NCBI GenBank assembly: GCA_030726915.1
Contig: JANRCR010000034.1
Coordinates: 1 to 56,929, forward strand
DNA length: 56,929 nt
Origin: Candidatus Nanopelagicales bacterium
GTDB lineage: Bacteria; Actinomycetota; Actinomycetes; S36-B12
Direction of reading: 5' to 3'
Part shown: positions 1 to 56,929 of the stretch, in pieces
Position numbering within the stretch: position 1 is the stretch's first letter
Layout of the letters: each line of letters opens with the position of its first letter
Notes under the pieces: generated by a model
Databases searched by the model: none
What the model saw: only the letters and a program-made list of their open reading frames with translations
Told to the model about the DNA's origin: nothing
Made by a program: the position numbers and the translations under genes

Positions 1-2
1 GT

Positions 3-1106
3 GCCAAGGCCGTGCACATCGCCGCCGACTTCGGTCCCTACGGCGTCCAACGTGATGCGGCCGTGCGCGATGCCCTCGCCGCCGAAGGCATCGACCTCGT
101 CGTCACCGGGTCGCCGTACGCCGTCGCACCCGGTCGTGTGACCAAGGATGACGGCACGGCGTATCGGGTTTACACGCCCTTTTATCGCGCATGGCTGCGT
201 CACGGCTGGCGCCCACCCGCCGCGGATGTCGACGTCACCTGGGTGATGCCCATGGCCTGCGATGGCATCCCTGAAGCGCCGGAACTGCCCTTCGCACTAC
301 CGCCCGCGGGTGAAGCTGCCGCGCTGGAGCGGTGGGCTGCCTTCCGCAAGAGTCGCCTGGCGGCCTACGACGACACCCGCAATCTGCCCGCCCTCGATGG
401 CACATCGGTGATGGGCCACCACCTGAAGTGGGGTGAGATCCATCCGCGCACGATCCTCGCTGACCTCGGTGACTCCGAGGGTGAGGAGACCTATCGCAAG
501 GAAATCGCCTGGCGGGAGTTTTATGCCGACGTGATGCACCAGCGACCGGAGAGCGCACGCCGATCCCTGGACGCACGATTCGACAACGACTTTGCATGGA
601 CCTCCGGGGCTCGCGCCGATGAGATGTTCGACGCGTGGGCGGCCGGACACACCGGTTATCCCTTCGTCGATGCGGGGATGCGCCAGCTCCTCGCCGAGGG
701 CTGGATGCACAATCGGGTGCGCATGGTGGTCGCGTCATTCCTTGTCAAGGATCTCCATCTGCCATGGCAGCGTGGTGCAGCACACTTCATGCGGTGGCTG
801 CGCGATGGCGACCTGGCGAGCAACTCCCACGGCTGGCAGTGGACCGCTGGCTGCGGGACCGACGCATCGCCGTACTACCGCGTCTTCAACCCGATCGGCC
901 AGGGTGAAAAGTTTGACCCCGACGGCGACTACGTACGCCGCTACATCCCCGAACTCGCGCACCTGCCGGGCAGGTCCGTGCACCAGCCCTGGGATGTGCT
1001 CGGTGGCTACGACACCGGGTATCCCGAACGCATCGTCGACCACGCGGCCGAACGCCTTGACGCGCTGGATCGATTCGCCCAGATGAAACAGGCCTCCACA
1101 ACCTGA
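3..1106 (+). CDS. phr: Deoxyribodipyrimidine photo-lyase (class I), 5' end cut by window edge
   Basis: Light-driven repair of cyclobutane pyrimidine dimers, using FAD. The reading frame is open from the left edge, so this is the C-terminal ~367 residues of a protein that is usually about 430-480 long; the GTG at 12 is an internal codon, not a start. What remains is the end of the antenna domain and the whole FAD/DNA-binding domain. Typical class I motifs are GHTGYPFVDAGMRQL, the MHNRVRM segment, SNSHGWQWTAGCGTD and the following ASPYYRVFNP. ParA starts 25 nt downstream on the same strand. Family assignment is secure. Dimer versus (6-4) or cryptochrome specificity is inferred only from resemblance to CPD photolyases. 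Confidence 0.93.
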   Translation, partial: AKAVHIAADFGPYGVQRDAAVRDALAAEGIDLVVTGSPYAVAPGRVTKDDGTAYRVYTPFYRAWLRHGWRPPAADVDVTWVMPMACDGIPEAPELPFALPPAGEAAALERWAAFRKSRLAAYDDTRNLPALDGTSVMGHHLKWGEIHPRTILADLGDSEGEETYRKEIAWREFYADVMHQRPESARRSLDARFDNDFAWTSGARADEMFDAWAAGHTGYPFVDAGMRQLLAEGWMHNRVRMVVASFLVKDLHLPWQRGAAHFMRWLRDGDLASNSHGWQWTAGCGTDASPYYRVFNPIGQGEKFDPDGDYVRRYIPELAHLPGRSVHQPWDVLGGYDTGYPERIVDHAAERLDALDRFAQMKQASTT

Positions 1107-1131
1107 CGGGCTGGCCTGAGACACTCAGTCC

Positions 1132-1887
1132 ATGGCGATGACAGCAGTCCTGTCGCTCAAGGGCGGCGTGGGCAAGAGCACGGTCGTGCTCGGGCTCGCG
1201 GGCGCTGCCTGGGCGCGGGATCTGCGGGTGCTCGTCATCGACCTCGATCCGCAGGCCAACGCCACGGTGGCACTGGATCCGCCACCCTTTGCCTTCACAG
1301 TGGGTGATGTGCTCTCCGACGGCCGGCAGGGCATCGCGGCCGAGGCGATCGTGCCATCCGGCTGGGGGCCCTGCGTCGATGTCCTCCCCAGCGAAGAGGC
1401 CGTCGCGCATCGCAATCGTCCCGAGGGCGTGGACTCCTCCACGCGACTGCGAGTGACCCTGACGGGGGTCACGGATGCCTACGACCTGGTGCTGCTCGAC
1501 TGCCCGCCCTCCCTCGATGAGTTGACGCGCAACGGCTTGGCCGCTGCCGACAACGCCCTCATCGTGACGGAGCCGGGCTTCTTTGCACTGCAGGGTGCGA
1601 CGCGGGCACTGCACGCTGTGGAGGCCGCGCGTACATCACTCAATCTCCGTCTGCGCCCGACCGGCATCCTCCTCAATCGGGTGCGCGGCAATCTCTCGGA
1701 GCATCGCTATCGCATGGAGGAATTGCGCCGGGTCTACGGCGACCTGGTGCTCGACTGCATCATCCCCGAGCGCTCCGCCGTGCAGCAGGCGCAGGGTGCG
1801 GGCGTACCGGTGCAGGCTTGGCGGTCCCCCGGTGCCTCCGAGGTCATCGACGCCTTCGATGACCTCCTCGACCGCATCCTTGACTGA
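1132..1887 (+). CDS. ParA/Soj-family ATPase (orphan)
   Basis: P-loop ATPase of the ParA/MinD group, 251 residues. The deviant Walker A KGGVGKST spans residues 10-17, the switch I region DLDPQAN residues 37-43, and the Walker B segment LVLLDCPPSL falls near residue 120. Such proteins dimerise on ATP and position DNA or protein cargo on the nucleoid. There is no ParB or parS nearby. Instead a small ribbon-helix-helix protein follows after 47 nt with a strong ribosome site, the arrangement seen with plasmid-type ParA/ParG or CopG partners. This is therefore more likely an accessory positioning system than the chromosomal segregation pair. The cargo cannot be told from sequence. Confidence 0.9.
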   Translation: MAMTAVLSLKGGVGKSTVVLGLAGAAWARDLRVLVIDLDPQANATVALDPPPFAFTVGDVLSDGRQGIAAEAIVPSGWGPCVDVLPSEEAVAHRNRPEGVDSSTRLRVTLTGVTDAYDLVLLDCPPSLDELTRNGLAAADNALIVTEPGFFALQGATRALHAVEAARTSLNLRLRPTGILLNRVRGNLSEHRYRMEELRRVYGDLVLDCIIPERSAVQQAQGAGVPVQAWRSPGASEVIDAFDDLLDRILD

Positions 1888-1934
1888 TCGCCCGACACCA
1901 GCCAGCCGCGACTGACCGCTTCCCAGGAGGACCG

Positions 1935-2237
1935 ATGGAATCCACTACTCCCCGTCCCGCGCTCGGCAAGGCTCCCGACGCAGGGTTGCATCCCGTGAGT
2001 GGCCGACCGCTGGGATCCGGATCGCCCAGCCATGGCGGCAAGAGCCTTAAGGCGGGCAAGGGAGCCACCGCGGCCGATGCGATCACCGGCCCGGCGAAGG
2101 ATAAGTACGTCGACCTCGGCGTGCGAGTGCCCAAGTCGGTGCGCAAGCGGCTGCGGGCGCAGGCCAAAGCGACCGGCGTGACTCCGGATGACCTGGTGAG
2201 CAGGCTGCTGGCGTCCGCCCTCGGCACGGGCCGCTAA
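1935..2237 (+). CDS. Small ribbon-helix-helix protein paired with ParA
   Basis: 100 residues in two parts. The first ~55 are low-complexity, rich in Gly, Ser, Pro and Lys and probably disordered. Residues ~58-97 form a short strand (KYVDLGVRVPKSVRK) followed by two helices, the pattern of a CopG/Arc-type DNA-binding dimer. The start is fixed by a perfect AGGAGG at 1925-1930, four nt before the ATG. By analogy with ParG and similar proteins, the flexible N-terminus could stimulate the upstream ParA ATPase while the RHH binds DNA (inference). The last codons and the stop lie inside a 39-bp tandem duplication that continues downstream. Confidence 0.72.
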   Translation: MESTTPRPALGKAPDAGLHPVSGRPLGSGSPSHGGKSLKAGKGATAADAITGPAKDKYVDLGVRVPKSVRKRLRAQAKATGVTPDDLVSRLLASALGTGR

Positions 2238-2299
2238 CGACGCAGCCCCGCAGCCTTCTTCGGCACGGGCCGCTAACGACGCAGCCCCGCGTCCTTCTT
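2222..2299. repeat. 39-bp tandem duplication across the stop codon of the RHH gene
   Basis: Two adjacent 39-bp units, 2222-2260 and 2261-2299, differ at only two positions (2252-2253 AG versus 2291-2292 GT). Each contains the TAA stop, so the duplication added a non-coding copy of the gene's 3' end. The second unit runs straight into the 47-bp palindrome at 2295. Confidence 0.92.
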
Positions 2300-2341
2300 C
2301 GGGAAAAAGAACGAGGAAACCTCACTCATTCTCCCGAAGAA
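2295..2341. repeat. 47-bp interrupted palindrome, copy A
   Basis: Arms TTCTTCGGGA (2295-2304) and TCCCGAAGAA (2332-2341) flank a 27-nt centre holding the short hairpin GAGG-AAA-CCTC. A further right arm, TCCCGAAGAA, follows at 2353-2362. The same 47-bp element recurs at 36641 and 50024. Here it lies between convergent genes (RHH and MFS), so it could act as a two-way terminator. There is no T tract. Confidence 0.85.
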
Positions 2342-2368
2342 CGCCGCTCAGCTCCCGAAGAACGCCGG

Positions 2369-3622
2369 TCAGGGCACCGGGCGCTGCGCGTCATATCTGA
2401 GGAATGTCGGCACGGCAGCCACGAGTACGCCGGTAAACACCAAGCAGAGCAGACCTCCCGACACCGCCGATACCGTCTCGCCAAACACCTCGGCGACCGC
2501 ACCGGCCTCCACATCACCCAGGCGCGGACCCCCCACCACGACGACCGTGAAGATGCCCTGCAGCCGACCGCGATAGTCATCCGGGGTCGCCGCCTGCAGG
2601 ATTGTTGACCGGAAGATCGCGCTGACCGAGTCGGCTCCGCCCGCGATGGCCAGGAGCACGAGCGCGACCGGCAACGATCGGACCAGACCGAAGACCGCAA
2701 TCGCCCCTCCCCAGACGCAAATGGACATGACAACGGCGAGCCCCTGCCTCCGGACACGACCCAGCGGACCCGACAGGATGCTCGCGATCAGTGCACCCAC
2801 GGCTGGTGCTGCCGACAGGAGACCCACGATGAGTGCCACGTCCGTGAGCGATCCGCCGTACCACGCCGTGGCGATAGCGGGGAAGAGCGCGCGCGGCATC
2901 CCGAAGACCATGGCGACGATGTCGAGGTAGAAGGACATCTGCAGGTTGCGCTTGCCCTTGAGGAAACGCAACCCATCAAGCACACTGCGCCAGCCGCGTG
3001 GCGCTCCCGCGACAACACCCTCGGGTGGCATCGCGGGGAGGCGCCACATCGCCCACACCGCGATAGCAAAGGCAAAGAGATCAACCACGTACACCGTCGT
3101 CACCGTGCCCGACCACGCGACCAGGAAGCCCGCCGCAACCGGACCGACGGTGAAGGCAAGACTCCAGGTCAGCGTATTGAGTGCATTGGCCGCGGGCAGC
3201 AATCGATCGGGCACGAGGCGCGGAATGATCGCCTGGCGTGCCGGATTGCTGACGGCAAAGAATCCCGCCTGTATGGCGATGATCGCGTAGAGCACCGGTA
3301 CGGAGTCCAACCCCGCGAGGGATTGGATGACGAATGCCAGGGTGGTGATCCACAGGCCCAGGGTGGCGATGAGGGCGATCCGACGACGATCGAAGCGGTC
3401 CAGCAGGGCGCCGCCGTACAGCCCGAGCACAACGAGGGGCACCAGTTGAAAGAATCCGGTGAGCCCGACAGCCCACGACGACCCCGTGAGGTCATAGACC
3501 TCGAGTGCGACGGCAACCGCGGACATCTGCTGGCCAGCGGTGCCGACGCTGTGGCCGATCCAGAGTCGACGAAAGGGAGCGCTCTCGCGCAGGGGAGACA
3601 GGTCCGCAAAGAGTCCTGCCAT
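2369..3622 (-). CDS. MFS transporter, EntS/MFS_3-like exporter
   Basis: 417-residue major facilitator with about 12 hydrophobic helices. The A-type loop GGALLDRFDRRRIALIATL follows helix 2, and WSLAFTVGPVAAGFLV resembles the antiporter region of drug and siderophore exporters. The start chosen, MAGLFADLSPLRESAPFRRLW, gives the normal cytoplasmic N-terminus of the family; longer in-frame starts would overlap pdxH. Its ATG lies one nt after the pdxH stop (TGACATG), so the two are co-transcribed and probably translationally coupled. The substrate is unknown. A PLP-related role is suggested only by position. Confidence 0.85.
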   Translation of the reverse strand: MAGLFADLSPLRESAPFRRLWIGHSVGTAGQQMSAVAVALEVYDLTGSSWAVGLTGFFQLVPLVVLGLYGGALLDRFDRRRIALIATLGLWITTLAFVIQSLAGLDSVPVLYAIIAIQAGFFAVSNPARQAIIPRLVPDRLLPAANALNTLTWSLAFTVGPVAAGFLVAWSGTVTTVYVVDLFAFAIAVWAMWRLPAMPPEGVVAGAPRGWRSVLDGLRFLKGKRNLQMSFYLDIVAMVFGMPRALFPAIATAWYGGSLTDVALIVGLLSAAPAVGALIASILSGPLGRVRRQGLAVVMSICVWGGAIAVFGLVRSLPVALVLLAIAGGADSVSAIFRSTILQAATPDDYRGRLQGIFTVVVVGGPRLGDVEAGAVAEVFGETVSAVSGGLLCLVFTGVLVAAVPTFLRYDAQRPVP

Positions 3623-3623
3623 G

Positions 3624-4289
3624 TCAGGGCGAGAGGCGTTCGACGACCCAGGCGCCGGCATCATCGAGGCCGCCGTCACGAACACGGCGGTAGCGAAGTC
3701 GGTCATGAAGCCGTGACTCGCGCCCCTGCCAAAACTCTACGGACTCGGGCACGATGATCCAGCCACCCCAGAAGTCGGGTAGTGGAACCTCGTCGGGGAA
3801 GCGCGCCAGCAAGTCGGCATAGCGCTCATCAATGACGGCACGGTCGGTGATGACCTCGGATTGACGACTGGCCCAGGCACCAATCTGCGAGCCGTGGGGT
3901 CGCGATGCGAAGTACGATCCGGCCTCGTCACGTGATACCTCGACGGCCTCACCGATGACGATGACCTGCCGGTGCAGGGGCAGCCAGGGGAAGACCGCTG
4001 CCGCCCTGGGCGTCGACGCGAGGTCGTGCCCTTTACGTGACCGCAGATTGGTGTAGAAGGCGAAGCCACGCGCATCCACATCCTTCAGCAGGACCGTGCG
4101 CGCACTGGGCACACCCTGGGGCGTGACCGTGGAGACGACCATCGCATTGGGCTCCACAACGGCCTCAGCGATGGCATCGGCCAGCCAGTGCCTGAATTGC
4201 CCCAGGGGGTCGGCTCGAAGGTCAGCCTCCACGAGGGTGTCCCGGTCGTAGGAGAGGCGCATAGCCCGGAGGTCGTGCTGAGGGTCCAT
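3624..4289 (-). CDS. pdxH: Pyridoxamine/pyridoxine 5'-phosphate oxidase
   Basis: FMN flavoenzyme that oxidises PNP or PMP to pyridoxal phosphate, the last step of PLP synthesis and salvage. The ~221 residues match the usual length. Family motifs are FYTNLRSRKGHDLASTPRAA, the segment YFASRPHGSQIGAWASRQS, and the C-terminal substrate/FMN loop RLHDRLRYRR. The start is uncertain: ATGs at 4298 and 4289 are both reasonable, and 4262 (MRLSYDRD) would still keep the core. It diverges from citrate synthase and is followed by the MFS gene after one nt. Confidence 0.94.
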   Translation of the reverse strand: MDPQHDLRAMRLSYDRDTLVEADLRADPLGQFRHWLADAIAEAVVEPNAMVVSTVTPQGVPSARTVLLKDVDARGFAFYTNLRSRKGHDLASTPRAAAVFPWLPLHRQVIVIGEAVEVSRDEAGSYFASRPHGSQIGAWASRQSEVITDRAVIDERYADLLARFPDEVPLPDFWGGWIIVPESVEFWQGRESRLHDRLRYRRVRDGGLDDAGAWVVERLSP

Positions 4290-4349
4290 GCTGCGCATCC
4301 CATCACGCCCGGGTCCGGTCGGGTCAGGGTGTGCGGTTGAATGGGGTTC

Positions 4350-5507
4350 ATGAGCGATTTTGTCCCCGGCCTTGAGGGTGTCATCGCCGTTGAGACTCAG
4401 ATCGCCGAACCCGATCGCGATGGGGGAGCGCTGCGCTATCGCGGAGTGGACATCGAGGACCTCGTGGGACGTGTGTCCTACGGCAACGTCTGGGGACTCC
4501 TCGTCGATAACGAATTCAACCCCGGGCTTCCGCCCGCTGAGCCCTACCCGATCCCCGTGCACTCCGGTGACGTGCGAGTTGATGTGCAATCGGGCATCGC
4601 CATGCTGGCACCCGGATGGGGACTCAAGCCGCTGCTGGATATCGATGATGACACCGCGCGCGAAAATCTTGCCCACGTCTCCGTGATGGCCATGTCCTTC
4701 GTGGCGCAGGCCGCGCGTGGCCTCGGTGTGCCGATGGTCCCCCAAGCGCGCATCAACGACGCCTCAACCATCGTCGAGCGCTTCATGACCCGCTGGCGAG
4801 GTGAGCCAGACCCGCGCCACGTGCAAGCCGTCGACGCCTACTTCGTTTCTGCCGCTGAGCACGGCATGAATCCATCCACCTTTACCGCGCGCGTCATCTC
4901 GTCGACCGGAGCAGATGTCGCTGCCGCCATATCGGGTGCCATCGGAGCCATGAGCGGACCCCTGCACGGTGGCGCCCCTGCACGAGTCCTCTACATGCTG
5001 GATGAGGTGGAGCGCACGGGTGACGCTGAGGGCTACATTCGGGGCGTCCTCGACCGCGGCGAACGACTCATGGGCTTCGGTCATCGGGTCTATCGCGCCG
5101 AGGATCCCCGTGCGCGTGTACTTCGTCGCACCGCGCAGGCGCTCAATGCCCCCCGCTATGAGGCCGCCCTCGCCCTGGAGCAGGCCGCGCTCATCGAGCT
5201 GCGCTCCCGTCGCCCCGATCGTGTACTCGAAACCAACGTCGAGTTTTGGGCGGCAGTCGTTCTGGATTTCGCTGAGGTGCCCGCACCGATGTTCACCTCC
5301 ATGTTCACCTGCGCGCGCCTGGCCGGCTGGAGTGCGCACATCCTGGAGCAGAAGCGCACCGGACGACTCGTCCGACCCACAGCGCGCTACATCGGACCGG
5401 GCCATCGAATCCCCGAAGCGGTCCCCGGGTGGGATGCCCACATGGTGGCCCCGTCCGGCTACACACCGTCCTCACGGGAGTCCCGTCCGACCACTGTCCG
5501 GCGATGA
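4350..5507 (+). CDS. gltA: Citrate synthase (type II-like, CitA/GltA2 group)
   Basis: Condenses acetyl-CoA and oxaloacetate into citrate. 385 residues. The catalytic His, His and Asp sit in GPLHGGAP, GFGHRVYR and the AAVVLDF segment. The N-terminus MSDFVPGLEGVIAVETQIAE is the standard beginning of the actinobacterial citrate synthase 2 family, so ATG 4350 is preferred over ATG 4341, which lies in frame nine nt upstream. serC follows after 24 nt with its own leaderless promoter. Methylcitrate synthase activity cannot be excluded, but no prp genes are present. Confidence 0.93.
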   Translation: MSDFVPGLEGVIAVETQIAEPDRDGGALRYRGVDIEDLVGRVSYGNVWGLLVDNEFNPGLPPAEPYPIPVHSGDVRVDVQSGIAMLAPGWGLKPLLDIDDDTARENLAHVSVMAMSFVAQAARGLGVPMVPQARINDASTIVERFMTRWRGEPDPRHVQAVDAYFVSAAEHGMNPSTFTARVISSTGADVAAAISGAIGAMSGPLHGGAPARVLYMLDEVERTGDAEGYIRGVLDRGERLMGFGHRVYRAEDPRARVLRRTAQALNAPRYEAALALEQAALIELRSRRPDRVLETNVEFWAAVVLDFAEVPAPMFTSMFTCARLAGWSAHILEQKRTGRLVRPTARYIGPGHRIPEAVPGWDAHMVAPSGYTPSSRESRPTTVRR

Positions 5508-5519
5508 CCCTCAGGCCCG

Positions 5520-7835
<2,316 letters not shown>

Positions 7836-7846
<11 letters not shown>

Positions 7847-7922
7847 GGGCCGCGATGACCACGGCTACCACGAGCACCGCGAGCACTCCGACCGTGACGA
7901 GTCGGCGACCGCGGTGATTCAT
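7836..7922 (-). CDS. 28-residue single-pass membrane peptide
   Basis: Reads MNHRGRRLVTVGVLAVLVVA and continues VVIAALTR then TGA. The positive N-terminus (HRGRR) followed by an unbroken hydrophobic helix predicts an N-in membrane peptide. Support for a real gene is the sequence TAGAGT (7934-7929), six nt and then ATG, the same leaderless layout used by DUF2530 in the other direction. The function is unknown. The stop overlaps the 3' end of the MFS gene. Confidence 0.5.
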
Positions 7923-7928
7923 GTCACC

Positions 7929-7951
7929 ACTCTACGGATAGACGCTAATCT
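7929..7951. promoter_or_regulatory. Divergent leaderless promoters for the 28-aa peptide and DUF2530
   Basis: Minus strand: TAGAGT (7934-7929), six nt, ATG at 7922. Plus strand: TAATCT (7946-7951), six nt, GTG at 7958. The two -10 elements lie 11 nt apart, so only one polymerase can probably occupy the region at a time. Confidence 0.55.
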
Positions 7952-7957
7952 GCTCGT

Positions 7958-8227
7958 GTGGATACACCACCGCGGTTGACCCTCGAGCAGGTTGAGAGTG
8001 ATCCAGCCCTGCGCAGCCGCGACACCTCAGGGGTCGGGGCCATCGCGATCGGCACTGTGGCGTGGATCATCGCGCTGATCCTCGTCATCGCGCTCGGTGC
8101 CTCCTGGGGTATCGATGTGGATCGGTGGATGCTCGTGTGCGCCATCGGTGCAGGACTGGGGATTCCGGGGATGGCACTGGTGTTGTCCCATCGGTCACGC
8201 GAGCGTCACCGATCACCTCAGGACTGA
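7958..8227 (+). CDS. DUF2530 two-helix membrane protein
   Basis: 89 residues with a short acidic N-terminus, two transmembrane helices (about residues 27-47 and 56-76) and a basic tail ending RSRERHRSPQD. Length, topology and position beside DUF3027 and the MFS gene fit DUF2530, an actinobacterial family of unknown function. The leaderless GTG start is supported by TAATCT six nt upstream. The 3' end overlaps the convergent DUF3027 gene by 10 nt. Confidence 0.75.
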   Translation: MDTPPRLTLEQVESDPALRSRDTSGVGAIAIGTVAWIIALILVIALGASWGIDVDRWMLVCAIGAGLGIPGMALVLSHRSRERHRSPQD

Positions 8228-8970
8228 CTCAGATCCATAAGGTCGTACGGCGTCGCATCCTGCGTGGGGACTCCGACGGGCTCACGATCCACCAGCACGC
8301 TCTCGGAGTGTGCACCGCAGCCGAAGGCGAGGGACACCACACATCCATCAGCGGGAGACATGTCATGTGTGCAGACACCGAAGGCCTGGCCCAGCGGTCC
8401 GCCGATCGGCAGAAGGAATCCGCAGGTCGAGCAGGCGAGGGATACGGAGCGTGCCATCGGAGCCTCAGGCCCACGATCACCGCTCCACCAGCGATGGGCA
8501 GCTTCATCGCGTCCGTGGGCTGATAGCACCCGGGTGCGGCCCAGTCCGATTTCCCACTGGCTGGGATGGATCGGGCTGCGATCCGCGACGCTGTCCAGGT
8601 CATCCACACCGGTGAAGCCAGCGGTCAGGCGGGCATCATCGGCCGGTGTTGGCCAGATCGTGCCGACGCTGAGGTCTCCCGGGCGCACCCGCTCCGCCCA
8701 GGGCACCCATGCGGGCGCTACGAGCGCATCGGGACCAGGCAGCAGGACGACCTCGTCGACGGTGGGCGACTTCGCACGGGGTGCGCGCGCGATCGTCACC
8801 GCCCAGTGCCATCCGACGTACGCCGGGTCCAGGCAGACGAAGAGGTGCGTCGCTACGCGGTCATCACTGAATTCGACTCCCACATGATCACCGACCGTGC
8901 CCCAGGGAGCTCCCTCCTCCGCAGCCAGTCGAGCGACATTGACGGCCTTGCTGAGCACCGCATCCGGCAT
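8218..8970 (-). CDS. DUF3027 protein with CxxC zinc-ribbon-like C-terminus
   Basis: 250 residues matching DUF3027. A central AWVPWAERVRPGDLSVGTIWPT segment (family: a VPW-x-x-RV-x-PGDLG-like motif) is followed by a C-terminal region with CSTCGF, GVCTHDMSP and FGCGAHSE. The four cysteines could bind zinc (inference). Function is unknown; the family sits near cold-shock and helicase genes in many actinomycetes. Its ATG overlaps the stop of the DUF2771 lipoprotein (TAATG), so csp, DUF2771 and DUF3027 probably form one operon read on the minus strand. Confidence 0.82.
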   Translation of the reverse strand: MPDAVLSKAVNVARLAAEEGAPWGTVGDHVGVEFSDDRVATHLFVCLDPAYVGWHWAVTIARAPRAKSPTVDEVVLLPGPDALVAPAWVPWAERVRPGDLSVGTIWPTPADDARLTAGFTGVDDLDSVADRSPIHPSQWEIGLGRTRVLSAHGRDEAAHRWWSGDRGPEAPMARSVSLACSTCGFLLPIGGPLGQAFGVCTHDMSPADGCVVSLAFGCGAHSESVLVDREPVGVPTQDATPYDLMDLSQS

Positions 8971-9446
8971 TACTCCACCCCCATCGCAGGGACGAGCTGG
9001 AAGACCCAGAGCCCCAAAGTTTCTTCACCCTGACCGGCGACCACCTGAAGTGCTACCCCTGCCTCCGGGATCTCTTGAAGATCGGGATAGGTAAATCGGA
9101 AGTAGGTGGAGGTGACGGGCTGCTGGGTGAGGCGCTGCGAGCCAATCACGGGGTACCACCCGGCATCCGCGACGACGGGATCCACACTGATGCCGATGAC
9201 GTTGCCGGGCAGGATAGGAATCTGAGCCACGTCAGCGCCATCCATGGCATTCGTCACGACATCCTGCGCACACGTCTCTGGGCTGAGTGGCTCCCCAGAG
9301 AACGACCAGCACAGTGCTTCGCGCCACGCTGATGTTGAGCCCGACACGACAGACACTCCCGGACCTGGCTTCTCACACCCGGCGAGGGTGAAGATCCCCA
9401 CCACCGCAAGACCCACGGCCGCGACTCGGCGTACTCCCTGGAACAT
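8970..9446 (-). CDS. DUF2771 lipoprotein
   Basis: Predicted exported lipoprotein of 158 residues. Basic VRR and a hydrophobic segment lead to the lipobox LAGC (Cys at about residue 24), followed by a Gly/Ser/Pro-rich tether. The rest is a small beta-rich domain of unknown function. The start is MFQGVRRVAAVGLAV at 9446; the longer frame from 9473 would overlap csp and displace the signal peptide. It lies 10 nt after the cold-shock gene and couples to DUF3027 downstream. DUF2771 identity is inferred from context and size. Confidence 0.7.
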   Translation of the reverse strand: MFQGVRRVAAVGLAVVGIFTLAGCEKPGPGVSVVSGSTSAWREALCWSFSGEPLSPETCAQDVVTNAMDGADVAQIPILPGNVIGISVDPVVADAGWYPVIGSQRLTQQPVTSTYFRFTYPDLQEIPEAGVALQVVAGQGEETLGLWVFQLVPAMGVE

Positions 9447-9456
9447 GAGCACACGC

Positions 9457-9840
9457 CTAGACGTCAAAATCATCTGCGACAGCGCGCATCACGACGGCCA
9501 TCTTGCGGCAGTGATCGTCGCTCGGGTAGCGGCCACGACGCAGTTGATTGGAGGAACTATCCATAAGTTTGATGAGATCCTCCAGGATCACTGCCATGTC
9601 CTCGGCGGGCTTGCGCGCAGCCTTGACCACGGAGGCCGGCTGGTCGAGCACGACGACGGTCAAAGCCTGCTTGCCCCGCTTGCCATCGACTACCCCGAAC
9701 TCCACGCGTGCACCCTGCTTGAGAGTCGTGACACCAGCCGGGAGAACCGAGGCGTGCACAAAGACGTCCTCGCCGTCGTCGGTGGACAAGAAGCCGAAGC
9801 CCTTGTCGTCGTCGTACCACCTGACCTTGCCGGTGGGCAT
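9457..9840 (-). CDS. Cold-shock-domain protein with C-terminal extension (CspB-like)
   Basis: Residues 1-66 are a complete cold-shock domain with the nucleic-acid-binding motifs KGFGFLS (RNP1) and DVFVHAS (RNP2). Canonical CspA ends near residue 67. This protein carries a further ~60 residues, basic then helical (SVVKAARKPAEDMAVILEDL), like the long mycobacterial Csp at the equivalent locus. It probably binds single-stranded RNA or DNA and may act as an RNA chaperone. An AGGGGA ribosome site precedes the ATG. First gene of the csp-DUF2771-DUF3027 run. Confidence 0.92.
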   Translation of the reverse strand: MPTGKVRWYDDDKGFGFLSTDDGEDVFVHASVLPAGVTTLKQGARVEFGVVDGKRGKQALTVVVLDQPASVVKAARKPAEDMAVILEDLIKLMDSSSNQLRRGRYPSDDHCRKMAVVMRAVADDFDV

Positions 9841-9904
9841 GGCAGTCCCCTCTGTCGCGATCTGTGAACCCCAGGCTAGTCGCCAGCCATCGCCCGCGCG
9901 GCCC

Positions 9905-9916
9905 TAGGGTGGCTGC
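9905..9916 (+). promoter_or_regulatory. Leaderless promoter of the 75-aa membrane protein
   Basis: TAGGGT (9905-9910), six nt, then ATG at 9917. No ribosome site is present. Confidence 0.6.
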
Positions 9917-10144
9917 ATGGCGTCAGGTCAGACTTCGCGGCACCCGGCCGGTGATCGCCTGCTCCGCGCTGGGGCGGTCGTCACCGTGATCGGCCTCATC
10001 TGCACGCTCATCGCCATGCTCCCGCTCATCATCCCCGATCTCACCCTCCCGTCCGCCTGGTGGTTCCTCTCCATGATCACCGGGGTGGGGCTGGCGATGG
10101 TCATCCTTGGACTGGCCGTTGCAGCGAGGTCACGCCGCCGCTAG
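9917..10144 (+). CDS. Small two-helix membrane protein
   Basis: 75 residues. A polar N-terminus is followed by helices at about 17-39 and 47-68, and a basic tail AARSRRR. I recognise no named domain. A comparable small membrane protein sits beside the XPB locus in several actinomycetes. The leaderless start is well placed six nt after TAGGGT, and the gene lies just upstream of the helicase-associated protein on the same strand. Function unknown. Confidence 0.65.
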   Translation: MASGQTSRHPAGDRLLRAGAVVTVIGLICTLIAMLPLIIPDLTLPSAWWFLSMITGVGLAMVILGLAVAARSRRR

Positions 10145-10190
10145 GGCCTCAGGGTCAGCCACGGATGAAGGATAGGAGTAACGTCAGGAG

Positions 10191-12131
10191 GTGCCTCCGC
10201 GTAGCCTCGCCGACGATCTTCGCGGTCGATCCGACGATGCCCTGGCGCTGCTGCTGGCATCACGCCCTGATCTGCTCCACCCGGTCCCTCCCGATATGAC
10301 CGCCCTGGCAGCACGCGCCGGGTCGGCGACGTCGACGGCCAGAGCGCTGGATCGACTCGACGCACTCTCCCTGGCCGTCGCTCGGGCCGTCGTTGACGCG
10401 GGCGAACCCTGCACCGGACACGACGCCCTCGCCGCCTTCCCTCAGGACTCCCGCGATGAGGCTGAGGAGGCGCTCAGTCGATTGCGCGTCCTCGCCCTCG
10501 TGTGGGGCGATGACGACGCCCTGAGACTGGTGCGCACCGCTCGCGAGTCCATTGCATCGACTCACCCCAGCGACATCGTGTGGCCGCCACCAGTCGTTGA
10601 CGTCACGATGCGCGAGCCAGCACGTGTCGATCTCACGGCGGGCCAGCACGCACTCGCCACGGTCATGGGGGTCACCGCCCTCGCCGAGGCCTGGTCGGGT
10701 GATGACGCACCCGCCGTCTTGCGCAAGGGCGGTCTGGCCGTGCGCGACCTGACCTTGACCGCTCGTCTCCTGCACGTCACAGAGACGACAGCAGCCCTCT
10801 GGATTGAAACGGCTCAGGCTGCGGGACTGCTAGCGCGGGACGCGGAGACCGATGAGCGGTGGCGACCGACTCACGCGTACGACGATTGGCACGATTCCCC
10901 ACTCGCGAGTCAGTGGGTCACGCTCGCGCGCGCATGGTGGAAATGCATGCGGGCACCGTCACTCATCGTGGATGGCGCCAATGCGCTGAGCGACGATGTG
11001 CAACAGCGGGGAATGCCCGCTCTGCGTGAGCAGGTGATCGCCGTCCTCGCCGGCCTCTCCCCCGGCGAGGCGCCAAACAACGCTGCCGATATCGCACGCG
11101 CCGTCGACTCTGTCGCACCGCGCCAGGCCGGGACCGCGCGCGATCACCTCATCCAAGCCATCGTCGATGAACTCGAAATCCTCGGTTTCACAGGTGGCGG
11201 TGCGCTCGCATCCATGGGTCGCGCTGCTGCGGATGTCAACGACGTCACGGCTCACTCCCTCGCGGAAATCGCCATGCCAACCCCCCTGGATCACGTGCTG
11301 ATCCAAGCGGATCTGACAGCTGTGGCTCCCGGACCGCTGCTGCCGGATGTGGCCCGCGAATTGCGCAGCATGGCTGATGTTGAGAGCACCGGTGGGGCTG
11401 TCGTCTACCGATTCACACCCGATTCCATCAGGCGGGCCCTGGACAGGGGTCGGGATGCATCGACACTGCTGGACTTCCTGCGTGGCATCTCACGAACACC
11501 CGTACCCCAGCCACTGGAGTACCTCATTGAGGATGCAGACCGGCGCCACGGAACCGTTCGTGTCGGGGTCGCGAATGCCTACATTCGCTGCGATGACGAG
11601 ACGGCCCTGACGGGTCTCCTGGCGGACCCTCGTGCGCAGACACTCGGGTGCATCCGAGTGTCCCCCACCGTCATCACGGTCAACGGGCGTGTTGAGGATG
11701 CCATTGAATTGCTCCGCGAGCACGGACTCCACCCCGTCGCCGAGACCGCTGATGGCCAGGTCGCCATCGCACGGCCCCGGCGTGCCCGGGCACCGCAGGT
11801 GACCACCACCGCTCCGGTGGTGCGGCGCGATGCAGCACCCGCCCTGATCACGGCCGCGATAGCCACCCTGCGGGCATCAGCACCCGTGGGATCCATGACA
11901 ACCGCCATCGGCCTCAAGCCCATGCCCGCGGCCGACACGATGTCTGTGCTCCGGCGGGCCATCGCCGATTCCGTCCCCGTGTGGCTCGCACATGGTGAGG
12001 AGGATGTGCTCGTGGATCCCATTCGACTCGCGGGAGGCACCCTCACCGCAGTGGATCGATTGACCGGGGAGGCGCGCAGTTTTGCCGTCGCTCGACTAGG
12101 GGCGGCCGAGATTGCGGACGCGACGACGTAG
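10191..12131 (+). CDS. Helicase-associated protein (XPB/Ssl2-like Helicase_C_3 domain)
   Basis: 646 residues, the Rv0862c-type partner of the actinobacterial XPB helicase. The recognisable part begins near residue 365: VLIQADLTAVAPGPLLPDVA, then a winged-helix-like stretch with VVYRFTPDSIRRALDRG and RTPVPQPLEYLIEDADRRHG. The first half is helical with winged-helix character but no catalytic motif. It probably assists XPB in DNA unwinding or repair (inference from consistent neighbourhood). The GTG start is weakly determined; GGAG at 10175-10178 is the better-spaced ribosome site. XPB itself is displaced by 3 kb of inserted genes. Confidence 0.83.
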   Translation: MPPRSLADDLRGRSDDALALLLASRPDLLHPVPPDMTALAARAGSATSTARALDRLDALSLAVARAVVDAGEPCTGHDALAAFPQDSRDEAEEALSRLRVLALVWGDDDALRLVRTARESIASTHPSDIVWPPPVVDVTMREPARVDLTAGQHALATVMGVTALAEAWSGDDAPAVLRKGGLAVRDLTLTARLLHVTETTAALWIETAQAAGLLARDAETDERWRPTHAYDDWHDSPLASQWVTLARAWWKCMRAPSLIVDGANALSDDVQQRGMPALREQVIAVLAGLSPGEAPNNAADIARAVDSVAPRQAGTARDHLIQAIVDELEILGFTGGGALASMGRAAADVNDVTAHSLAEIAMPTPLDHVLIQADLTAVAPGPLLPDVARELRSMADVESTGGAVVYRFTPDSIRRALDRGRDASTLLDFLRGISRTPVPQPLEYLIEDADRRHGTVRVGVANAYIRCDDETALTGLLADPRAQTLGCIRVSPTVITVNGRVEDAIELLREHGLHPVAETADGQVAIARPRRARAPQVTTTAPVVRRDAAPALITAAIATLRASAPVGSMTTAIGLKPMPAADTMSVLRRAIADSVPVWLAHGEEDVLVDPIRLAGGTLTAVDRLTGEARSFAVARLGAAEIADATT

Positions 12132-12160
12132 GCCACGATGCTCGCGCACATCACACGGGT

Positions 12161-13279
12161 CTAACGTGAGCGCGCGTCGATGACCGCCGACCACGTCGTG
12201 AATTCGGCAAGGACAGTCGGGATCGGCTCAACCCCGATGCCGGGACCTGTCGGCACCCGCAACCGCCCATCGTCCAAGACAAATGGCTCCGTGATGTCGG
12301 TGGCGAAATAGCGACTCGATGCGCTGGTATCTCCCGGGAGCGTGAAGCCCGGCAGTGCGGCGAGGGCCACATTGGCGGCCCGACCGATGCCCGTCTCGAG
12401 CATGCCACCACACCACACGGGGATCCCTCGCGCGAGACATAGATCGTGGATCGCCTTGGCTTCGAGATAGCCGCCCACGCGTCCGGGCTTGATATTGATA
12501 ATGCTCGTCGCACCATAGGCAATGGCCGTATCCGCGGTGGCCGTCGAGGTGATGGACTCATCAAGGCACACCGGCGTTGAGATCTGCTCTGCCAGCAGAG
12601 CGTGACCGCGCAGGTCATCCTCGGGCAGTGGCTGCTCGACGAGCAGGAGATCACAGTCATCCATGGCTGCGAGTAGCGCCGTATCGTCTCGCGTATAGGC
12701 CTGGTTGGCGTCGGTCTGCAGCGGGATATCCGGCCACGCCTCGCGCACGGCCCGCACCGCCTCCTCGTCCCAGCCCGGCTCGATCTTGAGCTTGATCCGC
12801 CGATAGCCAGCATCGACGTACGACGCCACCTCCTCGAGGAGGGCATCAATCCCGGTGGGGATGCCGACCGAGACCCCGCAGTCAACCTCGGTGCGCACGG
12901 CACCGAGGTAGTCGGCGAGCGAGCGTCGCTGCTCACGCAACGACGCGTCCAGGATGGCGGTCTCCAGAGCCGCCTTGGCCATCGGATGACCGACAAGCCG
13001 GCGCATGCGCTCATGTGCTGCCTGCGCATCGCAGGAGCGGTCCACAAGCACCCGGGGGATCAGGTGCTCGGTGAGTACGTTGACAGCTCCATCGACGTAC
13101 TCCGCGGAGTAGCCCGGCCACTCCATCGCCACGCACTCCGCCCATCCGGAGAGGCCGGTATCGGTCACGACCTCGACCAGCAGGACGTCACGCGCCACCT
13201 GGGTGCCGAAAGAGGTTCGGAAGGGGCGCACGAGCGGGATGTCGATGCGGTGAAGTCGGATGGTCTCGATCAGGCTCAT
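12161..13279 (-). CDS. N-acyl (N-succinyl) amino acid racemase / o-succinylbenzoate synthase-like enzyme
   Basis: Enolase-superfamily enzyme, 372 residues. All catalytic positions are visible: K163-L-K165, D190, E215, D240 and K264, the two-lysine set used for 1,1-proton transfer. Family members either make o-succinylbenzoate for menaquinone or racemise N-succinyl-amino acids. No men genes are nearby, whereas a GNAT acyltransferase and an M20 deacylase are adjacent, so the racemase role is favoured (inference). The start MSLIETIRLHRID overlaps the GNAT stop by four nt (ATGA), so the two are translationally coupled. A dual function remains possible. Confidence 0.88.
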   Translation of the reverse strand: MSLIETIRLHRIDIPLVRPFRTSFGTQVARDVLLVEVVTDTGLSGWAECVAMEWPGYSAEYVDGAVNVLTEHLIPRVLVDRSCDAQAAHERMRRLVGHPMAKAALETAILDASLREQRRSLADYLGAVRTEVDCGVSVGIPTGIDALLEEVASYVDAGYRRIKLKIEPGWDEEAVRAVREAWPDIPLQTDANQAYTRDDTALLAAMDDCDLLLVEQPLPEDDLRGHALLAEQISTPVCLDESITSTATADTAIAYGATSIINIKPGRVGGYLEAKAIHDLCLARGIPVWCGGMLETGIGRAANVALAALPGFTLPGDTSASSRYFATDITEPFVLDDGRLRVPTGPGIGVEPIPTVLAEFTTWSAVIDARSR

Positions 13280-14160
13280 GTCGACACCGCGGGCGCCAAG
13301 AGGTAGGCGCCGGTGCTCGTCACTGCTGAGACACCCAAGCCCATCGCAAAGGACTCCGTCAGTGCCTCGCGAACCGCCAGCCGCCATTGAAGTCCGATCT
13401 CTGGGTCGGCCCGTCGCACGGCGACGATGTCATCCGGCAGCGACACCAGGACGGTCTCTCCCGCCATCGGCGGCGCCGCCAGTCGAGGTCGCCCGTCCTC
13501 ATCCATGTGGATGAGGTCACGGGACTCCTGAGCGAGTTCGTCGTGGTGTGTCCGACCCGAAGCACCGAGGGCCGCATGCCGCGCACGGTCGGAGTCGACA
13601 ACCCACCAGGCCACGAGCCGATCGGTGCGATCTCCCGCGTTGATGGCGTCGTTCATCTCACCGTAGAAGTCTGCGTAATAGTCGCGGATGTCGACTCCGA
13701 GCCGATTGACGTTGATGTGGGCGTTGCGGCGCACCAGCGGATCGAACGTCCACGAGACGACGGGGATGCCCTGCTCCATCGCCCAGGCGCGCTGGTGCTG
13801 CTTGATAGCCACGCCGATGCCGCGGTCGCGCATCCCTTCCACCACGGCCGCCATGTGGCTGTGCAGGTAGACACCTCCTGGCACCAGGGCGTCTCGTGCC
13901 GGGAATCCGAGCGCTGCGCCCACGACCTGATCGGTGTCCTCATCCGTCACGATGCTGCAGTAGCCACCACCGTGGACGAGGGCACGCAGCAGGTTGGATG
14001 TCACCTGGGAGCCCTCGGTCGGCCACACCTCGTCAAAGACCGCCCGCGCCTGGGTCAGGGAGCGCGGCTCTTCTGCAATGTCGATACGCAGTCCCACAGC
14101 CGGAACGGTATCGGGATCGACCCCTCCGCGCAGGTGCGACGACCCGGGATGGGGCACCAT
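13276..14160 (-). CDS. GNAT-family acyltransferase (COG3375-like), candidate N-succinyltransferase
   Basis: About 294 residues of the COG3375 group of predicted acetyltransferases. The acyl-CoA-binding region is HMAAVVEGMRDRGIGVAIKQ (R/Q-x-x-G-x-G/A type), followed by WTFDPLVRRNAHINVNRLG, which is characteristic of the group. In Geobacillus a homologous gene beside the racemase N-succinylates D-amino acids; the same role is inferred here. The start taken is ATG 14160 (MVPHPGSS). It diverges from the M20 gene with only six nt between the start codons, so the two promoters must overlap each other's coding sequence. Confidence 0.82.
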   Translation of the reverse strand: MVPHPGSSHLRGGVDPDTVPAVGLRIDIAEEPRSLTQARAVFDEVWPTEGSQVTSNLLRALVHGGGYCSIVTDEDTDQVVGAALGFPARDALVPGGVYLHSHMAAVVEGMRDRGIGVAIKQHQRAWAMEQGIPVVSWTFDPLVRRNAHINVNRLGVDIRDYYADFYGEMNDAINAGDRTDRLVAWWVVDSDRARHAALGASGRTHHDELAQESRDLIHMDEDGRPRLAAPPMAGETVLVSLPDDIVAVRRADPEIGLQWRLAVREALTESFAMGLGVSAVTSTGAYLLAPAVST

Positions 14161-14166
14161 GGCCCG

Positions 14167-15300
14167 GTGACCACCAACCTTCTCGACCATGCGCGACACC
14201 GCCAGGGCGACCTCATCGAGGGCGTGCGCACCCTGGTCGAGGTCGAATCACCCTCGGCTGACCTCACCGCCTGCCAGCAGGTCGCCACGGCCACGGCTGG
14301 GCTCATGGACTCCTGGCTGGGCACGCCCGCCCGTGTGCTGGACCACAATGGGCGACCGGTCGTCCGCTGGGGAGCGGATGAGCCACGAGCACTCCTGCTC
14401 GGCCACATCGACACCGTCTGGCCTGTCGGCACCCTGGAACGCATCCCGTGGCAGATCGAGGGTGACCGCATGCGCGGTCCCGGGGTTTTTGACATGAAGG
14501 TCGGTGTCGTCCAGGCGATTGCCGCGACAGCACTGCTCGGGCTCGGCCCCGATGACGGCGTGGGCATCGTGCTCACCACCGATGAGGAGATCGGCTCCGG
14601 CACCTCACGGACGCTCATCGAGGATGCGGCGCGCCACGCTGACGCGGTGCTCGTGCTCGAACCGTCCGTGGCGGGTCACCTGAAGACAGCCCGCAAGGGC
14701 ACATCGTGGTACGTCGTGGAGATCACCGGACGCGCGTCCCACGCCGGCCTTGATCCCGAGCGTGGCATCAATGCCCTCGTCGAAGCCGCTGACCTCGTCC
14801 GAGTGGCAGTCACCTGGGCGGATCCAGCCGTGGGCACCACCGTGACTCCCACGACGGCGCGAGCCGGAGTCACCGACAACACCGTGCCGGACACGGCCAT
14901 CATCGGCATCGACGTACGGGCCTGGTCCGCTGAGGAACAGCAGCGCATCGACAACCTCATGCGGGGGTGGAAGCCCTCCCATCCGGAGGCGGGCGTGCGC
15001 ATCATCAACGGTGGTATCAATCGCCCTGCGATGGAAGAATCTGCCGGATCCGGCCTCGCTCAACTCGCGGAGGTGTGTGCGGTGCAGCTCGGGATAGCAC
15101 CCATCGGCTCGCGCGCCGTCGGCGGAGCCAGCGACGGCAACTTCACCGCGGCCCTCGGCATCCCGACCCTCGATGGCCTCGGTGCGGTGGGCGATGGGGC
15201 GCACGCCGAGCATGAATGGGCAAGTGTGATGGCGATGCCCGAGCGCACCGCACTGATTGCTGCGCTCCTCTCGGCCATCCTCGCCGGAGGGTTGGCATGA
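14167..15300 (+). CDS. M20-family metallopeptidase, candidate N-acyl-L-amino-acid deacylase
   Basis: 377 residues, glutamate-carboxypeptidase (CPG2) type. The dinuclear zinc ligands and catalytic residues are H80 and D82 (LLLGHIDTVWP), D109 (RGPGVFDMKVG), E140-E141 (TTDEEIGSG), E165 (LVLEPS) and a C-terminal His in GDGAHAEHEW. The middle lid domain is present. With the racemase and GNAT genes it completes the set needed to turn D-amino acids into L-amino acids through N-succinyl intermediates, where the hydrolase is L-specific (inference). Its TGA overlaps the XPB start (ATGA), so it now leads the XPB transcript. Confidence 0.87.
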   Translation: MTTNLLDHARHRQGDLIEGVRTLVEVESPSADLTACQQVATATAGLMDSWLGTPARVLDHNGRPVVRWGADEPRALLLGHIDTVWPVGTLERIPWQIEGDRMRGPGVFDMKVGVVQAIAATALLGLGPDDGVGIVLTTDEEIGSGTSRTLIEDAARHADAVLVLEPSVAGHLKTARKGTSWYVVEITGRASHAGLDPERGINALVEAADLVRVAVTWADPAVGTTVTPTTARAGVTDNTVPDTAIIGIDVRAWSAEEQQRIDNLMRGWKPSHPEAGVRIINGGINRPAMEESAGSGLAQLAEVCAVQLGIAPIGSRAVGGASDGNFTAALGIPTLDGLGAVGDGAHAEHEWASVMAMPERTALIAALLSAILAGGLA

Positions 15301-16952
15301 CCGACGGACCGCTGATCGTCCAAAGCGACAAGACCGTTCTCCTCGAGGTCGACCACGCTCAGGCGGTGGACGCGCGTCGCGCCATTGCTCCCTTCGCCGA
15401 GCTTGAGCGAGCCCCCGAACACATCCACACCTACCGCGTGACACCCCTGGCGCTGTGGAATGCGCGTGCAGCCGGTCATGACGCCGAGCAATTCGTTGAC
15501 ATTCTCCTGAAGTATTCGCGCTACGCCGTGCCCCACGCCCTGCTTGTGGACATCGCCGAGACCATGGACCGCTACGGCCGTCTCGCCATCGCCAAGCACC
15601 CCACGCACGGACTCGTCCTCACGACGACGGACCGTCCGGTCTTGGAGGAGGTCTTGCGCAGCAAGAAGGTCGCCCCCCTGATGGGTGCCCGCATCGATGA
15701 CGACACCGTGCTGGTGCATCCCAGCGAGCGAGGCCATCTCAAGCAGGTGTTGCTCACACTCGGCTGGCCGGCAGAAGATCACGCGGGCTACGTCGACGGC
15801 GAACACCACGCCATCGCACTGGTCGAAGAGGGCTGGTCGCTGCGTCCCTACCAGGCCGACGCGGTCGAGGGATTCTGGGCCGGTGGCTCCGGAGTCGTGG
15901 TCCTGCCCTGCGGTGCGGGCAAGACGATCGTCGGAGCGGCGGCCATGGCACGCGCCCAGGCGACCACCCTCATCCTGGTGACCAGCACCGTCTCAGCCCG
16001 CCAATGGAAGGCCGAATTGCTCGCTCGCACCACCCTCACCGAGGATGAAATCGGTGAATACTCCGGTGCCCGCAAGGAGATTCGCCCTGTGACGATTGCG
16101 ACGTACCAGGTCATGACGACACGACGCAAGGGAGTGCTCCCCCACCTGGAGGTCTTCGACTCTCGCGACTGGGGCCTGATCATCTACGACGAGGTCCATC
16201 TCCTACCCGCTCCGATCTTCCGTTTCACCGCTGACATTCAGTCACGGCGTCGCCTGGGGCTGACAGCCACGCTCGTGCGTGAAGACGGACGCGAGGGCGA
16301 TGTCTTTACCCTCATCGGCCCCAAGCGCTTTGATGCCCCGTGGAAGGAGGTGGAGGCGCAGGGGTGGATCGCTCCTGCCGAGTGCGTCGAGGTGCGGGTC
16401 ACCCTGCCGGACGGCGAGCGCCTCGTCTACGCCACCGCGGAGCCCGAGGAGCGCTATCGCCTCGCGGCGACGACGGATGAAAAGACGCGATTGGTCGAAG
16501 TCCTCCTGGAGCGGCATGCCGATGAGCAGATTCTTGTCATCGGTCAGTACCTGGATCAGCTCGCGGACATCGCCGAGCGGGTCGGTGCCCCCACCATCAC
16601 CGGTGAAACGGGTGTCAAGGAACGTGAGCGACTCTTCGAGGCATTCCGCCAGGGCGAGGAGAGGGTGCTCGTGGTGAGCAAAGTGGCCAACTTCTCGGTG
16701 GATCTCCCGGAGGCGTCCGTGGCCATCCAGGTCAGCGGCTCCTTCGGCTCCCGGCAGGAAGAAGCGCAACGCCTCGGACGTTTGCTGCGCCCCAAGCGGG
16801 ACGGCAAGCGCGCACTCTTCTACACCGTCGTGGCTCGGGACACGGTGGACGCGGATTTTGCCCAGCATAGGCAGCGATTCCTCGCCGAACAGGGCTACTC
16901 GTATCACATCGTTGATGCCCAGGACATCGAGCGCGTCGAAGAGAGTGAGTGA
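15297..16952 (+). CDS. XPB/ERCC3-type DNA helicase
   Basis: 551-residue SF2 helicase of the bacterial XPB family. An N-terminal damage-recognition-like domain (1-185) precedes the motor: Walker A PCGAGKT at 204-210, DEVH box in IIYDEVHLLP, motif III LTATLVRED, then the second RecA lobe with QEEAQRLGRLLRPK (motif VI). It unwinds 3'-5' DNA and is linked to nucleotide-excision-like repair. The start is the ATG that overlaps the M20 stop; a longer frame from 15216 lies inside M20 and is rejected. The next membrane gene starts on its stop codon (TGATG). Confidence 0.94.
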   Translation: MTDGPLIVQSDKTVLLEVDHAQAVDARRAIAPFAELERAPEHIHTYRVTPLALWNARAAGHDAEQFVDILLKYSRYAVPHALLVDIAETMDRYGRLAIAKHPTHGLVLTTTDRPVLEEVLRSKKVAPLMGARIDDDTVLVHPSERGHLKQVLLTLGWPAEDHAGYVDGEHHAIALVEEGWSLRPYQADAVEGFWAGGSGVVVLPCGAGKTIVGAAAMARAQATTLILVTSTVSARQWKAELLARTTLTEDEIGEYSGARKEIRPVTIATYQVMTTRRKGVLPHLEVFDSRDWGLIIYDEVHLLPAPIFRFTADIQSRRRLGLTATLVREDGREGDVFTLIGPKRFDAPWKEVEAQGWIAPAECVEVRVTLPDGERLVYATAEPEERYRLAATTDEKTRLVEVLLERHADEQILVIGQYLDQLADIAERVGAPTITGETGVKERERLFEAFRQGEERVLVVSKVANFSVDLPEASVAIQVSGSFGSRQEEAQRLGRLLRPKRDGKRALFYTVVARDTVDADFAQHRQRFLAEQGYSYHIVDAQDIERVEESE

Positions 16953-17461
16953 TGGCCCCGTCCGCGGATACCGTGACCACTCGCCAACGCCTGTCAGAAA
17001 CAACCCTGGCGATCTACGCCGCGATCACCCTGCTGGGAGTCACCGCTGCCGCGAGTTGGAAGGGCCTCTTCGTTGAGGGATCTGAATTCGTCGTCATCAT
17101 CATCGCCACGGCTTTGACCGTCGCCGTGGCGCACGTGTGGGCCACGGTGGCAGCCCACCGGCTCGTGCGGCATGAAGCACTCCCCCGCGCAGAGTGGCGG
17201 TTGGAATTGCGAAACTCAGTCGCGGTCTTTGTCGTGGGTGGTCTCGCCGTGGTGACATTCCTCGTGGCCACGGCCCTCGGCGCAGAGTTGGCCGGGGCGG
17301 TGGCATTCACGCTGCTGATGCTCGTCGCAGTGCTCTTTGTCGTCGGCGTGGTCGGGGGGCGACGGGAGAATCGGTCATGGCTGCAGTCCGCGGGACTGGG
17401 GCTGCTCGACTCCTCCATCGGCCTCGTGATCCTGCTCGCCAAGGTCACCCTGGGCGCGTGA
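16952..17461 (+). CDS. Multi-pass membrane protein of unknown function
   Basis: 169 residues with about five hydrophobic helices and a short charged N-terminus (ADTVTTRQRLSE). A conserved-looking His/Arg stretch, AHVWATVAAHRLVRHEALPR, lies between helices 2 and 3. No family recognised. Its ATG is embedded in the XPB stop (TGATG), implying translational coupling with the helicase. A GTG three nt upstream is an alternative start. Confidence 0.68.
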   Translation: MAPSADTVTTRQRLSETTLAIYAAITLLGVTAAASWKGLFVEGSEFVVIIIATALTVAVAHVWATVAAHRLVRHEALPRAEWRLELRNSVAVFVVGGLAVVTFLVATALGAELAGAVAFTLLMLVAVLFVVGVVGGRRENRSWLQSAGLGLLDSSIGLVILLAKVTLGA

Positions 17462-17941
17462 TCAGGACACCTGCAGGCCCACCGTGCCCGCGAGACTGAA
17501 GGTGATGGATGAGATGCCGCTGAGCCCGGGGATCGGAATCGAAATGTCATTCATGGTCACGAATCCGCCGAGGAGCAGGTGACGGGGATCATCTCCGGGT
17601 TGGGGGGTGGCCTCCACCGACATCGGCACATCGACCTGGCCGGCCCGCGCGTTCCCTGAGACCGCCCAGGGATGGTCCGACGCTGCGCCCTCAGCCTCAA
17701 AGATGAGCACGTCTCCATCGAAACGCTTCACCATCGCTCGCGCCGCTCCCTGCATGAGGAAGTTGGACGCGTGCAACTTTTCCAATGACATCTCGATGCG
17801 CAGCCGCACGGTCGACCGCGCAATCTGCAGGCCACCACCGGTGACCGGGGCGCTCACCTCAAGTGACGTCGGGAAGTCGTGGGTCTGGAGGGTGATGGGG
17901 CTCCCCGGCTCGATGGTCCAGGTCCCGGTCGCTGAAGTCAC
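17462..17941 (-). CDS. Hypothetical protein, possibly YceI-like beta-barrel
   Basis: 159 residues and no signal peptide. Alternating hydrophobic/polar strands and the opening TGTWTIEPGSPITL resemble the start of YceI-family lipocalin-like proteins, and the later NARAGQVDVPMSVEATPQ segment is compatible with that fold. The middle does not match well, so the assignment is tentative. The start is a GTG with only a weak ribosome site. It is immediately convergent with the XPB-operon membrane gene and lies 18 nt upstream of the next minus-strand stop. Confidence 0.45.
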   Translation of the reverse strand: MTSATGTWTIEPGSPITLQTHDFPTSLEVSAPVTGGGLQIARSTVRLRIEMSLEKLHASNFLMQGAARAMVKRFDGDVLIFEAEGAASDHPWAVSGNARAGQVDVPMSVEATPQPGDDPRHLLLGGFVTMNDISIPIPGLSGISSITFSLAGTVGLQVS

Positions 17942-17959
17942 GGGAGCCAGCCTGCCATG

Positions 17960-20410
17960 TCAGCCACGCACCCGAGCACGCTCGGGGTCATAGAAGGGGG
18001 CGAATTGCACGGTAGCGGGGAAGGTGTGTCCATTGACGACCACCTCGAAGCCACCACTGGCGAGCCACTCCGCCGTAACTCCCTCGACGTTATCGAGCGT
18101 CGCGAGTCCTACCGAACGACCCAGGGTGTGGCCGAAGCCGCCCACCTGGAGATGCCCGACACGCACACCGTCCTTGAACACCGGCTCACTCCCGTGCAGG
18201 AGGGGTGTCGGATCATCCACACGCAAGGGCACGAGGCGACTAGAGCGGTCCGTGCGTACATCCGCTAGGGCAGCCTTGCCGCGGAAGTCCACCGGCTTAT
18301 CCCAGGCGACCGCAAAGGCGAGCCCCGCCGAGACGGGTGTATCCGTCACGTCGATGTCGACTCCGAAGTCGCGATAGGCCTTCTCCAGCCTGAGCCCATG
18401 CATCGCCGCAAGACCCACGGGCCGCAATCCCAGATCTCCACCGGCACTCTCCAGCGTCTGCCACACCGACACCGCCTGATCGCTCGGGATGAGCAACTCA
18501 AAGCCGAGCTCGCCCACGTAGGTGACCCGCAGCGCGCGGATCCGTGAGTACCCGATCTCGATGTCCCGGGATGTGAGATAGGGGAACGCCGCTTCCGACA
18601 GATCATCAGGACTCACTCGCTGGAGCAGCTCCCGCGATTTGGGCCCCTGGATGGTGAGCAGACAGTACGCCGCGGTCATGTCCGTGACCGTGGCAAACTC
18701 ACCAGCGCGCACCTCGTCATGCAGCATGCGCTCCACGCGCCGATGTGTCACATCCGACACGATCACCATGAAGCGGTCGGCAGCAAGGCACGTCACCGTG
18801 AGGTCGGCGACGATGCCGCCACGCTCATTGCACCACTGGGTGTAGACGATTCCGCCGATGTCGCCGACAACGGCGTTGGCGCTCAACCGGTCGAGGATCA
18901 TCGCTGCATCCGGGCCCTGGACAAGGAATTTCGACATCAGGGTCATGTCCATGGCCCCGACAGCCTCACGGACCGTGCGATGCTCCTCGGCCACCCACGG
19001 CGACCAGAAGCCGCGCTCCCACGTCCACGGAATATCCCGCTCCATCTCGCCCTCGGGATAGAACCACTCGACGTACTCCCAGCCGGCGGAGTCGGCGAAG
19101 TGTGCACGATGGGCAACCCATATGTCATGCAGTGGGGAGCGCCGAATGCCGCGAGCGGAGTGATTGTGGAACGTCGGATATCCCCCGTCACCAAAGAGCA
19201 CCCCGAGTTGCTCGACGATGCGCTCAGACCGGAAGCGCTGGGAATTCTCGTGAGGCATGCCGCGCTCGATTGTGTAGCCGGCGATGTCGACCGGGCACAC
19301 ACCATCGAGGATCCACTGCGCCATCAAACTGCCCACCCCGCCACCGAGCAGGATGCCGACCGAGTTGAGGCCGGCAGCGATCCAGAGACCCTCCACTTCC
19401 GGCGCGGGGCCGAGCAGGGGCGCCGCATCAGCGGTGAAGCTCTCCGGGCCACAGAAGAAGGTGCGCACACCGGCATCGGCGAGCGATGGGATGCGCTGCA
19501 TGGCCGCCTCCAGATGTGGCGTCATTCGCTCCCAGTCCGGCGGGATCGTGCCGAAGGCGAAGTCGTCGGGAGCGCCCTCCGGATGCCACCCGGCCGCCAC
19601 CGGCTCGAAGAGACCGACGAGCATGCCGCCACCCTCCTCGCGGAAGTAGCCGTAGCAATCGAGGTCTTCGATGATGGGGAGGTCCCGGTGCACACCCTCC
19701 ATCGGTTCCGTGAGCAGGTAGTAGTGCTCCGCGGCCTGCAGGGGTACATCCACACCGATTTTCGCGGCGAGTTGTCGGGTCCACAGCCCCGCGGCGAGAA
19801 CGACGGTCTCCGCCTCGACGGTGCCGTGATCGGTGACCACCCCGGTGATGCGATCACCCTCACGCAGAAAACCGGTGACGTGCACACCCTCCGCAATCGT
19901 GGCCCCTCGCATCTTGGCGCCCTTGGCCATCGCCGTCGCGACCCCCACCGGATCGGCGCGGCCCTCATCGGCGACGAATGAACCCCCGACGAGGTCATCG
20001 ATCTTGGCCAGCGGGAAGATCTCGGCGATCCGCTCCGGGGTGACGATCTCATTGGGTACGCCGAAGCCGACTTGGAAGTCACGTTCCCGCACGAGCGTCT
20101 CCATGCGCGCCGGGGTCGTCGCGACGGACAGGTGGCCGACGGGTCGAAATCCGGTCGAGTGACCGGTCTCTGCTTCCAGGCGCTCATACAGATCCCGCGA
20201 ATATCGGCACATCCATATGGAGGTTTCATCATGGAAGCCGGCGCTCGTGATGAGCCCTGCCGCGTGCCAGGTCGTGCCCGCGGTGAGGGCGTGTTTCTCT
20301 ACGAGCAGGACGTCAGTCACTCCCAGTTGGGTGAGGTGATAGGCGATCGAGCAACCGATCACACCACCCCCCACGATGACGACCTGGGCCCGGGTGGGCA
20401 GCGTGTCCAC
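17960..20410 (-). CDS. Dimethylglycine/sarcosine dehydrogenase-like flavoprotein with GcvT domain
   Basis: 816-residue, two-module enzyme. Residues 1-~370 are a DAO-type FAD oxidoreductase with VVIVGGGVIGCSIAYHL at 10-26 and TTWHAAGL near residue 50, whose His corresponds to the one that binds FAD covalently in dimethylglycine dehydrogenase. An FAO_M linker and GCV_T plus GCV_T_C domains follow, which hand the released formaldehyde to tetrahydrofolate. The reaction is oxidative N-demethylation of a secondary or tertiary amine acid. The GTG start is fixed by AGGAGG at 20420-20415. It is the last gene behind potD-potB-potC, which points to an imported N-methylated substrate. DMGDH and sarcosine dehydrogenase cannot be separated by eye. 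Confidence 0.88.
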   Translation of the reverse strand: MDTLPTRAQVVIVGGGVIGCSIAYHLTQLGVTDVLLVEKHALTAGTTWHAAGLITSAGFHDETSIWMCRYSRDLYERLEAETGHSTGFRPVGHLSVATTPARMETLVRERDFQVGFGVPNEIVTPERIAEIFPLAKIDDLVGGSFVADEGRADPVGVATAMAKGAKMRGATIAEGVHVTGFLREGDRITGVVTDHGTVEAETVVLAAGLWTRQLAAKIGVDVPLQAAEHYYLLTEPMEGVHRDLPIIEDLDCYGYFREEGGGMLVGLFEPVAAGWHPEGAPDDFAFGTIPPDWERMTPHLEAAMQRIPSLADAGVRTFFCGPESFTADAAPLLGPAPEVEGLWIAAGLNSVGILLGGGVGSLMAQWILDGVCPVDIAGYTIERGMPHENSQRFRSERIVEQLGVLFGDGGYPTFHNHSARGIRRSPLHDIWVAHRAHFADSAGWEYVEWFYPEGEMERDIPWTWERGFWSPWVAEEHRTVREAVGAMDMTLMSKFLVQGPDAAMILDRLSANAVVGDIGGIVYTQWCNERGGIVADLTVTCLAADRFMVIVSDVTHRRVERMLHDEVRAGEFATVTDMTAAYCLLTIQGPKSRELLQRVSPDDLSEAAFPYLTSRDIEIGYSRIRALRVTYVGELGFELLIPSDQAVSVWQTLESAGGDLGLRPVGLAAMHGLRLEKAYRDFGVDIDVTDTPVSAGLAFAVAWDKPVDFRGKAALADVRTDRSSRLVPLRVDDPTPLLHGSEPVFKDGVRVGHLQVGGFGHTLGRSVGLATLDNVEGVTAEWLASGGFEVVVNGHTFPATVQFAPFYDPERARVRG

Positions 20411-20478
20411 TATTCCTCCTGTGTCGAATGCATCCTGGCGTAGAGCGATGTCCCGTCGTGGCCGAGCCTTGGGACGAG

Positions 20479-21402
20479 TTAGAGCGTGTTCGCAAATGTA
20501 CCGATATCGGTGTTTTCGCCCTGACGACGAGTCCACCGTCGATAGGCGAGCCATCCCATGACGATCACCAGCGCCGATACGACGAGGATAATCGTCGCCA
20601 TCGCATTGAGCGCTGGGGTCGGAGCGGCACGCGCGGTTTGGTAGATGCGCATCGATGTGGTCTCCGTCGAGGCATCCGAGGACAGGTAGCGGACAATGAC
20701 GAAGTCATCCAGCACATCGGCGAAAACCAAAATGGCGCTCACCAGAATCGCCGGGAAAAGCATGGGCAGGATGATCCGGCGTACGGCACCGATGGCACTG
20801 GCCCCCAGGTCTCGCGCGGCTTCCTCGTAGTGGGCACCGATGGTGAGCAGTCGAGCTCGACAGATGACGATGGGGTAGGCCAACTGGAAGGTCACCAGGC
20901 CAATAATCTGGGCCGTGGTCCCTAACCCAAAGGGTGTGGCGAGGAACGTCACCATGAAGAGCAGGCCGATCGCCAGGGCAATCTCGGGGATGACGAAGGT
21001 GATGAGAGCCAGGAAGTTTGCTCCCGCAGGGATCCGCCCGCGCCATCGGTCCAGGGCCAGAGCGAAGAGCACTCCAATCGGGACCGTGATGAGCGTCGCC
21101 ACGATGGCCAGCAGGACCGTGTGCGTCAGCGCCGTCCGAATGGAGGGGTCATTGAGGACCGATCCGTTGGGATCCCAGGTGTACCAGCGTGTGGAGAATC
21201 CCTGCCACGTGCTCCGCGAGCGGCCCGCATTGAAGGAGAAGAGCACCGTGATGGCCACGGGCACCAGGGCCCAGAGCAGGTAGACGGCGGTGATGGCCCC
21301 GAGACCGTAGGCACGCGCCCCCGATGTCCCACGCAGGCCGCGACGGCGGCGTCCCTGCGCCTCCTCGAGGATCGCCTCGGCGGGCGCCGCTGAGATTGTC
21401 AT
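20479..21402 (-). CDS. potC: ABC transporter permease, PotC/spermidine-putrescine class
   Basis: 307-residue inner-membrane permease with six helices. The EAA loop is EEAARDLGASAIGAVRRIILP, which docks on the ATPase. Its ATG overlaps the PotB stop by four nt (ATGA). The family imports polyamines, but close paralogues take up betaines and other cationic amino acid derivatives; the neighbouring demethylases favour such a substrate (inference). The downstream dehydrogenase gene follows after 68 nt. Confidence 0.9.
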   Translation of the reverse strand: MTISAAPAEAILEEAQGRRRRGLRGTSGARAYGLGAITAVYLLWALVPVAITVLFSFNAGRSRSTWQGFSTRWYTWDPNGSVLNDPSIRTALTHTVLLAIVATLITVPIGVLFALALDRWRGRIPAGANFLALITFVIPEIALAIGLLFMVTFLATPFGLGTTAQIIGLVTFQLAYPIVICRARLLTIGAHYEEAARDLGASAIGAVRRIILPMLFPAILVSAILVFADVLDDFVIVRYLSSDASTETTSMRIYQTARAAPTPALNAMATIILVVSALVIVMGWLAYRRWTRRQGENTDIGTFANTL

Positions 21403-22295
21403 GAGCGCACCTCCGCTTTGGCATTCGTTCGCGTGTACCAAATCATCGGGATGAGCAGCACGAGGAGGACGAGGATCAGCAGGGCGCCAGCCTGCCCCGA
21501 CTGTCCCGGTGTCGCAATCGAGAGATTAATGAGGTTGCCAATCATCGATGTGTTCGGTGACTTCGACAGCATGTCGGACGTGAAGTAGTCCCCCATCATC
21601 GGCAGTGAGATGAGCAGTGTCCCCGCGACGATGCCGGGAATGCTCATGGGCAGGATCACGCGACGGAAGAGGTCGAAGCCGCTGGCACCAAGATCACGTG
21701 CAGCTTCAAGAAGACTCGGACTGATCCGGTCCAGCGCGGCGAACAGGGGGAGCAGCATGTAGGGCACGTAGCCGTATATGAGCCCCATGACCACGGTGAA
21801 TGGATTGCCGCTGAGCCAATTGATCTCGACCGGCACCAGTCCGCCCAGGGTGACAATCGTGTTGACGAGGCCATCCGGCTGGAGCAGATTGATCCAGGCC
21901 AGCATGCGCATCATGTACGAGATAAAGAATGGCGCAACGAGGAGGGCCAGGACCAGGCCGCGATACTGCCCCGCGTACCGAGCCGTGAAGTATGCGACGG
22001 GGAAGGAAATCACCAGGCACGCCGCGACCGCGATCGCGACGTACATGAACGTGCGCAGCACCGCGGGCAGATAGAAGTTGTTGGGACCAAACAGTCGATC
22101 CCAGACGACCTGCACCTGGCTGAATTGCCACTCCAGCGGATTCCAAATGGGGATCGGTGAGCGGAAGACCGGGTCTACTGTGCCGAAGGACACACACAGA
22201 ACGACGTAAAATGGGACGAGAAAGAAGAGGACGATCCATACCATCGCTGGGAGGCCAAGAGTCGGCCAGAGGAATCGCGTGGAGCGATCTCCCAC
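21399..22295 (-). CDS. potB: ABC transporter permease, PotB class
   Basis: 298 residues, six transmembrane helices. EAA loop LEAARDLGASGFDLFRRVILP. The segment LVAPFFISYMMRMLAWINLL is typical of PotB. It starts with GTG one nt after the potD stop (TGACGTG). Together with PotC it forms the membrane channel for the PotD-like binding protein. Confidence 0.9.
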   Translation of the reverse strand: MGDRSTRFLWPTLGLPAMVWIVLFFLVPFYVVLCVSFGTVDPVFRSPIPIWNPLEWQFSQVQVVWDRLFGPNNFYLPAVLRTFMYVAIAVAACLVISFPVAYFTARYAGQYRGLVLALLVAPFFISYMMRMLAWINLLQPDGLVNTIVTLGGLVPVEINWLSGNPFTVVMGLIYGYVPYMLLPLFAALDRISPSLLEAARDLGASGFDLFRRVILPMSIPGIVAGTLLISLPMMGDYFTSDMLSKSPNTSMIGNLINLSIATPGQSGQAGALLILVLLVLLIPMIWYTRTNAKAEVRS

Positions 22296-22296
22296 G

Positions 22297-23589
22297 TCAC
22301 GCCCCGGCCTTAAACTGCTGCCAGATCGCTTGATATTCGGCCTCTACCTCGGGCGGAAGCTCCAGGACGGGGTAGCCGGCGACGAACCACTCCGGGAGGA
22401 CCACCGCCTCCTTGAGGTTGTCCGGGATGTAGCCATCGGCCACCATCGTCTCGGGCGTGAGCATCGTGAGCGGCGGCTGGTAGCCCACCCACGAGAAATT
22501 CTTCAGGGATACGTCGTTGCCGAGCATGAAGTTGACGAAGTGGTGTGCGAGGACGGGATTCTCGCCCCCCTTGAGGACGCACATGAAATCGTTGTTGACC
22601 AGACCCTGACCGTCCGGCGGGCTCCAGTAGCGCAGGACGGAGGGATCGACGCCTTCAGGCATGTAGTACTGCCCCGTGATCATGTCTCCCGACCAGCACT
22701 GCGACAGCGAAAGGACCCCCTCGGGAATGTCCGTGTAGCCGCTGATGGTGACGCGGGGCTGACTGAGCGAGAGCATCTCCAGCATGGCGTCACGAGTGGC
22801 ACCCAGGACTGCGGGATCAGCTGTATTCACATCTGTGCCGCCATCGCGGAGGATCGTCATCCCGATCACCTCGCGGTCATCGTCGAGAACCGCGATCTCA
22901 CCGGCGTACTTGGTGTCCCAGAAGACGTCGTATGGATTGGGGCGCGCGCCGATGTCCTCGGGGATGAGATCGCTTCGCCAGCCGATTCCGGTTGTGTAGA
23001 CGACGTAGGGGACGGTGTACTGCCACTCCTGGTCGTACCAGGGATTTTGGAATTCCTCCCACACGTTGGTGATGTTGTCGATGTAGTCGTGGTTGAGGGG
23101 ACGAATCAGGTCGCCGTAGACCAGGCGTCCGATGTAGTTGTAGGACAGGAAGGTGACGTCGTAGGGACTACTGCCGCCGCGGATCTTCGTGAGCGCCTCG
23201 GGGTAATCGTTGAACGTCGAGACCTCCACCGTGACGTTGTAGTCGGCGTACTCCTTCTGGAAGTCCTTGACGACCGCCTTGTCGAGGTAGTCGGGGTAGT
23301 TGTAGATGCGCAGCGTCGCGTTGGCCTCCGGCTCCAGGCCCGACGCGATCGGCTCATTGCCGGGATTGATCGGCCACTTGATCGGATTTTGGGGAGAGGC
23401 GATGGGGATCCCGCCGGGGCTCGGTGCTGCGGAGCCCGAGGCGGAGCCGCCAGCCGAGGTCGCACCCGTCGGTCCACTCAGCGGTTGGTCTCGCGCGCAG
23501 GCCGCGAGTGCCCAGGCACCGGGGAGTGCGAGCGCGGAGGCCTGCAGAAGGCGGCGCCGAGACACAGGCTTGCGAGGGGACGGGGCCAT
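22297..23589 (-). CDS. potD: ABC transporter substrate-binding lipoprotein, PotD class
   Basis: 430-residue periplasmic-type binding protein anchored to the membrane. The N-terminus combines a twin-arginine-like motif (SRRRLLQ) with the lipobox LAAC (Cys at about residue 31), suggesting Tat export and lipidation, followed by a Gly/Ser/Ala tether. The mature domain has polyamine-binding-type segments such as LRIYNYPDYL and DVTFLSYNYIGRL. The start MAPSPRKPVSRRR has GAGGAA ahead of it; upstream in-frame ATGs exist but lack good sites. First gene of the operon, divergent from potA across 129 nt. Confidence 0.9.
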   Translation of the reverse strand: MAPSPRKPVSRRRLLQASALALPGAWALAACARDQPLSGPTGATSAGGSASGSAAPSPGGIPIASPQNPIKWPINPGNEPIASGLEPEANATLRIYNYPDYLDKAVVKDFQKEYADYNVTVEVSTFNDYPEALTKIRGGSSPYDVTFLSYNYIGRLVYGDLIRPLNHDYIDNITNVWEEFQNPWYDQEWQYTVPYVVYTTGIGWRSDLIPEDIGARPNPYDVFWDTKYAGEIAVLDDDREVIGMTILRDGGTDVNTADPAVLGATRDAMLEMLSLSQPRVTISGYTDIPEGVLSLSQCWSGDMITGQYYMPEGVDPSVLRYWSPPDGQGLVNNDFMCVLKGGENPVLAHHFVNFMLGNDVSLKNFSWVGYQPPLTMLTPETMVADGYIPDNLKEAVVLPEWFVAGYPVLELPPEVEAEYQAIWQQFKAGA

Positions 23590-23666
23590 GGCAGATTCCT
23601 CAACTTCCATCGGGAGCGAACTCTCACCCCCTAGACTGAGCCACCGTTCAACATTCCGCAAGCACT

Positions 23667-23674
23667 TTGATCAA
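23667..23674. promoter_or_regulatory. Palindrome TTGATCAA in the potD/potA intergenic region
   Basis: An 8-bp perfect palindrome, slightly extended as ACTTTGATCAAGT, in the only non-coding DNA shared by the divergent transporter units. It is a candidate regulator or promoter element. It does not match the TetR operator found further downstream. Confidence 0.3.
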
Positions 23675-23689
23675 GTCGCAGGAGGTAAT

Positions 23690-23722
23690 GTGTTTCGCCG
23701 GTTAAGGAACGTGCACCGGTGA
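23690..23722 (+). CDS. Possible 10-codon leader peptide before potA
   Basis: A perfect AGGAGG (23680-23685) lies four nt before GTG 23690, which opens a 10-codon frame MFRRLRNVHR ending in TGA at 23720-23722. That stop overlaps the potA GTG start (GTGA), so ribosomes finishing the leader could re-initiate at potA. The leader contains TTA, a leucine codon that is rare in high-GC actinomycetes. Alternatively the AGGAGG is fortuitous and potA uses AAGGAA at 23704-23709. Confidence 0.3.
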   Translation: MFRRLRNVHR

Positions 23723-24801
23723 AGGGCGGCAGCCTTCAACTCTTGAGTCTGCACAAGTCCTACGGTGACGTGCCCGCGGTCCGCGGCATTGACCTCAATA
23801 TCGCGGCGGGTGAATTTTTTAGCCTGTTGGGGCCCTCCGGGTGCGGCAAGACGACCACACTTCGCATGATCGCCGGGTTTGAGACACCAACGTCGGGTGA
23901 GATTCGCATCGATGGGGATGACGTCTCTCGAATCCCCGCCAATGACCGCCCCGTCAACACGGTCTTCCAAAATTATGCCCTCTTTCCCTTCATGACCGTG
24001 GAGGACAATGTGGCCTTCGGGCTGCGCTACCAAAAGGTGGGAAAGGCGGACGGCAAGCGCAAGGTGGCCGAGTCCCTCGACATGGTGCGCATGGGTCAAT
24101 ACGCGAAGCGGCGCCCGGGCCAACTCTCCGGAGGTCAACAACAGCGCGTGGCGTTGGCGCGTGCCATTGTGCTCGGCCCTCGGGTGCTCCTCCTGGACGA
24201 ACCACTCGGCGCCCTCGATGCCAAACTGCGCAAAACTCTCCAGGTCGAGTTGAAGTCACTCCAGGAGTCCCTCGGCATCACCTTCGTCTACGTCACCCAT
24301 GATCAAGAGGAAGCCCTGACCATGTCCGACCGCATGGCCGTCATGGCCGGGGGCCAGGTGGAACAGGTGGGCACCCCCGCCGAGGTCTACGAATCACCAT
24401 CCACGGCCTACGTGGCCGACTTCCTGGGCAGCGCCAATGTCTTGACTGTCGAGATCATCAACTCCGATAGCGCTGGGCAGACGACCTTCCGCCTGGGGGC
24501 CGACACTCTGTCCTGCCGCGGGGGCGGCATCGACGGCACAGATGCGCGCCTCGTGATCCGCCCGGAGCGACTCCTGCTCGAACCACCCCCGGAAGACGCG
24601 GGCACGCTGGAGGGCACCGTCGTTCGCACCGTTTACCAGGGACCCACGACCGATGTCATCGTGCGACTGTCCAGCGGTGATGAGTTGGTCGTTCGCCGAC
24701 CGAGTGAGCGTGTGGGTCAGCACAGCACTGGTGAGCAGGTGACCGTTCACTGTCGAGCCGACGCCATGCGGCTCCTGCCGCCCGGCGCACTCGCTGACTG
24801 A
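23719..24801 (+). CDS. potA: ABC transporter ATP-binding protein, PotA class
   Basis: 360-residue ATPase that powers the PotBCD importer encoded divergently. Walker A GPSGCGKT, Q-loop VFQNYALFP, signature LSGGQQQRVALARAI, Walker B VLLLDEPLGALD and the switch His in YVTHDQEEAL are all present. The C-terminal ~110 residues form the TOBE regulatory domain of the CUT1/MOI group. The GTG start overlaps the end of a possible leader peptide. The gene is convergent with the Rieske oxygenase, 26 nt away. Confidence 0.93.
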   Translation: MKGGSLQLLSLHKSYGDVPAVRGIDLNIAAGEFFSLLGPSGCGKTTTLRMIAGFETPTSGEIRIDGDDVSRIPANDRPVNTVFQNYALFPFMTVEDNVAFGLRYQKVGKADGKRKVAESLDMVRMGQYAKRRPGQLSGGQQQRVALARAIVLGPRVLLLDEPLGALDAKLRKTLQVELKSLQESLGITFVYVTHDQEEALTMSDRMAVMAGGQVEQVGTPAEVYESPSTAYVADFLGSANVLTVEIINSDSAGQTTFRLGADTLSCRGGGIDGTDARLVIRPERLLLEPPPEDAGTLEGTVVRTVYQGPTTDVIVRLSSGDELVVRRPSERVGQHSTGEQVTVHCRADAMRLLPPGALAD

Positions 24802-24827
24802 GGGGTCTATGCGTACGTGACGGTCGG

Positions 24828-26012
24828 TCAGGCGCTAGCTGGCTCCTGCACCGCGCTCAGGGGCTGCCCAAGGTAGCCGCGGGCCACCATCGTCACGAAC
24901 TGATAGATCGCATCCTCATCGGGCGACAGCGGGCCTGGCTCGGCAAAACCACTGTCGAGTCCACGCTGCACCGACTCGCAGGCACCCCAGTCCTCACGGT
25001 TGGTGATGTCCCAGAAGTCCATGGCGTACGCCGGATTGAAGCCCGGCTTGTCGAGCGCCTCCGGTGGGAATGCCCACTGGCACTCCACCCACGTCTCGCG
25101 AGCCGAGAGCGGCACCATGCGATGCGTCATGACGTAGTCGGGATGCAGGCTCACCAACAGGTTGGGGAAGATCCCGATGTAGTCAATACGCCGCTGCTCC
25201 ACCTCACTGAGCCCCGGGATAAAGACGCCGTCGCTGTGTCCATCCAGGGACATCGTGACGGCATGGGGGCGCAGGTCTTGCCAGCCACCGACCCACGCGC
25301 CAGAGCTCGGCGCCCAGTTTTCGCCACTCTCCGGGGGGCTCACCTGGCATAGCTCGGGGTGAATCGAGGTGCAGTGGTAGCACTCCTGATAGTTCTCGAT
25401 CGCGATCTTCCAGTTGGCCTGGATAACGTATTCATGTCGGCCCTGGACCACGAGGCGCTCCGGTGCGTACGGCGCGATGCGCTCCTCCAGCCCGGATACA
25501 TGCCTGGAGAGCGGGCCAGCGAGACCGGAGATGTCCAGGAAGATCCAGCCGTGCCACTCCTCCACCGTGATCGGGCGGAGGGGGAAATCGGCCATATCGA
25601 AAGTGCCAAAACCGCCGTAGCCCGCCGCGCTGAAGAGTTCACCGTCGAGTTTGTAGGACCAGGAGTGATAGGGGCAGGTGATGGCCCGGGCCTTGGTTGA
25701 CGAACCACACGGCAGGAGCTCATGTCCACGATGTCGACAGGTGTTGGCGAAGGCACGCAGCGTGCTGTCATCTCCTCGCACCAGCAGGACGGTCGTGTCG
25801 CCCACCTTGTCGGCGCGCTGCATCCCGGGCTCAGCCAATTCATCACTTCGACCTATGCACTGCCAGCCACGGAAAAAGTTCTCCTGCTCCCAGGCAAACA
25901 CCTCATCGGAGGTGTACGACGCAACAGGGAGCATGCGGCTATCGCCAAAGGGAGCTAGTGACCGAGCGAGAGCATCGGCGGCAACGGGGGCCTTGGTAAA
26001 GGTTCTGGTCAT
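24828..26012 (-). CDS. Rieske non-heme iron oxygenase, glycine-betaine-monooxygenase (GbcA)-like
   Basis: 394 residues. The Rieske [2Fe-2S] ligands are C92, H94, C113 and H116 (CRHRGH ... CPYHSW). The mononuclear iron site uses H213 and H218 in ENYQECYHCTSIHPE, with a carboxylate probably supplied near MDFWDITNREDW. This subgroup demethylates quaternary ammonium carboxylates (glycine betaine, stachydrine) or cleaves carnitine. Electrons need a ferredoxin reductase (GbcB type) that is not in this window. It follows the acyl-CoA synthetase by 47 nt and probably belongs to the ACAD-synthetase-Rieske operon. Confidence 0.88.
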   Translation of the reverse strand: MTRTFTKAPVAADALARSLAPFGDSRMLPVASYTSDEVFAWEQENFFRGWQCIGRSDELAEPGMQRADKVGDTTVLLVRGDDSTLRAFANTCRHRGHELLPCGSSTKARAITCPYHSWSYKLDGELFSAAGYGGFGTFDMADFPLRPITVEEWHGWIFLDISGLAGPLSRHVSGLEERIAPYAPERLVVQGRHEYVIQANWKIAIENYQECYHCTSIHPELCQVSPPESGENWAPSSGAWVGGWQDLRPHAVTMSLDGHSDGVFIPGLSEVEQRRIDYIGIFPNLLVSLHPDYVMTHRMVPLSARETWVECQWAFPPEALDKPGFNPAYAMDFWDITNREDWGACESVQRGLDSGFAEPGPLSPDEDAIYQFVTMVARGYLGQPLSAVQEPASA

Positions 26013-26059
26013 GACACCATCATAGGCACATCAATGCTTTTCGGCAGGTACCTGGTGCT

Positions 26060-28057
26060 TCACACCATCACGACATCGACTGCAACCGATTGCGTGAATC
26101 CTACGATGACGGGGTTGACCTCAACCAGGGTGAGTTCCTCCGCGAGGAGGGCATCTCCCACCGTGGCCGCGAGCATGCAGAGTCCGTCAAGGTCGCGCTC
26201 CTGGGTCCCCCGACCTCCGGTGAGCACGACGTGCCCGCGCATTTGCTGGATCCCCAAGCGAATCCGGTCAGCATCGGCGGGGAGGGGCAGGCACACAACG
26301 TCGGCGAGCGCCTCGGTCCAGATGCCACCCAGCCCGATCGTCAGAGTCGGTACGACGCCATCACGCCGCGCAGCAACGATGACCTCAACTCCCGGGGGAG
26401 CCATCTGCTCCACCAGGATGCGCGCCCCGGGCACCAGAGCCAGTAAGCCCTCGGCCACGTGAGCAACATCAGCACCGCTGTTGAGACCGAGGACCACTCC
26501 CCCCATGTCTGACTTGTGCAGGATGCCCGGTGCCACGATCTTCAGCGCCACCGGGAAGCCGATCTCCTCGGCCACGCTCACGGCCATGCTGGGGTCCTCG
26601 ACCACCCTCCCCGGGGGAATGACAACTCCATGCCGTCGCAACACGTCCTTGGCCTCGGACTCATCCCGATCGCGTGGCCGCCCACTCGTCGCCGCCGTGT
26701 GAGCCATGGCGCGCAATCGCTCGGGCGACACCGGCGCTGCCTGGAGCACCGCGATGGCGCGCAGGGCGTTGTCGAGGCCCTCGATAACGCCCGTGGCTCC
26801 CTGTCCGGGTGTGGTCGCCACGACCATCGTGTCGATTCCGGCGCGCTGCCCACCCACGACGCCACCCTCACGGGTCGCGCGCCATTCAGCCAGGGGACCG
26901 GGGGGCAAACCGGGAGGCTCGTCCTGGATGTAGACGAGGTGGCCCACGTCATCGTCGCGGGCCACCGCCTGTGTCAATGCAGCCACAGCCTCGGTGTCGG
27001 CCCACACCAGCGCGGTGTGATCGAGGGGATTAGCCACGGTGGCCGCTGGGGGCAGTAGGTCGCGCAGAGTGTCTCGAGTCGAGGGCGCCAAGTCAGCCAA
27101 CCGGACACCGAAGTCGTCAGCAAGGTCTGCTGCGATGGCAGCGTCTCCACCCGAGCAGGTCACGAATGCTGCTCCACGTCGGTCCCGATGCCCCGTCGCA
27201 AGAGCTCGCGCCGTCTCAAAGAGTTCGAGTGGTTGGCGCACGAGGACGCCCCCCGCCTCCTGGATCATGGCGGCAAAAACCTGCTGATCACCGACGAGGG
27301 CTGCCGTGTGAGCGGCTCCCACAGCGGCGCCTCGCTCACTGCGCCCCACCTTGAGTACGACGACGCGCACATCGCGCTCGACACACTCGGCGAGGGCGTC
27401 ACACCAGCGCGCACCATCACCATCACCCTCGACGTACAGGGCAACGGCGCGCACTCCCGCGAGCGACGCGGTGTGTGCGAGCAGGGTGGGCGTGTCGATG
27501 ACCGCCGCGTTGCCCGACGAGATGACCGTATGGAGCCACTCCGCCCCGCGGTGCGCGAGTCCAACCACGCCGATATTGCCACTCTCCGTGATCAGGGCGA
27601 CACCACCGACCGCGCGCGGCAGTGTGACCGCATCCCCCCACATGGGGGCGCGGGCAGCAACGCTGACGATGCCGTTGCCATTGGGGCCGATGACGGGCAA
27701 TGCACCCGCTGCGTTGACGAGGTCTGCCTGCAGGTCACGGCGTCCCGCCTCGGCGAATCCCGCGGCGTACACAACAGCACCACCGCAGCCCAGGGCTGCT
27801 GCTTCGGCGAGGTAGTCCGAGACCGTGTCGGCCGGGGTCGCGATGACGACCGCATCCACCGACCCCGCCTCGGCGAGCGAGGGAAGGCAGGGCACGCCGG
27901 CAGCGGTTGACCGGGTGGGGTGGATGCCCACCACTCGACCGGTGAACCCGGCTCGCTGGAGGTTGAGCAGGGTGGTGTGCGCATAGGTGCCCTCGCGCTC
28001 CGTCGCACCCACGACGGCGATGCTGCGTGGGTTGATCAACCGCTCAAGGCTCACCAT
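26060..28057 (-). CDS. ADP-forming acyl-CoA synthetase (acetate-CoA ligase family, fused alpha-beta)
   Basis: 665 residues with the full NDP-forming ligase architecture: CoA-binding Rossmann domain (INPRSIAVVGATEREG), two succinyl-CoA-ligase-like domains, and a C-terminal ATP-grasp domain starting near residue 460 (FPVALKIVAPGILHKSDMGG, then VEVNPVIV). The phospho-His is probably in VGAAHTAALVGD. It makes acyl-CoA from a carboxylic acid and ATP, or runs in reverse to make ATP. The start MVSLERLINPRS lies 10 nt after the acyl-CoA dehydrogenase stop. Its acid substrate is unknown. Confidence 0.88.
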   Translation of the reverse strand: MVSLERLINPRSIAVVGATEREGTYAHTTLLNLQRAGFTGRVVGIHPTRSTAAGVPCLPSLAEAGSVDAVVIATPADTVSDYLAEAAALGCGGAVVYAAGFAEAGRRDLQADLVNAAGALPVIGPNGNGIVSVAARAPMWGDAVTLPRAVGGVALITESGNIGVVGLAHRGAEWLHTVISSGNAAVIDTPTLLAHTASLAGVRAVALYVEGDGDGARWCDALAECVERDVRVVVLKVGRSERGAAVGAAHTAALVGDQQVFAAMIQEAGGVLVRQPLELFETARALATGHRDRRGAAFVTCSGGDAAIAADLADDFGVRLADLAPSTRDTLRDLLPPAATVANPLDHTALVWADTEAVAALTQAVARDDDVGHLVYIQDEPPGLPPGPLAEWRATREGGVVGGQRAGIDTMVVATTPGQGATGVIEGLDNALRAIAVLQAAPVSPERLRAMAHTAATSGRPRDRDESEAKDVLRRHGVVIPPGRVVEDPSMAVSVAEEIGFPVALKIVAPGILHKSDMGGVVLGLNSGADVAHVAEGLLALVPGARILVEQMAPPGVEVIVAARRDGVVPTLTIGLGGIWTEALADVVCLPLPADADRIRLGIQQMRGHVVLTGGRGTQERDLDGLCMLAATVGDALLAEELTLVEVNPVIVGFTQSVAVDVVMV

Positions 28058-28067
28058 GTGCGCTCGA

Positions 28068-29255
28068 TCATGTGAGCATGGCCTGTACGCCGCGCCGCTC
28101 CAGCGACCGCGCCACGATAATGCGCTGGATCTCTGAGGTCCCCTCCCAGATGCGGTCGACACGCAACTCGCGCCAGAAGCGCTCCGCCGCGGTCGTCCGC
28201 ATGTAGCCGCGTCCACCAAAAATCTGCAGTGCCCGATCGGCACATCTGTTGGCGGCCTCAGAGCAAAAGAGTTTGGCCATCGAGGCTTTGCCATGGATGA
28301 GTTTGGGGTCGGCGCCATCATCAGCCATGGCGGCGACCTCGAGTCCGAGAAGTCGACCAGCTGCGGCATCAGCGGCACTATCCGCTAGAGGGAAGCTCAC
28401 CCCCTGATGATCGATGAGGCGCGCCCCGCCCTGCTCGCGATTCACCGCCCACTCCACCGTCTCCTCAATCAGGCGCTGCATAGCCCCGACGCAGCGAGCA
28501 GCGATGCCGAGCCGCTCCTCCATAAACCACATGCGCTGCAGGTCATCGCCTCGGCCTAGACCTCCGATGATGTCGTCATCGTGGACGATGACATCCGTGA
28601 AGAGCAGGGTCGGGTGACCATGTGGGTAGGTGTGGGTGAAGGGCACATCGGAGACCGTCTCGATCCCGGGGGTGTCAGCCGGCACGGCGAAGAGGGTGGG
28701 GAGTCGTTGCCCGTCCACGTCGGCGTAGGCCATGACGACGATGACGGCGGCGATGGATCCAAAGGTGACAAACCACTTCTCGCCGTTAATCACCCACCGG
28801 CCATCACCCGTTGGGACAGCAGTGGTCGTCATGCCTGACGGATCGCTGCCAGCATCCGCCTCGGTGACGGCGTACGCGTCGTGCAGATCACCACGCAATG
28901 CGGGGATCAGCCAACGCTCCTGCTGGGCTGGCGTGGCGTGCTTCCACACGTTGTATGCATTGGGGATGTACCAGGCCACTCCGTTGGTCGTGCGACCCAA
29001 TTGCTCCTCGACGAGGAACCACTCGGTGACGCTCCAATCATGCCCACCATGCCGCGTCGCATGCGGGCCGCCGTGGATGCCGTACTCCATGGCCTTGGTC
29101 CGGATGAGGAGTTGGTCCGGCAGCGGGAGTGGACCTCCGGCGAGCTCCGCGGTCACCTCGAAGGGGATGAGGACCTCATCCACGAAGGCAGCCGCGCGCG
29201 CTTGCAGATCGGCGTAGGCCGCGTCGATGCGTCGTCGGGGGGTCTCGGTGCTCAT
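28068..29255 (-). CDS. Acyl-CoA dehydrogenase
   Basis: 395 residues. The middle-domain FAD motif is AYAVTEADAGSDPSGM with NGEKWFVTFGS, and the C-terminal motif is LQIFGGRGYMRTTAAERFWRELRVDRIWEGTSEIQR. It oxidises an acyl-CoA to the 2-enoyl-CoA and passes electrons to ETF. The start MSTETPRRR has GAGGAG eight nt upstream; a longer frame extends over the promoter and into tetR and is rejected. The leader carries a -10 TAGCCT next to a TetR-type palindrome. First gene of the ACAD-synthetase-Rieske operon. It is divergent from tetR. Confidence 0.92.
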   Translation of the reverse strand: MSTETPRRRIDAAYADLQARAAAFVDEVLIPFEVTAELAGGPLPLPDQLLIRTKAMEYGIHGGPHATRHGGHDWSVTEWFLVEEQLGRTTNGVAWYIPNAYNVWKHATPAQQERWLIPALRGDLHDAYAVTEADAGSDPSGMTTTAVPTGDGRWVINGEKWFVTFGSIAAVIVVMAYADVDGQRLPTLFAVPADTPGIETVSDVPFTHTYPHGHPTLLFTDVIVHDDDIIGGLGRGDDLQRMWFMEERLGIAARCVGAMQRLIEETVEWAVNREQGGARLIDHQGVSFPLADSAADAAAGRLLGLEVAAMADDGADPKLIHGKASMAKLFCSEAANRCADRALQIFGGRGYMRTTAAERFWRELRVDRIWEGTSEIQRIIVARSLERRGVQAMLT

Positions 29256-29292
29256 GTCACTCCTCGGGGATGTCAGGATGATGCCGCTCACC

Positions 29293-29298
29293 AGGCTA
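29293..29298 (-). promoter_or_regulatory. -10 element of the acyl-CoA dehydrogenase operon
   Basis: TAGCCT on the minus strand (29298-29293), about 38 nt before the ATG and directly abutting the palindromic operator at 29300-29315. A bound repressor would cover the -10/-35 spacer. Confidence 0.45.
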
Positions 29299-29299
29299 C

Positions 29300-29315
29300 C
29301 TGAATGAGCGTTCAG
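29300..29315. promoter_or_regulatory. TetR operator site 1
   Basis: CTGAATGAGCGTTCAG, an inverted repeat with CTGAA/TTCAG arms, lies between tetR and the acyl-CoA dehydrogenase gene. Near-identical sites occur at 30022 and 30058. The form TGA(A)-N6-TTCA is a common operator type for TetR regulators of acyl-CoA metabolism. Confidence 0.7.
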
Positions 29316-29337
29316 CACGGACACTTCGGGAGGTTCG

Positions 29338-29964
29338 TTGGCCAAGGGGACACTGCCTTCGTCCGGGGGACTATCGGCGAAGGCACCCGAAGAACGCCGG
29401 GAGCGCATCCTTCGGGCAACCGTTGACGTCGTCCGCACCCGCGGCTTCGCCGGTGCGCGCGTCAGCGATATTGCGGAGGCTGCTGGCACCTCCCAGGGAC
29501 TTGTGCTCTACCACTTCCACTCCCTTGACGGGGCCCTTGATGCCGCCCTCACCCTGCTCGAGGATGAGTTCTACGACGACCTCGCGCGGGATCTCCAGGA
29601 GCAGGCTGGCGCCGTCCAACGTTTGCGTCACATGGCCGACCTCGGTGCCGGTCTGGGTCCGGCTGTCGGCGACTGGCGCCTGTGGCTGGAGTTGTGGGTG
29701 CGCGCCCTCCACGACCCGGGTGCTCGTGAGACGCGCGAGTCCCTGGACCGTCGCTGGCGCACCTCCTTGCGAGAGGTGATTTCGGAGGGGGTGGCCGCTG
29801 GTGACTTCGCCCCCGCCGACGCGGAGGCAGCGGTGATCCGCCTGGCCAGCCTCATGGACGGCCTTGCCATCCAACTCGCCCTGGATGATCCCGATATGAC
29901 GACCCAGCGCCTAGCGGATCTGTGGTGGGACGCGGCGATTCTTGAGTTGCGCATGCCCCACTGA
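29338..29964 (+). CDS. TetR-family transcriptional regulator
   Basis: 208 residues. The DNA-binding domain spans about 17-63, with RILRATVDVVRTRGFAGARV and the HTH IAEAAGTSQGLVLYHFHS. The C-terminal ligand domain resembles BetI/TetR_C_6-type regulators. The TTG start is preceded by GGGAGG. Palindromic sites CTGAATGA-[GC]-CGTTCAG flank the gene on both sides, in its own upstream region and before the aminotransferase. It is therefore inferred to repress the aminotransferase, the ACAD-synthetase-Rieske operon and possibly itself. The inducer is probably a pathway acyl-CoA or betaine. Confidence 0.88.
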   Translation: MAKGTLPSSGGLSAKAPEERRERILRATVDVVRTRGFAGARVSDIAEAAGTSQGLVLYHFHSLDGALDAALTLLEDEFYDDLARDLQEQAGAVQRLRHMADLGAGLGPAVGDWRLWLELWVRALHDPGARETRESLDRRWRTSLREVISEGVAAGDFAPADAEAAVIRLASLMDGLAIQLALDDPDMTTQRLADLWWDAAILELRMPH

Positions 29965-30018
29965 CCTCCCATCACCTCCCTGACCCACCCCTAACCCCTC
30001 GACTCCGCGTTGCGGTGC

Positions 30019-30048
30019 TTGCTGAATGACCGTTCAGCCTGTTATCCT
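30019..30048 (+). promoter_or_regulatory. Sigma-70-type promoter of the aminotransferase gene
   Basis: TTGCTG (30019-30024), an 18-nt spacer and TATCCT (30043-30048). Operator 2 sits in the spacer and operator 3 at the predicted transcription start, an arrangement suited to repression. Confidence 0.55.
30022..30037. promoter_or_regulatory. TetR operator site 2
   Basis: CTGAATGACCGTTCAG differs from site 1 at one position. It lies in the -35/-10 spacer of the aminotransferase promoter. Confidence 0.7.
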
Positions 30049-30057
30049 CCTCACATC

Positions 30058-30073
30058 CTGAACGACCGCTCAG
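30058..30073. promoter_or_regulatory. TetR operator site 3
   Basis: CTGAACGACCGCTCAG, 36 bp centre to centre from site 2, at the expected transcription start. The three sites give the consensus CTGAAYGANCGYTCAG. Confidence 0.68.
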
Positions 30074-30092
30074 GATCGAGGATGTGAGACTC

Positions 30093-31562
30093 ATGGGCGC
30101 TCCACAGCGTCAGCCCGCTGCCGCCAGCGACACTCGTCGGCAGGCACGCGACCACCTACTTCTCAACTTCACCGACATGGGCGAGTACGCCGATGCCGGA
30201 TCCAAGATCATCGTGCGAGGTGAGGGCTGCGATGTCATCGACGACGGCGGCCGCCGCTTCATCGATGGCATTTCGGGGCTCTTCTGCTCCAACCTCGGTC
30301 ACTCCTACGGTGCAGAGATCGGGGAAGCGGCAGCAGAACAACTCGCCATCTTGCCCTTCACACCGACGTGGTACCTCGCGCATCCATCAGCCGCTCGCCT
30401 TGGCGCCCGGCTCGCGGCCCATGCGGCTCCCCTCGGTATGCAGCGCGTCTTCTTTACCAACAGTGGCGGTGAAGCCGTCGAGTCTGCCTGGAAACTCGTG
30501 CGCCAATGGCATGCCGTCAACGGTGAGCCGCAACGCACCAAGGCCATCGCCCGCCGACTCGCCTACCACGGCACGTCCATGGGGGCACTGAGCTTCACCG
30601 GACTGCCCGACTGCAGGGCGCCGTTCGAGCCCATGGCAGTGCCGACGACATTCCTGTCCAACACCAACGCCTACAGGCACCCGGCAGGTCATGACCCGGC
30701 CGCACTCACCCGGGCACTGCTTGTCGAGGCAGAGGACGCGATCATCCTCGCCGGTCCGGATCAGGTCGCCATGCTCATTGCGGAGCCAGTGCAAAACTCC
30801 GGCGGAGCCTTTGTGCCACCACCGGGCTACTGGGCCGGATTACGCAGCCTGTGCGATCGCTACGGCATCATCCTCGTCGCCGATGAGACCATCACCGCCT
30901 TTGGTCGGGTCGGTGAGTGGTTTGCCTCCAGTCTCTTTGATGGTCGTCCCGACATCATCACCTTCGCCAAGGGCGTCACCGCCGGTCACGCTCCCCTGGG
31001 TGGCGTCCTCATGACCGAGCGCATGGCCGAGCCATTCGTCACGGGCGGTGAGACCTACATGCACGGACTCACCTACTCCGGGCATCCGCTCACGACGGCG
31101 ATTGCCGACCGCGTGCTGGAGATCTACGAGCGAGACAATGTGCTCGGCAACGTGCGTGAGCTCGCACCGCGCTTCGCGGCCGGGCTGGAGGAGTTGCGCC
31201 GCATCCCCCTCGTCGGGGACGTGCGTGGCATGGGCTTCTTCTGGGCACTGGAGCTGGTGAAGGACCGGGAGACCAAACAACTCTTCGACGCCGATGAGGC
31301 TGACTGGCTGCTGCGCAAGGAATTGTCACGGCACATGGATGAGTTGGGCTTGCTCTGCCGCCTCGATGATCGTGGCGAACCGGTGATCCAACTCTCACCC
31401 CCCCTGGTGTCCGATGCCGCCCTGCTCGATCGCATCCTCAACATTGTCGGCACCGCGACCGAGCGCGCTTGGCGCGCATGGAACGGCGCTCCGTCCGCGG
31501 CACCGCTGCCGATGGGGTCATCCGCACTCCGGTCGGCCAACCCACACGTCGGGGCAGCCTGA
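30093..31562 (+). CDS. Class III PLP-dependent aminotransferase (omega-amino acid type)
   Basis: 489 residues, fold type I, of the beta-alanine/putrescine/taurine-pyruvate aminotransferase group. The PLP-phosphate site is NSGGEAVESAWKL, the pyridine-nitrogen Asp is in LVADETITAFGR and the Schiff-base Lys in FAKGVTAGHAPLGG. It moves the terminal amino group of an omega-amino acid or diamine, normally to pyruvate. ATG 30093 is preferred over GTG 30084 because GAGG at 30078-30081 is well spaced only for the former. Three operator-like palindromes tie it to the neighbouring acyl-CoA and Rieske genes. Confidence 0.9.
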   Translation: MGAPQRQPAAASDTRRQARDHLLLNFTDMGEYADAGSKIIVRGEGCDVIDDGGRRFIDGISGLFCSNLGHSYGAEIGEAAAEQLAILPFTPTWYLAHPSAARLGARLAAHAAPLGMQRVFFTNSGGEAVESAWKLVRQWHAVNGEPQRTKAIARRLAYHGTSMGALSFTGLPDCRAPFEPMAVPTTFLSNTNAYRHPAGHDPAALTRALLVEAEDAIILAGPDQVAMLIAEPVQNSGGAFVPPPGYWAGLRSLCDRYGIILVADETITAFGRVGEWFASSLFDGRPDIITFAKGVTAGHAPLGGVLMTERMAEPFVTGGETYMHGLTYSGHPLTTAIADRVLEIYERDNVLGNVRELAPRFAAGLEELRRIPLVGDVRGMGFFWALELVKDRETKQLFDADEADWLLRKELSRHMDELGLLCRLDDRGEPVIQLSPPLVSDAALLDRILNIVGTATERAWRAWNGAPSAAPLPMGSSALRSANPHVGAA

Positions 31563-31573
31563 CAGACCGGCAC

Positions 31574-32224
31574 TCAGTCCTGATCCGGATCTCCCTCGGG
31601 TCCGGCATGATCGGCCAACCACTCCATCATTGGCGTGATCGCGCGCCAGTCACGGCGTACGGCGTCCAGAGCCTTGCGCGACGCCAGGGTCTTGGGGTCG
31701 TCGTATGTCTTGGTCGCGACGACGCGTGTCATGCGCAGGAGGTCCAATCGCGGAGCATCGGCGGCATAGCCCTTGGGCCGGGTCTTGAGCGGCGACCCGT
31801 CGACATCCCAGCGACCTCGGCGCAAGCGGGTCAGGTCGGTCTCCAGCGACACGCCTGCGGGTGAGGCGATGGCGGCACGCAGGCGCGCGAGTTGAGTCGG
31901 CGCAGGGGCATAGAGCCCGCCGCCGATCATGACGCCACTCGCGGACACCTGGACGTAGTAGCCGATCGCATCCTCGATCATCACGACCGCGCCCTGGTGG
32001 TCTTTGAGCGGCGCCTTGTCCTTGCTGAATCGCGTGTCGCGGTATGGCCGGTAGACCTTGGCTTCACCGAACTCCCCCGCGAGCTCGGCGAGCAGCGCGG
32101 TCATCGGCGCCTTAATGCAGTCGTCGTACGTCGCCCGGTGCTCCGCCCACCACGCCTTGGTGTTGTGCGTCGCCAACTGCTCATAGAAGGCGAAGCCCTC
32201 TGCGGGGAAGCCGGTGAAGCGCAT
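31574..32224 (-). CDS. DUF2461 family protein
   Basis: 216 residues beginning MRFTGFPAEGFAFYEQL, with the family features NTKAWWAEHRATYDD, YRPYRDTRFSKDKAPLKDHQG and YYVQVSASGVMIGGGLYAP. DUF2461 is a widespread family of unknown biochemical role. The longer frame back to 32278 would run into the toxin-antitoxin operator and is not used. It is convergent with the aminotransferase (11 nt) and divergent from the toxin-antitoxin pair. Confidence 0.88.
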   Translation of the reverse strand: MRFTGFPAEGFAFYEQLATHNTKAWWAEHRATYDDCIKAPMTALLAELAGEFGEAKVYRPYRDTRFSKDKAPLKDHQGAVVMIEDAIGYYVQVSASGVMIGGGLYAPAPTQLARLRAAIASPAGVSLETDLTRLRRGRWDVDGSPLKTRPKGYAADAPRLDLLRMTRVVATKTYDDPKTLASRKALDAVRRDWRAITPMMEWLADHAGPEGDPDQD

Positions 32225-32270
32225 GCAGGCGAGGCTAGCGAGAATGCGGACGCTCACCTGGCCCCCGAGT

Positions 32271-32287
32271 GATACCACGGTGGTATC
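32271..32287. promoter_or_regulatory. Perfect 17-bp palindrome, likely operator of the toxin-antitoxin pair
   Basis: GATACCAC-G-GTGGTATC ends eight nt before the antitoxin ATG. A perfect inverted repeat at this place is typical of autoregulation by a ribbon-helix-helix antitoxin. Confidence 0.75.
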
Positions 32288-32295
32288 GTGGCCTC

Positions 32296-32493
32296 ATGGC
32301 GATGACGTTGCGGCTCACCGACAGCGAGACAAAGGCCCTTCGCGAGCGAGCCGAGTTGGAGAACCGCTCCATGCACGAGGTGGTCAAGTCAGCTATAGAC
32401 GCCTACCTGTCGAACCGCGCAGCGCGGCTCGCCGACGCCATATCGTCGGTTGCCCACGAGGATGCCGAACTCCTCGATCGCCTCAGCCGGTAG
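32296..32493 (+). CDS. Ribbon-helix-helix antitoxin (partner of Doc)
   Basis: 65 residues. The N-terminal strand MAMTLRLTD and helices SETKALRERAELENRSMHEVVKSAIDAYL form an RHH DNA-binding domain. The remaining ~25 residues would wrap the toxin. Classical Doc toxins pair with Phd; here the antitoxin belongs to the CopG/RHH fold instead. The ATG lies eight nt after the palindromic operator, and the toxin GTG begins two nt after its stop. Confidence 0.82.
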   Translation: MAMTLRLTDSETKALRERAELENRSMHEVVKSAIDAYLSNRAARLADAISSVAHEDAELLDRLSR

Positions 32494-32495
32494 TC

Positions 32496-32885
32496 GTGAC
32501 CTCTCACGATCCGACGGATTTCCTTACGCTCGACGACCTACTGGAAGTAGCCAACGGCGTGCTCCCTGAAGTCGGAATTCGAGACATGGGGCTGCTGGAG
32601 TCAACGCGCGCACGACCCCAGACCACCGTCTTCGGAGACCTGGCCTACCCCGGTCTATGCGAGCAGGCCGCCGCGCTCATCCACTCACTGGCCCGCAACC
32701 ACGCGCTGGTCGATGGCAACAAACGGCTCGCGTGGTCAGGGATGAAGGTGTTCCTCCTGATGAACGGAGTGCAGCTCACGTACACCGTTGACGACGCCGA
32801 GGAGTTTGTCCTGCAGATCGCGCGTGGAGACATCGACGTGCCCAACATCACCGCCTGGATAGATCAGCGCACCACTCCTCGTTGA
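32496..32885 (+). CDS. doc: Doc (death-on-curing) family toxin, Fic fold
   Basis: 129 residues. The Fic/Doc motif HALVDGNKR spans residues 69-77 (H69, D73, N75, K76, R77); the Lys after GN is the Doc variant that phosphorylates elongation factor Tu rather than AMPylating. An N-terminal region FLTLDDLLEVANGVLPEV is typical of the family. The GTG start two nt after the antitoxin stop implies coupled translation. A strong hairpin ends the operon 29 nt downstream. Confidence 0.9.
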   Translation: MTSHDPTDFLTLDDLLEVANGVLPEVGIRDMGLLESTRARPQTTVFGDLAYPGLCEQAAALIHSLARNHALVDGNKRLAWSGMKVFLLMNGVQLTYTVDDAEEFVLQIARGDIDVPNITAWIDQRTTPR

Positions 32886-32913
32886 ACGCCGGCCTACGGG
32901 GCCTGACCGCAAG

Positions 32914-32951
32914 CGTGAGGGGCGGCTCCCTGTCGGGAGCCGCCCCTCACG
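32914..32951. terminator. 17-bp stem hairpin after doc and after the secreted-protein gene
   Basis: Perfect inverted repeat CGTGAGGGGCGGCTCCC / GGGAGCCGCCCCTCACG with loop TGTC. It lies between convergent genes (doc, 32885; secreted protein, 32965), so it can serve both. No U tract, as is common in actinomycetes. Nearly identical to the hairpin at 34721. Confidence 0.8.
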
Positions 32952-32964
32952 TGAAGCGGGATTG

Positions 32965-34623
32965 CTACTTCACGAGAATGCCGGCAGGCACGCCCTTGTC
33001 GACGATGCTGAAGGGCGCGCCGCGTGACTCGGTCAGGTAGACGCCCGGGCCGACGCAGTCGAGGGCGCGTTCGCCGTAGGTCACATAGTCCCACTCGAAC
33101 ATGGCGTGCCTGTTCTCGACCGTTCGGCGGAACGTCTCCAAGAACTGGACGTTCCACACGCCGTAGGGAGGCTCACCCTTCAGGGAGTGGACGGACCCGC
33201 AGCCGTAGCGATCACCGATCTCCCGCTTGAGCAGGCGCCCCCACGTGGCCGGCACGGACAGGATCTGCATCGGCGCCCAGCGCATCTTCATGAGGTTGCC
33301 GTACTTGTCCTTCGTGCCCACGGCATCTGGATGGCCGATCTCGAACGTCTGCGTCCGGGTGCCAGGATTGGACGACACCGGGCACCCGAATCCGCCGACG
33401 CCAGCGCAGATCGCGTACTTTCCGTAGGAGTACTCCTTGTAGGTGCGGTGCTTGACCTTCTCCCACACGCCGAACCGGCCGCTGTGCGGCAGAAGGGACG
33501 GGTTCTTCGCCATCACATCCGCGTTGTAGCCATAGCGCGAGATCCGATCACCGATCTCCATGAGGACGGTGGCGCTGAGAGGCGTGCCCTTGCCTTCGCC
33601 CGGGACGACCTTGTAGAGCTTGCCGTCGCCGCCGACGTAGGCGAAGGTGCCCGGCGACACATCCGGGATCCGGTGGTAGCCGAAGGCGCCCGCCACGGTC
33701 CAGCGGCTGCCCTCTCCAAAGATCCTCTGGTCGGCGAGGGCCGCCTCCGAGCGCGCCTGAGGCGACTTGCCCTTGAGTTCCTTCGCCGCAGGTAGCAGGG
33801 CGCCGTAGAGGAACATCATGTCGCGGTAGTAGGTCATCACGGGCAGGAACGTCGTAGCGAGTTGACGGGTCACCACAACGGGCTGGAGCGGGAGTTGCCC
33901 GGGACTCGCGGCGCCGGAGTCGCGATCCTGCTGGCGCTTGGCCACCTTCCAGAGATTGTGCAGAAGCCCGACTGACGGCTGGCCCTCAATCCCGGCGAAG
34001 TACTCGGTGGCCTGCTCGATAGTCAGCGTGATCTTGGCGATCTGACCGAGGAAGAACTCCTTCGACTCAGCCAGGCCCTCAGCGACAGGCACTCCCGGCA
34101 GGGCGACACCTGCGTAGCCCGTGCACGTCGCCCCCGCTGTCACCGCCTTGTCGGAGCACGTCGACATTGCCTCCCACGCCTTGCCGGCCTCGAAGATGTG
34201 GGCCCGCACCGGCGCGAGATCCTTGAGCGCCTTCGTCAGGTCCTGGGCGTCGATCGCCTTTTGCAGAGAATCGAGCGCTGCATTCGTCTGCGCCTGGTTC
34301 TGGGCAATCTGTGCCTCAATCTGCTTGAGTTTGGTGGCAACGTCCCTGATGGTCGGCTTCTTCTCGCATTTCAGGCCGTCCTTCGTGAAGGCATCGCACG
34401 TAAAGATGGCCGCGGCAGCTCCAATTGCCTGCTTCGCCAGTCCGGCGTAGTCGATGCGCGGCACGGGGGCGACGGAAGCCACGACCGGGGCGGCTGCGCT
34501 CACCGCCGCAGGCGCCGGCTCAGTAACCGGTGGGGCCACCGCTGAAGCGGGCGGCCCCATCATGAACCCGGCCCCCAGGGCGAGGGCCGAAGTCAGGACG
34601 ATCGGGACAGCGATGCGGCGCAT
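32965..34623 (-). CDS. Secreted protein of unknown function with coiled-coil segment
   Basis: 552 residues. The signal peptide MRRIAVPIVLTSALALGAGF runs to a probable ASA cleavage site near residue 29, followed by a Pro/Ala/Val-rich stretch. Around 90-150 a helical region (ATKLKQIEAQIAQNQAQTNA) predicts a coiled coil. The C-terminal half is Gly/Tyr/Trp-rich and has several paired cysteines (FTCDAFTKDGLKC; CAGVGGFGC), which fits an extracellular disulphide-bonded domain. I recognise no family. GAGAGG precedes the ATG. It stands alone between two copies of one hairpin, which suggests insertion as a unit behind groEL. Confidence 0.75.
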   Translation of the reverse strand: MRRIAVPIVLTSALALGAGFMMGPPASAVAPPVTEPAPAAVSAAAPVVASVAPVPRIDYAGLAKQAIGAAAAIFTCDAFTKDGLKCEKKPTIRDVATKLKQIEAQIAQNQAQTNAALDSLQKAIDAQDLTKALKDLAPVRAHIFEAGKAWEAMSTCSDKAVTAGATCTGYAGVALPGVPVAEGLAESKEFFLGQIAKITLTIEQATEYFAGIEGQPSVGLLHNLWKVAKRQQDRDSGAASPGQLPLQPVVVTRQLATTFLPVMTYYRDMMFLYGALLPAAKELKGKSPQARSEAALADQRIFGEGSRWTVAGAFGYHRIPDVSPGTFAYVGGDGKLYKVVPGEGKGTPLSATVLMEIGDRISRYGYNADVMAKNPSLLPHSGRFGVWEKVKHRTYKEYSYGKYAICAGVGGFGCPVSSNPGTRTQTFEIGHPDAVGTKDKYGNLMKMRWAPMQILSVPATWGRLLKREIGDRYGCGSVHSLKGEPPYGVWNVQFLETFRRTVENRHAMFEWDYVTYGERALDCVGPGVYLTESRGAPFSIVDKGVPAGILVK

Positions 34624-34720
34624 GGGGACCTCTCGGACAGCGTTATCGGACGACGACCATAATTGGGGCTCGCGGTAAATTAGCGACTCGTGTCCTGTGA
34701 AGCAAGCGCACCCGAGCATG

Positions 34721-34758
34721 CGTGAGGGGCGGGTCCCTTGCGGGAGCCGCCCCTCACG
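34721..34758 (-). terminator. Hairpin after groEL, near-duplicate of 32914-32951
   Basis: CGTGAGGGGCGGGTCCC / GGGAGCCGCCCCTCACG with loop TTGC; one mismatch in the 17-bp stem. It begins 24 nt after the groEL stop. The similarity with the other copy continues for ~14 nt past the stem (AGC-GGATTGC), towards the upstream gene in each case. Confidence 0.8.
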
Positions 34759-34781
34759 TACAGCAGGATTGCCGGGGACTC

Positions 34782-36512
<1,731 letters not shown>

Positions 36513-36527
36513 TCATCGGCCAAATTC

Positions 36528-36554
36528 TTGTCACTCGACAGGGTCGAGTGCTAA
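36528..36554 (-). promoter_or_regulatory. CIRCE element 1 (HrcA operator)
   Basis: TTGTCACTC - 9 nt - GAGTGCTAA against the consensus TTAGCACTC-N9-GAGTGCTAA (two mismatches, both in one arm). It sits about 110 nt upstream of groEL. Confidence 0.9.
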
Positions 36555-36561
36555 CCCAATA

Positions 36562-36588
36562 TTGGCACTCTCCACCCGAGAGTGCAAA
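36562..36588 (-). promoter_or_regulatory. CIRCE element 2 (HrcA operator)
   Basis: TTGGCACTC - 9 nt - GAGTGCAAA, seven nt beyond element 1. Tandem CIRCE copies on one face of the DNA should tighten HrcA control of groEL. Confidence 0.88.
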
Positions 36589-36640
36589 TCCAGGGGGGCC
36601 GACCTCGCGCGGGCAGCACCGTTATGACCCGATCCGGTCG

Positions 36641-36687
36641 TTCTTCGGGAATCTCAGCGAGTTTTCCTCCCTCATTCCCCCGAAGAA
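36641..36687. repeat. 47-bp interrupted palindrome, copy B
   Basis: Opposite orientation to copies A and C. Arms TTCTTCGGGA (36641-36650) and CCCCGAAGAA (36678-36687), with the shared core GAGTTTTCCTC between. An extra arm CCCCGAAGAA follows at 36701-36710. It lies between the divergent groEL and gpgS genes, so a pure terminator role does not fit this copy. Confidence 0.8.
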
Positions 36688-36788
36688 CGGCCCCGGATTC
36701 CCCCGAAGAAGGACCCCGGGGGGCCGCCATCCAGGGTCCCCCGGCCTGCCGGACGCGGGGCCCGCACCCGGCAGGGGAGACTAGTCAG

Positions 36789-37751
36789 GTGCATCCTGAC
36801 GCTAAGGCCTGGTTTCGTCGCAATACCTCCAGCGCCGCCGACTGGTCCCGAGCCGACGTGACCCGGGCCAAGGCCGGCCGAACCGTCAGCGTGATCATCC
36901 CCGCCCGTGACGAGGCAGAGACGGTGGGAGCCATCGTGGCGTCCATCGTCACCAACCTGATGGACGGGGATGCGCCCCTGGTGGATGAGCTGCTCGTGGT
37001 CGACTCAGACAGCCAAGATGACACGGCCACCGTCGCTCGGGCCGGCGGGGCCCGGGTACTGGCCACCGACGCGATCCTCCCGCTGATCCCTCCCGTGGCA
37101 GGCAAGGGCGAGGCCATGTGGCGGGGACTCGCGGCGACCGACGGCGATTTCGTGGTCTTTGTCGACGCCGACCTTCGCTCCTTCACACCGGAGTACGTCG
37201 TCGCGCTGCTCGGGCCCCTGATGACCGACACCAACATCCGCCTGGTCAAGGCGGCGTACGCACGGCCACTCGTCAATGACTCGGGGGTGCGGATCGGCGG
37301 CGGTGGCCGCGTCACCGAACTCGTTGCTCGCCCGCTGCTCAACCTGCACTGGCCGGAGTTGGCCGGTGTCGCCCAGCCTCTCGCCGGAGAGTACGCCGCG
37401 CGACGAGACACCCTCGAGGACGTGCCCTTCCCCTGCGGCTACGGCGTTGAGATTGCCCTGCTCATCGATATCGCCGCTCGTTGGGGAATCAACGCCATCG
37501 CGCAGGTGGACCTCGGCGAACGCCTACATCGACATCAAGATCAGCAGCGACTCGGCCTCATGGCCGCGGAGATTTGGCAGGTTGCCCTTGCTCGACTCGA
37601 TCCACATGGTCTCCTCCCTCGCAGCGGAGAGACCCTGGCGCAGTTCACCTACGGGCCGCAGGGCCTGGAGGTCGCCGACCATCACGTCGATGTCCTGGCT
37701 CGACCCCCGATGCGCGAGATCCGCTCCGCCTCCACCGCAACCCGCCGGTAG
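36789..37751 (+). CDS. gpgS: Glucosyl-3-phosphoglycerate synthase
   Basis: 320-residue GT81 glycosyltransferase that moves glucose from a nucleotide sugar to 3-phosphoglycerate, the first step towards glucosylglycerate and methylglucose lipopolysaccharide, compatible-solute and envelope metabolites. Visible motifs are VSVIIPARDEAETVG, VVDSDSQDDTA, the metal-binding VDADLRS, PVAGKGEAMWRG, GGGGRVTELVARPLL and the late RLHRHQD. The GTG start has AGGGGAG nine nt upstream. The long intergenic stretch before it holds copy B and the groEL operators. Confidence 0.93.
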   Translation: MHPDAKAWFRRNTSSAADWSRADVTRAKAGRTVSVIIPARDEAETVGAIVASIVTNLMDGDAPLVDELLVVDSDSQDDTATVARAGGARVLATDAILPLIPPVAGKGEAMWRGLAATDGDFVVFVDADLRSFTPEYVVALLGPLMTDTNIRLVKAAYARPLVNDSGVRIGGGGRVTELVARPLLNLHWPELAGVAQPLAGEYAARRDTLEDVPFPCGYGVEIALLIDIAARWGINAIAQVDLGERLHRHQDQQRLGLMAAEIWQVALARLDPHGLLPRSGETLAQFTYGPQGLEVADHHVDVLARPPMREIRSASTATRR

Positions 37752-37769
37752 TTCCTCACCGCCCGGCCC

Positions 37770-37783
37770 CCCGCGACTGCGGG
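37770..37783. terminator. Short hairpin between convergent gpgS and DUF3263
   Basis: CCCGC-GACT-GCGGG, a five-bp stem in the 37-nt gap between the two stops. Weak on its own. Confidence 0.3.
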
Positions 37784-37788
37784 AATGA

Positions 37789-38091
37789 TCAGCGGGCATC
37801 CAGGTCGATGCCGAGGCGCCGCGCCGATCTGACCCGCTGGCGAGCCGCCCGCATTCGACGCAGGCGCTTGACGAGCATGGGATCAAAAACAAGGGCAGCA
37901 GGGGTGTCAATAAGTCCATTGAGGATTTGGTAGTAGCGCGTGGAACTCATCTCGAACAAGTCGCGAATAGCCTGCTCCTTGGCGCCGGCGTACTTCCACC
38001 ACTGACGCTCAAACTCAAGGATGCGTCGATCACGCTCCGAGAGTGCAGCGGCTGCCTGATCGGTGTCGAGGCGAGCTGCGCCCGAGTCCAT
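37789..38091 (-). CDS. DUF3263 protein
   Basis: 100 residues starting MDSGAARLDTDQAAAALSER. The core LSERDRRILEFERQWWKYAGAKEQ continuing to DLFEMSSTRYYQILNGLID matches DUF3263, an actinobacterial family with a helix-turn-helix-like pattern (AIRDLF-x-MSSTRYYQ) and a basic tail. It is probably DNA-binding (inference). AGGAG precedes the ATG at good spacing. In mycobacteria the family is also found near the groEL2 locus. Confidence 0.87.
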   Translation of the reverse strand: MDSGAARLDTDQAAAALSERDRRILEFERQWWKYAGAKEQAIRDLFEMSSTRYYQILNGLIDTPAALVFDPMLVKRLRRMRAARQRVRSARRLGIDLDAR

Positions 38092-38173
38092 GCCAGCGAC
38101 TCCTAAGGGAAGAGACGGGCACCACATGATGCCCGGGGTTGTCTCGCCATCGTAGGAGGTTGCGGCAGACAAG

Positions 38174-39154
38174 TCATTCACCACGGTTGCCGCGCGTCGC
38201 ATGTGTCGAATCCATGCGATCAGCCATGTCGGCGATCTGAACCTGAAGTTGTTTGACCTGAGCAACCAGGGTTTCCAGTGTGGTGTCCTCCTGCTGCACC
38301 GCCCGGGGTACGCCGATCGCGGGCGACGGATGGGAGCGGCGGTGCTGCTGTGGCTGCCGTGGCTGTTGTGGCTGCTGTGGCTGCTGTGGCGGCGGCGACT
38401 GGGCATCCGCATCGGATACCGGTCCTGCTGCTGTCGGTGCTGATGTCGCCGCGGAGTTGGGACTGTTGATGAAACGGGACGCCACAGCCGCGGTCACGGC
38501 ACCAACACTGGCCGCTCCCGTGAACATGATGACGACCGCGACGACACGGCCGGGGCTGGTGATCGGATGGAAGTCGCCGTAGCCAACGGTGGTCACGGTG
38601 ACAAATCCCCACCACACCGCATCCCCGAAGGACACGATGTTGGCGCCGGGGGCATCGATCTCAAAGATGAGCGTGAACAGCGCACCGAAGGTCACCACAA
38701 AAAGCACGGCATAGAGGGCGTAGAGGCCGACCATCTTGGCGATGGAATTGCGGTCACGCTTCATGCGAATCACGGCAGAGATGACCAAAATGATGCGCAG
38801 GGGAGGGAAGGCGAGAGCAATGAAGAGGGGCCAAGTTCGCGAAAGGAAGTACTTCTTACGCGGGTCGAGCACAAAGCGAATGGTCAGGTCCGCAGCGAAG
38901 ATCAGCCACGTGACGCCACCCAGGATGTTGCCCTCGCGGCGGTACATCGGCTGCAACTCGGGCACCCAGGAAAAGAACGCCGAAACGAGCCACAGCATGG
39001 CGGCGAGGAACATCGGCACGGTTGCGATGGAGTCGTACCTACGCTGTGCGGATGTCAACTGCTCCTGGTCCTGCGGCTGCGCGATGAGGCGGCGCCACAG
39101 ACTGGTCTTGGGCCGGCTCGCCGGTGTGCCCGAATCAGGGCCTGACGCACTCAT
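38174..39154 (-). CDS. Voltage-gated-type potassium channel with Pro/Gln linker and C-terminal coiled coil
   Basis: 326 residues. Five or six hydrophobic helices are followed by a pore loop with the selectivity filter TVTTVGYGD and a last helix VVAVVIMFTGAASVGAVTAA. A cytoplasmic tail contains a low-complexity run, PPPQQPQQPQQPRQPQQH (residues ~255-272), and ends in a heptad-like helix TTLETLVAQVKQLQVQIADM, which could assemble the tetramer. The run comes from 9-bp repeats at 38351-38395. No RCK domain. GAGAGG precedes the ATG. Confidence 0.9.
   Translation of the reverse strand: MSASGPDSGTPASRPKTSLWRRLIAQPQDQEQLTSAQRRYDSIATVPMFLAAMLWLVSAFFSWVPELQPMYRREGNILGGVTWLIFAADLTIRFVLDPRKKYFLSRTWPLFIALAFPPLRIILVISAVIRMKRDRNSIAKMVGLYALYAVLFVVTFGALFTLIFEIDAPGANIVSFGDAVWWGFVTVTTVGYGDFHPITSPGRVVAVVIMFTGAASVGAVTAAVASRFINSPNSAATSAPTAAGPVSDADAQSPPPQQPQQPQQPRQPQQHRRSHPSPAIGVPRAVQQEDTTLETLVAQVKQLQVQIADMADRMDSTHATRGNRGE
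38351..38395. repeat. 9-bp tandem repeat encoding the Pro/Gln tract
   Basis: Five units of the form TGGCTGNNG, two of them identical (38369-38386), encode Pro-Gln-Gln on the minus strand. Whole-unit changes keep frame, so length could vary among strains. Confidence 0.85.
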
Positions 39155-39181
39155 GATCTAAGCCTCTCAGGTGGCGCAGGC

Positions 39182-39937
39182 TCAGGCCCTGCGACGGCGA
39201 CGGCGACGCGCGCGAATTATGGTCCAGGAGAAGAAATAGCCCATACCGTTGGTGGCCCAGTGCAGGCCCATCGGCGCGATCACGCTGCCGGACACCAGTC
39301 TCAGCCCGGCGAAGACAACACCGGCGATCGTCGTGGTGATGACCGTCAGGACCACGGCCAGGATGTTGCCCCGACGACCCTTGCCGACGACTGACCCCAG
39401 GGCCGCACTCTGCTCATGGGTGCCGATGGAGGGCAATACGTGCCAGAGGCCGAAGAGCACCGCCGAGATGATGATCGCCCAGACCACTCCGAATCGCCGC
39501 GCCAGCATGGAGAAGAGCACCGCTCGAAACGCGATCTCTTCAAACAGGACCGTGCCGAAGGGGACCTCGACCAGGGCTTGGAACATCAGCCGGGGCCCAC
39601 TGAGCTCCGCAACGCGCTCGTCCTGCATGGCATTGCGCCCGCGCCGGAATGTCGCGGCCACGAGATAGCCCACCGTGACGACGATGATGCAGCCCACTCC
39701 CCACAGGAAGCCGGGCACAAGGTAACTCCAGCCCAGGCCCATGTTCGTCCAGCTATTGCCATCAAGGAGTCCGATGGCCAAAAGCCCGAAGGAGCCTCCG
39801 AAAGCCCACAGCAGATAGTGCCCCTGGGGAGCTATTCGGTTGTTAACAATGTTGAAGGCGATGAGGACGACGATGACGAGCATCAGCGGCCACCACGGCA
39901 GGCCCGATACCTGCTCCGGAGCCGTGATGGTGAACAC
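39182..39937 (-). CDS. CPBP-family intramembrane glutamic endopeptidase (Abi/CAAX protease-like)
   Basis: About 251 residues with seven or eight transmembrane helices. Catalytic motifs: FEEIAFRAVLFS (EExxxR), FGLWHVLPS and GLHWATNG. It belongs to the family that includes Rce1 and MroQ; substrates here are unknown. The C-terminus is a run of arginines. GTG 39937 is chosen because it lies exactly six nt after TAGGCT, the leaderless spacing of this genome; GTG 39940 is the adjacent alternative. It diverges from TIGR03089. Confidence 0.88.
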   Translation of the reverse strand: MFTITAPEQVSGLPWWPLMLVIVVLIAFNIVNNRIAPQGHYLLWAFGGSFGLLAIGLLDGNSWTNMGLGWSYLVPGFLWGVGCIIVVTVGYLVAATFRRGRNAMQDERVAELSGPRLMFQALVEVPFGTVLFEEIAFRAVLFSMLARRFGVVWAIIISAVLFGLWHVLPSIGTHEQSAALGSVVGKGRRGNILAVVLTVITTTIAGVVFAGLRLVSGSVIAPMGLHWATNGMGYFFSWTIIRARRRRRRRA

Positions 39938-39943
39938 CACTTG

Positions 39944-39959
39944 AGCCTACGGCTAACGT
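39944..39959. promoter_or_regulatory. Back-to-back leaderless promoters for CPBP protease and TIGR03089
   Basis: Minus strand: TAGGCT (39949-39944), six nt, GTG 39937. Plus strand: TAACGT (39954-39959), seven nt, GTG 39967. Neither gene has a ribosome site. Confidence 0.5.
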
Positions 39960-39966
39960 GAGCGTG

Positions 39967-40692
39967 GTGACGCCCTACGCCGCCCTACGCCGACGCACCG
40001 GTGAGTCGCCCGCAGCGCCGCTGGTCACATACGTCGATCCCGAATCAGGCGTACGCATGGAACTTTCTGCGACCAGTCTGGACAACGCCGTCGCCAAAAC
40101 CGCCGGGCTCCTCCGAGATGAGTTGGACGTATCACCCGGTGATCACATCGCGATCCACCTTCCTTGGCATTGGCAGCGCGCCGTATGGCTGGGTGCATGC
40201 GCCGCCACGGAGACGGTCTTCGCGGCTGATGCGGCCCCCGTGGACTGCGCAGTGTGCGTCATGGACAGGCACCACCTCGACCAATCAGGTGGCGCTGGGG
40301 AAGACGTCCTCGTCTCGCTGGACCCCTTTGGCCTCCCTGACGGTGGGCCCATCCCGCCGGGGGTCACGGAGGCGGCCGTTGCGATGCGGTCGCATCCGGA
40401 TCGATTCAACGCCTATGTCGAGCCACGCGGCGATGCACCGCTCCTCGCCATCGGCGGTGGAGTCGTGACCTCCGACGCCGTCATGGAGATGGGCCACCAC
40501 CTGGCGCAGGTCCGTGGGCTCGCCCCGGGTGCACGCGTGGCCGTCCTCCCGGACGATCCTGATCGGGACATCCTGTTGCTGGCCGTTCCCCTCGCACTCA
40601 ATGGATCCGTCGTTCTCCTGGGTCGAGAGACGCCCCAGGTGCCCCGCCTGCTGTTGGATGAGGACGCCGTACTCACGAAGGAATCACCATGA
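39967..40692 (+). CDS. TIGR03089 family protein (AMP-ligase-like fold, incomplete)
   Basis: About 241 residues. The opening TPYAALRRRTGESPAAPLVTYVD and the mid-segment GLLRDELDVSPGDHIAIHLPWHWQ resemble the N-terminal subdomain of adenylate-forming enzymes, and the end, LLAVPLALNGSVVLL, corresponds to the next part. The C-terminal half and the ATP-binding P-loop are absent, as is normal for TIGR03089. Function unknown. The start is ambiguous among GTGs at 39958, 39964 and 39967. Its stop overlaps the next ATG (ATGA), coupling it to the Ser-x-x repeat protein. Confidence 0.8.
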   Translation: MTPYAALRRRTGESPAAPLVTYVDPESGVRMELSATSLDNAVAKTAGLLRDELDVSPGDHIAIHLPWHWQRAVWLGACAATETVFAADAAPVDCAVCVMDRHHLDQSGGAGEDVLVSLDPFGLPDGGPIPPGVTEAAVAMRSHPDRFNAYVEPRGDAPLLAIGGGVVTSDAVMEMGHHLAQVRGLAPGARVAVLPDDPDRDILLLAVPLALNGSVVLLGRETPQVPRLLLDEDAVLTKESP

Positions 40693-40931
40693 ACACCTCA
40701 CGGTGGAGCATCGCTTCGCACAACTCGGTGCTGTGCATGGGGTCACGCAACTCGGTGCTGTCCATTGGGTCCGTCGGTTCCGTGCTCTCCATCGGATCCA
40801 TCGGTTCGTGCGCGAGCGCGCTGTCGATCGGGTCCTTCGCCAGTGCCGTGTCCATAATGTCGAGCCTGTCACTCGGCTCGGTGATGTCCTCGCGAGCGGT
40901 CACCCGCCTGGTCAGTGCCCGACGTGGGTGA
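40689..40931 (+). CDS. Ser-x-x triplet-repeat protein (candidate beta-solenoid or fibre)
   Basis: 80 residues. From residue 4 to 67 every third residue is Ser, 22 triplets in a row, the sole exception being Cys16; the other positions are mainly Val, Ile, Leu, Ala and Gly. Typical units are NSVLSIGSV and GSVLSIGSI. The frame ends in a basic tail (RLVSARRG). No signal peptide or membrane helix. A strict three-residue period suggests a narrow helical coil or beta-solenoid with a serine ladder (inference). The ATG overlaps the TIGR03089 stop, so the pair is co-translated. I have seen similar 'SVLSIGS' proteins in other actinomycetes but know no function. Confidence 0.75.
   Translation: MNTSRWSIASHNSVLCMGSRNSVLSIGSVGSVLSIGSIGSCASALSIGSFASAVSIMSSLSLGSVMSSRAVTRLVSARRG
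40698..40889 (+). repeat. Coding tandem repeat of 9-nt period (Ser-x-x x22)
   Basis: The region encodes 22 successive triplets. Serine codons vary (TCG, TCC, AGC), so the peptide pattern is better kept than the DNA pattern, which argues for selection on protein. Confidence 0.8.
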
Positions 40932-40948
40932 GTCCCTCAGCGGGGGAG

Positions 40949-43900
40949 TTACAAGACCTTGGCAACACGGGTGCGACTACTGGCCACCGGAGTGCCGCCA
41001 TCCATCACAATCACACGCCAGCTGTAGGTCGTGCCCTTCCCTGTGACAGCGACACCGATGGCGAAGCGTCCGGAGGCGTCGGGACTGACCGAACCGCGGT
41101 CCTGCCAGGCTCCGCCGTTGACCTGTGTTTGCCTCAGCACGGTCAAGCCCGCTCGCGGCTTCTTGATGATCCCCGACAGCGTGACGAGGGTGCCATCTTT
41201 GACGTCACCGGCCGGGTTAGCCACGAGAGTGACACCGCCCTTGGGCAGTGGTGCCGATCCAACGACATCCTGGTCTGTGATGCGCGTGATGAAGGGGGAT
41301 TTGACCGTGGTGAAGCCCACCGCAGCACGGAACTTCCCGATGGAGAGGGTGCTCTTCCTTCCATCAAGGCTGCGTGCCGTGATCGCTTTGACCGATCCCG
41401 CTGCGTCACCCGGCTCGGGTTTGAGCTCCATGATGTCCGGCAGGCCGAAAAACTGCTGCACGCGAGCCTGAGTGATCGTCGCCGACCAACTGCGGTAGGG
41501 ATTGCCGGGAGCGTCGTAGCTCCAGTCATCCACGACACTTTGGGCCCACGGGACTCCCGCCCCACCCCATGCCTGCTGCGCCGAGATCGTGCGACCGCCC
41601 GTCGCCGCCGTGTAGAACGCATTGATCGGCTTGCCCTGGAAGAGTGCGGTGAGGCCGTTCCCCTCATTTTTGCGGGTGGCATCCACCGCTTCCGCCCACT
41701 GATTGGCGTCCCCGTATTGGCTCTCGGACAACCAACCGCGGAAGGTCTGGTCGTACTTGGGCCCGTCCCCGTCGTCCATGTGGCATCCGCAGTCGGCGTC
41801 GAGCCCGAGCGACACCTGCGAGAGGGCGTACGACCTCGAGGCGATTGCCTGTGCCTCCAGTGCTGCCGCCGGCCATGTGGGATTCACCTCCGCGATGCCC
41901 TTGAGGTATTCGTCGCCAAGACGCAGCGTGTTGATCACCATGAGACGGCGCCCCGCCGATGTCGTCGTCGTCGTGAGGTCGACGGTGCCGTAACGGTAGC
42001 GATGGCCGGGACTGGCAAAGGTCTCCCCCGCGCCTGCGACATTCAGCAGCGCGGGCGTCGAGCCGGCCGTCCCGGGATCACGCGTGCCGGACCATCGCAG
42101 CGTGACGGTCTTGCCGCGGCCGAGCAGACCATTGCGACCACCATCAACGCGCCTCACGGTGACGAATCGCCCCGACGGCGCGAAGCTCAGATGTGCGCCG
42201 ACACCGACGGTGACGGTCTTTTGCCCAAATCGCGCTTCCATCTGTCCGCCAGCACCACCGAGATCCTCCACTCGGGCATGTGCCTGGTTCGACTGCTGGA
42301 GGAGCGCGATTTTGACATCGACGGTGTCCGGATGGTCCGCGACCGATACCCCGGGGTAGTAGTACTCAACGATTTTGCGCGGCGTCCACCGCTTCGGGTC
42401 CTCGGTCGCCATGGCGAAGGCACCCCACTGGGAGAGCCCGACCCCGTGTCCGTATCCGGTGCCCTCGACCGTGAATTGCGCGGGCGGCGTGCACGGATCC
42501 GGAGGTGAGTCAGCCGTCGCCGCGATGCGCGCCGTCCCCGTCCACGGGAAGAGAGATTTGGTCCCGCTTGTCGCACGAATATCAAAGGTGTATATCCCCG
42601 GGGGCACGAGCCTGCCCCGACTGTCCCGCAGATCCCATGCCATGCGCACGGTCGCCGCTCGAGGCGTCGAGGCGGTCAGCGTCCTGACGGGATCACCACA
42701 GGCGTTGGAGACCGTGAGGGTCGCGTCCATGGGGCCGTTGGATCGCGGTGTCAACGTGATGGTGCGATCTGACCCCCAGGGGGTGCGGTCACCCCGGATG
42801 GAGGGGGGGAAGAAGTTGCGTCCCTGGCGTGCCGACACCGCGAGGCGGATGTGCTCAAGTGTGGGGCGGAGGAAGACTCCCGGGCAGGAGGTAGCACCCA
42901 CATCGCCGTGGCCGGAGATCGTCTTGGCGGAAAGTTTCTCACCCGGCCAATACAGGGACGTGGTGCCTTGCCCCGGTCCGGGACCTGCCGAGGTGAGCAC
43001 CGATGTCCCGAGCGGATTGACGTTGGCACTGTCGAACTTCCACGCGATGAGATCGCTGATGGCGTCGAGAATGGACTCCTTGGTGGGCTGATCCGGATCG
43101 AGTGAATCAGCATTGCCGAGGAAGGAGACGGCGAACGTCTCAGAGTTGAAGCCGGAGGTGTGGGCCCCCACCACATTGCGGTCCATCCCACCCGCTCGAC
43201 CCTCGTACAGGCGCCCGAAGCGATCGACCATGAAGTTGTAGCCGAAGTCATTGACCTTGATGCCCTCGGTGAACCAGGAGTAGACATTGCGCATCTGCTG
43301 CGCTGCCTGGCCGGGCGTGTAGTTGTTGGTCGACACCACGTGATGGACAAAGGCGACCTTGAGGGTGTCGGAATACGTGGTCGTGCCCCGACGCAGGGAC
43401 TCATCAGCGCCCCACTGGGCACGGGTGATGATTGTGGGCCTGCGCACCGCAGCCTGCGCGGTGGCTGCAGGGGTGTCCGCCGCGAGCGTGGCGTCCTCAG
43501 GCCGCTCGGGGTTGTCAATCATCGTCAACTCCGTACCAGCCGGGACGAGTCCCGAAGGGGTGTCAATGCGCACCTGCACCCCGGTGGCACCATCGGTGAC
43601 GACCGGCTCCGTGGCGAATCGCGCCCGCTGGCCCTCCTCGGTGTCCGGATCGGGGAGGTGGTCACTGACCGGTACCTCCATCCACGGCAGCCACTGCCCG
43701 TCCTGCTTCACCCTCAAGACGATGCGGGTCGCCGGATCGAAGGGCGCCGCCGCGGTGATGCCGACCAGCCCGAACGCCTCCGTCTCGGTCGCAGGGATCG
43801 CAGCCGCGGCGCGTAGATCGGGAGTCTTGGCCCGCGGTCCGGCTACGGCGACGCGCTCATGGGCATGGCCCTCACCCGCGATCGGGATCGGCGTCGTCGG

Positions 43901-44062
43901 CGCCGGGGTGGAGGCCAACGCCCCCGCAGGAATCCCCTCAAGGGCAAACGCCCGGACATCGGCCCGCACGGGCCCCGGGGGATCAGCAAAACTTGCGGCG
44001 ACGGGGAGAGTCAGCGTGGCCGGGATGACCAGGACGGCGGTCACCACCGCGAGAACTCTCAC
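40949..44062 (-). CDS. Secreted cell-wall protein: PGRP amidase + Ig-like + SpoIID/LytB domains
   Basis: About 1037 residues. The signal segment VRVLAVVTAVLVIPATLTLP is followed by an Ala/Pro-rich region. Residues ~205-400 form a peptidoglycan-recognition amidase (RAQWGADES; VAFVHHVVS; NVVGAHTSGFN; ATSCPGVFL) whose two His and one Cys match the zinc ligands. A FlgD-like Ig module follows (AWDLRDSRGRLVPPGIYTFDI). Then comes a SpoIID/LytB domain with GYGHGVGLSQWGA and EYLKGIAEVNPTWPAAALEAQAIASRSYAL, and a C-terminal beta domain. It would cut stem peptides and possibly glycan. The GTG at 44062 is the likely start; the frame continues to a TTG at 44098. Confidence 0.85.
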   Translation of the reverse strand: MRVLAVVTAVLVIPATLTLPVAASFADPPGPVRADVRAFALEGIPAGALASTPAPTTPIPIAGEGHAHERVAVAGPRAKTPDLRAAAAIPATETEAFGLVGITAAAPFDPATRIVLRVKQDGQWLPWMEVPVSDHLPDPDTEEGQRARFATEPVVTDGATGVQVRIDTPSGLVPAGTELTMIDNPERPEDATLAADTPAATAQAAVRRPTIITRAQWGADESLRRGTTTYSDTLKVAFVHHVVSTNNYTPGQAAQQMRNVYSWFTEGIKVNDFGYNFMVDRFGRLYEGRAGGMDRNVVGAHTSGFNSETFAVSFLGNADSLDPDQPTKESILDAISDLIAWKFDSANVNPLGTSVLTSAGPGPGQGTTSLYWPGEKLSAKTISGHGDVGATSCPGVFLRPTLEHIRLAVSARQGRNFFPPSIRGDRTPWGSDRTITLTPRSNGPMDATLTVSNACGDPVRTLTASTPRAATVRMAWDLRDSRGRLVPPGIYTFDIRATSGTKSLFPWTGTARIAATADSPPDPCTPPAQFTVEGTGYGHGVGLSQWGAFAMATEDPKRWTPRKIVEYYYPGVSVADHPDTVDVKIALLQQSNQAHARVEDLGGAGGQMEARFGQKTVTVGVGAHLSFAPSGRFVTVRRVDGGRNGLLGRGKTVTLRWSGTRDPGTAGSTPALLNVAGAGETFASPGHRYRYGTVDLTTTTTSAGRRLMVINTLRLGDEYLKGIAEVNPTWPAAALEAQAIASRSYALSQVSLGLDADCGCHMDDGDGPKYDQTFRGWLSESQYGDANQWAEAVDATRKNEGNGLTALFQGKPINAFYTAATGGRTISAQQAWGGAGVPWAQSVVDDWSYDAPGNPYRSWSATITQARVQQFFGLPDIMELKPEPGDAAGSVKAITARSLDGRKSTLSIGKFRAAVGFTTVKSPFITRITDQDVVGSAPLPKGGVTLVANPAGDVKDGTLVTLSGIIKKPRAGLTVLRQTQVNGGAWQDRGSVSPDASGRFAIGVAVTGKGTTYSWRVIVMDGGTPVASSRTRVAKVL

Positions 44063-44363
44063 TCTTGGAGGGTGCCCGACATATGACCAGGGTGGCAAGC
44101 CGACTCACCCAACTCAGGCGTCACTCTGATCACATTCCCAGGGGATTCTGCCGCGCGGAGGCTTGACGGCGGCGCGGCGCAGGCGTGTGTCATCCCAGGG
44201 GATTCCATGACCAGCCCCTCATCGGCCCGCGCGGCCGAGGAGGAACCGAGCCTCCCGGGCACGCGTCCCTCCTCCGTCGACGAGTCCGGCCGCCCTTACC
44301 CTGGAGTCGCCGAGGATTCGAGAAATCGGTGACGGGGTCGCCAGCCGGAGGGAGTTGCCACAC
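44063..44363. other. Intergenic region between the PGRP-SpoIID and LCP genes, with a repeated box
   Basis: About 300 nt without a convincing gene. It holds two copies of TCCCAGGGGATTC (44136-44148 and 44193-44205); each contains the near-palindrome ATCCC-AG-GGGAT or TTCCC-AG-GGGAT. TACCCT (44297-44302) is a possible -10 for LCP. A 41-codon frame (44207-44332) is open but has no other support. Confidence 0.5.
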
Positions 44364-45800
44364 ATGCGCCAGCGCTGGCCCCGCACACTCCTGAGCATCG
44401 GGGCGGGCATCGTCCTCATCCTGAGCCTGACCGGCGTGGCGATTGATATCGCCACCAGCCGGCTGGAGGGCAACATCACCGCGGTGGACATCAGCGCAAC
44501 AACGGGCCGAGACCACGTGCCCGTCCAACTGGTGGATGAGGCCGGCAACTACCAGGCCACGAACGTCTTGCTCATGGGCAGCGATAGTCGCGAGGGTCAA
44601 ACGTCCAAGAAGTACGGAGATCCCGATGTCTACACGGGCCAGCGCTCGGACACAACAATCCTGCTGCACCTGTCAGCCGATCGGTCCTTTGCCACGGCCG
44701 TGAGCATCCCCCGTGACACCTGGGTCATGCTGCCCGAGTGCCAGGCCGACGGCCAGACCGTCGGGGCCTTTGAGGCCAAGTTCAACACGGCGTTCGAGAT
44801 CGGCGGCCCCGGGTGCACCGTCAAACTCGTTGAGCAAATGACGGGAATCACGGTCAACAATTTTGCCGTCGTCGACTTTGAGGGTTTCAAAAACGTCGTC
44901 AATGCTCTCGGCGGTGTCGAAGTGTGCCTGACTGAGCCCGCGAGCGACCCGGCCAGCAAACTCGAATTGCCCGCGGGTACCAGCGTCATTGATGGTGAGC
45001 AGGCACTGTCCTTCGTGCGGGCACGCAAGACCCTGAGCGATGGAAGCGACCTGAGTCGGATCAAGCGTCAGCAGGCATTCCTCTCCTCGATGATTCGCGA
45101 GGCCTCCTCCACGGGTCTGCTCCTCAATCCCGTCAAGCTCTATTCCACCCTCGACGCTGCAACATCCGGTCTGACAACCGACCCGGGACTCGCCAACATC
45201 GACGTCCTGCGTGACCTAGCCCTCAGTGTGCGCGGCATGGCCCCCGGTGACATCGCCTTCCTGACCATGCCGTGGGTGGAACGCGGTGACGGGGAAAATG
45301 TGCTCATCGATGAGGCAGCTGCCGCACCCGTGTGGCAGTCCATCGCGAACGACGTGCCCTGGATCAAGCCCAAGAAGGCGTCCCCGGGCACGGGCCAGTC
45401 CGAGTCGAAGGTCACCGTGCAACCTGGCGAGGTGACGGTCCAGATCCTCAACGGCAGTGGCGTCTCCGGGCGTGCTGCCGAAGTTGCTGCGGCACTCGAG
45501 GCCCAAGGATTCATCATCGCCGGGGTGGGTGATGCTGATCGAGCCGACTACACCGTCACCGAGATCAGGCACGATGCTGCCTCCGCCGAGGCCGCCCGCA
45601 CCGTGCTCGCGGCGCTTCCGGGAGCATCGACGGTGGCCGACATCAATGCCTCAACGATCACCATCGTCATCGGCACGTCGTACGCCGGCGTCGAGAGCGT
45701 CGTTGCTGATCCTGATGCTGGCACCCCAGATTCGTCAACGGCGCGCGAAGAGGACGAGATCACGGCCGCGACGACGGCCGACAAGGTGCGCTGCGCCTAG
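44364..45800 (+). CDS. LytR-CpsA-Psr (LCP) family glycopolymer ligase with LytR_C domain
   Basis: 478 residues. An N-terminal membrane anchor (residues ~8-30) is followed by the LCP domain, with LLMGSDSREGQ, the SDTTILLHLSADRS strand, SIPRDTWV, FVRARKTLSDGSDLSRIKRQQ and the conserved Arg and Asp residues that bind pyrophosphoryl polyprenol. LCP proteins transfer secondary polymers such as arabinogalactan or teichoic acid from lipid carriers to peptidoglycan. The C-terminal ~100 residues are a LytR_C domain (VTVQILNGSGVSGRAAEVAA). ATG 44364 has GGAGGGAG upstream. It matches Rv3267 in context near TIGR03089. Confidence 0.92.
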   Translation: MRQRWPRTLLSIGAGIVLILSLTGVAIDIATSRLEGNITAVDISATTGRDHVPVQLVDEAGNYQATNVLLMGSDSREGQTSKKYGDPDVYTGQRSDTTILLHLSADRSFATAVSIPRDTWVMLPECQADGQTVGAFEAKFNTAFEIGGPGCTVKLVEQMTGITVNNFAVVDFEGFKNVVNALGGVEVCLTEPASDPASKLELPAGTSVIDGEQALSFVRARKTLSDGSDLSRIKRQQAFLSSMIREASSTGLLLNPVKLYSTLDAATSGLTTDPGLANIDVLRDLALSVRGMAPGDIAFLTMPWVERGDGENVLIDEAAAAPVWQSIANDVPWIKPKKASPGTGQSESKVTVQPGEVTVQILNGSGVSGRAAEVAAALEAQGFIIAGVGDADRADYTVTEIRHDAASAEAARTVLAALPGASTVADINASTITIVIGTSYAGVESVVADPDAGTPDSSTAREEDEITAATTADKVRCA

Positions 45801-45830
45801 TCCGGGACCCGGCACCTGAGAGCCCACGCC

Positions 45831-46868
45831 TCACGCAGGCGGCAGGCTCAAGACCGCCGCACCCTTTTCGAAGGCGAAGCGTTCGACGGTGAACTCGGGG
45901 TATCGGCAGAGCCAATCGTCTGCGATCTCCTGCTCGTCGCGGCGGATCATGTCGTCTAGGACAACGGTCGCGCCGACCGAGAGCCGATCACGCAGGGCGA
46001 GCAGTGCCGGCCAGCGGGCCTGGGCGACACCCTGACCGGGCGGGCCATCAATGCACAGCAAATCGATACCGGTGAGATCCGCGAGGGCGCCCTGGTCGTA
46101 CCACGTCACGCGACGTCCCCCGATGTCCTCAGTCACAAGCGGAGCGTGAATCACACTGAGCCAGGTATCGACCCCCTGGCGCTGTGCGAGCACGCGTGTC
46201 GCCTCGGCAAAGTGTGCATCATGGTCGACGCCGATCACGCGACCGTCATAGCCGGCAACCCGCATGGCTCCCGCCATCCACACGCTGGATTGGCCGCTCC
46301 CGAGGTCAACGACGAGAGAGGGTCTGTGTTCCACAACATAACCGGCCAACCAGAGCAGCAGATCCTCCGAGGCCGCCCAGGTGCCGGGGCGCGGCATGGG
46401 CAGGGGCATGGGGACGAGACGCATGAGTTGCATGTAATCCTCAAGGAGGACCACCTGGTCATCGACCTTGTCGTTGATGGAGATGCGCATATCGCGCAGG
46501 GTTTGCTCGGTGTGTTTGGCTGACTCCCGCATCTGGGGTAGCACACCCGCCGCGCGCTGTGCTTCTCGCTCGGCATTCGCTGCTCGATCGCGCGTTTCGC
46601 GAATTGCCCTCGTGAGAATCTCATGCCGCTTATCGGCGATCGAACGCATTCCTTCGAGTCGGTGCTGTAGGGCATGTTCGATGCGCGCAGAGCGGCCCAC
46701 ACTGGCGCGCGACCACATCAGCGCCTGGCCCAAGATCGCACCCACGATGCCCCCGATGACGGTGGCCGTGATGGTGGCGGCAATCGGAGCCGACAGCGTC
46801 CAGGCCAGCGCCCCGACGAGCACCGCCAGGATGACTGCCACACCGACCACGGGCAGTCGGGATTTCAT
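45831..46868 (-). CDS. Membrane-anchored, coiled-coil class I methyltransferase
   Basis: 345 residues. Residues 1-~50 hold two hydrophobic helices (PVVGVAVILAVLVGALAW; ITATVIGGIVGAILGQAL). About 60-140 is a long charged helix predicted to be coiled coil. The C-terminal ~200 residues are a SAM-dependent methyltransferase with motif I VVDLGSGQSSVWMAGAM, acidic loop GVDHDAHF and LLCIDGPPGQG, as in Methyltransf_24. It probably methylates a sugar or lipid intermediate at the inner membrane, given the adjacent LCP, GT2 and Ugd genes (inference). GGAGG precedes the ATG; upstream in-frame starts are rejected. Confidence 0.82.
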   Translation of the reverse strand: MKSRLPVVGVAVILAVLVGALAWTLSAPIAATITATVIGGIVGAILGQALMWSRASVGRSARIEHALQHRLEGMRSIADKRHEILTRAIRETRDRAANAEREAQRAAGVLPQMRESAKHTEQTLRDMRISINDKVDDQVVLLEDYMQLMRLVPMPLPMPRPGTWAASEDLLLWLAGYVVEHRPSLVVDLGSGQSSVWMAGAMRVAGYDGRVIGVDHDAHFAEATRVLAQRQGVDTWLSVIHAPLVTEDIGGRRVTWYDQGALADLTGIDLLCIDGPPGQGVAQARWPALLALRDRLSVGATVVLDDMIRRDEQEIADDWLCRYPEFTVERFAFEKGAAVLSLPPA

Positions 46869-46946
46869 CGGGCCTCCAGATGTGAGTCGACAGACACGTG
46901 CCTGCCGAAACCGGCACGCCGGCATGCCGAGGCTACTCTTCCGGAC

Positions 46947-47951
46947 GTGGACCCAGACCGTGTGGACCAGGATCGTCACGACCTCCCGGGAGTGTCCGTG
47001 GTCATGCCGGTGTTGGACGAGGCGGCGCACCTCGGCGCGGCCGTTTCCGCGATCCTGGCATCGGACTACCCCGGTGACCTCGAGGTTGTCCTGGCCCTCG
47101 GGCCCTCACGTGATGGCACCCACACCGTTGCCGAGACTCTCATGGCGGATCCTCGGGTGCGGGCCGTGAGCAATCCCACGAGTCGCACAGCAGCGGGCCT
47201 CAACGCCGCGATTGCTGCCTCGCGCCACGATGTCATCATGCGCGTGGACGGCCACGCGATCATCCCGCCCGACTACATAGCGACAGCGGTGCGCACCCTG
47301 GACTCCACCGGTGCAGACAATGTTGGCGGCATTATGGGGGCCGAAGGCACGACCGACATGGAACGTGCCGTCGCCGCAGCGATGACCTCGTGGTTCGGCG
47401 TCGGTGCTGCGGCGTTCCATCTTGGCGGCGAGCCGGGCGAGGCACTCACCGTCTATCTCGGCTGCTTCCGACGGTCTGCACTCGAACGTGTCGGAGGTTT
47501 CGATGAGTCCATGGTGCGTGCACAAGACTGGGAGCTCAATCACCGTATTCGTAGCACGGGTGGACTCATTTGGTTTACGCCCGAGATGCGGGTGAGTTAC
47601 CGTCCCCGATCCAGTCTGCGGCGCCTGGCACGTCAGTACCACGAGTACGGACGGTGGCGCCGTGAGGTGGCGCGGCGCCATCCCGAGACCGTCTCCCTGC
47701 GCTATCTCGCGCCACCGCTGACACTCATCGCCGTCATCGGTGGCTTCACCATCGGCGCTGCGGGCCTCGTGTCGGGATCGCGACCGCTCACGATGGCCTT
47801 CATCGTGCCCGCCGGCTACCTCCTCGGCAATCTCACCGCCAGTGTGCGGGCGGCCCGGGGACTCCCATGGACGTCTGCCCGCTGGCTGCCCGCTGTCTTC
47901 TCCACGATGCACGCATCGTGGGGCGCCGGCTTCCTGCGCGGAGCCCGCTGA
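46947..47951 (+). CDS. Family 2 glycosyltransferase, membrane-associated
   Basis: 334 residues. The GT-A domain begins VSVVMPVLDEAAHLGAAV; the nucleotide-sugar metal motif is in VIMRVDGHAIIPPDY and the acceptor region contains QDWELNHRIRSTGG. The C-terminus has two or three hydrophobic helices, so it works on a lipid-linked acceptor at the membrane. The frame is open upstream, but GTG 46947 is seven nt after TACTCT (46934-46939), fitting a leaderless start. It diverges from the methyltransferase and converges with the thioesterase. Confidence 0.9.
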   Translation: MDPDRVDQDRHDLPGVSVVMPVLDEAAHLGAAVSAILASDYPGDLEVVLALGPSRDGTHTVAETLMADPRVRAVSNPTSRTAAGLNAAIAASRHDVIMRVDGHAIIPPDYIATAVRTLDSTGADNVGGIMGAEGTTDMERAVAAAMTSWFGVGAAAFHLGGEPGEALTVYLGCFRRSALERVGGFDESMVRAQDWELNHRIRSTGGLIWFTPEMRVSYRPRSSLRRLARQYHEYGRWRREVARRHPETVSLRYLAPPLTLIAVIGGFTIGAAGLVSGSRPLTMAFIVPAGYLLGNLTASVRAARGLPWTSARWLPAVFSTMHASWGAGFLRGAR

Positions 47952-47956
47952 CTACC

Positions 47957-48490
47957 TCAGCTATCCAGGCCCTGCTCACGTAGTCGCTTGATTGCTGCCC
48001 GTCGCTCCAGCCGCGACGTACGCCGGATCTGCGCCTCCTGGAATCGGAGTCGATCGTGCTCGGTCTCGGGTTGGACCGGCGGCACAGGCCGTGGGCGTCC
48101 CTGCGCGTCGATGGCGACGAAAACCAGATGCGCCGTGGCAACGTGCACCTCACCCTCGAGGCCCATCCGCTGCACCGTGACGCGGATGCCCACCTCCATG
48201 CTCGTGCGGCCCGACCAATTTACCTGAGCGCGAGTCGTGAGCAGATCTCCCAGTTTAACCGGCTCAAGGAAGGCCATCTGATCCATAAACGCCGTCACCG
48301 CCGGACCATTCGAATGGCGCACAGCCGCGACAGCTCCCGCTTCATCAACGGAACGCATGATGACTCCACCGTGCACATCACCGTAGTTATTGGCATCCAT
48401 GACACCCATAACCCGAGCCAGGGTGACCTTCGACCGCTCCGTCGGGACGGGCTCGCCCGTGAAGTCACTCGGCACAGGGTCGAGTGCCAT
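47957..48490 (-). CDS. Acyl-CoA thioesterase, hotdog fold (YciA/ACOT-like)
   Basis: About 177 residues. NNYGDVHGGVIMRSVDEAGAVAA contains the catalytic Asn/His-Gly-Gly and Asp pattern of the YciA/ACOT group. RAQVNWSGRTSMEVGIRVTVQ is the second hotdog strand set, and the protein ends with a long charged helix. It hydrolyses acyl-CoA thioesters; chain length is unknown. The start is uncertain between ATG 48490 (MALDPVPSDFTGE) and ATG 48523, and neither has a good ribosome site. Confidence 0.86.
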   Translation of the reverse strand: MALDPVPSDFTGEPVPTERSKVTLARVMGVMDANNYGDVHGGVIMRSVDEAGAVAAVRHSNGPAVTAFMDQMAFLEPVKLGDLLTTRAQVNWSGRTSMEVGIRVTVQRMGLEGEVHVATAHLVFVAIDAQGRPRPVPPVQPETEHDRLRFQEAQIRRTSRLERRAAIKRLREQGLDS

Positions 48491-48660
48491 GTCAGCCCAC
48501 GTTCCGATCACAGATGCTGGCATTCGTGAAGCGACCCTGCTGCCCCATCATGATCCCGTCCTCCCCGCGCAACACCGGAGCGGACCGGTGATGATGCGCA
48601 ACAACCCTCGAGCATTGGCAAGCCTAGCGGCGGGGCGATCGCTGGCTGAACGGTGCCGAC

Positions 48661-48672
48661 TAGGCTCACCGC
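48661..48672 (+). promoter_or_regulatory. Leaderless promoter of ugd
   Basis: TAGGCT (48661-48666), CACCGC, then GTG at 48673. Six-nt spacing, no ribosome site. Confidence 0.6.
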
Positions 48673-49974
48673 GTGCGCATGAGCGTGGTGGGGACCGGAT
48701 ATCTGGGAGCAACACATGCGGCCTGCATGGCTGCCCTGGGCCACGATGTCATTGGCATCGACACGGATCCGGCCAAGGTCGCAGCCCTCTCCTCCGGCAC
48801 GGTGCCGTTTTGGGAGCCGGGTCTGGATACGGTCCTGCAGGACAGCCTCCGGTCGGGTCGTCTGCACTTCACGACGGATGTCACCGAGGCGACCGACGCC
48901 GCGGTGCACTTCATATGCGTGGGCACTCCCCAGCGCTCCGACTCCCCCGCTGCAGATCTGACTCACGTCCACGGTGCCGTCTCAGCCTTGCTGCCCATCC
49001 TGACCCCCGAGTCCCTGGTTGTGGGCAAGTCCACCGTGCCCGTCGGCACCGCGGCAGAAATCGCCGACCACGTGGCTGCCACCGGGGCACGTGTCGCCTG
49101 GAATCCCGAGTTCCTGCGGGAGGGGCACGCCGTCGATGACACGTTGCATCCTGACCGACTGGTCTTCGGCGTACGCGACGCGATCAGCGAAGCAACACTG
49201 TGCGAGGTGTACGCAACCCTGCTCGCCGACGGGACCCCCCTGCTCGTCACGGACTTCGCCACGGCCGAACTCGTCAAGGTGTCTGCCAATGCCTTCCTGG
49301 CAACCAAAATCTCGTTCATCAACGCCATGGCGGAGGTGTGTGAGGCGACCGGTGGCGACATCCTCACGCTGTCCACCGCGCTGGGCCTTGATCCACGCAT
49401 CGGACCTCAATTCTTGCGCGCCGGGCTGGGCTTTGGCGGAGGTTGCCTACCCAAGGATATTCGGGCCTTCATGGCGAGAGCGGGTGAGCTCGGCGTCGAT
49501 GAGGCACTGATGTTTTTGCGCAATATTGACGACATCAACATCCGGCGCCGTCAACACACCGTCGACCTCACGATCGAAGCTCTCAACGGGAGTGCCCGCG
49601 GTCGCCGCGTCGCTGCATGGGGTGCGGCGTTCAAGCCCGACAGTGACGACGTGCGCGACTCCCCAGCACTGCATGTCGCAGCGGCGTTGCGTGAGGCCGG
49701 CGCCGACGTTGTTGTGCACGATCCGCGGGCCATGGACAATGCGCGTCGGCTCTTCCCCGATCTGTCCTACGCCGCATCCGCCCTTGATGCAGCACGCGAC
49801 GCCGATGTCGTCCTGTTGCTCACGGAGTGGCGCGACTACAACGAATTGGATCCTGCCGAGGTCGCGGCTGTCACCCGTCAGGCATCCCTCATTGATGCGC
49901 GCAATGCCCTGGATGTCGATCGCTGGCGCAGTGCCGGGTGGACCTACCGGGCACTCGGGCGACCCCTCGCCTGA
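48673..49974 (+). CDS. ugd: UDP-glucose 6-dehydrogenase
   Basis: 433 residues. It oxidises UDP-glucose (or a related nucleotide sugar) to the uronate with two NAD+. N-terminal Rossmann motif VVGTGYLGATHAACMAALGHDV; VGKSTVPVGT; WNPEFLREGHAVDD; the catalytic Cys in GFGGGCLPKD; and the C-terminal UDP-binding domain with AFKPDSDDVRDSP. UDP-glucuronate would feed the envelope-polysaccharide genes around it. The leaderless GTG is six nt after TAGGCT. A 15-bp tandem repeat starts right after the stop. Confidence 0.94.
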   Translation: MRMSVVGTGYLGATHAACMAALGHDVIGIDTDPAKVAALSSGTVPFWEPGLDTVLQDSLRSGRLHFTTDVTEATDAAVHFICVGTPQRSDSPAADLTHVHGAVSALLPILTPESLVVGKSTVPVGTAAEIADHVAATGARVAWNPEFLREGHAVDDTLHPDRLVFGVRDAISEATLCEVYATLLADGTPLLVTDFATAELVKVSANAFLATKISFINAMAEVCEATGGDILTLSTALGLDPRIGPQFLRAGLGFGGGCLPKDIRAFMARAGELGVDEALMFLRNIDDINIRRRQHTVDLTIEALNGSARGRRVAAWGAAFKPDSDDVRDSPALHVAAALREAGADVVVHDPRAMDNARRLFPDLSYAASALDAARDADVVLLLTEWRDYNELDPAEVAAVTRQASLIDARNALDVDRWRSAGWTYRALGRPLA

Positions 49975-50016
49975 CCCATCGCCGCCCGGCCCATCGCCGC
50001 CCGGCCCATCGCCCGG
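49975..50016. repeat. 15-bp tandem repeat directly after ugd
   Basis: Two exact units CCCATCGCCGCCCGG (49975-49989, 49990-50004) and a shortened third (50005-50016). It begins at the base after the TGA and leads into palindrome copy C, paralleling the 39-bp duplication beside copy A. Confidence 0.9.
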
Positions 50017-50023
50017 CCTGTCG

Positions 50024-50070
50024 TTCTTCGGGAAAAAGTGCGAGGAAAACTCACTCAATCTCCCGAAGAA
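50024..50070. repeat. 47-bp interrupted palindrome, copy C
   Basis: Arms TTCTTCGGGA (50024-50033) and TCCCGAAGAA (50061-50070), both identical to copy A, same total length, and a shared centre with GAGGAAAACTCACTC. It lies between convergent ugd and purE. Confidence 0.87.
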
Positions 50071-50093
50071 GGTCCACCCCGGTGCCGCACGAC

Positions 50094-50588
50094 TCATTCA
50101 CCGCGGACGAGCGCACCCTTGTGCAGTGCGGACTCGCGCAGTGCCTCCTGGAAGGCGACCATCGCGCCACGTAGGTCTGCATCCCCCACCGCCAACATCC
50201 GCACCGCGAGGAGACCGGCATTGCGAGCATTCCCCACCGCCACCGTCGCGACCGGGACGCCCGCGGGCATTTGAGCCATGGACAGGAGTGAATCAAGCCC
50301 ATCGAGGTGACTCAGTGGAATGGGGACACCGACGACGGGTAGCGGCGTGAGCGAGGCGACCATCCCGGGGAGATGCGCTGCCCCCCCGGCCCCGGCAATG
50401 ATCACGCGCAGGCCTCGGTCCACAGCGCCCTCGGCGTACGCCACCATCTCCCGCGGCATGCGATGGGCTGAGACGACGTCTGACTCGTGTGGGATGCCAA
50501 ACTCCACGAGCACCTCGGCAGCCGCCTGCATCACCGGCCAGTCGGAGTCGCTGCCCATGATGATCCCGACGATGGGACGCTCAGTCAT
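50094..50588 (-). CDS. purE: N5-carboxyaminoimidazole ribonucleotide mutase
   Basis: 164-residue class I PurE, which shifts the carboxyl group of N5-CAIR to give CAIR in purine synthesis. The signature is [15 protein letters not shown], then [13 protein letters not shown] with the catalytic His, and [20 protein letters not shown]. The start overlaps the purK stop by eight nt, so purK-purE is a coupled operon. It ends just before palindrome copy C. Confidence 0.96.
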
Positions 50589-51753
50589 TGATTACTCCCA
50601 TGAGGTAGTCAGCAGCGTGGTGCGCTCGGTCGAGTAGATCCTCAAGGTCATCTCCCACCACCGTGACGTGGCCGAGTTTGCGATGAGGACGGATGGCCTT
50701 GCCATACAGATGCACCTTGATGCCCGGATCGCGCGCCAGGATGTGGGCGAAGGCCTCGTGCAAGGGCGGCAGATCCTCGGAGTCCACGGGACCCACGATG
50801 TTGACCATGACTGACCAGGGAGCCACAGCACGCGGGTCACCCAGGGGGAGGTCGAGCACAGCGCGTAGGTGATTCTCAAACTGACTGGTCACCGCACCAT
50901 CAATGGTCCAATGCCCGCAGTTGTGCGGTCGCATCGCCAACTCGTTGATGAGCATCCCATCGTCGGTGTCAAACATTTCGACCGCGAGCATGCCGGTCAC
51001 GTCGAGGGCGCGGGCGACCTCGAGGGCTATGGCCTGCGCCTGGAGGGCACGTTCATCATCGAGATCAGGACACGGTGCGACAACCTCACTGCACATGCCG
51101 TCGACCTGCACCGTCCGGACCACGGGATAGGCGACCGCCTGTCCATGGGGTGAGCGTGCGACCTGCGCCGCCAACTCCCGCCGGAAGTTAACGCGTTCCT
51201 CAGCGAGCCACGCAGCCCCTGCCGCAAGCGGAGTCTGGGCCACGAGGTCTCGAGCAGCATCGGCGCTGTCCACGACCCAGACACCGCGGCCGTCGTAGCC
51301 ACCCCGTGACACCTTCAGGATGAGCGGCCATCCAAGCGTTTCACCGGCATGGTCAATATCGTCGGCGGTGTCAACGCGACACCACTTCGGCGCCGGAAGC
51401 CCGGCAGCATCAATGGCCGCACGCATCGTGATCTTGTCCTGGGCGTGCACGAGCGCCGCACTCCCCGGGCGCACGATGACACCGGACGCCTCCAGCGCCC
51501 TCAGGTGATCCGGTGGCACATGCTCGTGGTCGAAGGTGACCACGGAAACCCCATCGGTCACGCGCCTCAAGGCGTCCAGATCGTCGTGACTGCCGATCAC
51601 CACATCCCCGCAGACCTGAGCTGCGGAATCCTCGGGGTCGGTCGCCAGGATCCGCAGGCCCACCCCGAGGGCGGCGGCGGGTGCGGCCGTCATCCGGGAA
51701 AGTTGTCCACCACCGATCATTGCGACACGGGGGGCTGGGGTGATGCGACTCAC
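50581..51753 (-). CDS. purK: 5-(carboxyamino)imidazole ribonucleotide synthase
   Basis: 390-residue ATP-grasp enzyme that carboxylates AIR with bicarbonate and ATP, the step before PurE. Motifs: [18 protein letters not shown] at the N-terminus, [18 protein letters not shown] for ATP binding, [36 protein letters not shown] at the metal/AIR site. The GTG start is six nt after TAGGGT on the minus strand (51765-51760), so it is leaderless. It diverges from gtrA across 55 nt. Confidence 0.96.
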
Positions 51754-51759
51754 AGCCAG

Positions 51760-51802
51760 ACCCTACCGACCTCGGTCACCCCCGAGTCCGGGGAGTTACC
51801 AT
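51760..51802. promoter_or_regulatory. Divergent leaderless promoters of purK and gtrA
   Basis: Minus strand: TAGGGT (51765-51760), six nt, GTG 51753. Plus strand: TACCAT (51797-51802), six nt, ATG 51809. Confidence 0.6.
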
Positions 51803-51808
51803 CAGCGC

Positions 51809-52339
51809 ATGTCGCAGCCGGCTCCCGCACCGGTCGCGCGCCCGTCACTCCTCGAGCGGCTGCGCGGCTCACTCAGTGCGCTCTATCGCGAGATAGCCAA
51901 GTTTGGCGTCGTGGGGGCCTTCGCCTTCGTCATTGATGTGGGGTTGTTCAACCTGCTGATGTACGTCGGTCCGCTTAATGACAAACCACTAACGGCCAAG
52001 GCCATAAGCGTCATCGCTGCGACGACCTTTGCCTACTTCGGCAACCGCTTCTGGACCTTCCGCCACCGTGGTCGCACCCACATGGGCCGCGAGTATCTTC
52101 TGTTTTTCGCACTCAACGGCGTGGCCATGGTGATCGCACTCACCTGCCTGTGGTTCAGCCACTACGCACTCGGCCTGGATAGCCCGCTCGCCGACAACAT
52201 CAGTGCCAACGTCATCGGGGTGGGCCTGGGCACGCTTTTCCGCTTCTGGTCCTATCGCACATGGGTGTTCCCCGCCATCCCTGCCGATGATGCGGCTGAT
52301 CGCGAATTGGCCGAACGCGACGCCGCCACGCCTATCTAG
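51809..52339 (+). CDS. GtrA family membrane protein
   Basis: 176 residues with four transmembrane helices; FGVVGAFAFVIDVGLFNLLMY and FAYFGNRFWTFRHRGR are the family signatures. GtrA proteins help move polyprenyl-phosphate-linked sugars across the membrane during polysaccharide modification. The mycobacterial counterpart (Rv3277) is likewise next to purK and the PH protein. ATG 51809 is leaderless after TACCAT. It ends three nt before the convergent cyclase gene. Confidence 0.9.
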   Translation: MSQPAPAPVARPSLLERLRGSLSALYREIAKFGVVGAFAFVIDVGLFNLLMYVGPLNDKPLTAKAISVIAATTFAYFGNRFWTFRHRGRTHMGREYLLFFALNGVAMVIALTCLWFSHYALGLDSPLADNISANVIGVGLGTLFRFWSYRTWVFPAIPADDAADRELAERDAATPI

Positions 52340-52342
52340 CAG

Positions 52343-53341
52343 TCACTCCGTCACCCACTCACTCTGCATCTCAAAGACGCGAATGACCCCCAGCCCGCGC
52401 ACGCGGCGGGGGGCCAGTTGCCTGAGCCTCATGCCGGGAAGATCCGCGAGGTCCGCAGCCGTGGCTGCATCGACGAGTGTGGAGTCCGGTCGCGCCAGAG
52501 CCGTCAACCGGCTGGCGAGATTGACCGTGGAGCCAAACACGTCCCCCATACGACGTAGGACGGGCCCGCTTGCCAGGCCGACGCGGACCTGCGGAACATC
52601 CGGGTCCGCCGCATGCGCGTTGTGCAGACGCAGGGCGGTCTCGGCCGCCGTGGGGGCATCATCGGCGATGAAGAGGATCTCGTCCCCGACCGTCTTGACC
52701 AGGGTCGCGCCTGTCTCGGCCACCACATCTGCACTCACCGCCTCGAAGCGCTCGACAAGCAGCGCGAGATCGGCGTCCTCGAGTTGGCGACTCAGCCGCG
52801 TGAAACCCACCAGATCGGCAAAGCCCACGGTGCCGTGAGCGCTCGGCTCTCCTATCACCTCCGTGCGAGCCATACGTCGATCAAGTACGGCGGCCAATTG
52901 CCGCCGCCAGGCGTAGTCCAAAAGCTTTTCCAGGGGATCGATGAGGGCCCGAGTGCGATCGACGATGCGGTCGGATACCTCCGGGTCACCGGTGAGGTCA
53001 CGCCCCTCCAGGTGCTCCTGTTCCACCAGGAGACGTCCCACCGCCTCGGCCTGCCAATCCGCCAGTCGCGCGGTGGACTGCCCCAGGCTGCGAGCGATGA
53101 CGACGGCCGTCTCGTCATCTAGCAAGCCGAGACCGATGAGGTCGCGCACAATCAGGAGGGCGTCCAGGTCAGCGTCGGTGAAGGCGGCAGCCCCACCGGT
53201 ATCGGGGAACCCCAACGCGCGCCAGAGTGATCGCGCGAGTGTGTCGTGCACACCGGACAAGCGGATGAGATCCTCGCGCGTATACCTCGGCTGCGACCCG
53301 AGGATGATCTGCTCGAGTGCCTCCGTCGGGTCAGGTGCCAT
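52343..53341 (-). CDS. Class III adenylate/guanylate cyclase with N-terminal regulatory domain
   Basis: 332 residues. The first ~160 are helical and resemble the pH-sensing regulatory domain of mycobacterial Rv1264-type cyclases. The catalytic domain has TVGFADLVGFTRLSRQ (first metal Asp, 176), LVKTVGDEILF (purine-selecting Lys 216 and metal Asp 220), and DVFGSTVNLASRLTALAR, with the Asn and Arg that stabilise the transition state. Lys in that position favours ATP, giving cAMP. The start MAPDPTEALEQII overlaps the end of the PH-protein gene by 11 nt, so they are co-translated. Confidence 0.88.
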   Translation of the reverse strand: MAPDPTEALEQIILGSQPRYTREDLIRLSGVHDTLARSLWRALGFPDTGGAAAFTDADLDALLIVRDLIGLGLLDDETAVVIARSLGQSTARLADWQAEAVGRLLVEQEHLEGRDLTGDPEVSDRIVDRTRALIDPLEKLLDYAWRRQLAAVLDRRMARTEVIGEPSAHGTVGFADLVGFTRLSRQLEDADLALLVERFEAVSADVVAETGATLVKTVGDEILFIADDAPTAAETALRLHNAHAADPDVPQVRVGLASGPVLRRMGDVFGSTVNLASRLTALARPDSTLVDAATAADLADLPGMRLRQLAPRRVRGLGVIRVFEMQSEWVTE

Positions 53342-53897
53342 CGCCAGGCGGTAGTGGGTCGCCTCCCTGCTCGACGCTACGACGGCGACGACGATCGTCG
53401 TCCTCCTCGTGCAGGCGATAGACGTCACGTTGGATCACTTCGACGTTTGGTACGTCGTCGATCGCGAGACTCTCATCGCTCGCCGATGTGATCTCCAGGC
53501 GTCCGTAGTTGAAGATCCTGCCCATGACGCCCACCTCGAACGACACGTTGTTGACCTTGGCTAGGGGCATATCCCGCCCCTTCTTGGAGACGAGGCCTGC
53601 CCGGGTGATGATCCGGCGGTTGGTGAAGACATATTGCGTCGTCACCCAATAGAGAAAGGGCCTCACCACGAAGAAGATCAGGATGACGACGCCGAGCACG
53701 ACGATCAGCGGCTGCCCGATGGTTTGGATCACTCCCCCTTCTGTCCACGACCAGGAGCCCAGCGATGTGTAGAGCCATACGCCGAGGAATACGGTCAAGA
53801 GCAGCCAGATGATGGGGAGGATGAGTGAGCGCCAGTGGGGACGCATCTCGAACTCGATGACTTCACCTTCGCCCAGCAACTTCGTCGGATAACCCAT
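53331..53897 (-). CDS. PH-domain (bPH_2) membrane protein
   Basis: 188 residues. Two transmembrane helices (about 27-47 and 65-87) are followed by a bacterial PH domain (YWVTTQYVFTNRRIITRAG, VNNVSFEVGVMGRIFNYGRLEITSA) and a disordered acidic/basic tail. Matches Rv3278c in size and place between GtrA/purK and birA. Function unknown, probably membrane-linked protein interaction. GGGAG lies upstream of the ATG. The cyclase gene starts within its last codons. Confidence 0.88.
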   Translation of the reverse strand: MGYPTKLLGEGEVIEFEMRPHWRSLILPIIWLLLTVFLGVWLYTSLGSWSWTEGGVIQTIGQPLIVVLGVVILIFFVVRPFLYWVTTQYVFTNRRIITRAGLVSKKGRDMPLAKVNNVSFEVGVMGRIFNYGRLEITSASDESLAIDDVPNVEVIQRDVYRLHEEDDDRRRRRSVEQGGDPLPPGDGT

Positions 53898-53967
53898 GAA
53901 CGCATGCTCCCACGCCCACCGGGTCGGGCGCAGCCGCTCCGCAACCTGTCCTAGCCCTCAGGGGACA

Positions 53968-54789
53968 TCAGGGAGCGGGCCGCAGCGTGGAGACATCACC
54001 AGCCGAGACGACTTCTTGGACGCCGGCCGCGGTCTGCACAATGAGTTCACCCGACGCCCCCAGGGCCACCGCCCGACCGGCGAGACTGCGCGAGCCCAGA
54101 TCGACCGACACCTCACGTCCCAGCGTGACCGATAGGTGCTCGTAGTCTGATCGCATATCGTCCCCACGTCGCCATGCGTGATACGCATCGGCAACCGATG
54201 TGAGTGTCGCAATAAGAAGGTGCGTGCGATCCATCGCCACACCCAGGGTGCGCAGAGATCCGGCCCCGGGGGGCAACTCATCGACATCGTGATCAACGTT
54301 GATACCCACACCCACAACAACGGAGAGATCCGGCAGGCGCTCAGCGAGAACCCCCGCGATCTTCACGGGCGCGCATGTCACATCGGGGTTGTCGACGAGC
54401 ACGTCATTGGGCCACTTCAGACCCGCATCAACCCCACCCTGATCACGCAGGGCCCGGGCGACTCCGATACCAACCACGAGGGGCAGCCATCCCGTGTCAT
54501 GTGGGGGCACATCCGGGCGGAGGAGCAGACTCCACCACAGTCCCGCGCGGGGTGCTGACTCCCAGATCCGGCCACGACGACCTCGCCCTGCGGTCTGCTC
54601 TTCAGCGATGACCGCCGTGCCCTCGGGGGCCCCCTGTCGAGCACGCTCCTCAACCTCCGCCATCGTGGAGGCGGTTGTATCCAGAAGGACGGGCACCGGC
54701 CATCCCCAGGCAGCCCCCCAGGGTGACGTGGCCAGGACTGAGACATCACCCAGTCGCGGCCTCTCGCGACTGCCCGGGTTGACGCTCAT
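53968..54789 (-). CDS. birA: Biotin-[acetyl-CoA-carboxylase] ligase
   Basis: 273 residues, class I BirA without a DNA-binding domain. It activates biotin with ATP and attaches it to carboxylase carrier proteins. Motifs: TTASTMAEVEERA, the biotinyl-AMP loop AGRGRRGRIWES, and LKWPNDVLVDN; the C-terminal SH3-like domain follows. It stands head to head with accD, whose partner subunit it modifies. ATG 54789 lies six nt after TACCTT (54801-54796), a -10 that overlaps the accD -10 as a palindrome. An in-frame extension to 54822 is rejected. Confidence 0.94.
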   Translation of the reverse strand: MSVNPGSRERPRLGDVSVLATSPWGAAWGWPVPVLLDTTASTMAEVEERARQGAPEGTAVIAEEQTAGRGRRGRIWESAPRAGLWWSLLLRPDVPPHDTGWLPLVVGIGVARALRDQGGVDAGLKWPNDVLVDNPDVTCAPVKIAGVLAERLPDLSVVVGVGINVDHDVDELPPGAGSLRTLGVAMDRTHLLIATLTSVADAYHAWRRGDDMRSDYEHLSVTLGREVSVDLGSRSLAGRAVALGASGELIVQTAAGVQEVVSAGDVSTLRPAP

Positions 54790-54794
54790 CCGGC

Positions 54795-54801
54795 TAAGGT
54801 A
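54795..54801. promoter_or_regulatory. Symmetric -10 shared by birA and accD
   Basis: The heptamer TAAGGTA reads TAAGGT on the plus strand (six nt, then GTG 54807) and TACCTTA on the minus strand (TACCTT, six nt, then ATG 54789). Both genes would be leaderless and would use overlapping -10 elements. Confidence 0.65.
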
Positions 54802-54806
54802 CGCGC

Positions 54807-56390
54807 GTGACCACCTCATCAACGCCTGGGATGCCGCGCACCACGGGTGAGAAGGCCGATGAACTCATCCGGCGTCGGACAGATGCTGCGGGGCGCCGGC
54901 AGGCAGCCATCGATAAGCAGCATGCCAAGGGCAAGCTCACGGCGATGGAGCGCGTCGAGGCCCTCCTCGACGACGGCTCCTTCCAGCAGATCGACGGCCT
55001 CACGCGGCACCGCTCGCACGGCTTCGGCCTCGAGGCTGATCGTCCCTACGGCGACGGTGTCATCACCGGCTACGGCACGATCGATGGCCGCCCCGTGTGT
55101 GTCTTCTCGCAGGACTTCACCGTCTTCGGTGGGTCACTGGGTGAAGTGTTTGGCGAGAAGATCGTCAAGGTCATGGATCTTGCCCTCAAGACGGGCTGTC
55201 CCATCATCGGGATCAACGACTCCGGCGGGGCCCGCATCCAGGAGGGCGTGGCCTCACTCGGACTGTACGGCGAAATCTTCAACCGCAATGTCCGAGCATC
55301 CGGGGTCATCCCGCAGATCTCACTCATCATGGGACCGTGCGCCGGCGGTGCGGTTTATTCCCCCGCGATCACGGACTTCATCGTCATGGTGGACAAGACC
55401 TCGCACATGTTCATCACCGGGCCGGACGTCATCAAGACGGTCACGGGTGAAGATGTCGCCTTCGAGGATCTTGGCGGTGCGCGCACGCACAACACCACAT
55501 CCGGTGTGTCCCACTACATGGCCACGGACGAGACGGACGCATTCGACTACGTCCGGGCGTTGCTCTCCCACCTTCCCAGCAACAATCTCGATGAGCCACC
55601 GACGTACGCCGTAGAGGCGAGCCTCGACATCACCGATGACGACCGCACCATGGACAACCTCATCCCGGATTCGCAGAACCAGCCCTACGACATGAACAGG
55701 GTGATCGAGCACGTCCTCGATGATGGTGAATTCCTGGAGGTGCAATCACTCTTCGCGCCCAACATCCTCTGTGGCTTCGGTCGTGTCGAGGGCAGCCCGG
55801 TGGGTGTCGTCGCCAATCAGCCCATGCAGTTGGCCGGCACCCTCGACATCGATGCCTCAGAAAAGGCCGCGCGCTTTGTCCGCACGTGTGATGCCTTCAA
55901 TGTGCCCGTCCTTACGTTTGTCGATGTCCCCGGCTTCCTCCCCGGCACCGGGCAAGAGTGGGACGGCATCATCCGTCGTGGAGCCAAACTCATCTACGCC
56001 TACGCCGAGGCGACCGTGCCGCTGGTCACCGTCATCACACGCAAGGCCTATGGGGGCGCCTATGTCGTCATGGGCTCCAAGCACCTCGGGGCGGATATCA
56101 ACCTGGCCTGGCCCACCGCCCAAATCGCCGTCATGGGTGCGCAGGGAGCGGTCAACATTCTCTACCGCAAGGAGTTGGCGGCGGCTCAGGATTCGGAGCA
56201 GGAGCGAGCCCGCTTCATCGAGGAGTACGAGGCCACCCTGGCCAACCCCTACACCGCTGCTGAGCGGGGCTATGTGGACCGGGTGATTCTGCCGCATGAG
56301 ACGCGATCCATGGTGGTTCGTGCCCTGCGGGCCCTGCGCACCAAGCGAGCCAGCCGACCCCCGAAGAAGCACGGGAATATCCCCCTGTGA
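54807..56390 (+). CDS. accD: Acyl-CoA (propionyl-CoA) carboxylase beta subunit, carboxyltransferase
   Basis: 527 residues, AccD5 type. It transfers the carboxyl group from biotin to propionyl-CoA (and acetyl-CoA), supplying methylmalonyl- or malonyl-CoA for lipid synthesis. The N-terminal domain has [33 protein letters not shown] and [13 protein letters not shown]; the C-terminal domain has [15 protein letters not shown] and [21 protein letters not shown] 54807 is leaderless. Its stop overlaps the epsilon-subunit start (GTGA). The biotin-carrying alpha subunit is not in the window. Confidence 0.95.
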
Positions 56391-56590
56391 ACGAGGATTC
56401 CCTGGTCATCCGCGGTGGCGCACGTGACGTGGACGTCGCCGCTATCGTCGCTGCGGTCACCCGTCTGCAGATGCGTGTCGATGCTGACCCGCCGCGAGCA
56501 CGCAGCCTCTGGGCGCGACCCTCACGACAGATCAGGCCCTCCTTGAATCCTGGTCCTGGAGCCTGGCGCGCCTCGACGCTCCCGCGCTGA
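56387..56590 (+). CDS. accE: Acyl-CoA carboxylase epsilon subunit
   Basis: 67 residues of the small, actinomycete-specific subunit that strengthens the alpha-beta complex. It starts [22 protein letters not shown] (the usual G-x-x-x-x-E/D-x-x-A-x-x-A-A-V pattern) and ends [13 protein letters not shown], the conserved W-x-x-S/A tail. It overlaps accD by four nt, so the subunits are made together. Confidence 0.88.
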
Positions 56591-56606
56591 CCCACACCCC
56601 CCGACG

Positions 56607-56650
56607 CCCGGCCACCCCGCTCGAGTGTGCAGTGCAAATGACTGGCCGGG
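56607..56650. terminator. Possible terminator between accE and the right-edge gene
   Basis: CCCGGCCA (56607-56614) and TGGCCGGG (56643-56650) can pair, but the loop is 28 nt, so the hairpin is weak. Location between convergent genes supports it. Confidence 0.3.
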
Positions 56651-56657
56651 GGGATGA

Positions 56658-56929
56658 CTATCGGACCCTGTACTTCTTGACGCTCCTGTACGCCGCATAG
56701 TCACCCGTCACGGGCGCCGTCACGCTCACGTCGACCAGGATCGGTATGCCGTACGTCGTGATCGTGACCAGGCCGGACTTCCGCTTCTTGATGACCTTGC
56801 AGTAGACGACGTCACCGCGTGGGTCCGGCACGGCACGGTCACGCAGGAGCGGATCACAGGTGACCTTGACCCTCGCGGTCGCACCTGAGGTCATCACGAT
56901 CGGACGGTCGACAACAACGGTCGTACCAC
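56658..56929 (-). CDS. C-terminal part of an unidentified protein, cut by window edge
   Basis: The frame is open through the right edge, so only the last ~90 residues are seen; the apparent start near 56897 is internal (upstream codons read VVVDRPIV in frame). The segment is beta-rich with two cysteines (VTCDPLLRDRAVPDP, DVVYCKVIKKRKSGLVTITTYG) and ends in a basic KKYRVR. This looks like a terminal Ig-like or surface-protein domain, but no family is recognised. Confidence 0.6.
   Translation of the reverse strand, partial: GTTVVVDRPIVMTSGATARVKVTCDPLLRDRAVPDPRGDVVYCKVIKKRKSGLVTITTYGIPILVDVSVTAPVTGDYAAYRSVKKYRVR

What the first reader, a model, noticed from the sequence alone, without database searches (positions are those of the whole stretch)
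40689..40931. 80-residue protein built of 22 consecutive Ser-x-x triplets, coupled to TIGR03089
Counting from residue 4, residues 4, 7, 10 ... 67 are all Ser, with one Cys at 16. The intervening residues are small or hydrophobic. Serine codons alternate between TCN and AGC, so the pattern is kept at protein level. No described solenoid I know uses a strict three-residue Ser period; it could be a thin beta-solenoid or polyproline-II-like coil with a Ser/Cys ladder, or a modified peptide substrate. The four-nt overlap with TIGR03089, a truncated adenylating-enzyme-like fold of unknown role, makes a two-gene system plausible.
Basis: partly seen in the sequence, partly recalled or inferred. Interest (0 to 1): 0.85.

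Follow-up and report, generated by a model that had tools for sequence, protein, structure and literature searches.

The report
Actinobacterial serine-every-third-residue small proteins
The window holds a real gene from a widespread, unnamed family of small actinobacterial proteins in which serine falls at every third position for 18 to 30 triplets in a row; evolution keeps that pattern strictly, the protein's shape and job are unknown, and it is not tied to the neighbouring gene as first suggested.

Summary
ORF 40689-40931 (80 aa) has Ser at residues 4, 7 ... 67, with one Cys at 16; 50,000 shuffles gave at most 17 in-phase Ser against 22 observed. It is a coding gene of an actinobacteria-wide family: 66 of 166 genomes of its order, 284 confirmed matches in a species-level genome collection. 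Ladder positions over 79 proteins are 1793 Ser, 48 Ala, 22 Cys, 17 Gly, 1 Thr. dN/dS is about 0.06-0.26, and 16 of 20 ladder columns mix TCN and AGY codons. Length changes come in nine-residue steps. In 43 of 88 upstream regions a -10-like hexamer lies exactly 12 nt before the start codon, implying a leaderless mRNA. About a quarter carry a C-terminal membrane helix.

The TIGR03089 coupling is local: adjacent in 5 of 59 genomes holding both genes, all in one genus. No neighbour is shared across lineages. No Pfam, NCBIfam, PHROG or PDB family fits. AlphaFold2 does not resolve the ladder.

Best guess: a narrow, membrane-associated beta-solenoid with serine packed inside; beetle antifreeze protein is a period-three precedent. 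The family is secure; fold and function are inferred.

The parts
40689..40931 (+). ORF of the Ser-x-x protein, 80 aa, ATG to TGA
   Evidence: Relatives found; frame +1 open in 104 of 104 genes while the best antisense frame is broken in 39 of 104; pN well below pS in every pair compared.
40698..40889 (+). Ladder of 22 triplets (residues 4-67), Ser at every third residue, Cys at residue 16
   Evidence: column-wise conservation in alignment A1.
40725..40805 (+). Three clear nine-residue units, SVLCMGSRN, SVLSIGSVG, SVLSIGSIG (residues 13-39)
   Evidence: x2 autocorrelation peaks at a lag of three triplets (r 0.28); unit profile S-[VIAF]-L-S-[IV]-G-S-x-G from 249 units; internal indels among relatives are 0 or +9 residues.
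40749..40892 (+). 48-residue stretch without a charged residue (residues 21-68), mean hydropathy 1.22
   Evidence: the median longest uncharged run in the family is also 48 residues.
40890..40928 (+). Basic C-terminal tail (residues 68-80, SRAVTRLVSARRG); about a quarter of relatives have a membrane helix after the ladder
   Evidence: Tail charge; C-terminal TM-like segment in 19 of 79 proteins; AlphaFold2 helix at pLDDT 86-91 in the Streptomyces relative.
40678..40682 (+). Shine-Dalgarno-like AAGGA, 6 nt before the ATG
   Evidence: Sequence (upstream printed). Unusual for the family: only 10 of 88 relatives have an SD-like 5-mer, while 43 of 88 have a -10-like hexamer at -12.
39958..40692 (+). 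Upstream gene, TIGR03089 family (AMP-binding-like), overlapping the Ser-x-x ORF by 4 nt; a local neighbour, not a required partner
   Evidence: Family match; linkage counts.

Best explanation
The ORF belongs to an uncharacterised, actinobacteria-wide family of small repeat proteins: a ladder of 18-30 Ser-x-x triplets built from nine-residue units of the type S-V-L-S-I-G-S-V-G, then a W/R-rich end and, in some lineages, a C-terminal membrane helix. SHOWN: it is a coding gene, the ladder is selected at protein level, Ser is replaced almost only by Ala, Cys or Gly, length changes by whole nonapeptides, the gene usually stands alone, and its usual upstream signal fits its own leaderless promoter. 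INFERRED: the ladder forms a narrow beta-type solenoid whose small residue at each third position points into a tight core and is braced by Ser hydroxyls, leaving ridges of Val/Ile and Gly/Leu outside. Those ridges are covered by the membrane or by contact with other copies, so the protein would act as a membrane-associated self-assembling structural element rather than as an enzyme or a modified peptide.
For: Family and coding: relatives in 66 of 166 genomes of the order, 284 confirmed matches in genome contigs including Streptomyces, Frankia, Rhodococcus, Nocardioides, Actinoplanes, Acidimicrobiia and Solirubrobacterales, dN/dS about 0.06-0.26 and TCN/AGY mixing. Size limit at the ladder: S 1793, A 48, C 22, G 17, T 1; near-absence of Thr argues for packing and against generic hydroxyl modification. 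Period: hydropathy power at 120 degrees is 49.5 against at most 11.6 at any other angle sampled. Nonapeptide unit: x2 autocorrelation and indels of only 0 or +9. Composition leans to beta: V/I about 47% of x1, G 35% of x2, 4 Pro in 5485 ladder residues, mean P(beta) 1.02 against P(alpha) 0.95. Precedent for inward period-three small residues: C2, S5, C8, A11 in beetle AFP; inner serine ladders in the ice-nucleation protein model. Membrane: uncharged hydrophobic stretch and C-terminal helices in 19 of 79. Independence: promoter-like hexamer at -12, no shared neighbours.
Against: AlphaFold2 did not produce a solenoid: window protein mean pLDDT 58.6 with only a helix at 36-79; Streptomyces relative 58.0 with the ladder mostly below 60. 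The second model found nothing in the PDB library. A solenoid with such hydrophobic outer positions would be unusual in water. The nine-residue unit does not equal any solenoid coil size I know (12, 15, 16 or 18). The indel rule rests partly on MAFFT alignments, and the nine-residue step could also come from 27-bp slippage. No experiment bears on location or function.
Confidence: 0.38

Rival explanations
1. The ladder is not a solenoid but a membrane-inserted segment, one or two helices (possibly 3-10, which has three residues per turn) with Ser on one face, held by the basic C-terminal tail.
For: 48 uncharged residues with mean KD 1.22; best 19-residue window 1.57 in the window protein and at least 1.6 in 34 of 79 proteins; AlphaFold2 gives helix 36-79 in the window protein; C-terminal membrane helices in 19 of 79.
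Against: In an alpha helix a strict three-residue period rotates by 60 degrees per step, so it marks no face; long 3-10 helices are rare; V, I, G and S are poor helix formers; the ladder part of the models has low confidence.
Confidence: 0.25
2. The ladder is a low-complexity, mostly disordered or amyloid/silk-like segment whose period comes from repeat expansion and which works by weak self-association.
For: Composition is Ser, Gly and Val/Ile/Leu/Ala; the ladder is unresolved by AlphaFold2; repeat number varies (18-30 triplets).
Against: Disorder does not explain why Ser is held at every third residue with x positions diverging, codon boxes switching, and Thr nearly excluded; cross-beta strands would favour a period of two.
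Confidence: 0.2
3. The protein is a precursor of a ribosomally made, modified peptide, like the His-Xaa-Ser (Hxs) or TVGG (Tvg) systems.
For: HxsA4 profile resembles the ladder weakly: E 0.0087 for the window protein, 28 of 45 members at E up to 0.01, best 5.7e-6. Repeated-motif precursors exist (PMC9062424).
Against: 16.9 bits against a cut-off of 55 for HxsA4; no HxsB-type radical SAM enzyme in the genome; no neighbour conserved across lineages; modified peptides normally sit beside their enzyme.
Confidence: 0.06
4. A two-gene system with TIGR03089.
For: 4-nt overlap in the window; adjacency kept in 5 species of the genus; mild co-occurrence over the order, 59 genomes with both against 51 expected, Fisher p 0.002, not corrected for ancestry.
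Against: Outside the genus the genes are never adjacent; inside it three species hold both apart and two have TIGR03089 alone; 69 genomes of the order have TIGR03089 without a detected Ser-x-x gene and 7 the reverse.
Confidence: 0.04
5. Not a protein gene: a repeat or an antisense reading of another gene.
For: The antisense frame -B is also open over the window copy and shares codon position 3 with the + frame.
Against: +1 open in 104 of 104, -B broken in 39 of 104; promoter-like hexamer at fixed distance before the + strand start; TCN/AGY switching preserves Ser only in the + frame.
Confidence: 0.01

Closest known systems
Beetle hyperactive antifreeze proteins (TmAFP/DhbAFP, 12-residue coil TCTxSxNCxxAx)
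   Same: Small proteins of short tandem repeats with a small residue (Cys, Ser, Ala) at every third position; those residues point into the core (PMC8038014).
   Different: Twelve-residue unit, Cys-rich with disulfides, TxT ice-binding face, secreted, from insects. Here the unit is nine residues, mostly Ser, with Val/Ile and Gly/Leu between, no TxT, and no signal peptide noticed. No sequence match in the PDB.
Bacterial ice-nucleation proteins (16-residue beta-solenoid with internal serine ladders)
   Same: Inner serine ladders brace a repeat-built solenoid in the AlphaFold model (PMC9418140).
   Different: Two Ser ladders per 16-residue coil, 50-80 repeats, TxT and Tyr motifs, large proteins. 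Here Ser is at every third residue in 18-30 triplets.
HxsA4, His-Xaa-Ser repeat proteins (NCBIfam NF038313)
   Same: Ser at a three-residue spacing; the only NCBIfam profile that many members touch (28 of 45).
   Different: Far below the curated cut-off (16.9 against 55 bits), few His in the ladder (26 in 5485 residues), no radical SAM partner found.
TIGR03089 (AMP-binding-like family)
   Same: Adjacent upstream gene in the window and in four other species of the genus.
   Different: A separate gene family; adjacency is absent in all other genomes of the order examined.

Membership tests
HxsA4 (NCBIfam NF038313) | Score above the curated cut-off of 55 bits | tested here: not met
   16.9 bits, E 0.0087 for the window protein; best relative E 5.7e-6.
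HxsA4 (NCBIfam NF038313) | Neighbouring paired radical SAM enzyme (HxsB type, TIGR03978) | tested here: not met
   No match in the window's genome; no such neighbour cluster among 80 relatives.
Beetle-type antifreeze solenoid (TCTxSxNCxxAx) | 12-residue repeat | tested here: not met
   Unit is nine residues: autocorrelation at three triplets, indels 0 or +9.
Beetle-type antifreeze solenoid (TCTxSxNCxxAx) | TxT ice-binding motif and core disulfides | tested here: not met
   Thr 51 and Cys 36 of 5485 ladder residues; two Cys (16 and 41) in the window protein.
Beetle-type antifreeze solenoid (TCTxSxNCxxAx) | Small residue at every third position pointing inward | tested here: inconclusive
   Small residue at every third position is met (S/A/C/G 1880 of 1881); direction unknown because AlphaFold2 is not confident.
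Two-gene system with TIGR03089 | Conserved adjacency and co-occurrence | tested here: not met
   5 of 59 genomes with both genes have them adjacent, one genus only.
Any Pfam, PHROG or solved-structure family | Significant profile match | tested here: not met
   No Pfam match for the window protein and only scattered single-member hits at E 0.02-0.1 for relatives; PHROGs best E 0.006, one member; PDB best hits are Gly-Ser-Thr linker stretches at E 0.05 and above.
Beta-solenoid proteins in general | Stacked coils with parallel beta-strands | tested here: inconclusive
   Two AlphaFold2 runs left the ladder unresolved; composition and period are compatible.

The most novel reading that the evidence does not exclude
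The family is a new fold class: a nine-residue-per-coil (or 18-residue two-layer) beta tube lined by serine ladders with a hydrophobic Val/Ile/Leu outside. Set in or on the membrane it would be a serine-lined filament or even a narrow polar conduit. It would be spread across Actinomycetota as a solitary leaderless gene and would have gone unnamed because it is short and low in complexity.
Probability: 0.12. Interest if true: 0.9.

Novelty: new variant of a known kind. Interest (0 to 1): 0.6.

Why it matters
A strict three-residue period with a single small polar residue is rare and structurally demanding. A conserved family carrying it across Actinomycetota, from freshwater lineages to Streptomyces, without a Pfam or NCBIfam model and without a paper in the held library that shows its repeat strings in this context, is an accessible test case: 75-130 residues long, genetically isolated, and present in laboratory-tractable genera (Streptomyces, Rhodococcus). 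Solving one structure would show whether a serine-cored coil shorter than the known 12-residue solenoid exists, and whether this is a missing piece of the actinobacterial envelope.

Tried and rejected
TIGR03089 partnership: rejected from linkage counts. Conserved operon or maturase: all-against-all clustering of neighbours in 80 loci gave no cluster in more than 7 loci; the tightest are genus-level and unrelated to each other. HxsA4 membership: rejected. Mobile or phage origin: no match in plasmids, phages, or viral contigs. Antisense gene: rejected. AlphaFold2 on the window protein and on a Streptomyces relative with a membrane tail: no confident ladder; Foldseek on the second model found nothing, as expected for low confidence. 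Literature strings (LSIGSVGS, VLSIGS and the like) gave one hit, in a Rhizobium secretion paper, that I did not open; 'TIGR03089' is in no held paper. Fusions to domains of known function: none recognised by eye in 18 extra loci read by stop-to-stop frame; several have only a C-terminal membrane helix. A regular-expression measure of anchor distance gave 33, 42, 51, 60 and 69 residues plus a group at 54 and a negative group; on reading the sequences I attribute those two groups to the pattern matching the wrong place, so I rely instead.

Full report
Observation. The ORF at 40689-40931 encodes 80 residues. Ser stands at residues 4, 7, 10, 13, then Cys at 16, then Ser at 19 to 67 in steps of three. 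A shuffle of the composition never put more than 17 Ser in one phase in 50,000 trials; 22 are observed. Switching box by single changes passes through a non-Ser codon, so the residue is being kept.

It is a gene. Titles include Streptomyces, Frankia, Rhodococcus, Nocardioides, Actinoplanes, Cellulomonas, Acidimicrobiales and Solirubrobacterales. A contig titled Candidatus Nanopelagicales (L036) has the same length as the contig that holds the match in one same-genus genome (G055), which suggests the window comes from that order. Pairwise pN is far below pS (for example window against L002: dN 0.26, dS 1.34; L023 against L026: 0.10 and 1.72). The + frame is open in 104 of 104 genes; the best antisense frame, which shares codon position 3 and so could mimic the signal, is broken in 39.

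Anatomy. The family consensus is xxxSRWSIxSxNSxLSIGSRNSVLSIGSVGSxLSIGSIGSAASxLSIGSFASAxSxMSxLSxxSVMSWRxxR. Over 79 proteins the ladder positions are S 1793, A 48, C 22, G 17, T 1. The residue after Ser is mostly V/I, the next mostly G or L. Hydropathy has one dominant period, 120 degrees. The x2 residue repeats every three triplets (r 0.28 at lag 3, 0.15 at lag 6), and 249 units give the nonapeptide S-[VIAF]-L-S-[IV]-G-S-x-G. Between conserved anchors, relatives differ from the window by 0 or +9 residues only; this depends on MAFFT placement, and 27-bp slippage could also produce it. Other members elsewhere in the phylum are nearly pure SILSIGSAG or SIASIGSAG repeats. After the ladder comes a W/R-rich end. 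In 19 of 79 a membrane-helix-like segment follows, and AlphaFold2 predicts a confident helix there in the Streptomyces relative (block means 91 and 86 for residues 111-126).

Expression. Aligned on the start codon, 43 of 88 distinct upstream regions have xAxxxT exactly 12 nt before the start and 10 more one base earlier, against 0-6 at other offsets; only 10 of 88 have a Shine-Dalgarno-like 5-mer. From general knowledge of actinobacterial transcription this is the signature of a -10 element serving a leaderless mRNA. The window copy is an exception: it has AAGGA at 40678-40682 and overlaps TIGR03089, so here it is probably co-translated (inference). No consensus sigma-70 promoter was found in 39700-41200.

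TIGR03089. The upstream ORF is a clear TIGR03089 member. In the order, 128 genomes have TIGR03089, 66 the Ser-x-x gene, 59 both. They are adjacent in five genomes, all of the window's genus; two more share a contig at 24 and 380 kb. Three species of the genus hold the genes apart, and two have TIGR03089 alone. In the adjacent cases the flanking CPBP and SpoIID/amidase genes are also kept, so this is local synteny. Clustering the neighbours of 80 relatives found no gene present in more than seven loci; the genus-level ones are unrelated to each other (GT87, Rv2525c-like, a UvrD-like helicase, LysE, a thioester-domain protein).

How it may work. Three-residue periodicity with strict size limits marks a geometry in which every third side chain meets the same tight surroundings. 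Alpha helices do not give that; a polyproline-type coil is unlikely with 4 Pro in 5485 residues. The beetle antifreeze solenoid does give it: its 12-residue coil points residues 2, 5, 8 and 11 (Cys, Ser, Cys, Ala) inward (PMC8038014). Ice-nucleation proteins are modelled with inner serine ladders (PMC9418140). I therefore favour a narrow beta-type solenoid with Ser inside and Val/Ile/Gly/Leu outside, associated with the membrane or with itself. The weak points are plain: both AlphaFold2 runs left the ladder unresolved and drifted to helix, and the outside would be unusually hydrophobic. A membrane-inserted helix is the main rival, then a low-complexity self-associating segment. A modified-peptide precursor is disfavoured by the lack of any conserved enzyme, and near-absence of Thr argues against sugar or phosphate addition as the reason for the Ser (inference).

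Comparison. No Pfam model matches the window protein and relatives give only scattered weak hits. The only NCBIfam contact is HxsA4, far under its cut-off. PHROGs and the PDB offer nothing above noise. Plasmids, phages and viral contigs hold no relative. The family is therefore unnamed in the libraries used here; literature outside the held library was not searched.

Verdict. Existence of the family about 0.97; the specific fold and role much lower (0.38 for the stated explanation as a whole).

Noticed in passing
window 40949-44098 (-): A 1049-aa protein joins an Amidase_2 domain, a FlgD Ig-like domain and a SpoIID/LytB domain, an uncommon-looking combination of envelope-enzyme domains.
   Followed up: no
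window 39182-39940 (-): CPBP (Rce1-like) protease resembling Rv0804, kept next to TIGR03089 at 84-87% identity in four related species while TIGR03089 itself is only 49-56% identical.
   Followed up: no
L121 about 1106-1300: A different Ser period-three run, SAQSAQSVQSAQSAQSVQ, in a longer frame that has a hydrophobic stretch upstream; probably unrelated convergence.
   Followed up: no
L117, L118, L126, L127, L128, L129, L133: Distant members made of almost perfect nonapeptides SILSIGSAG or SIASIGSAG, several with a C-terminal membrane-helix-like segment.
   Followed up: partly
L072, L078, L084, L099, L100, L109: Rhodococcus/Nocardia members share a genus-level neighbourhood (GT87 glycosyltransferase upstream; Rv2525c-like glycoside hydrolase downstream in five of six), and most end in a conserved acidic tail like EEPELAxxxxAHxQT instead of a membrane helix.
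   Followed up: partly
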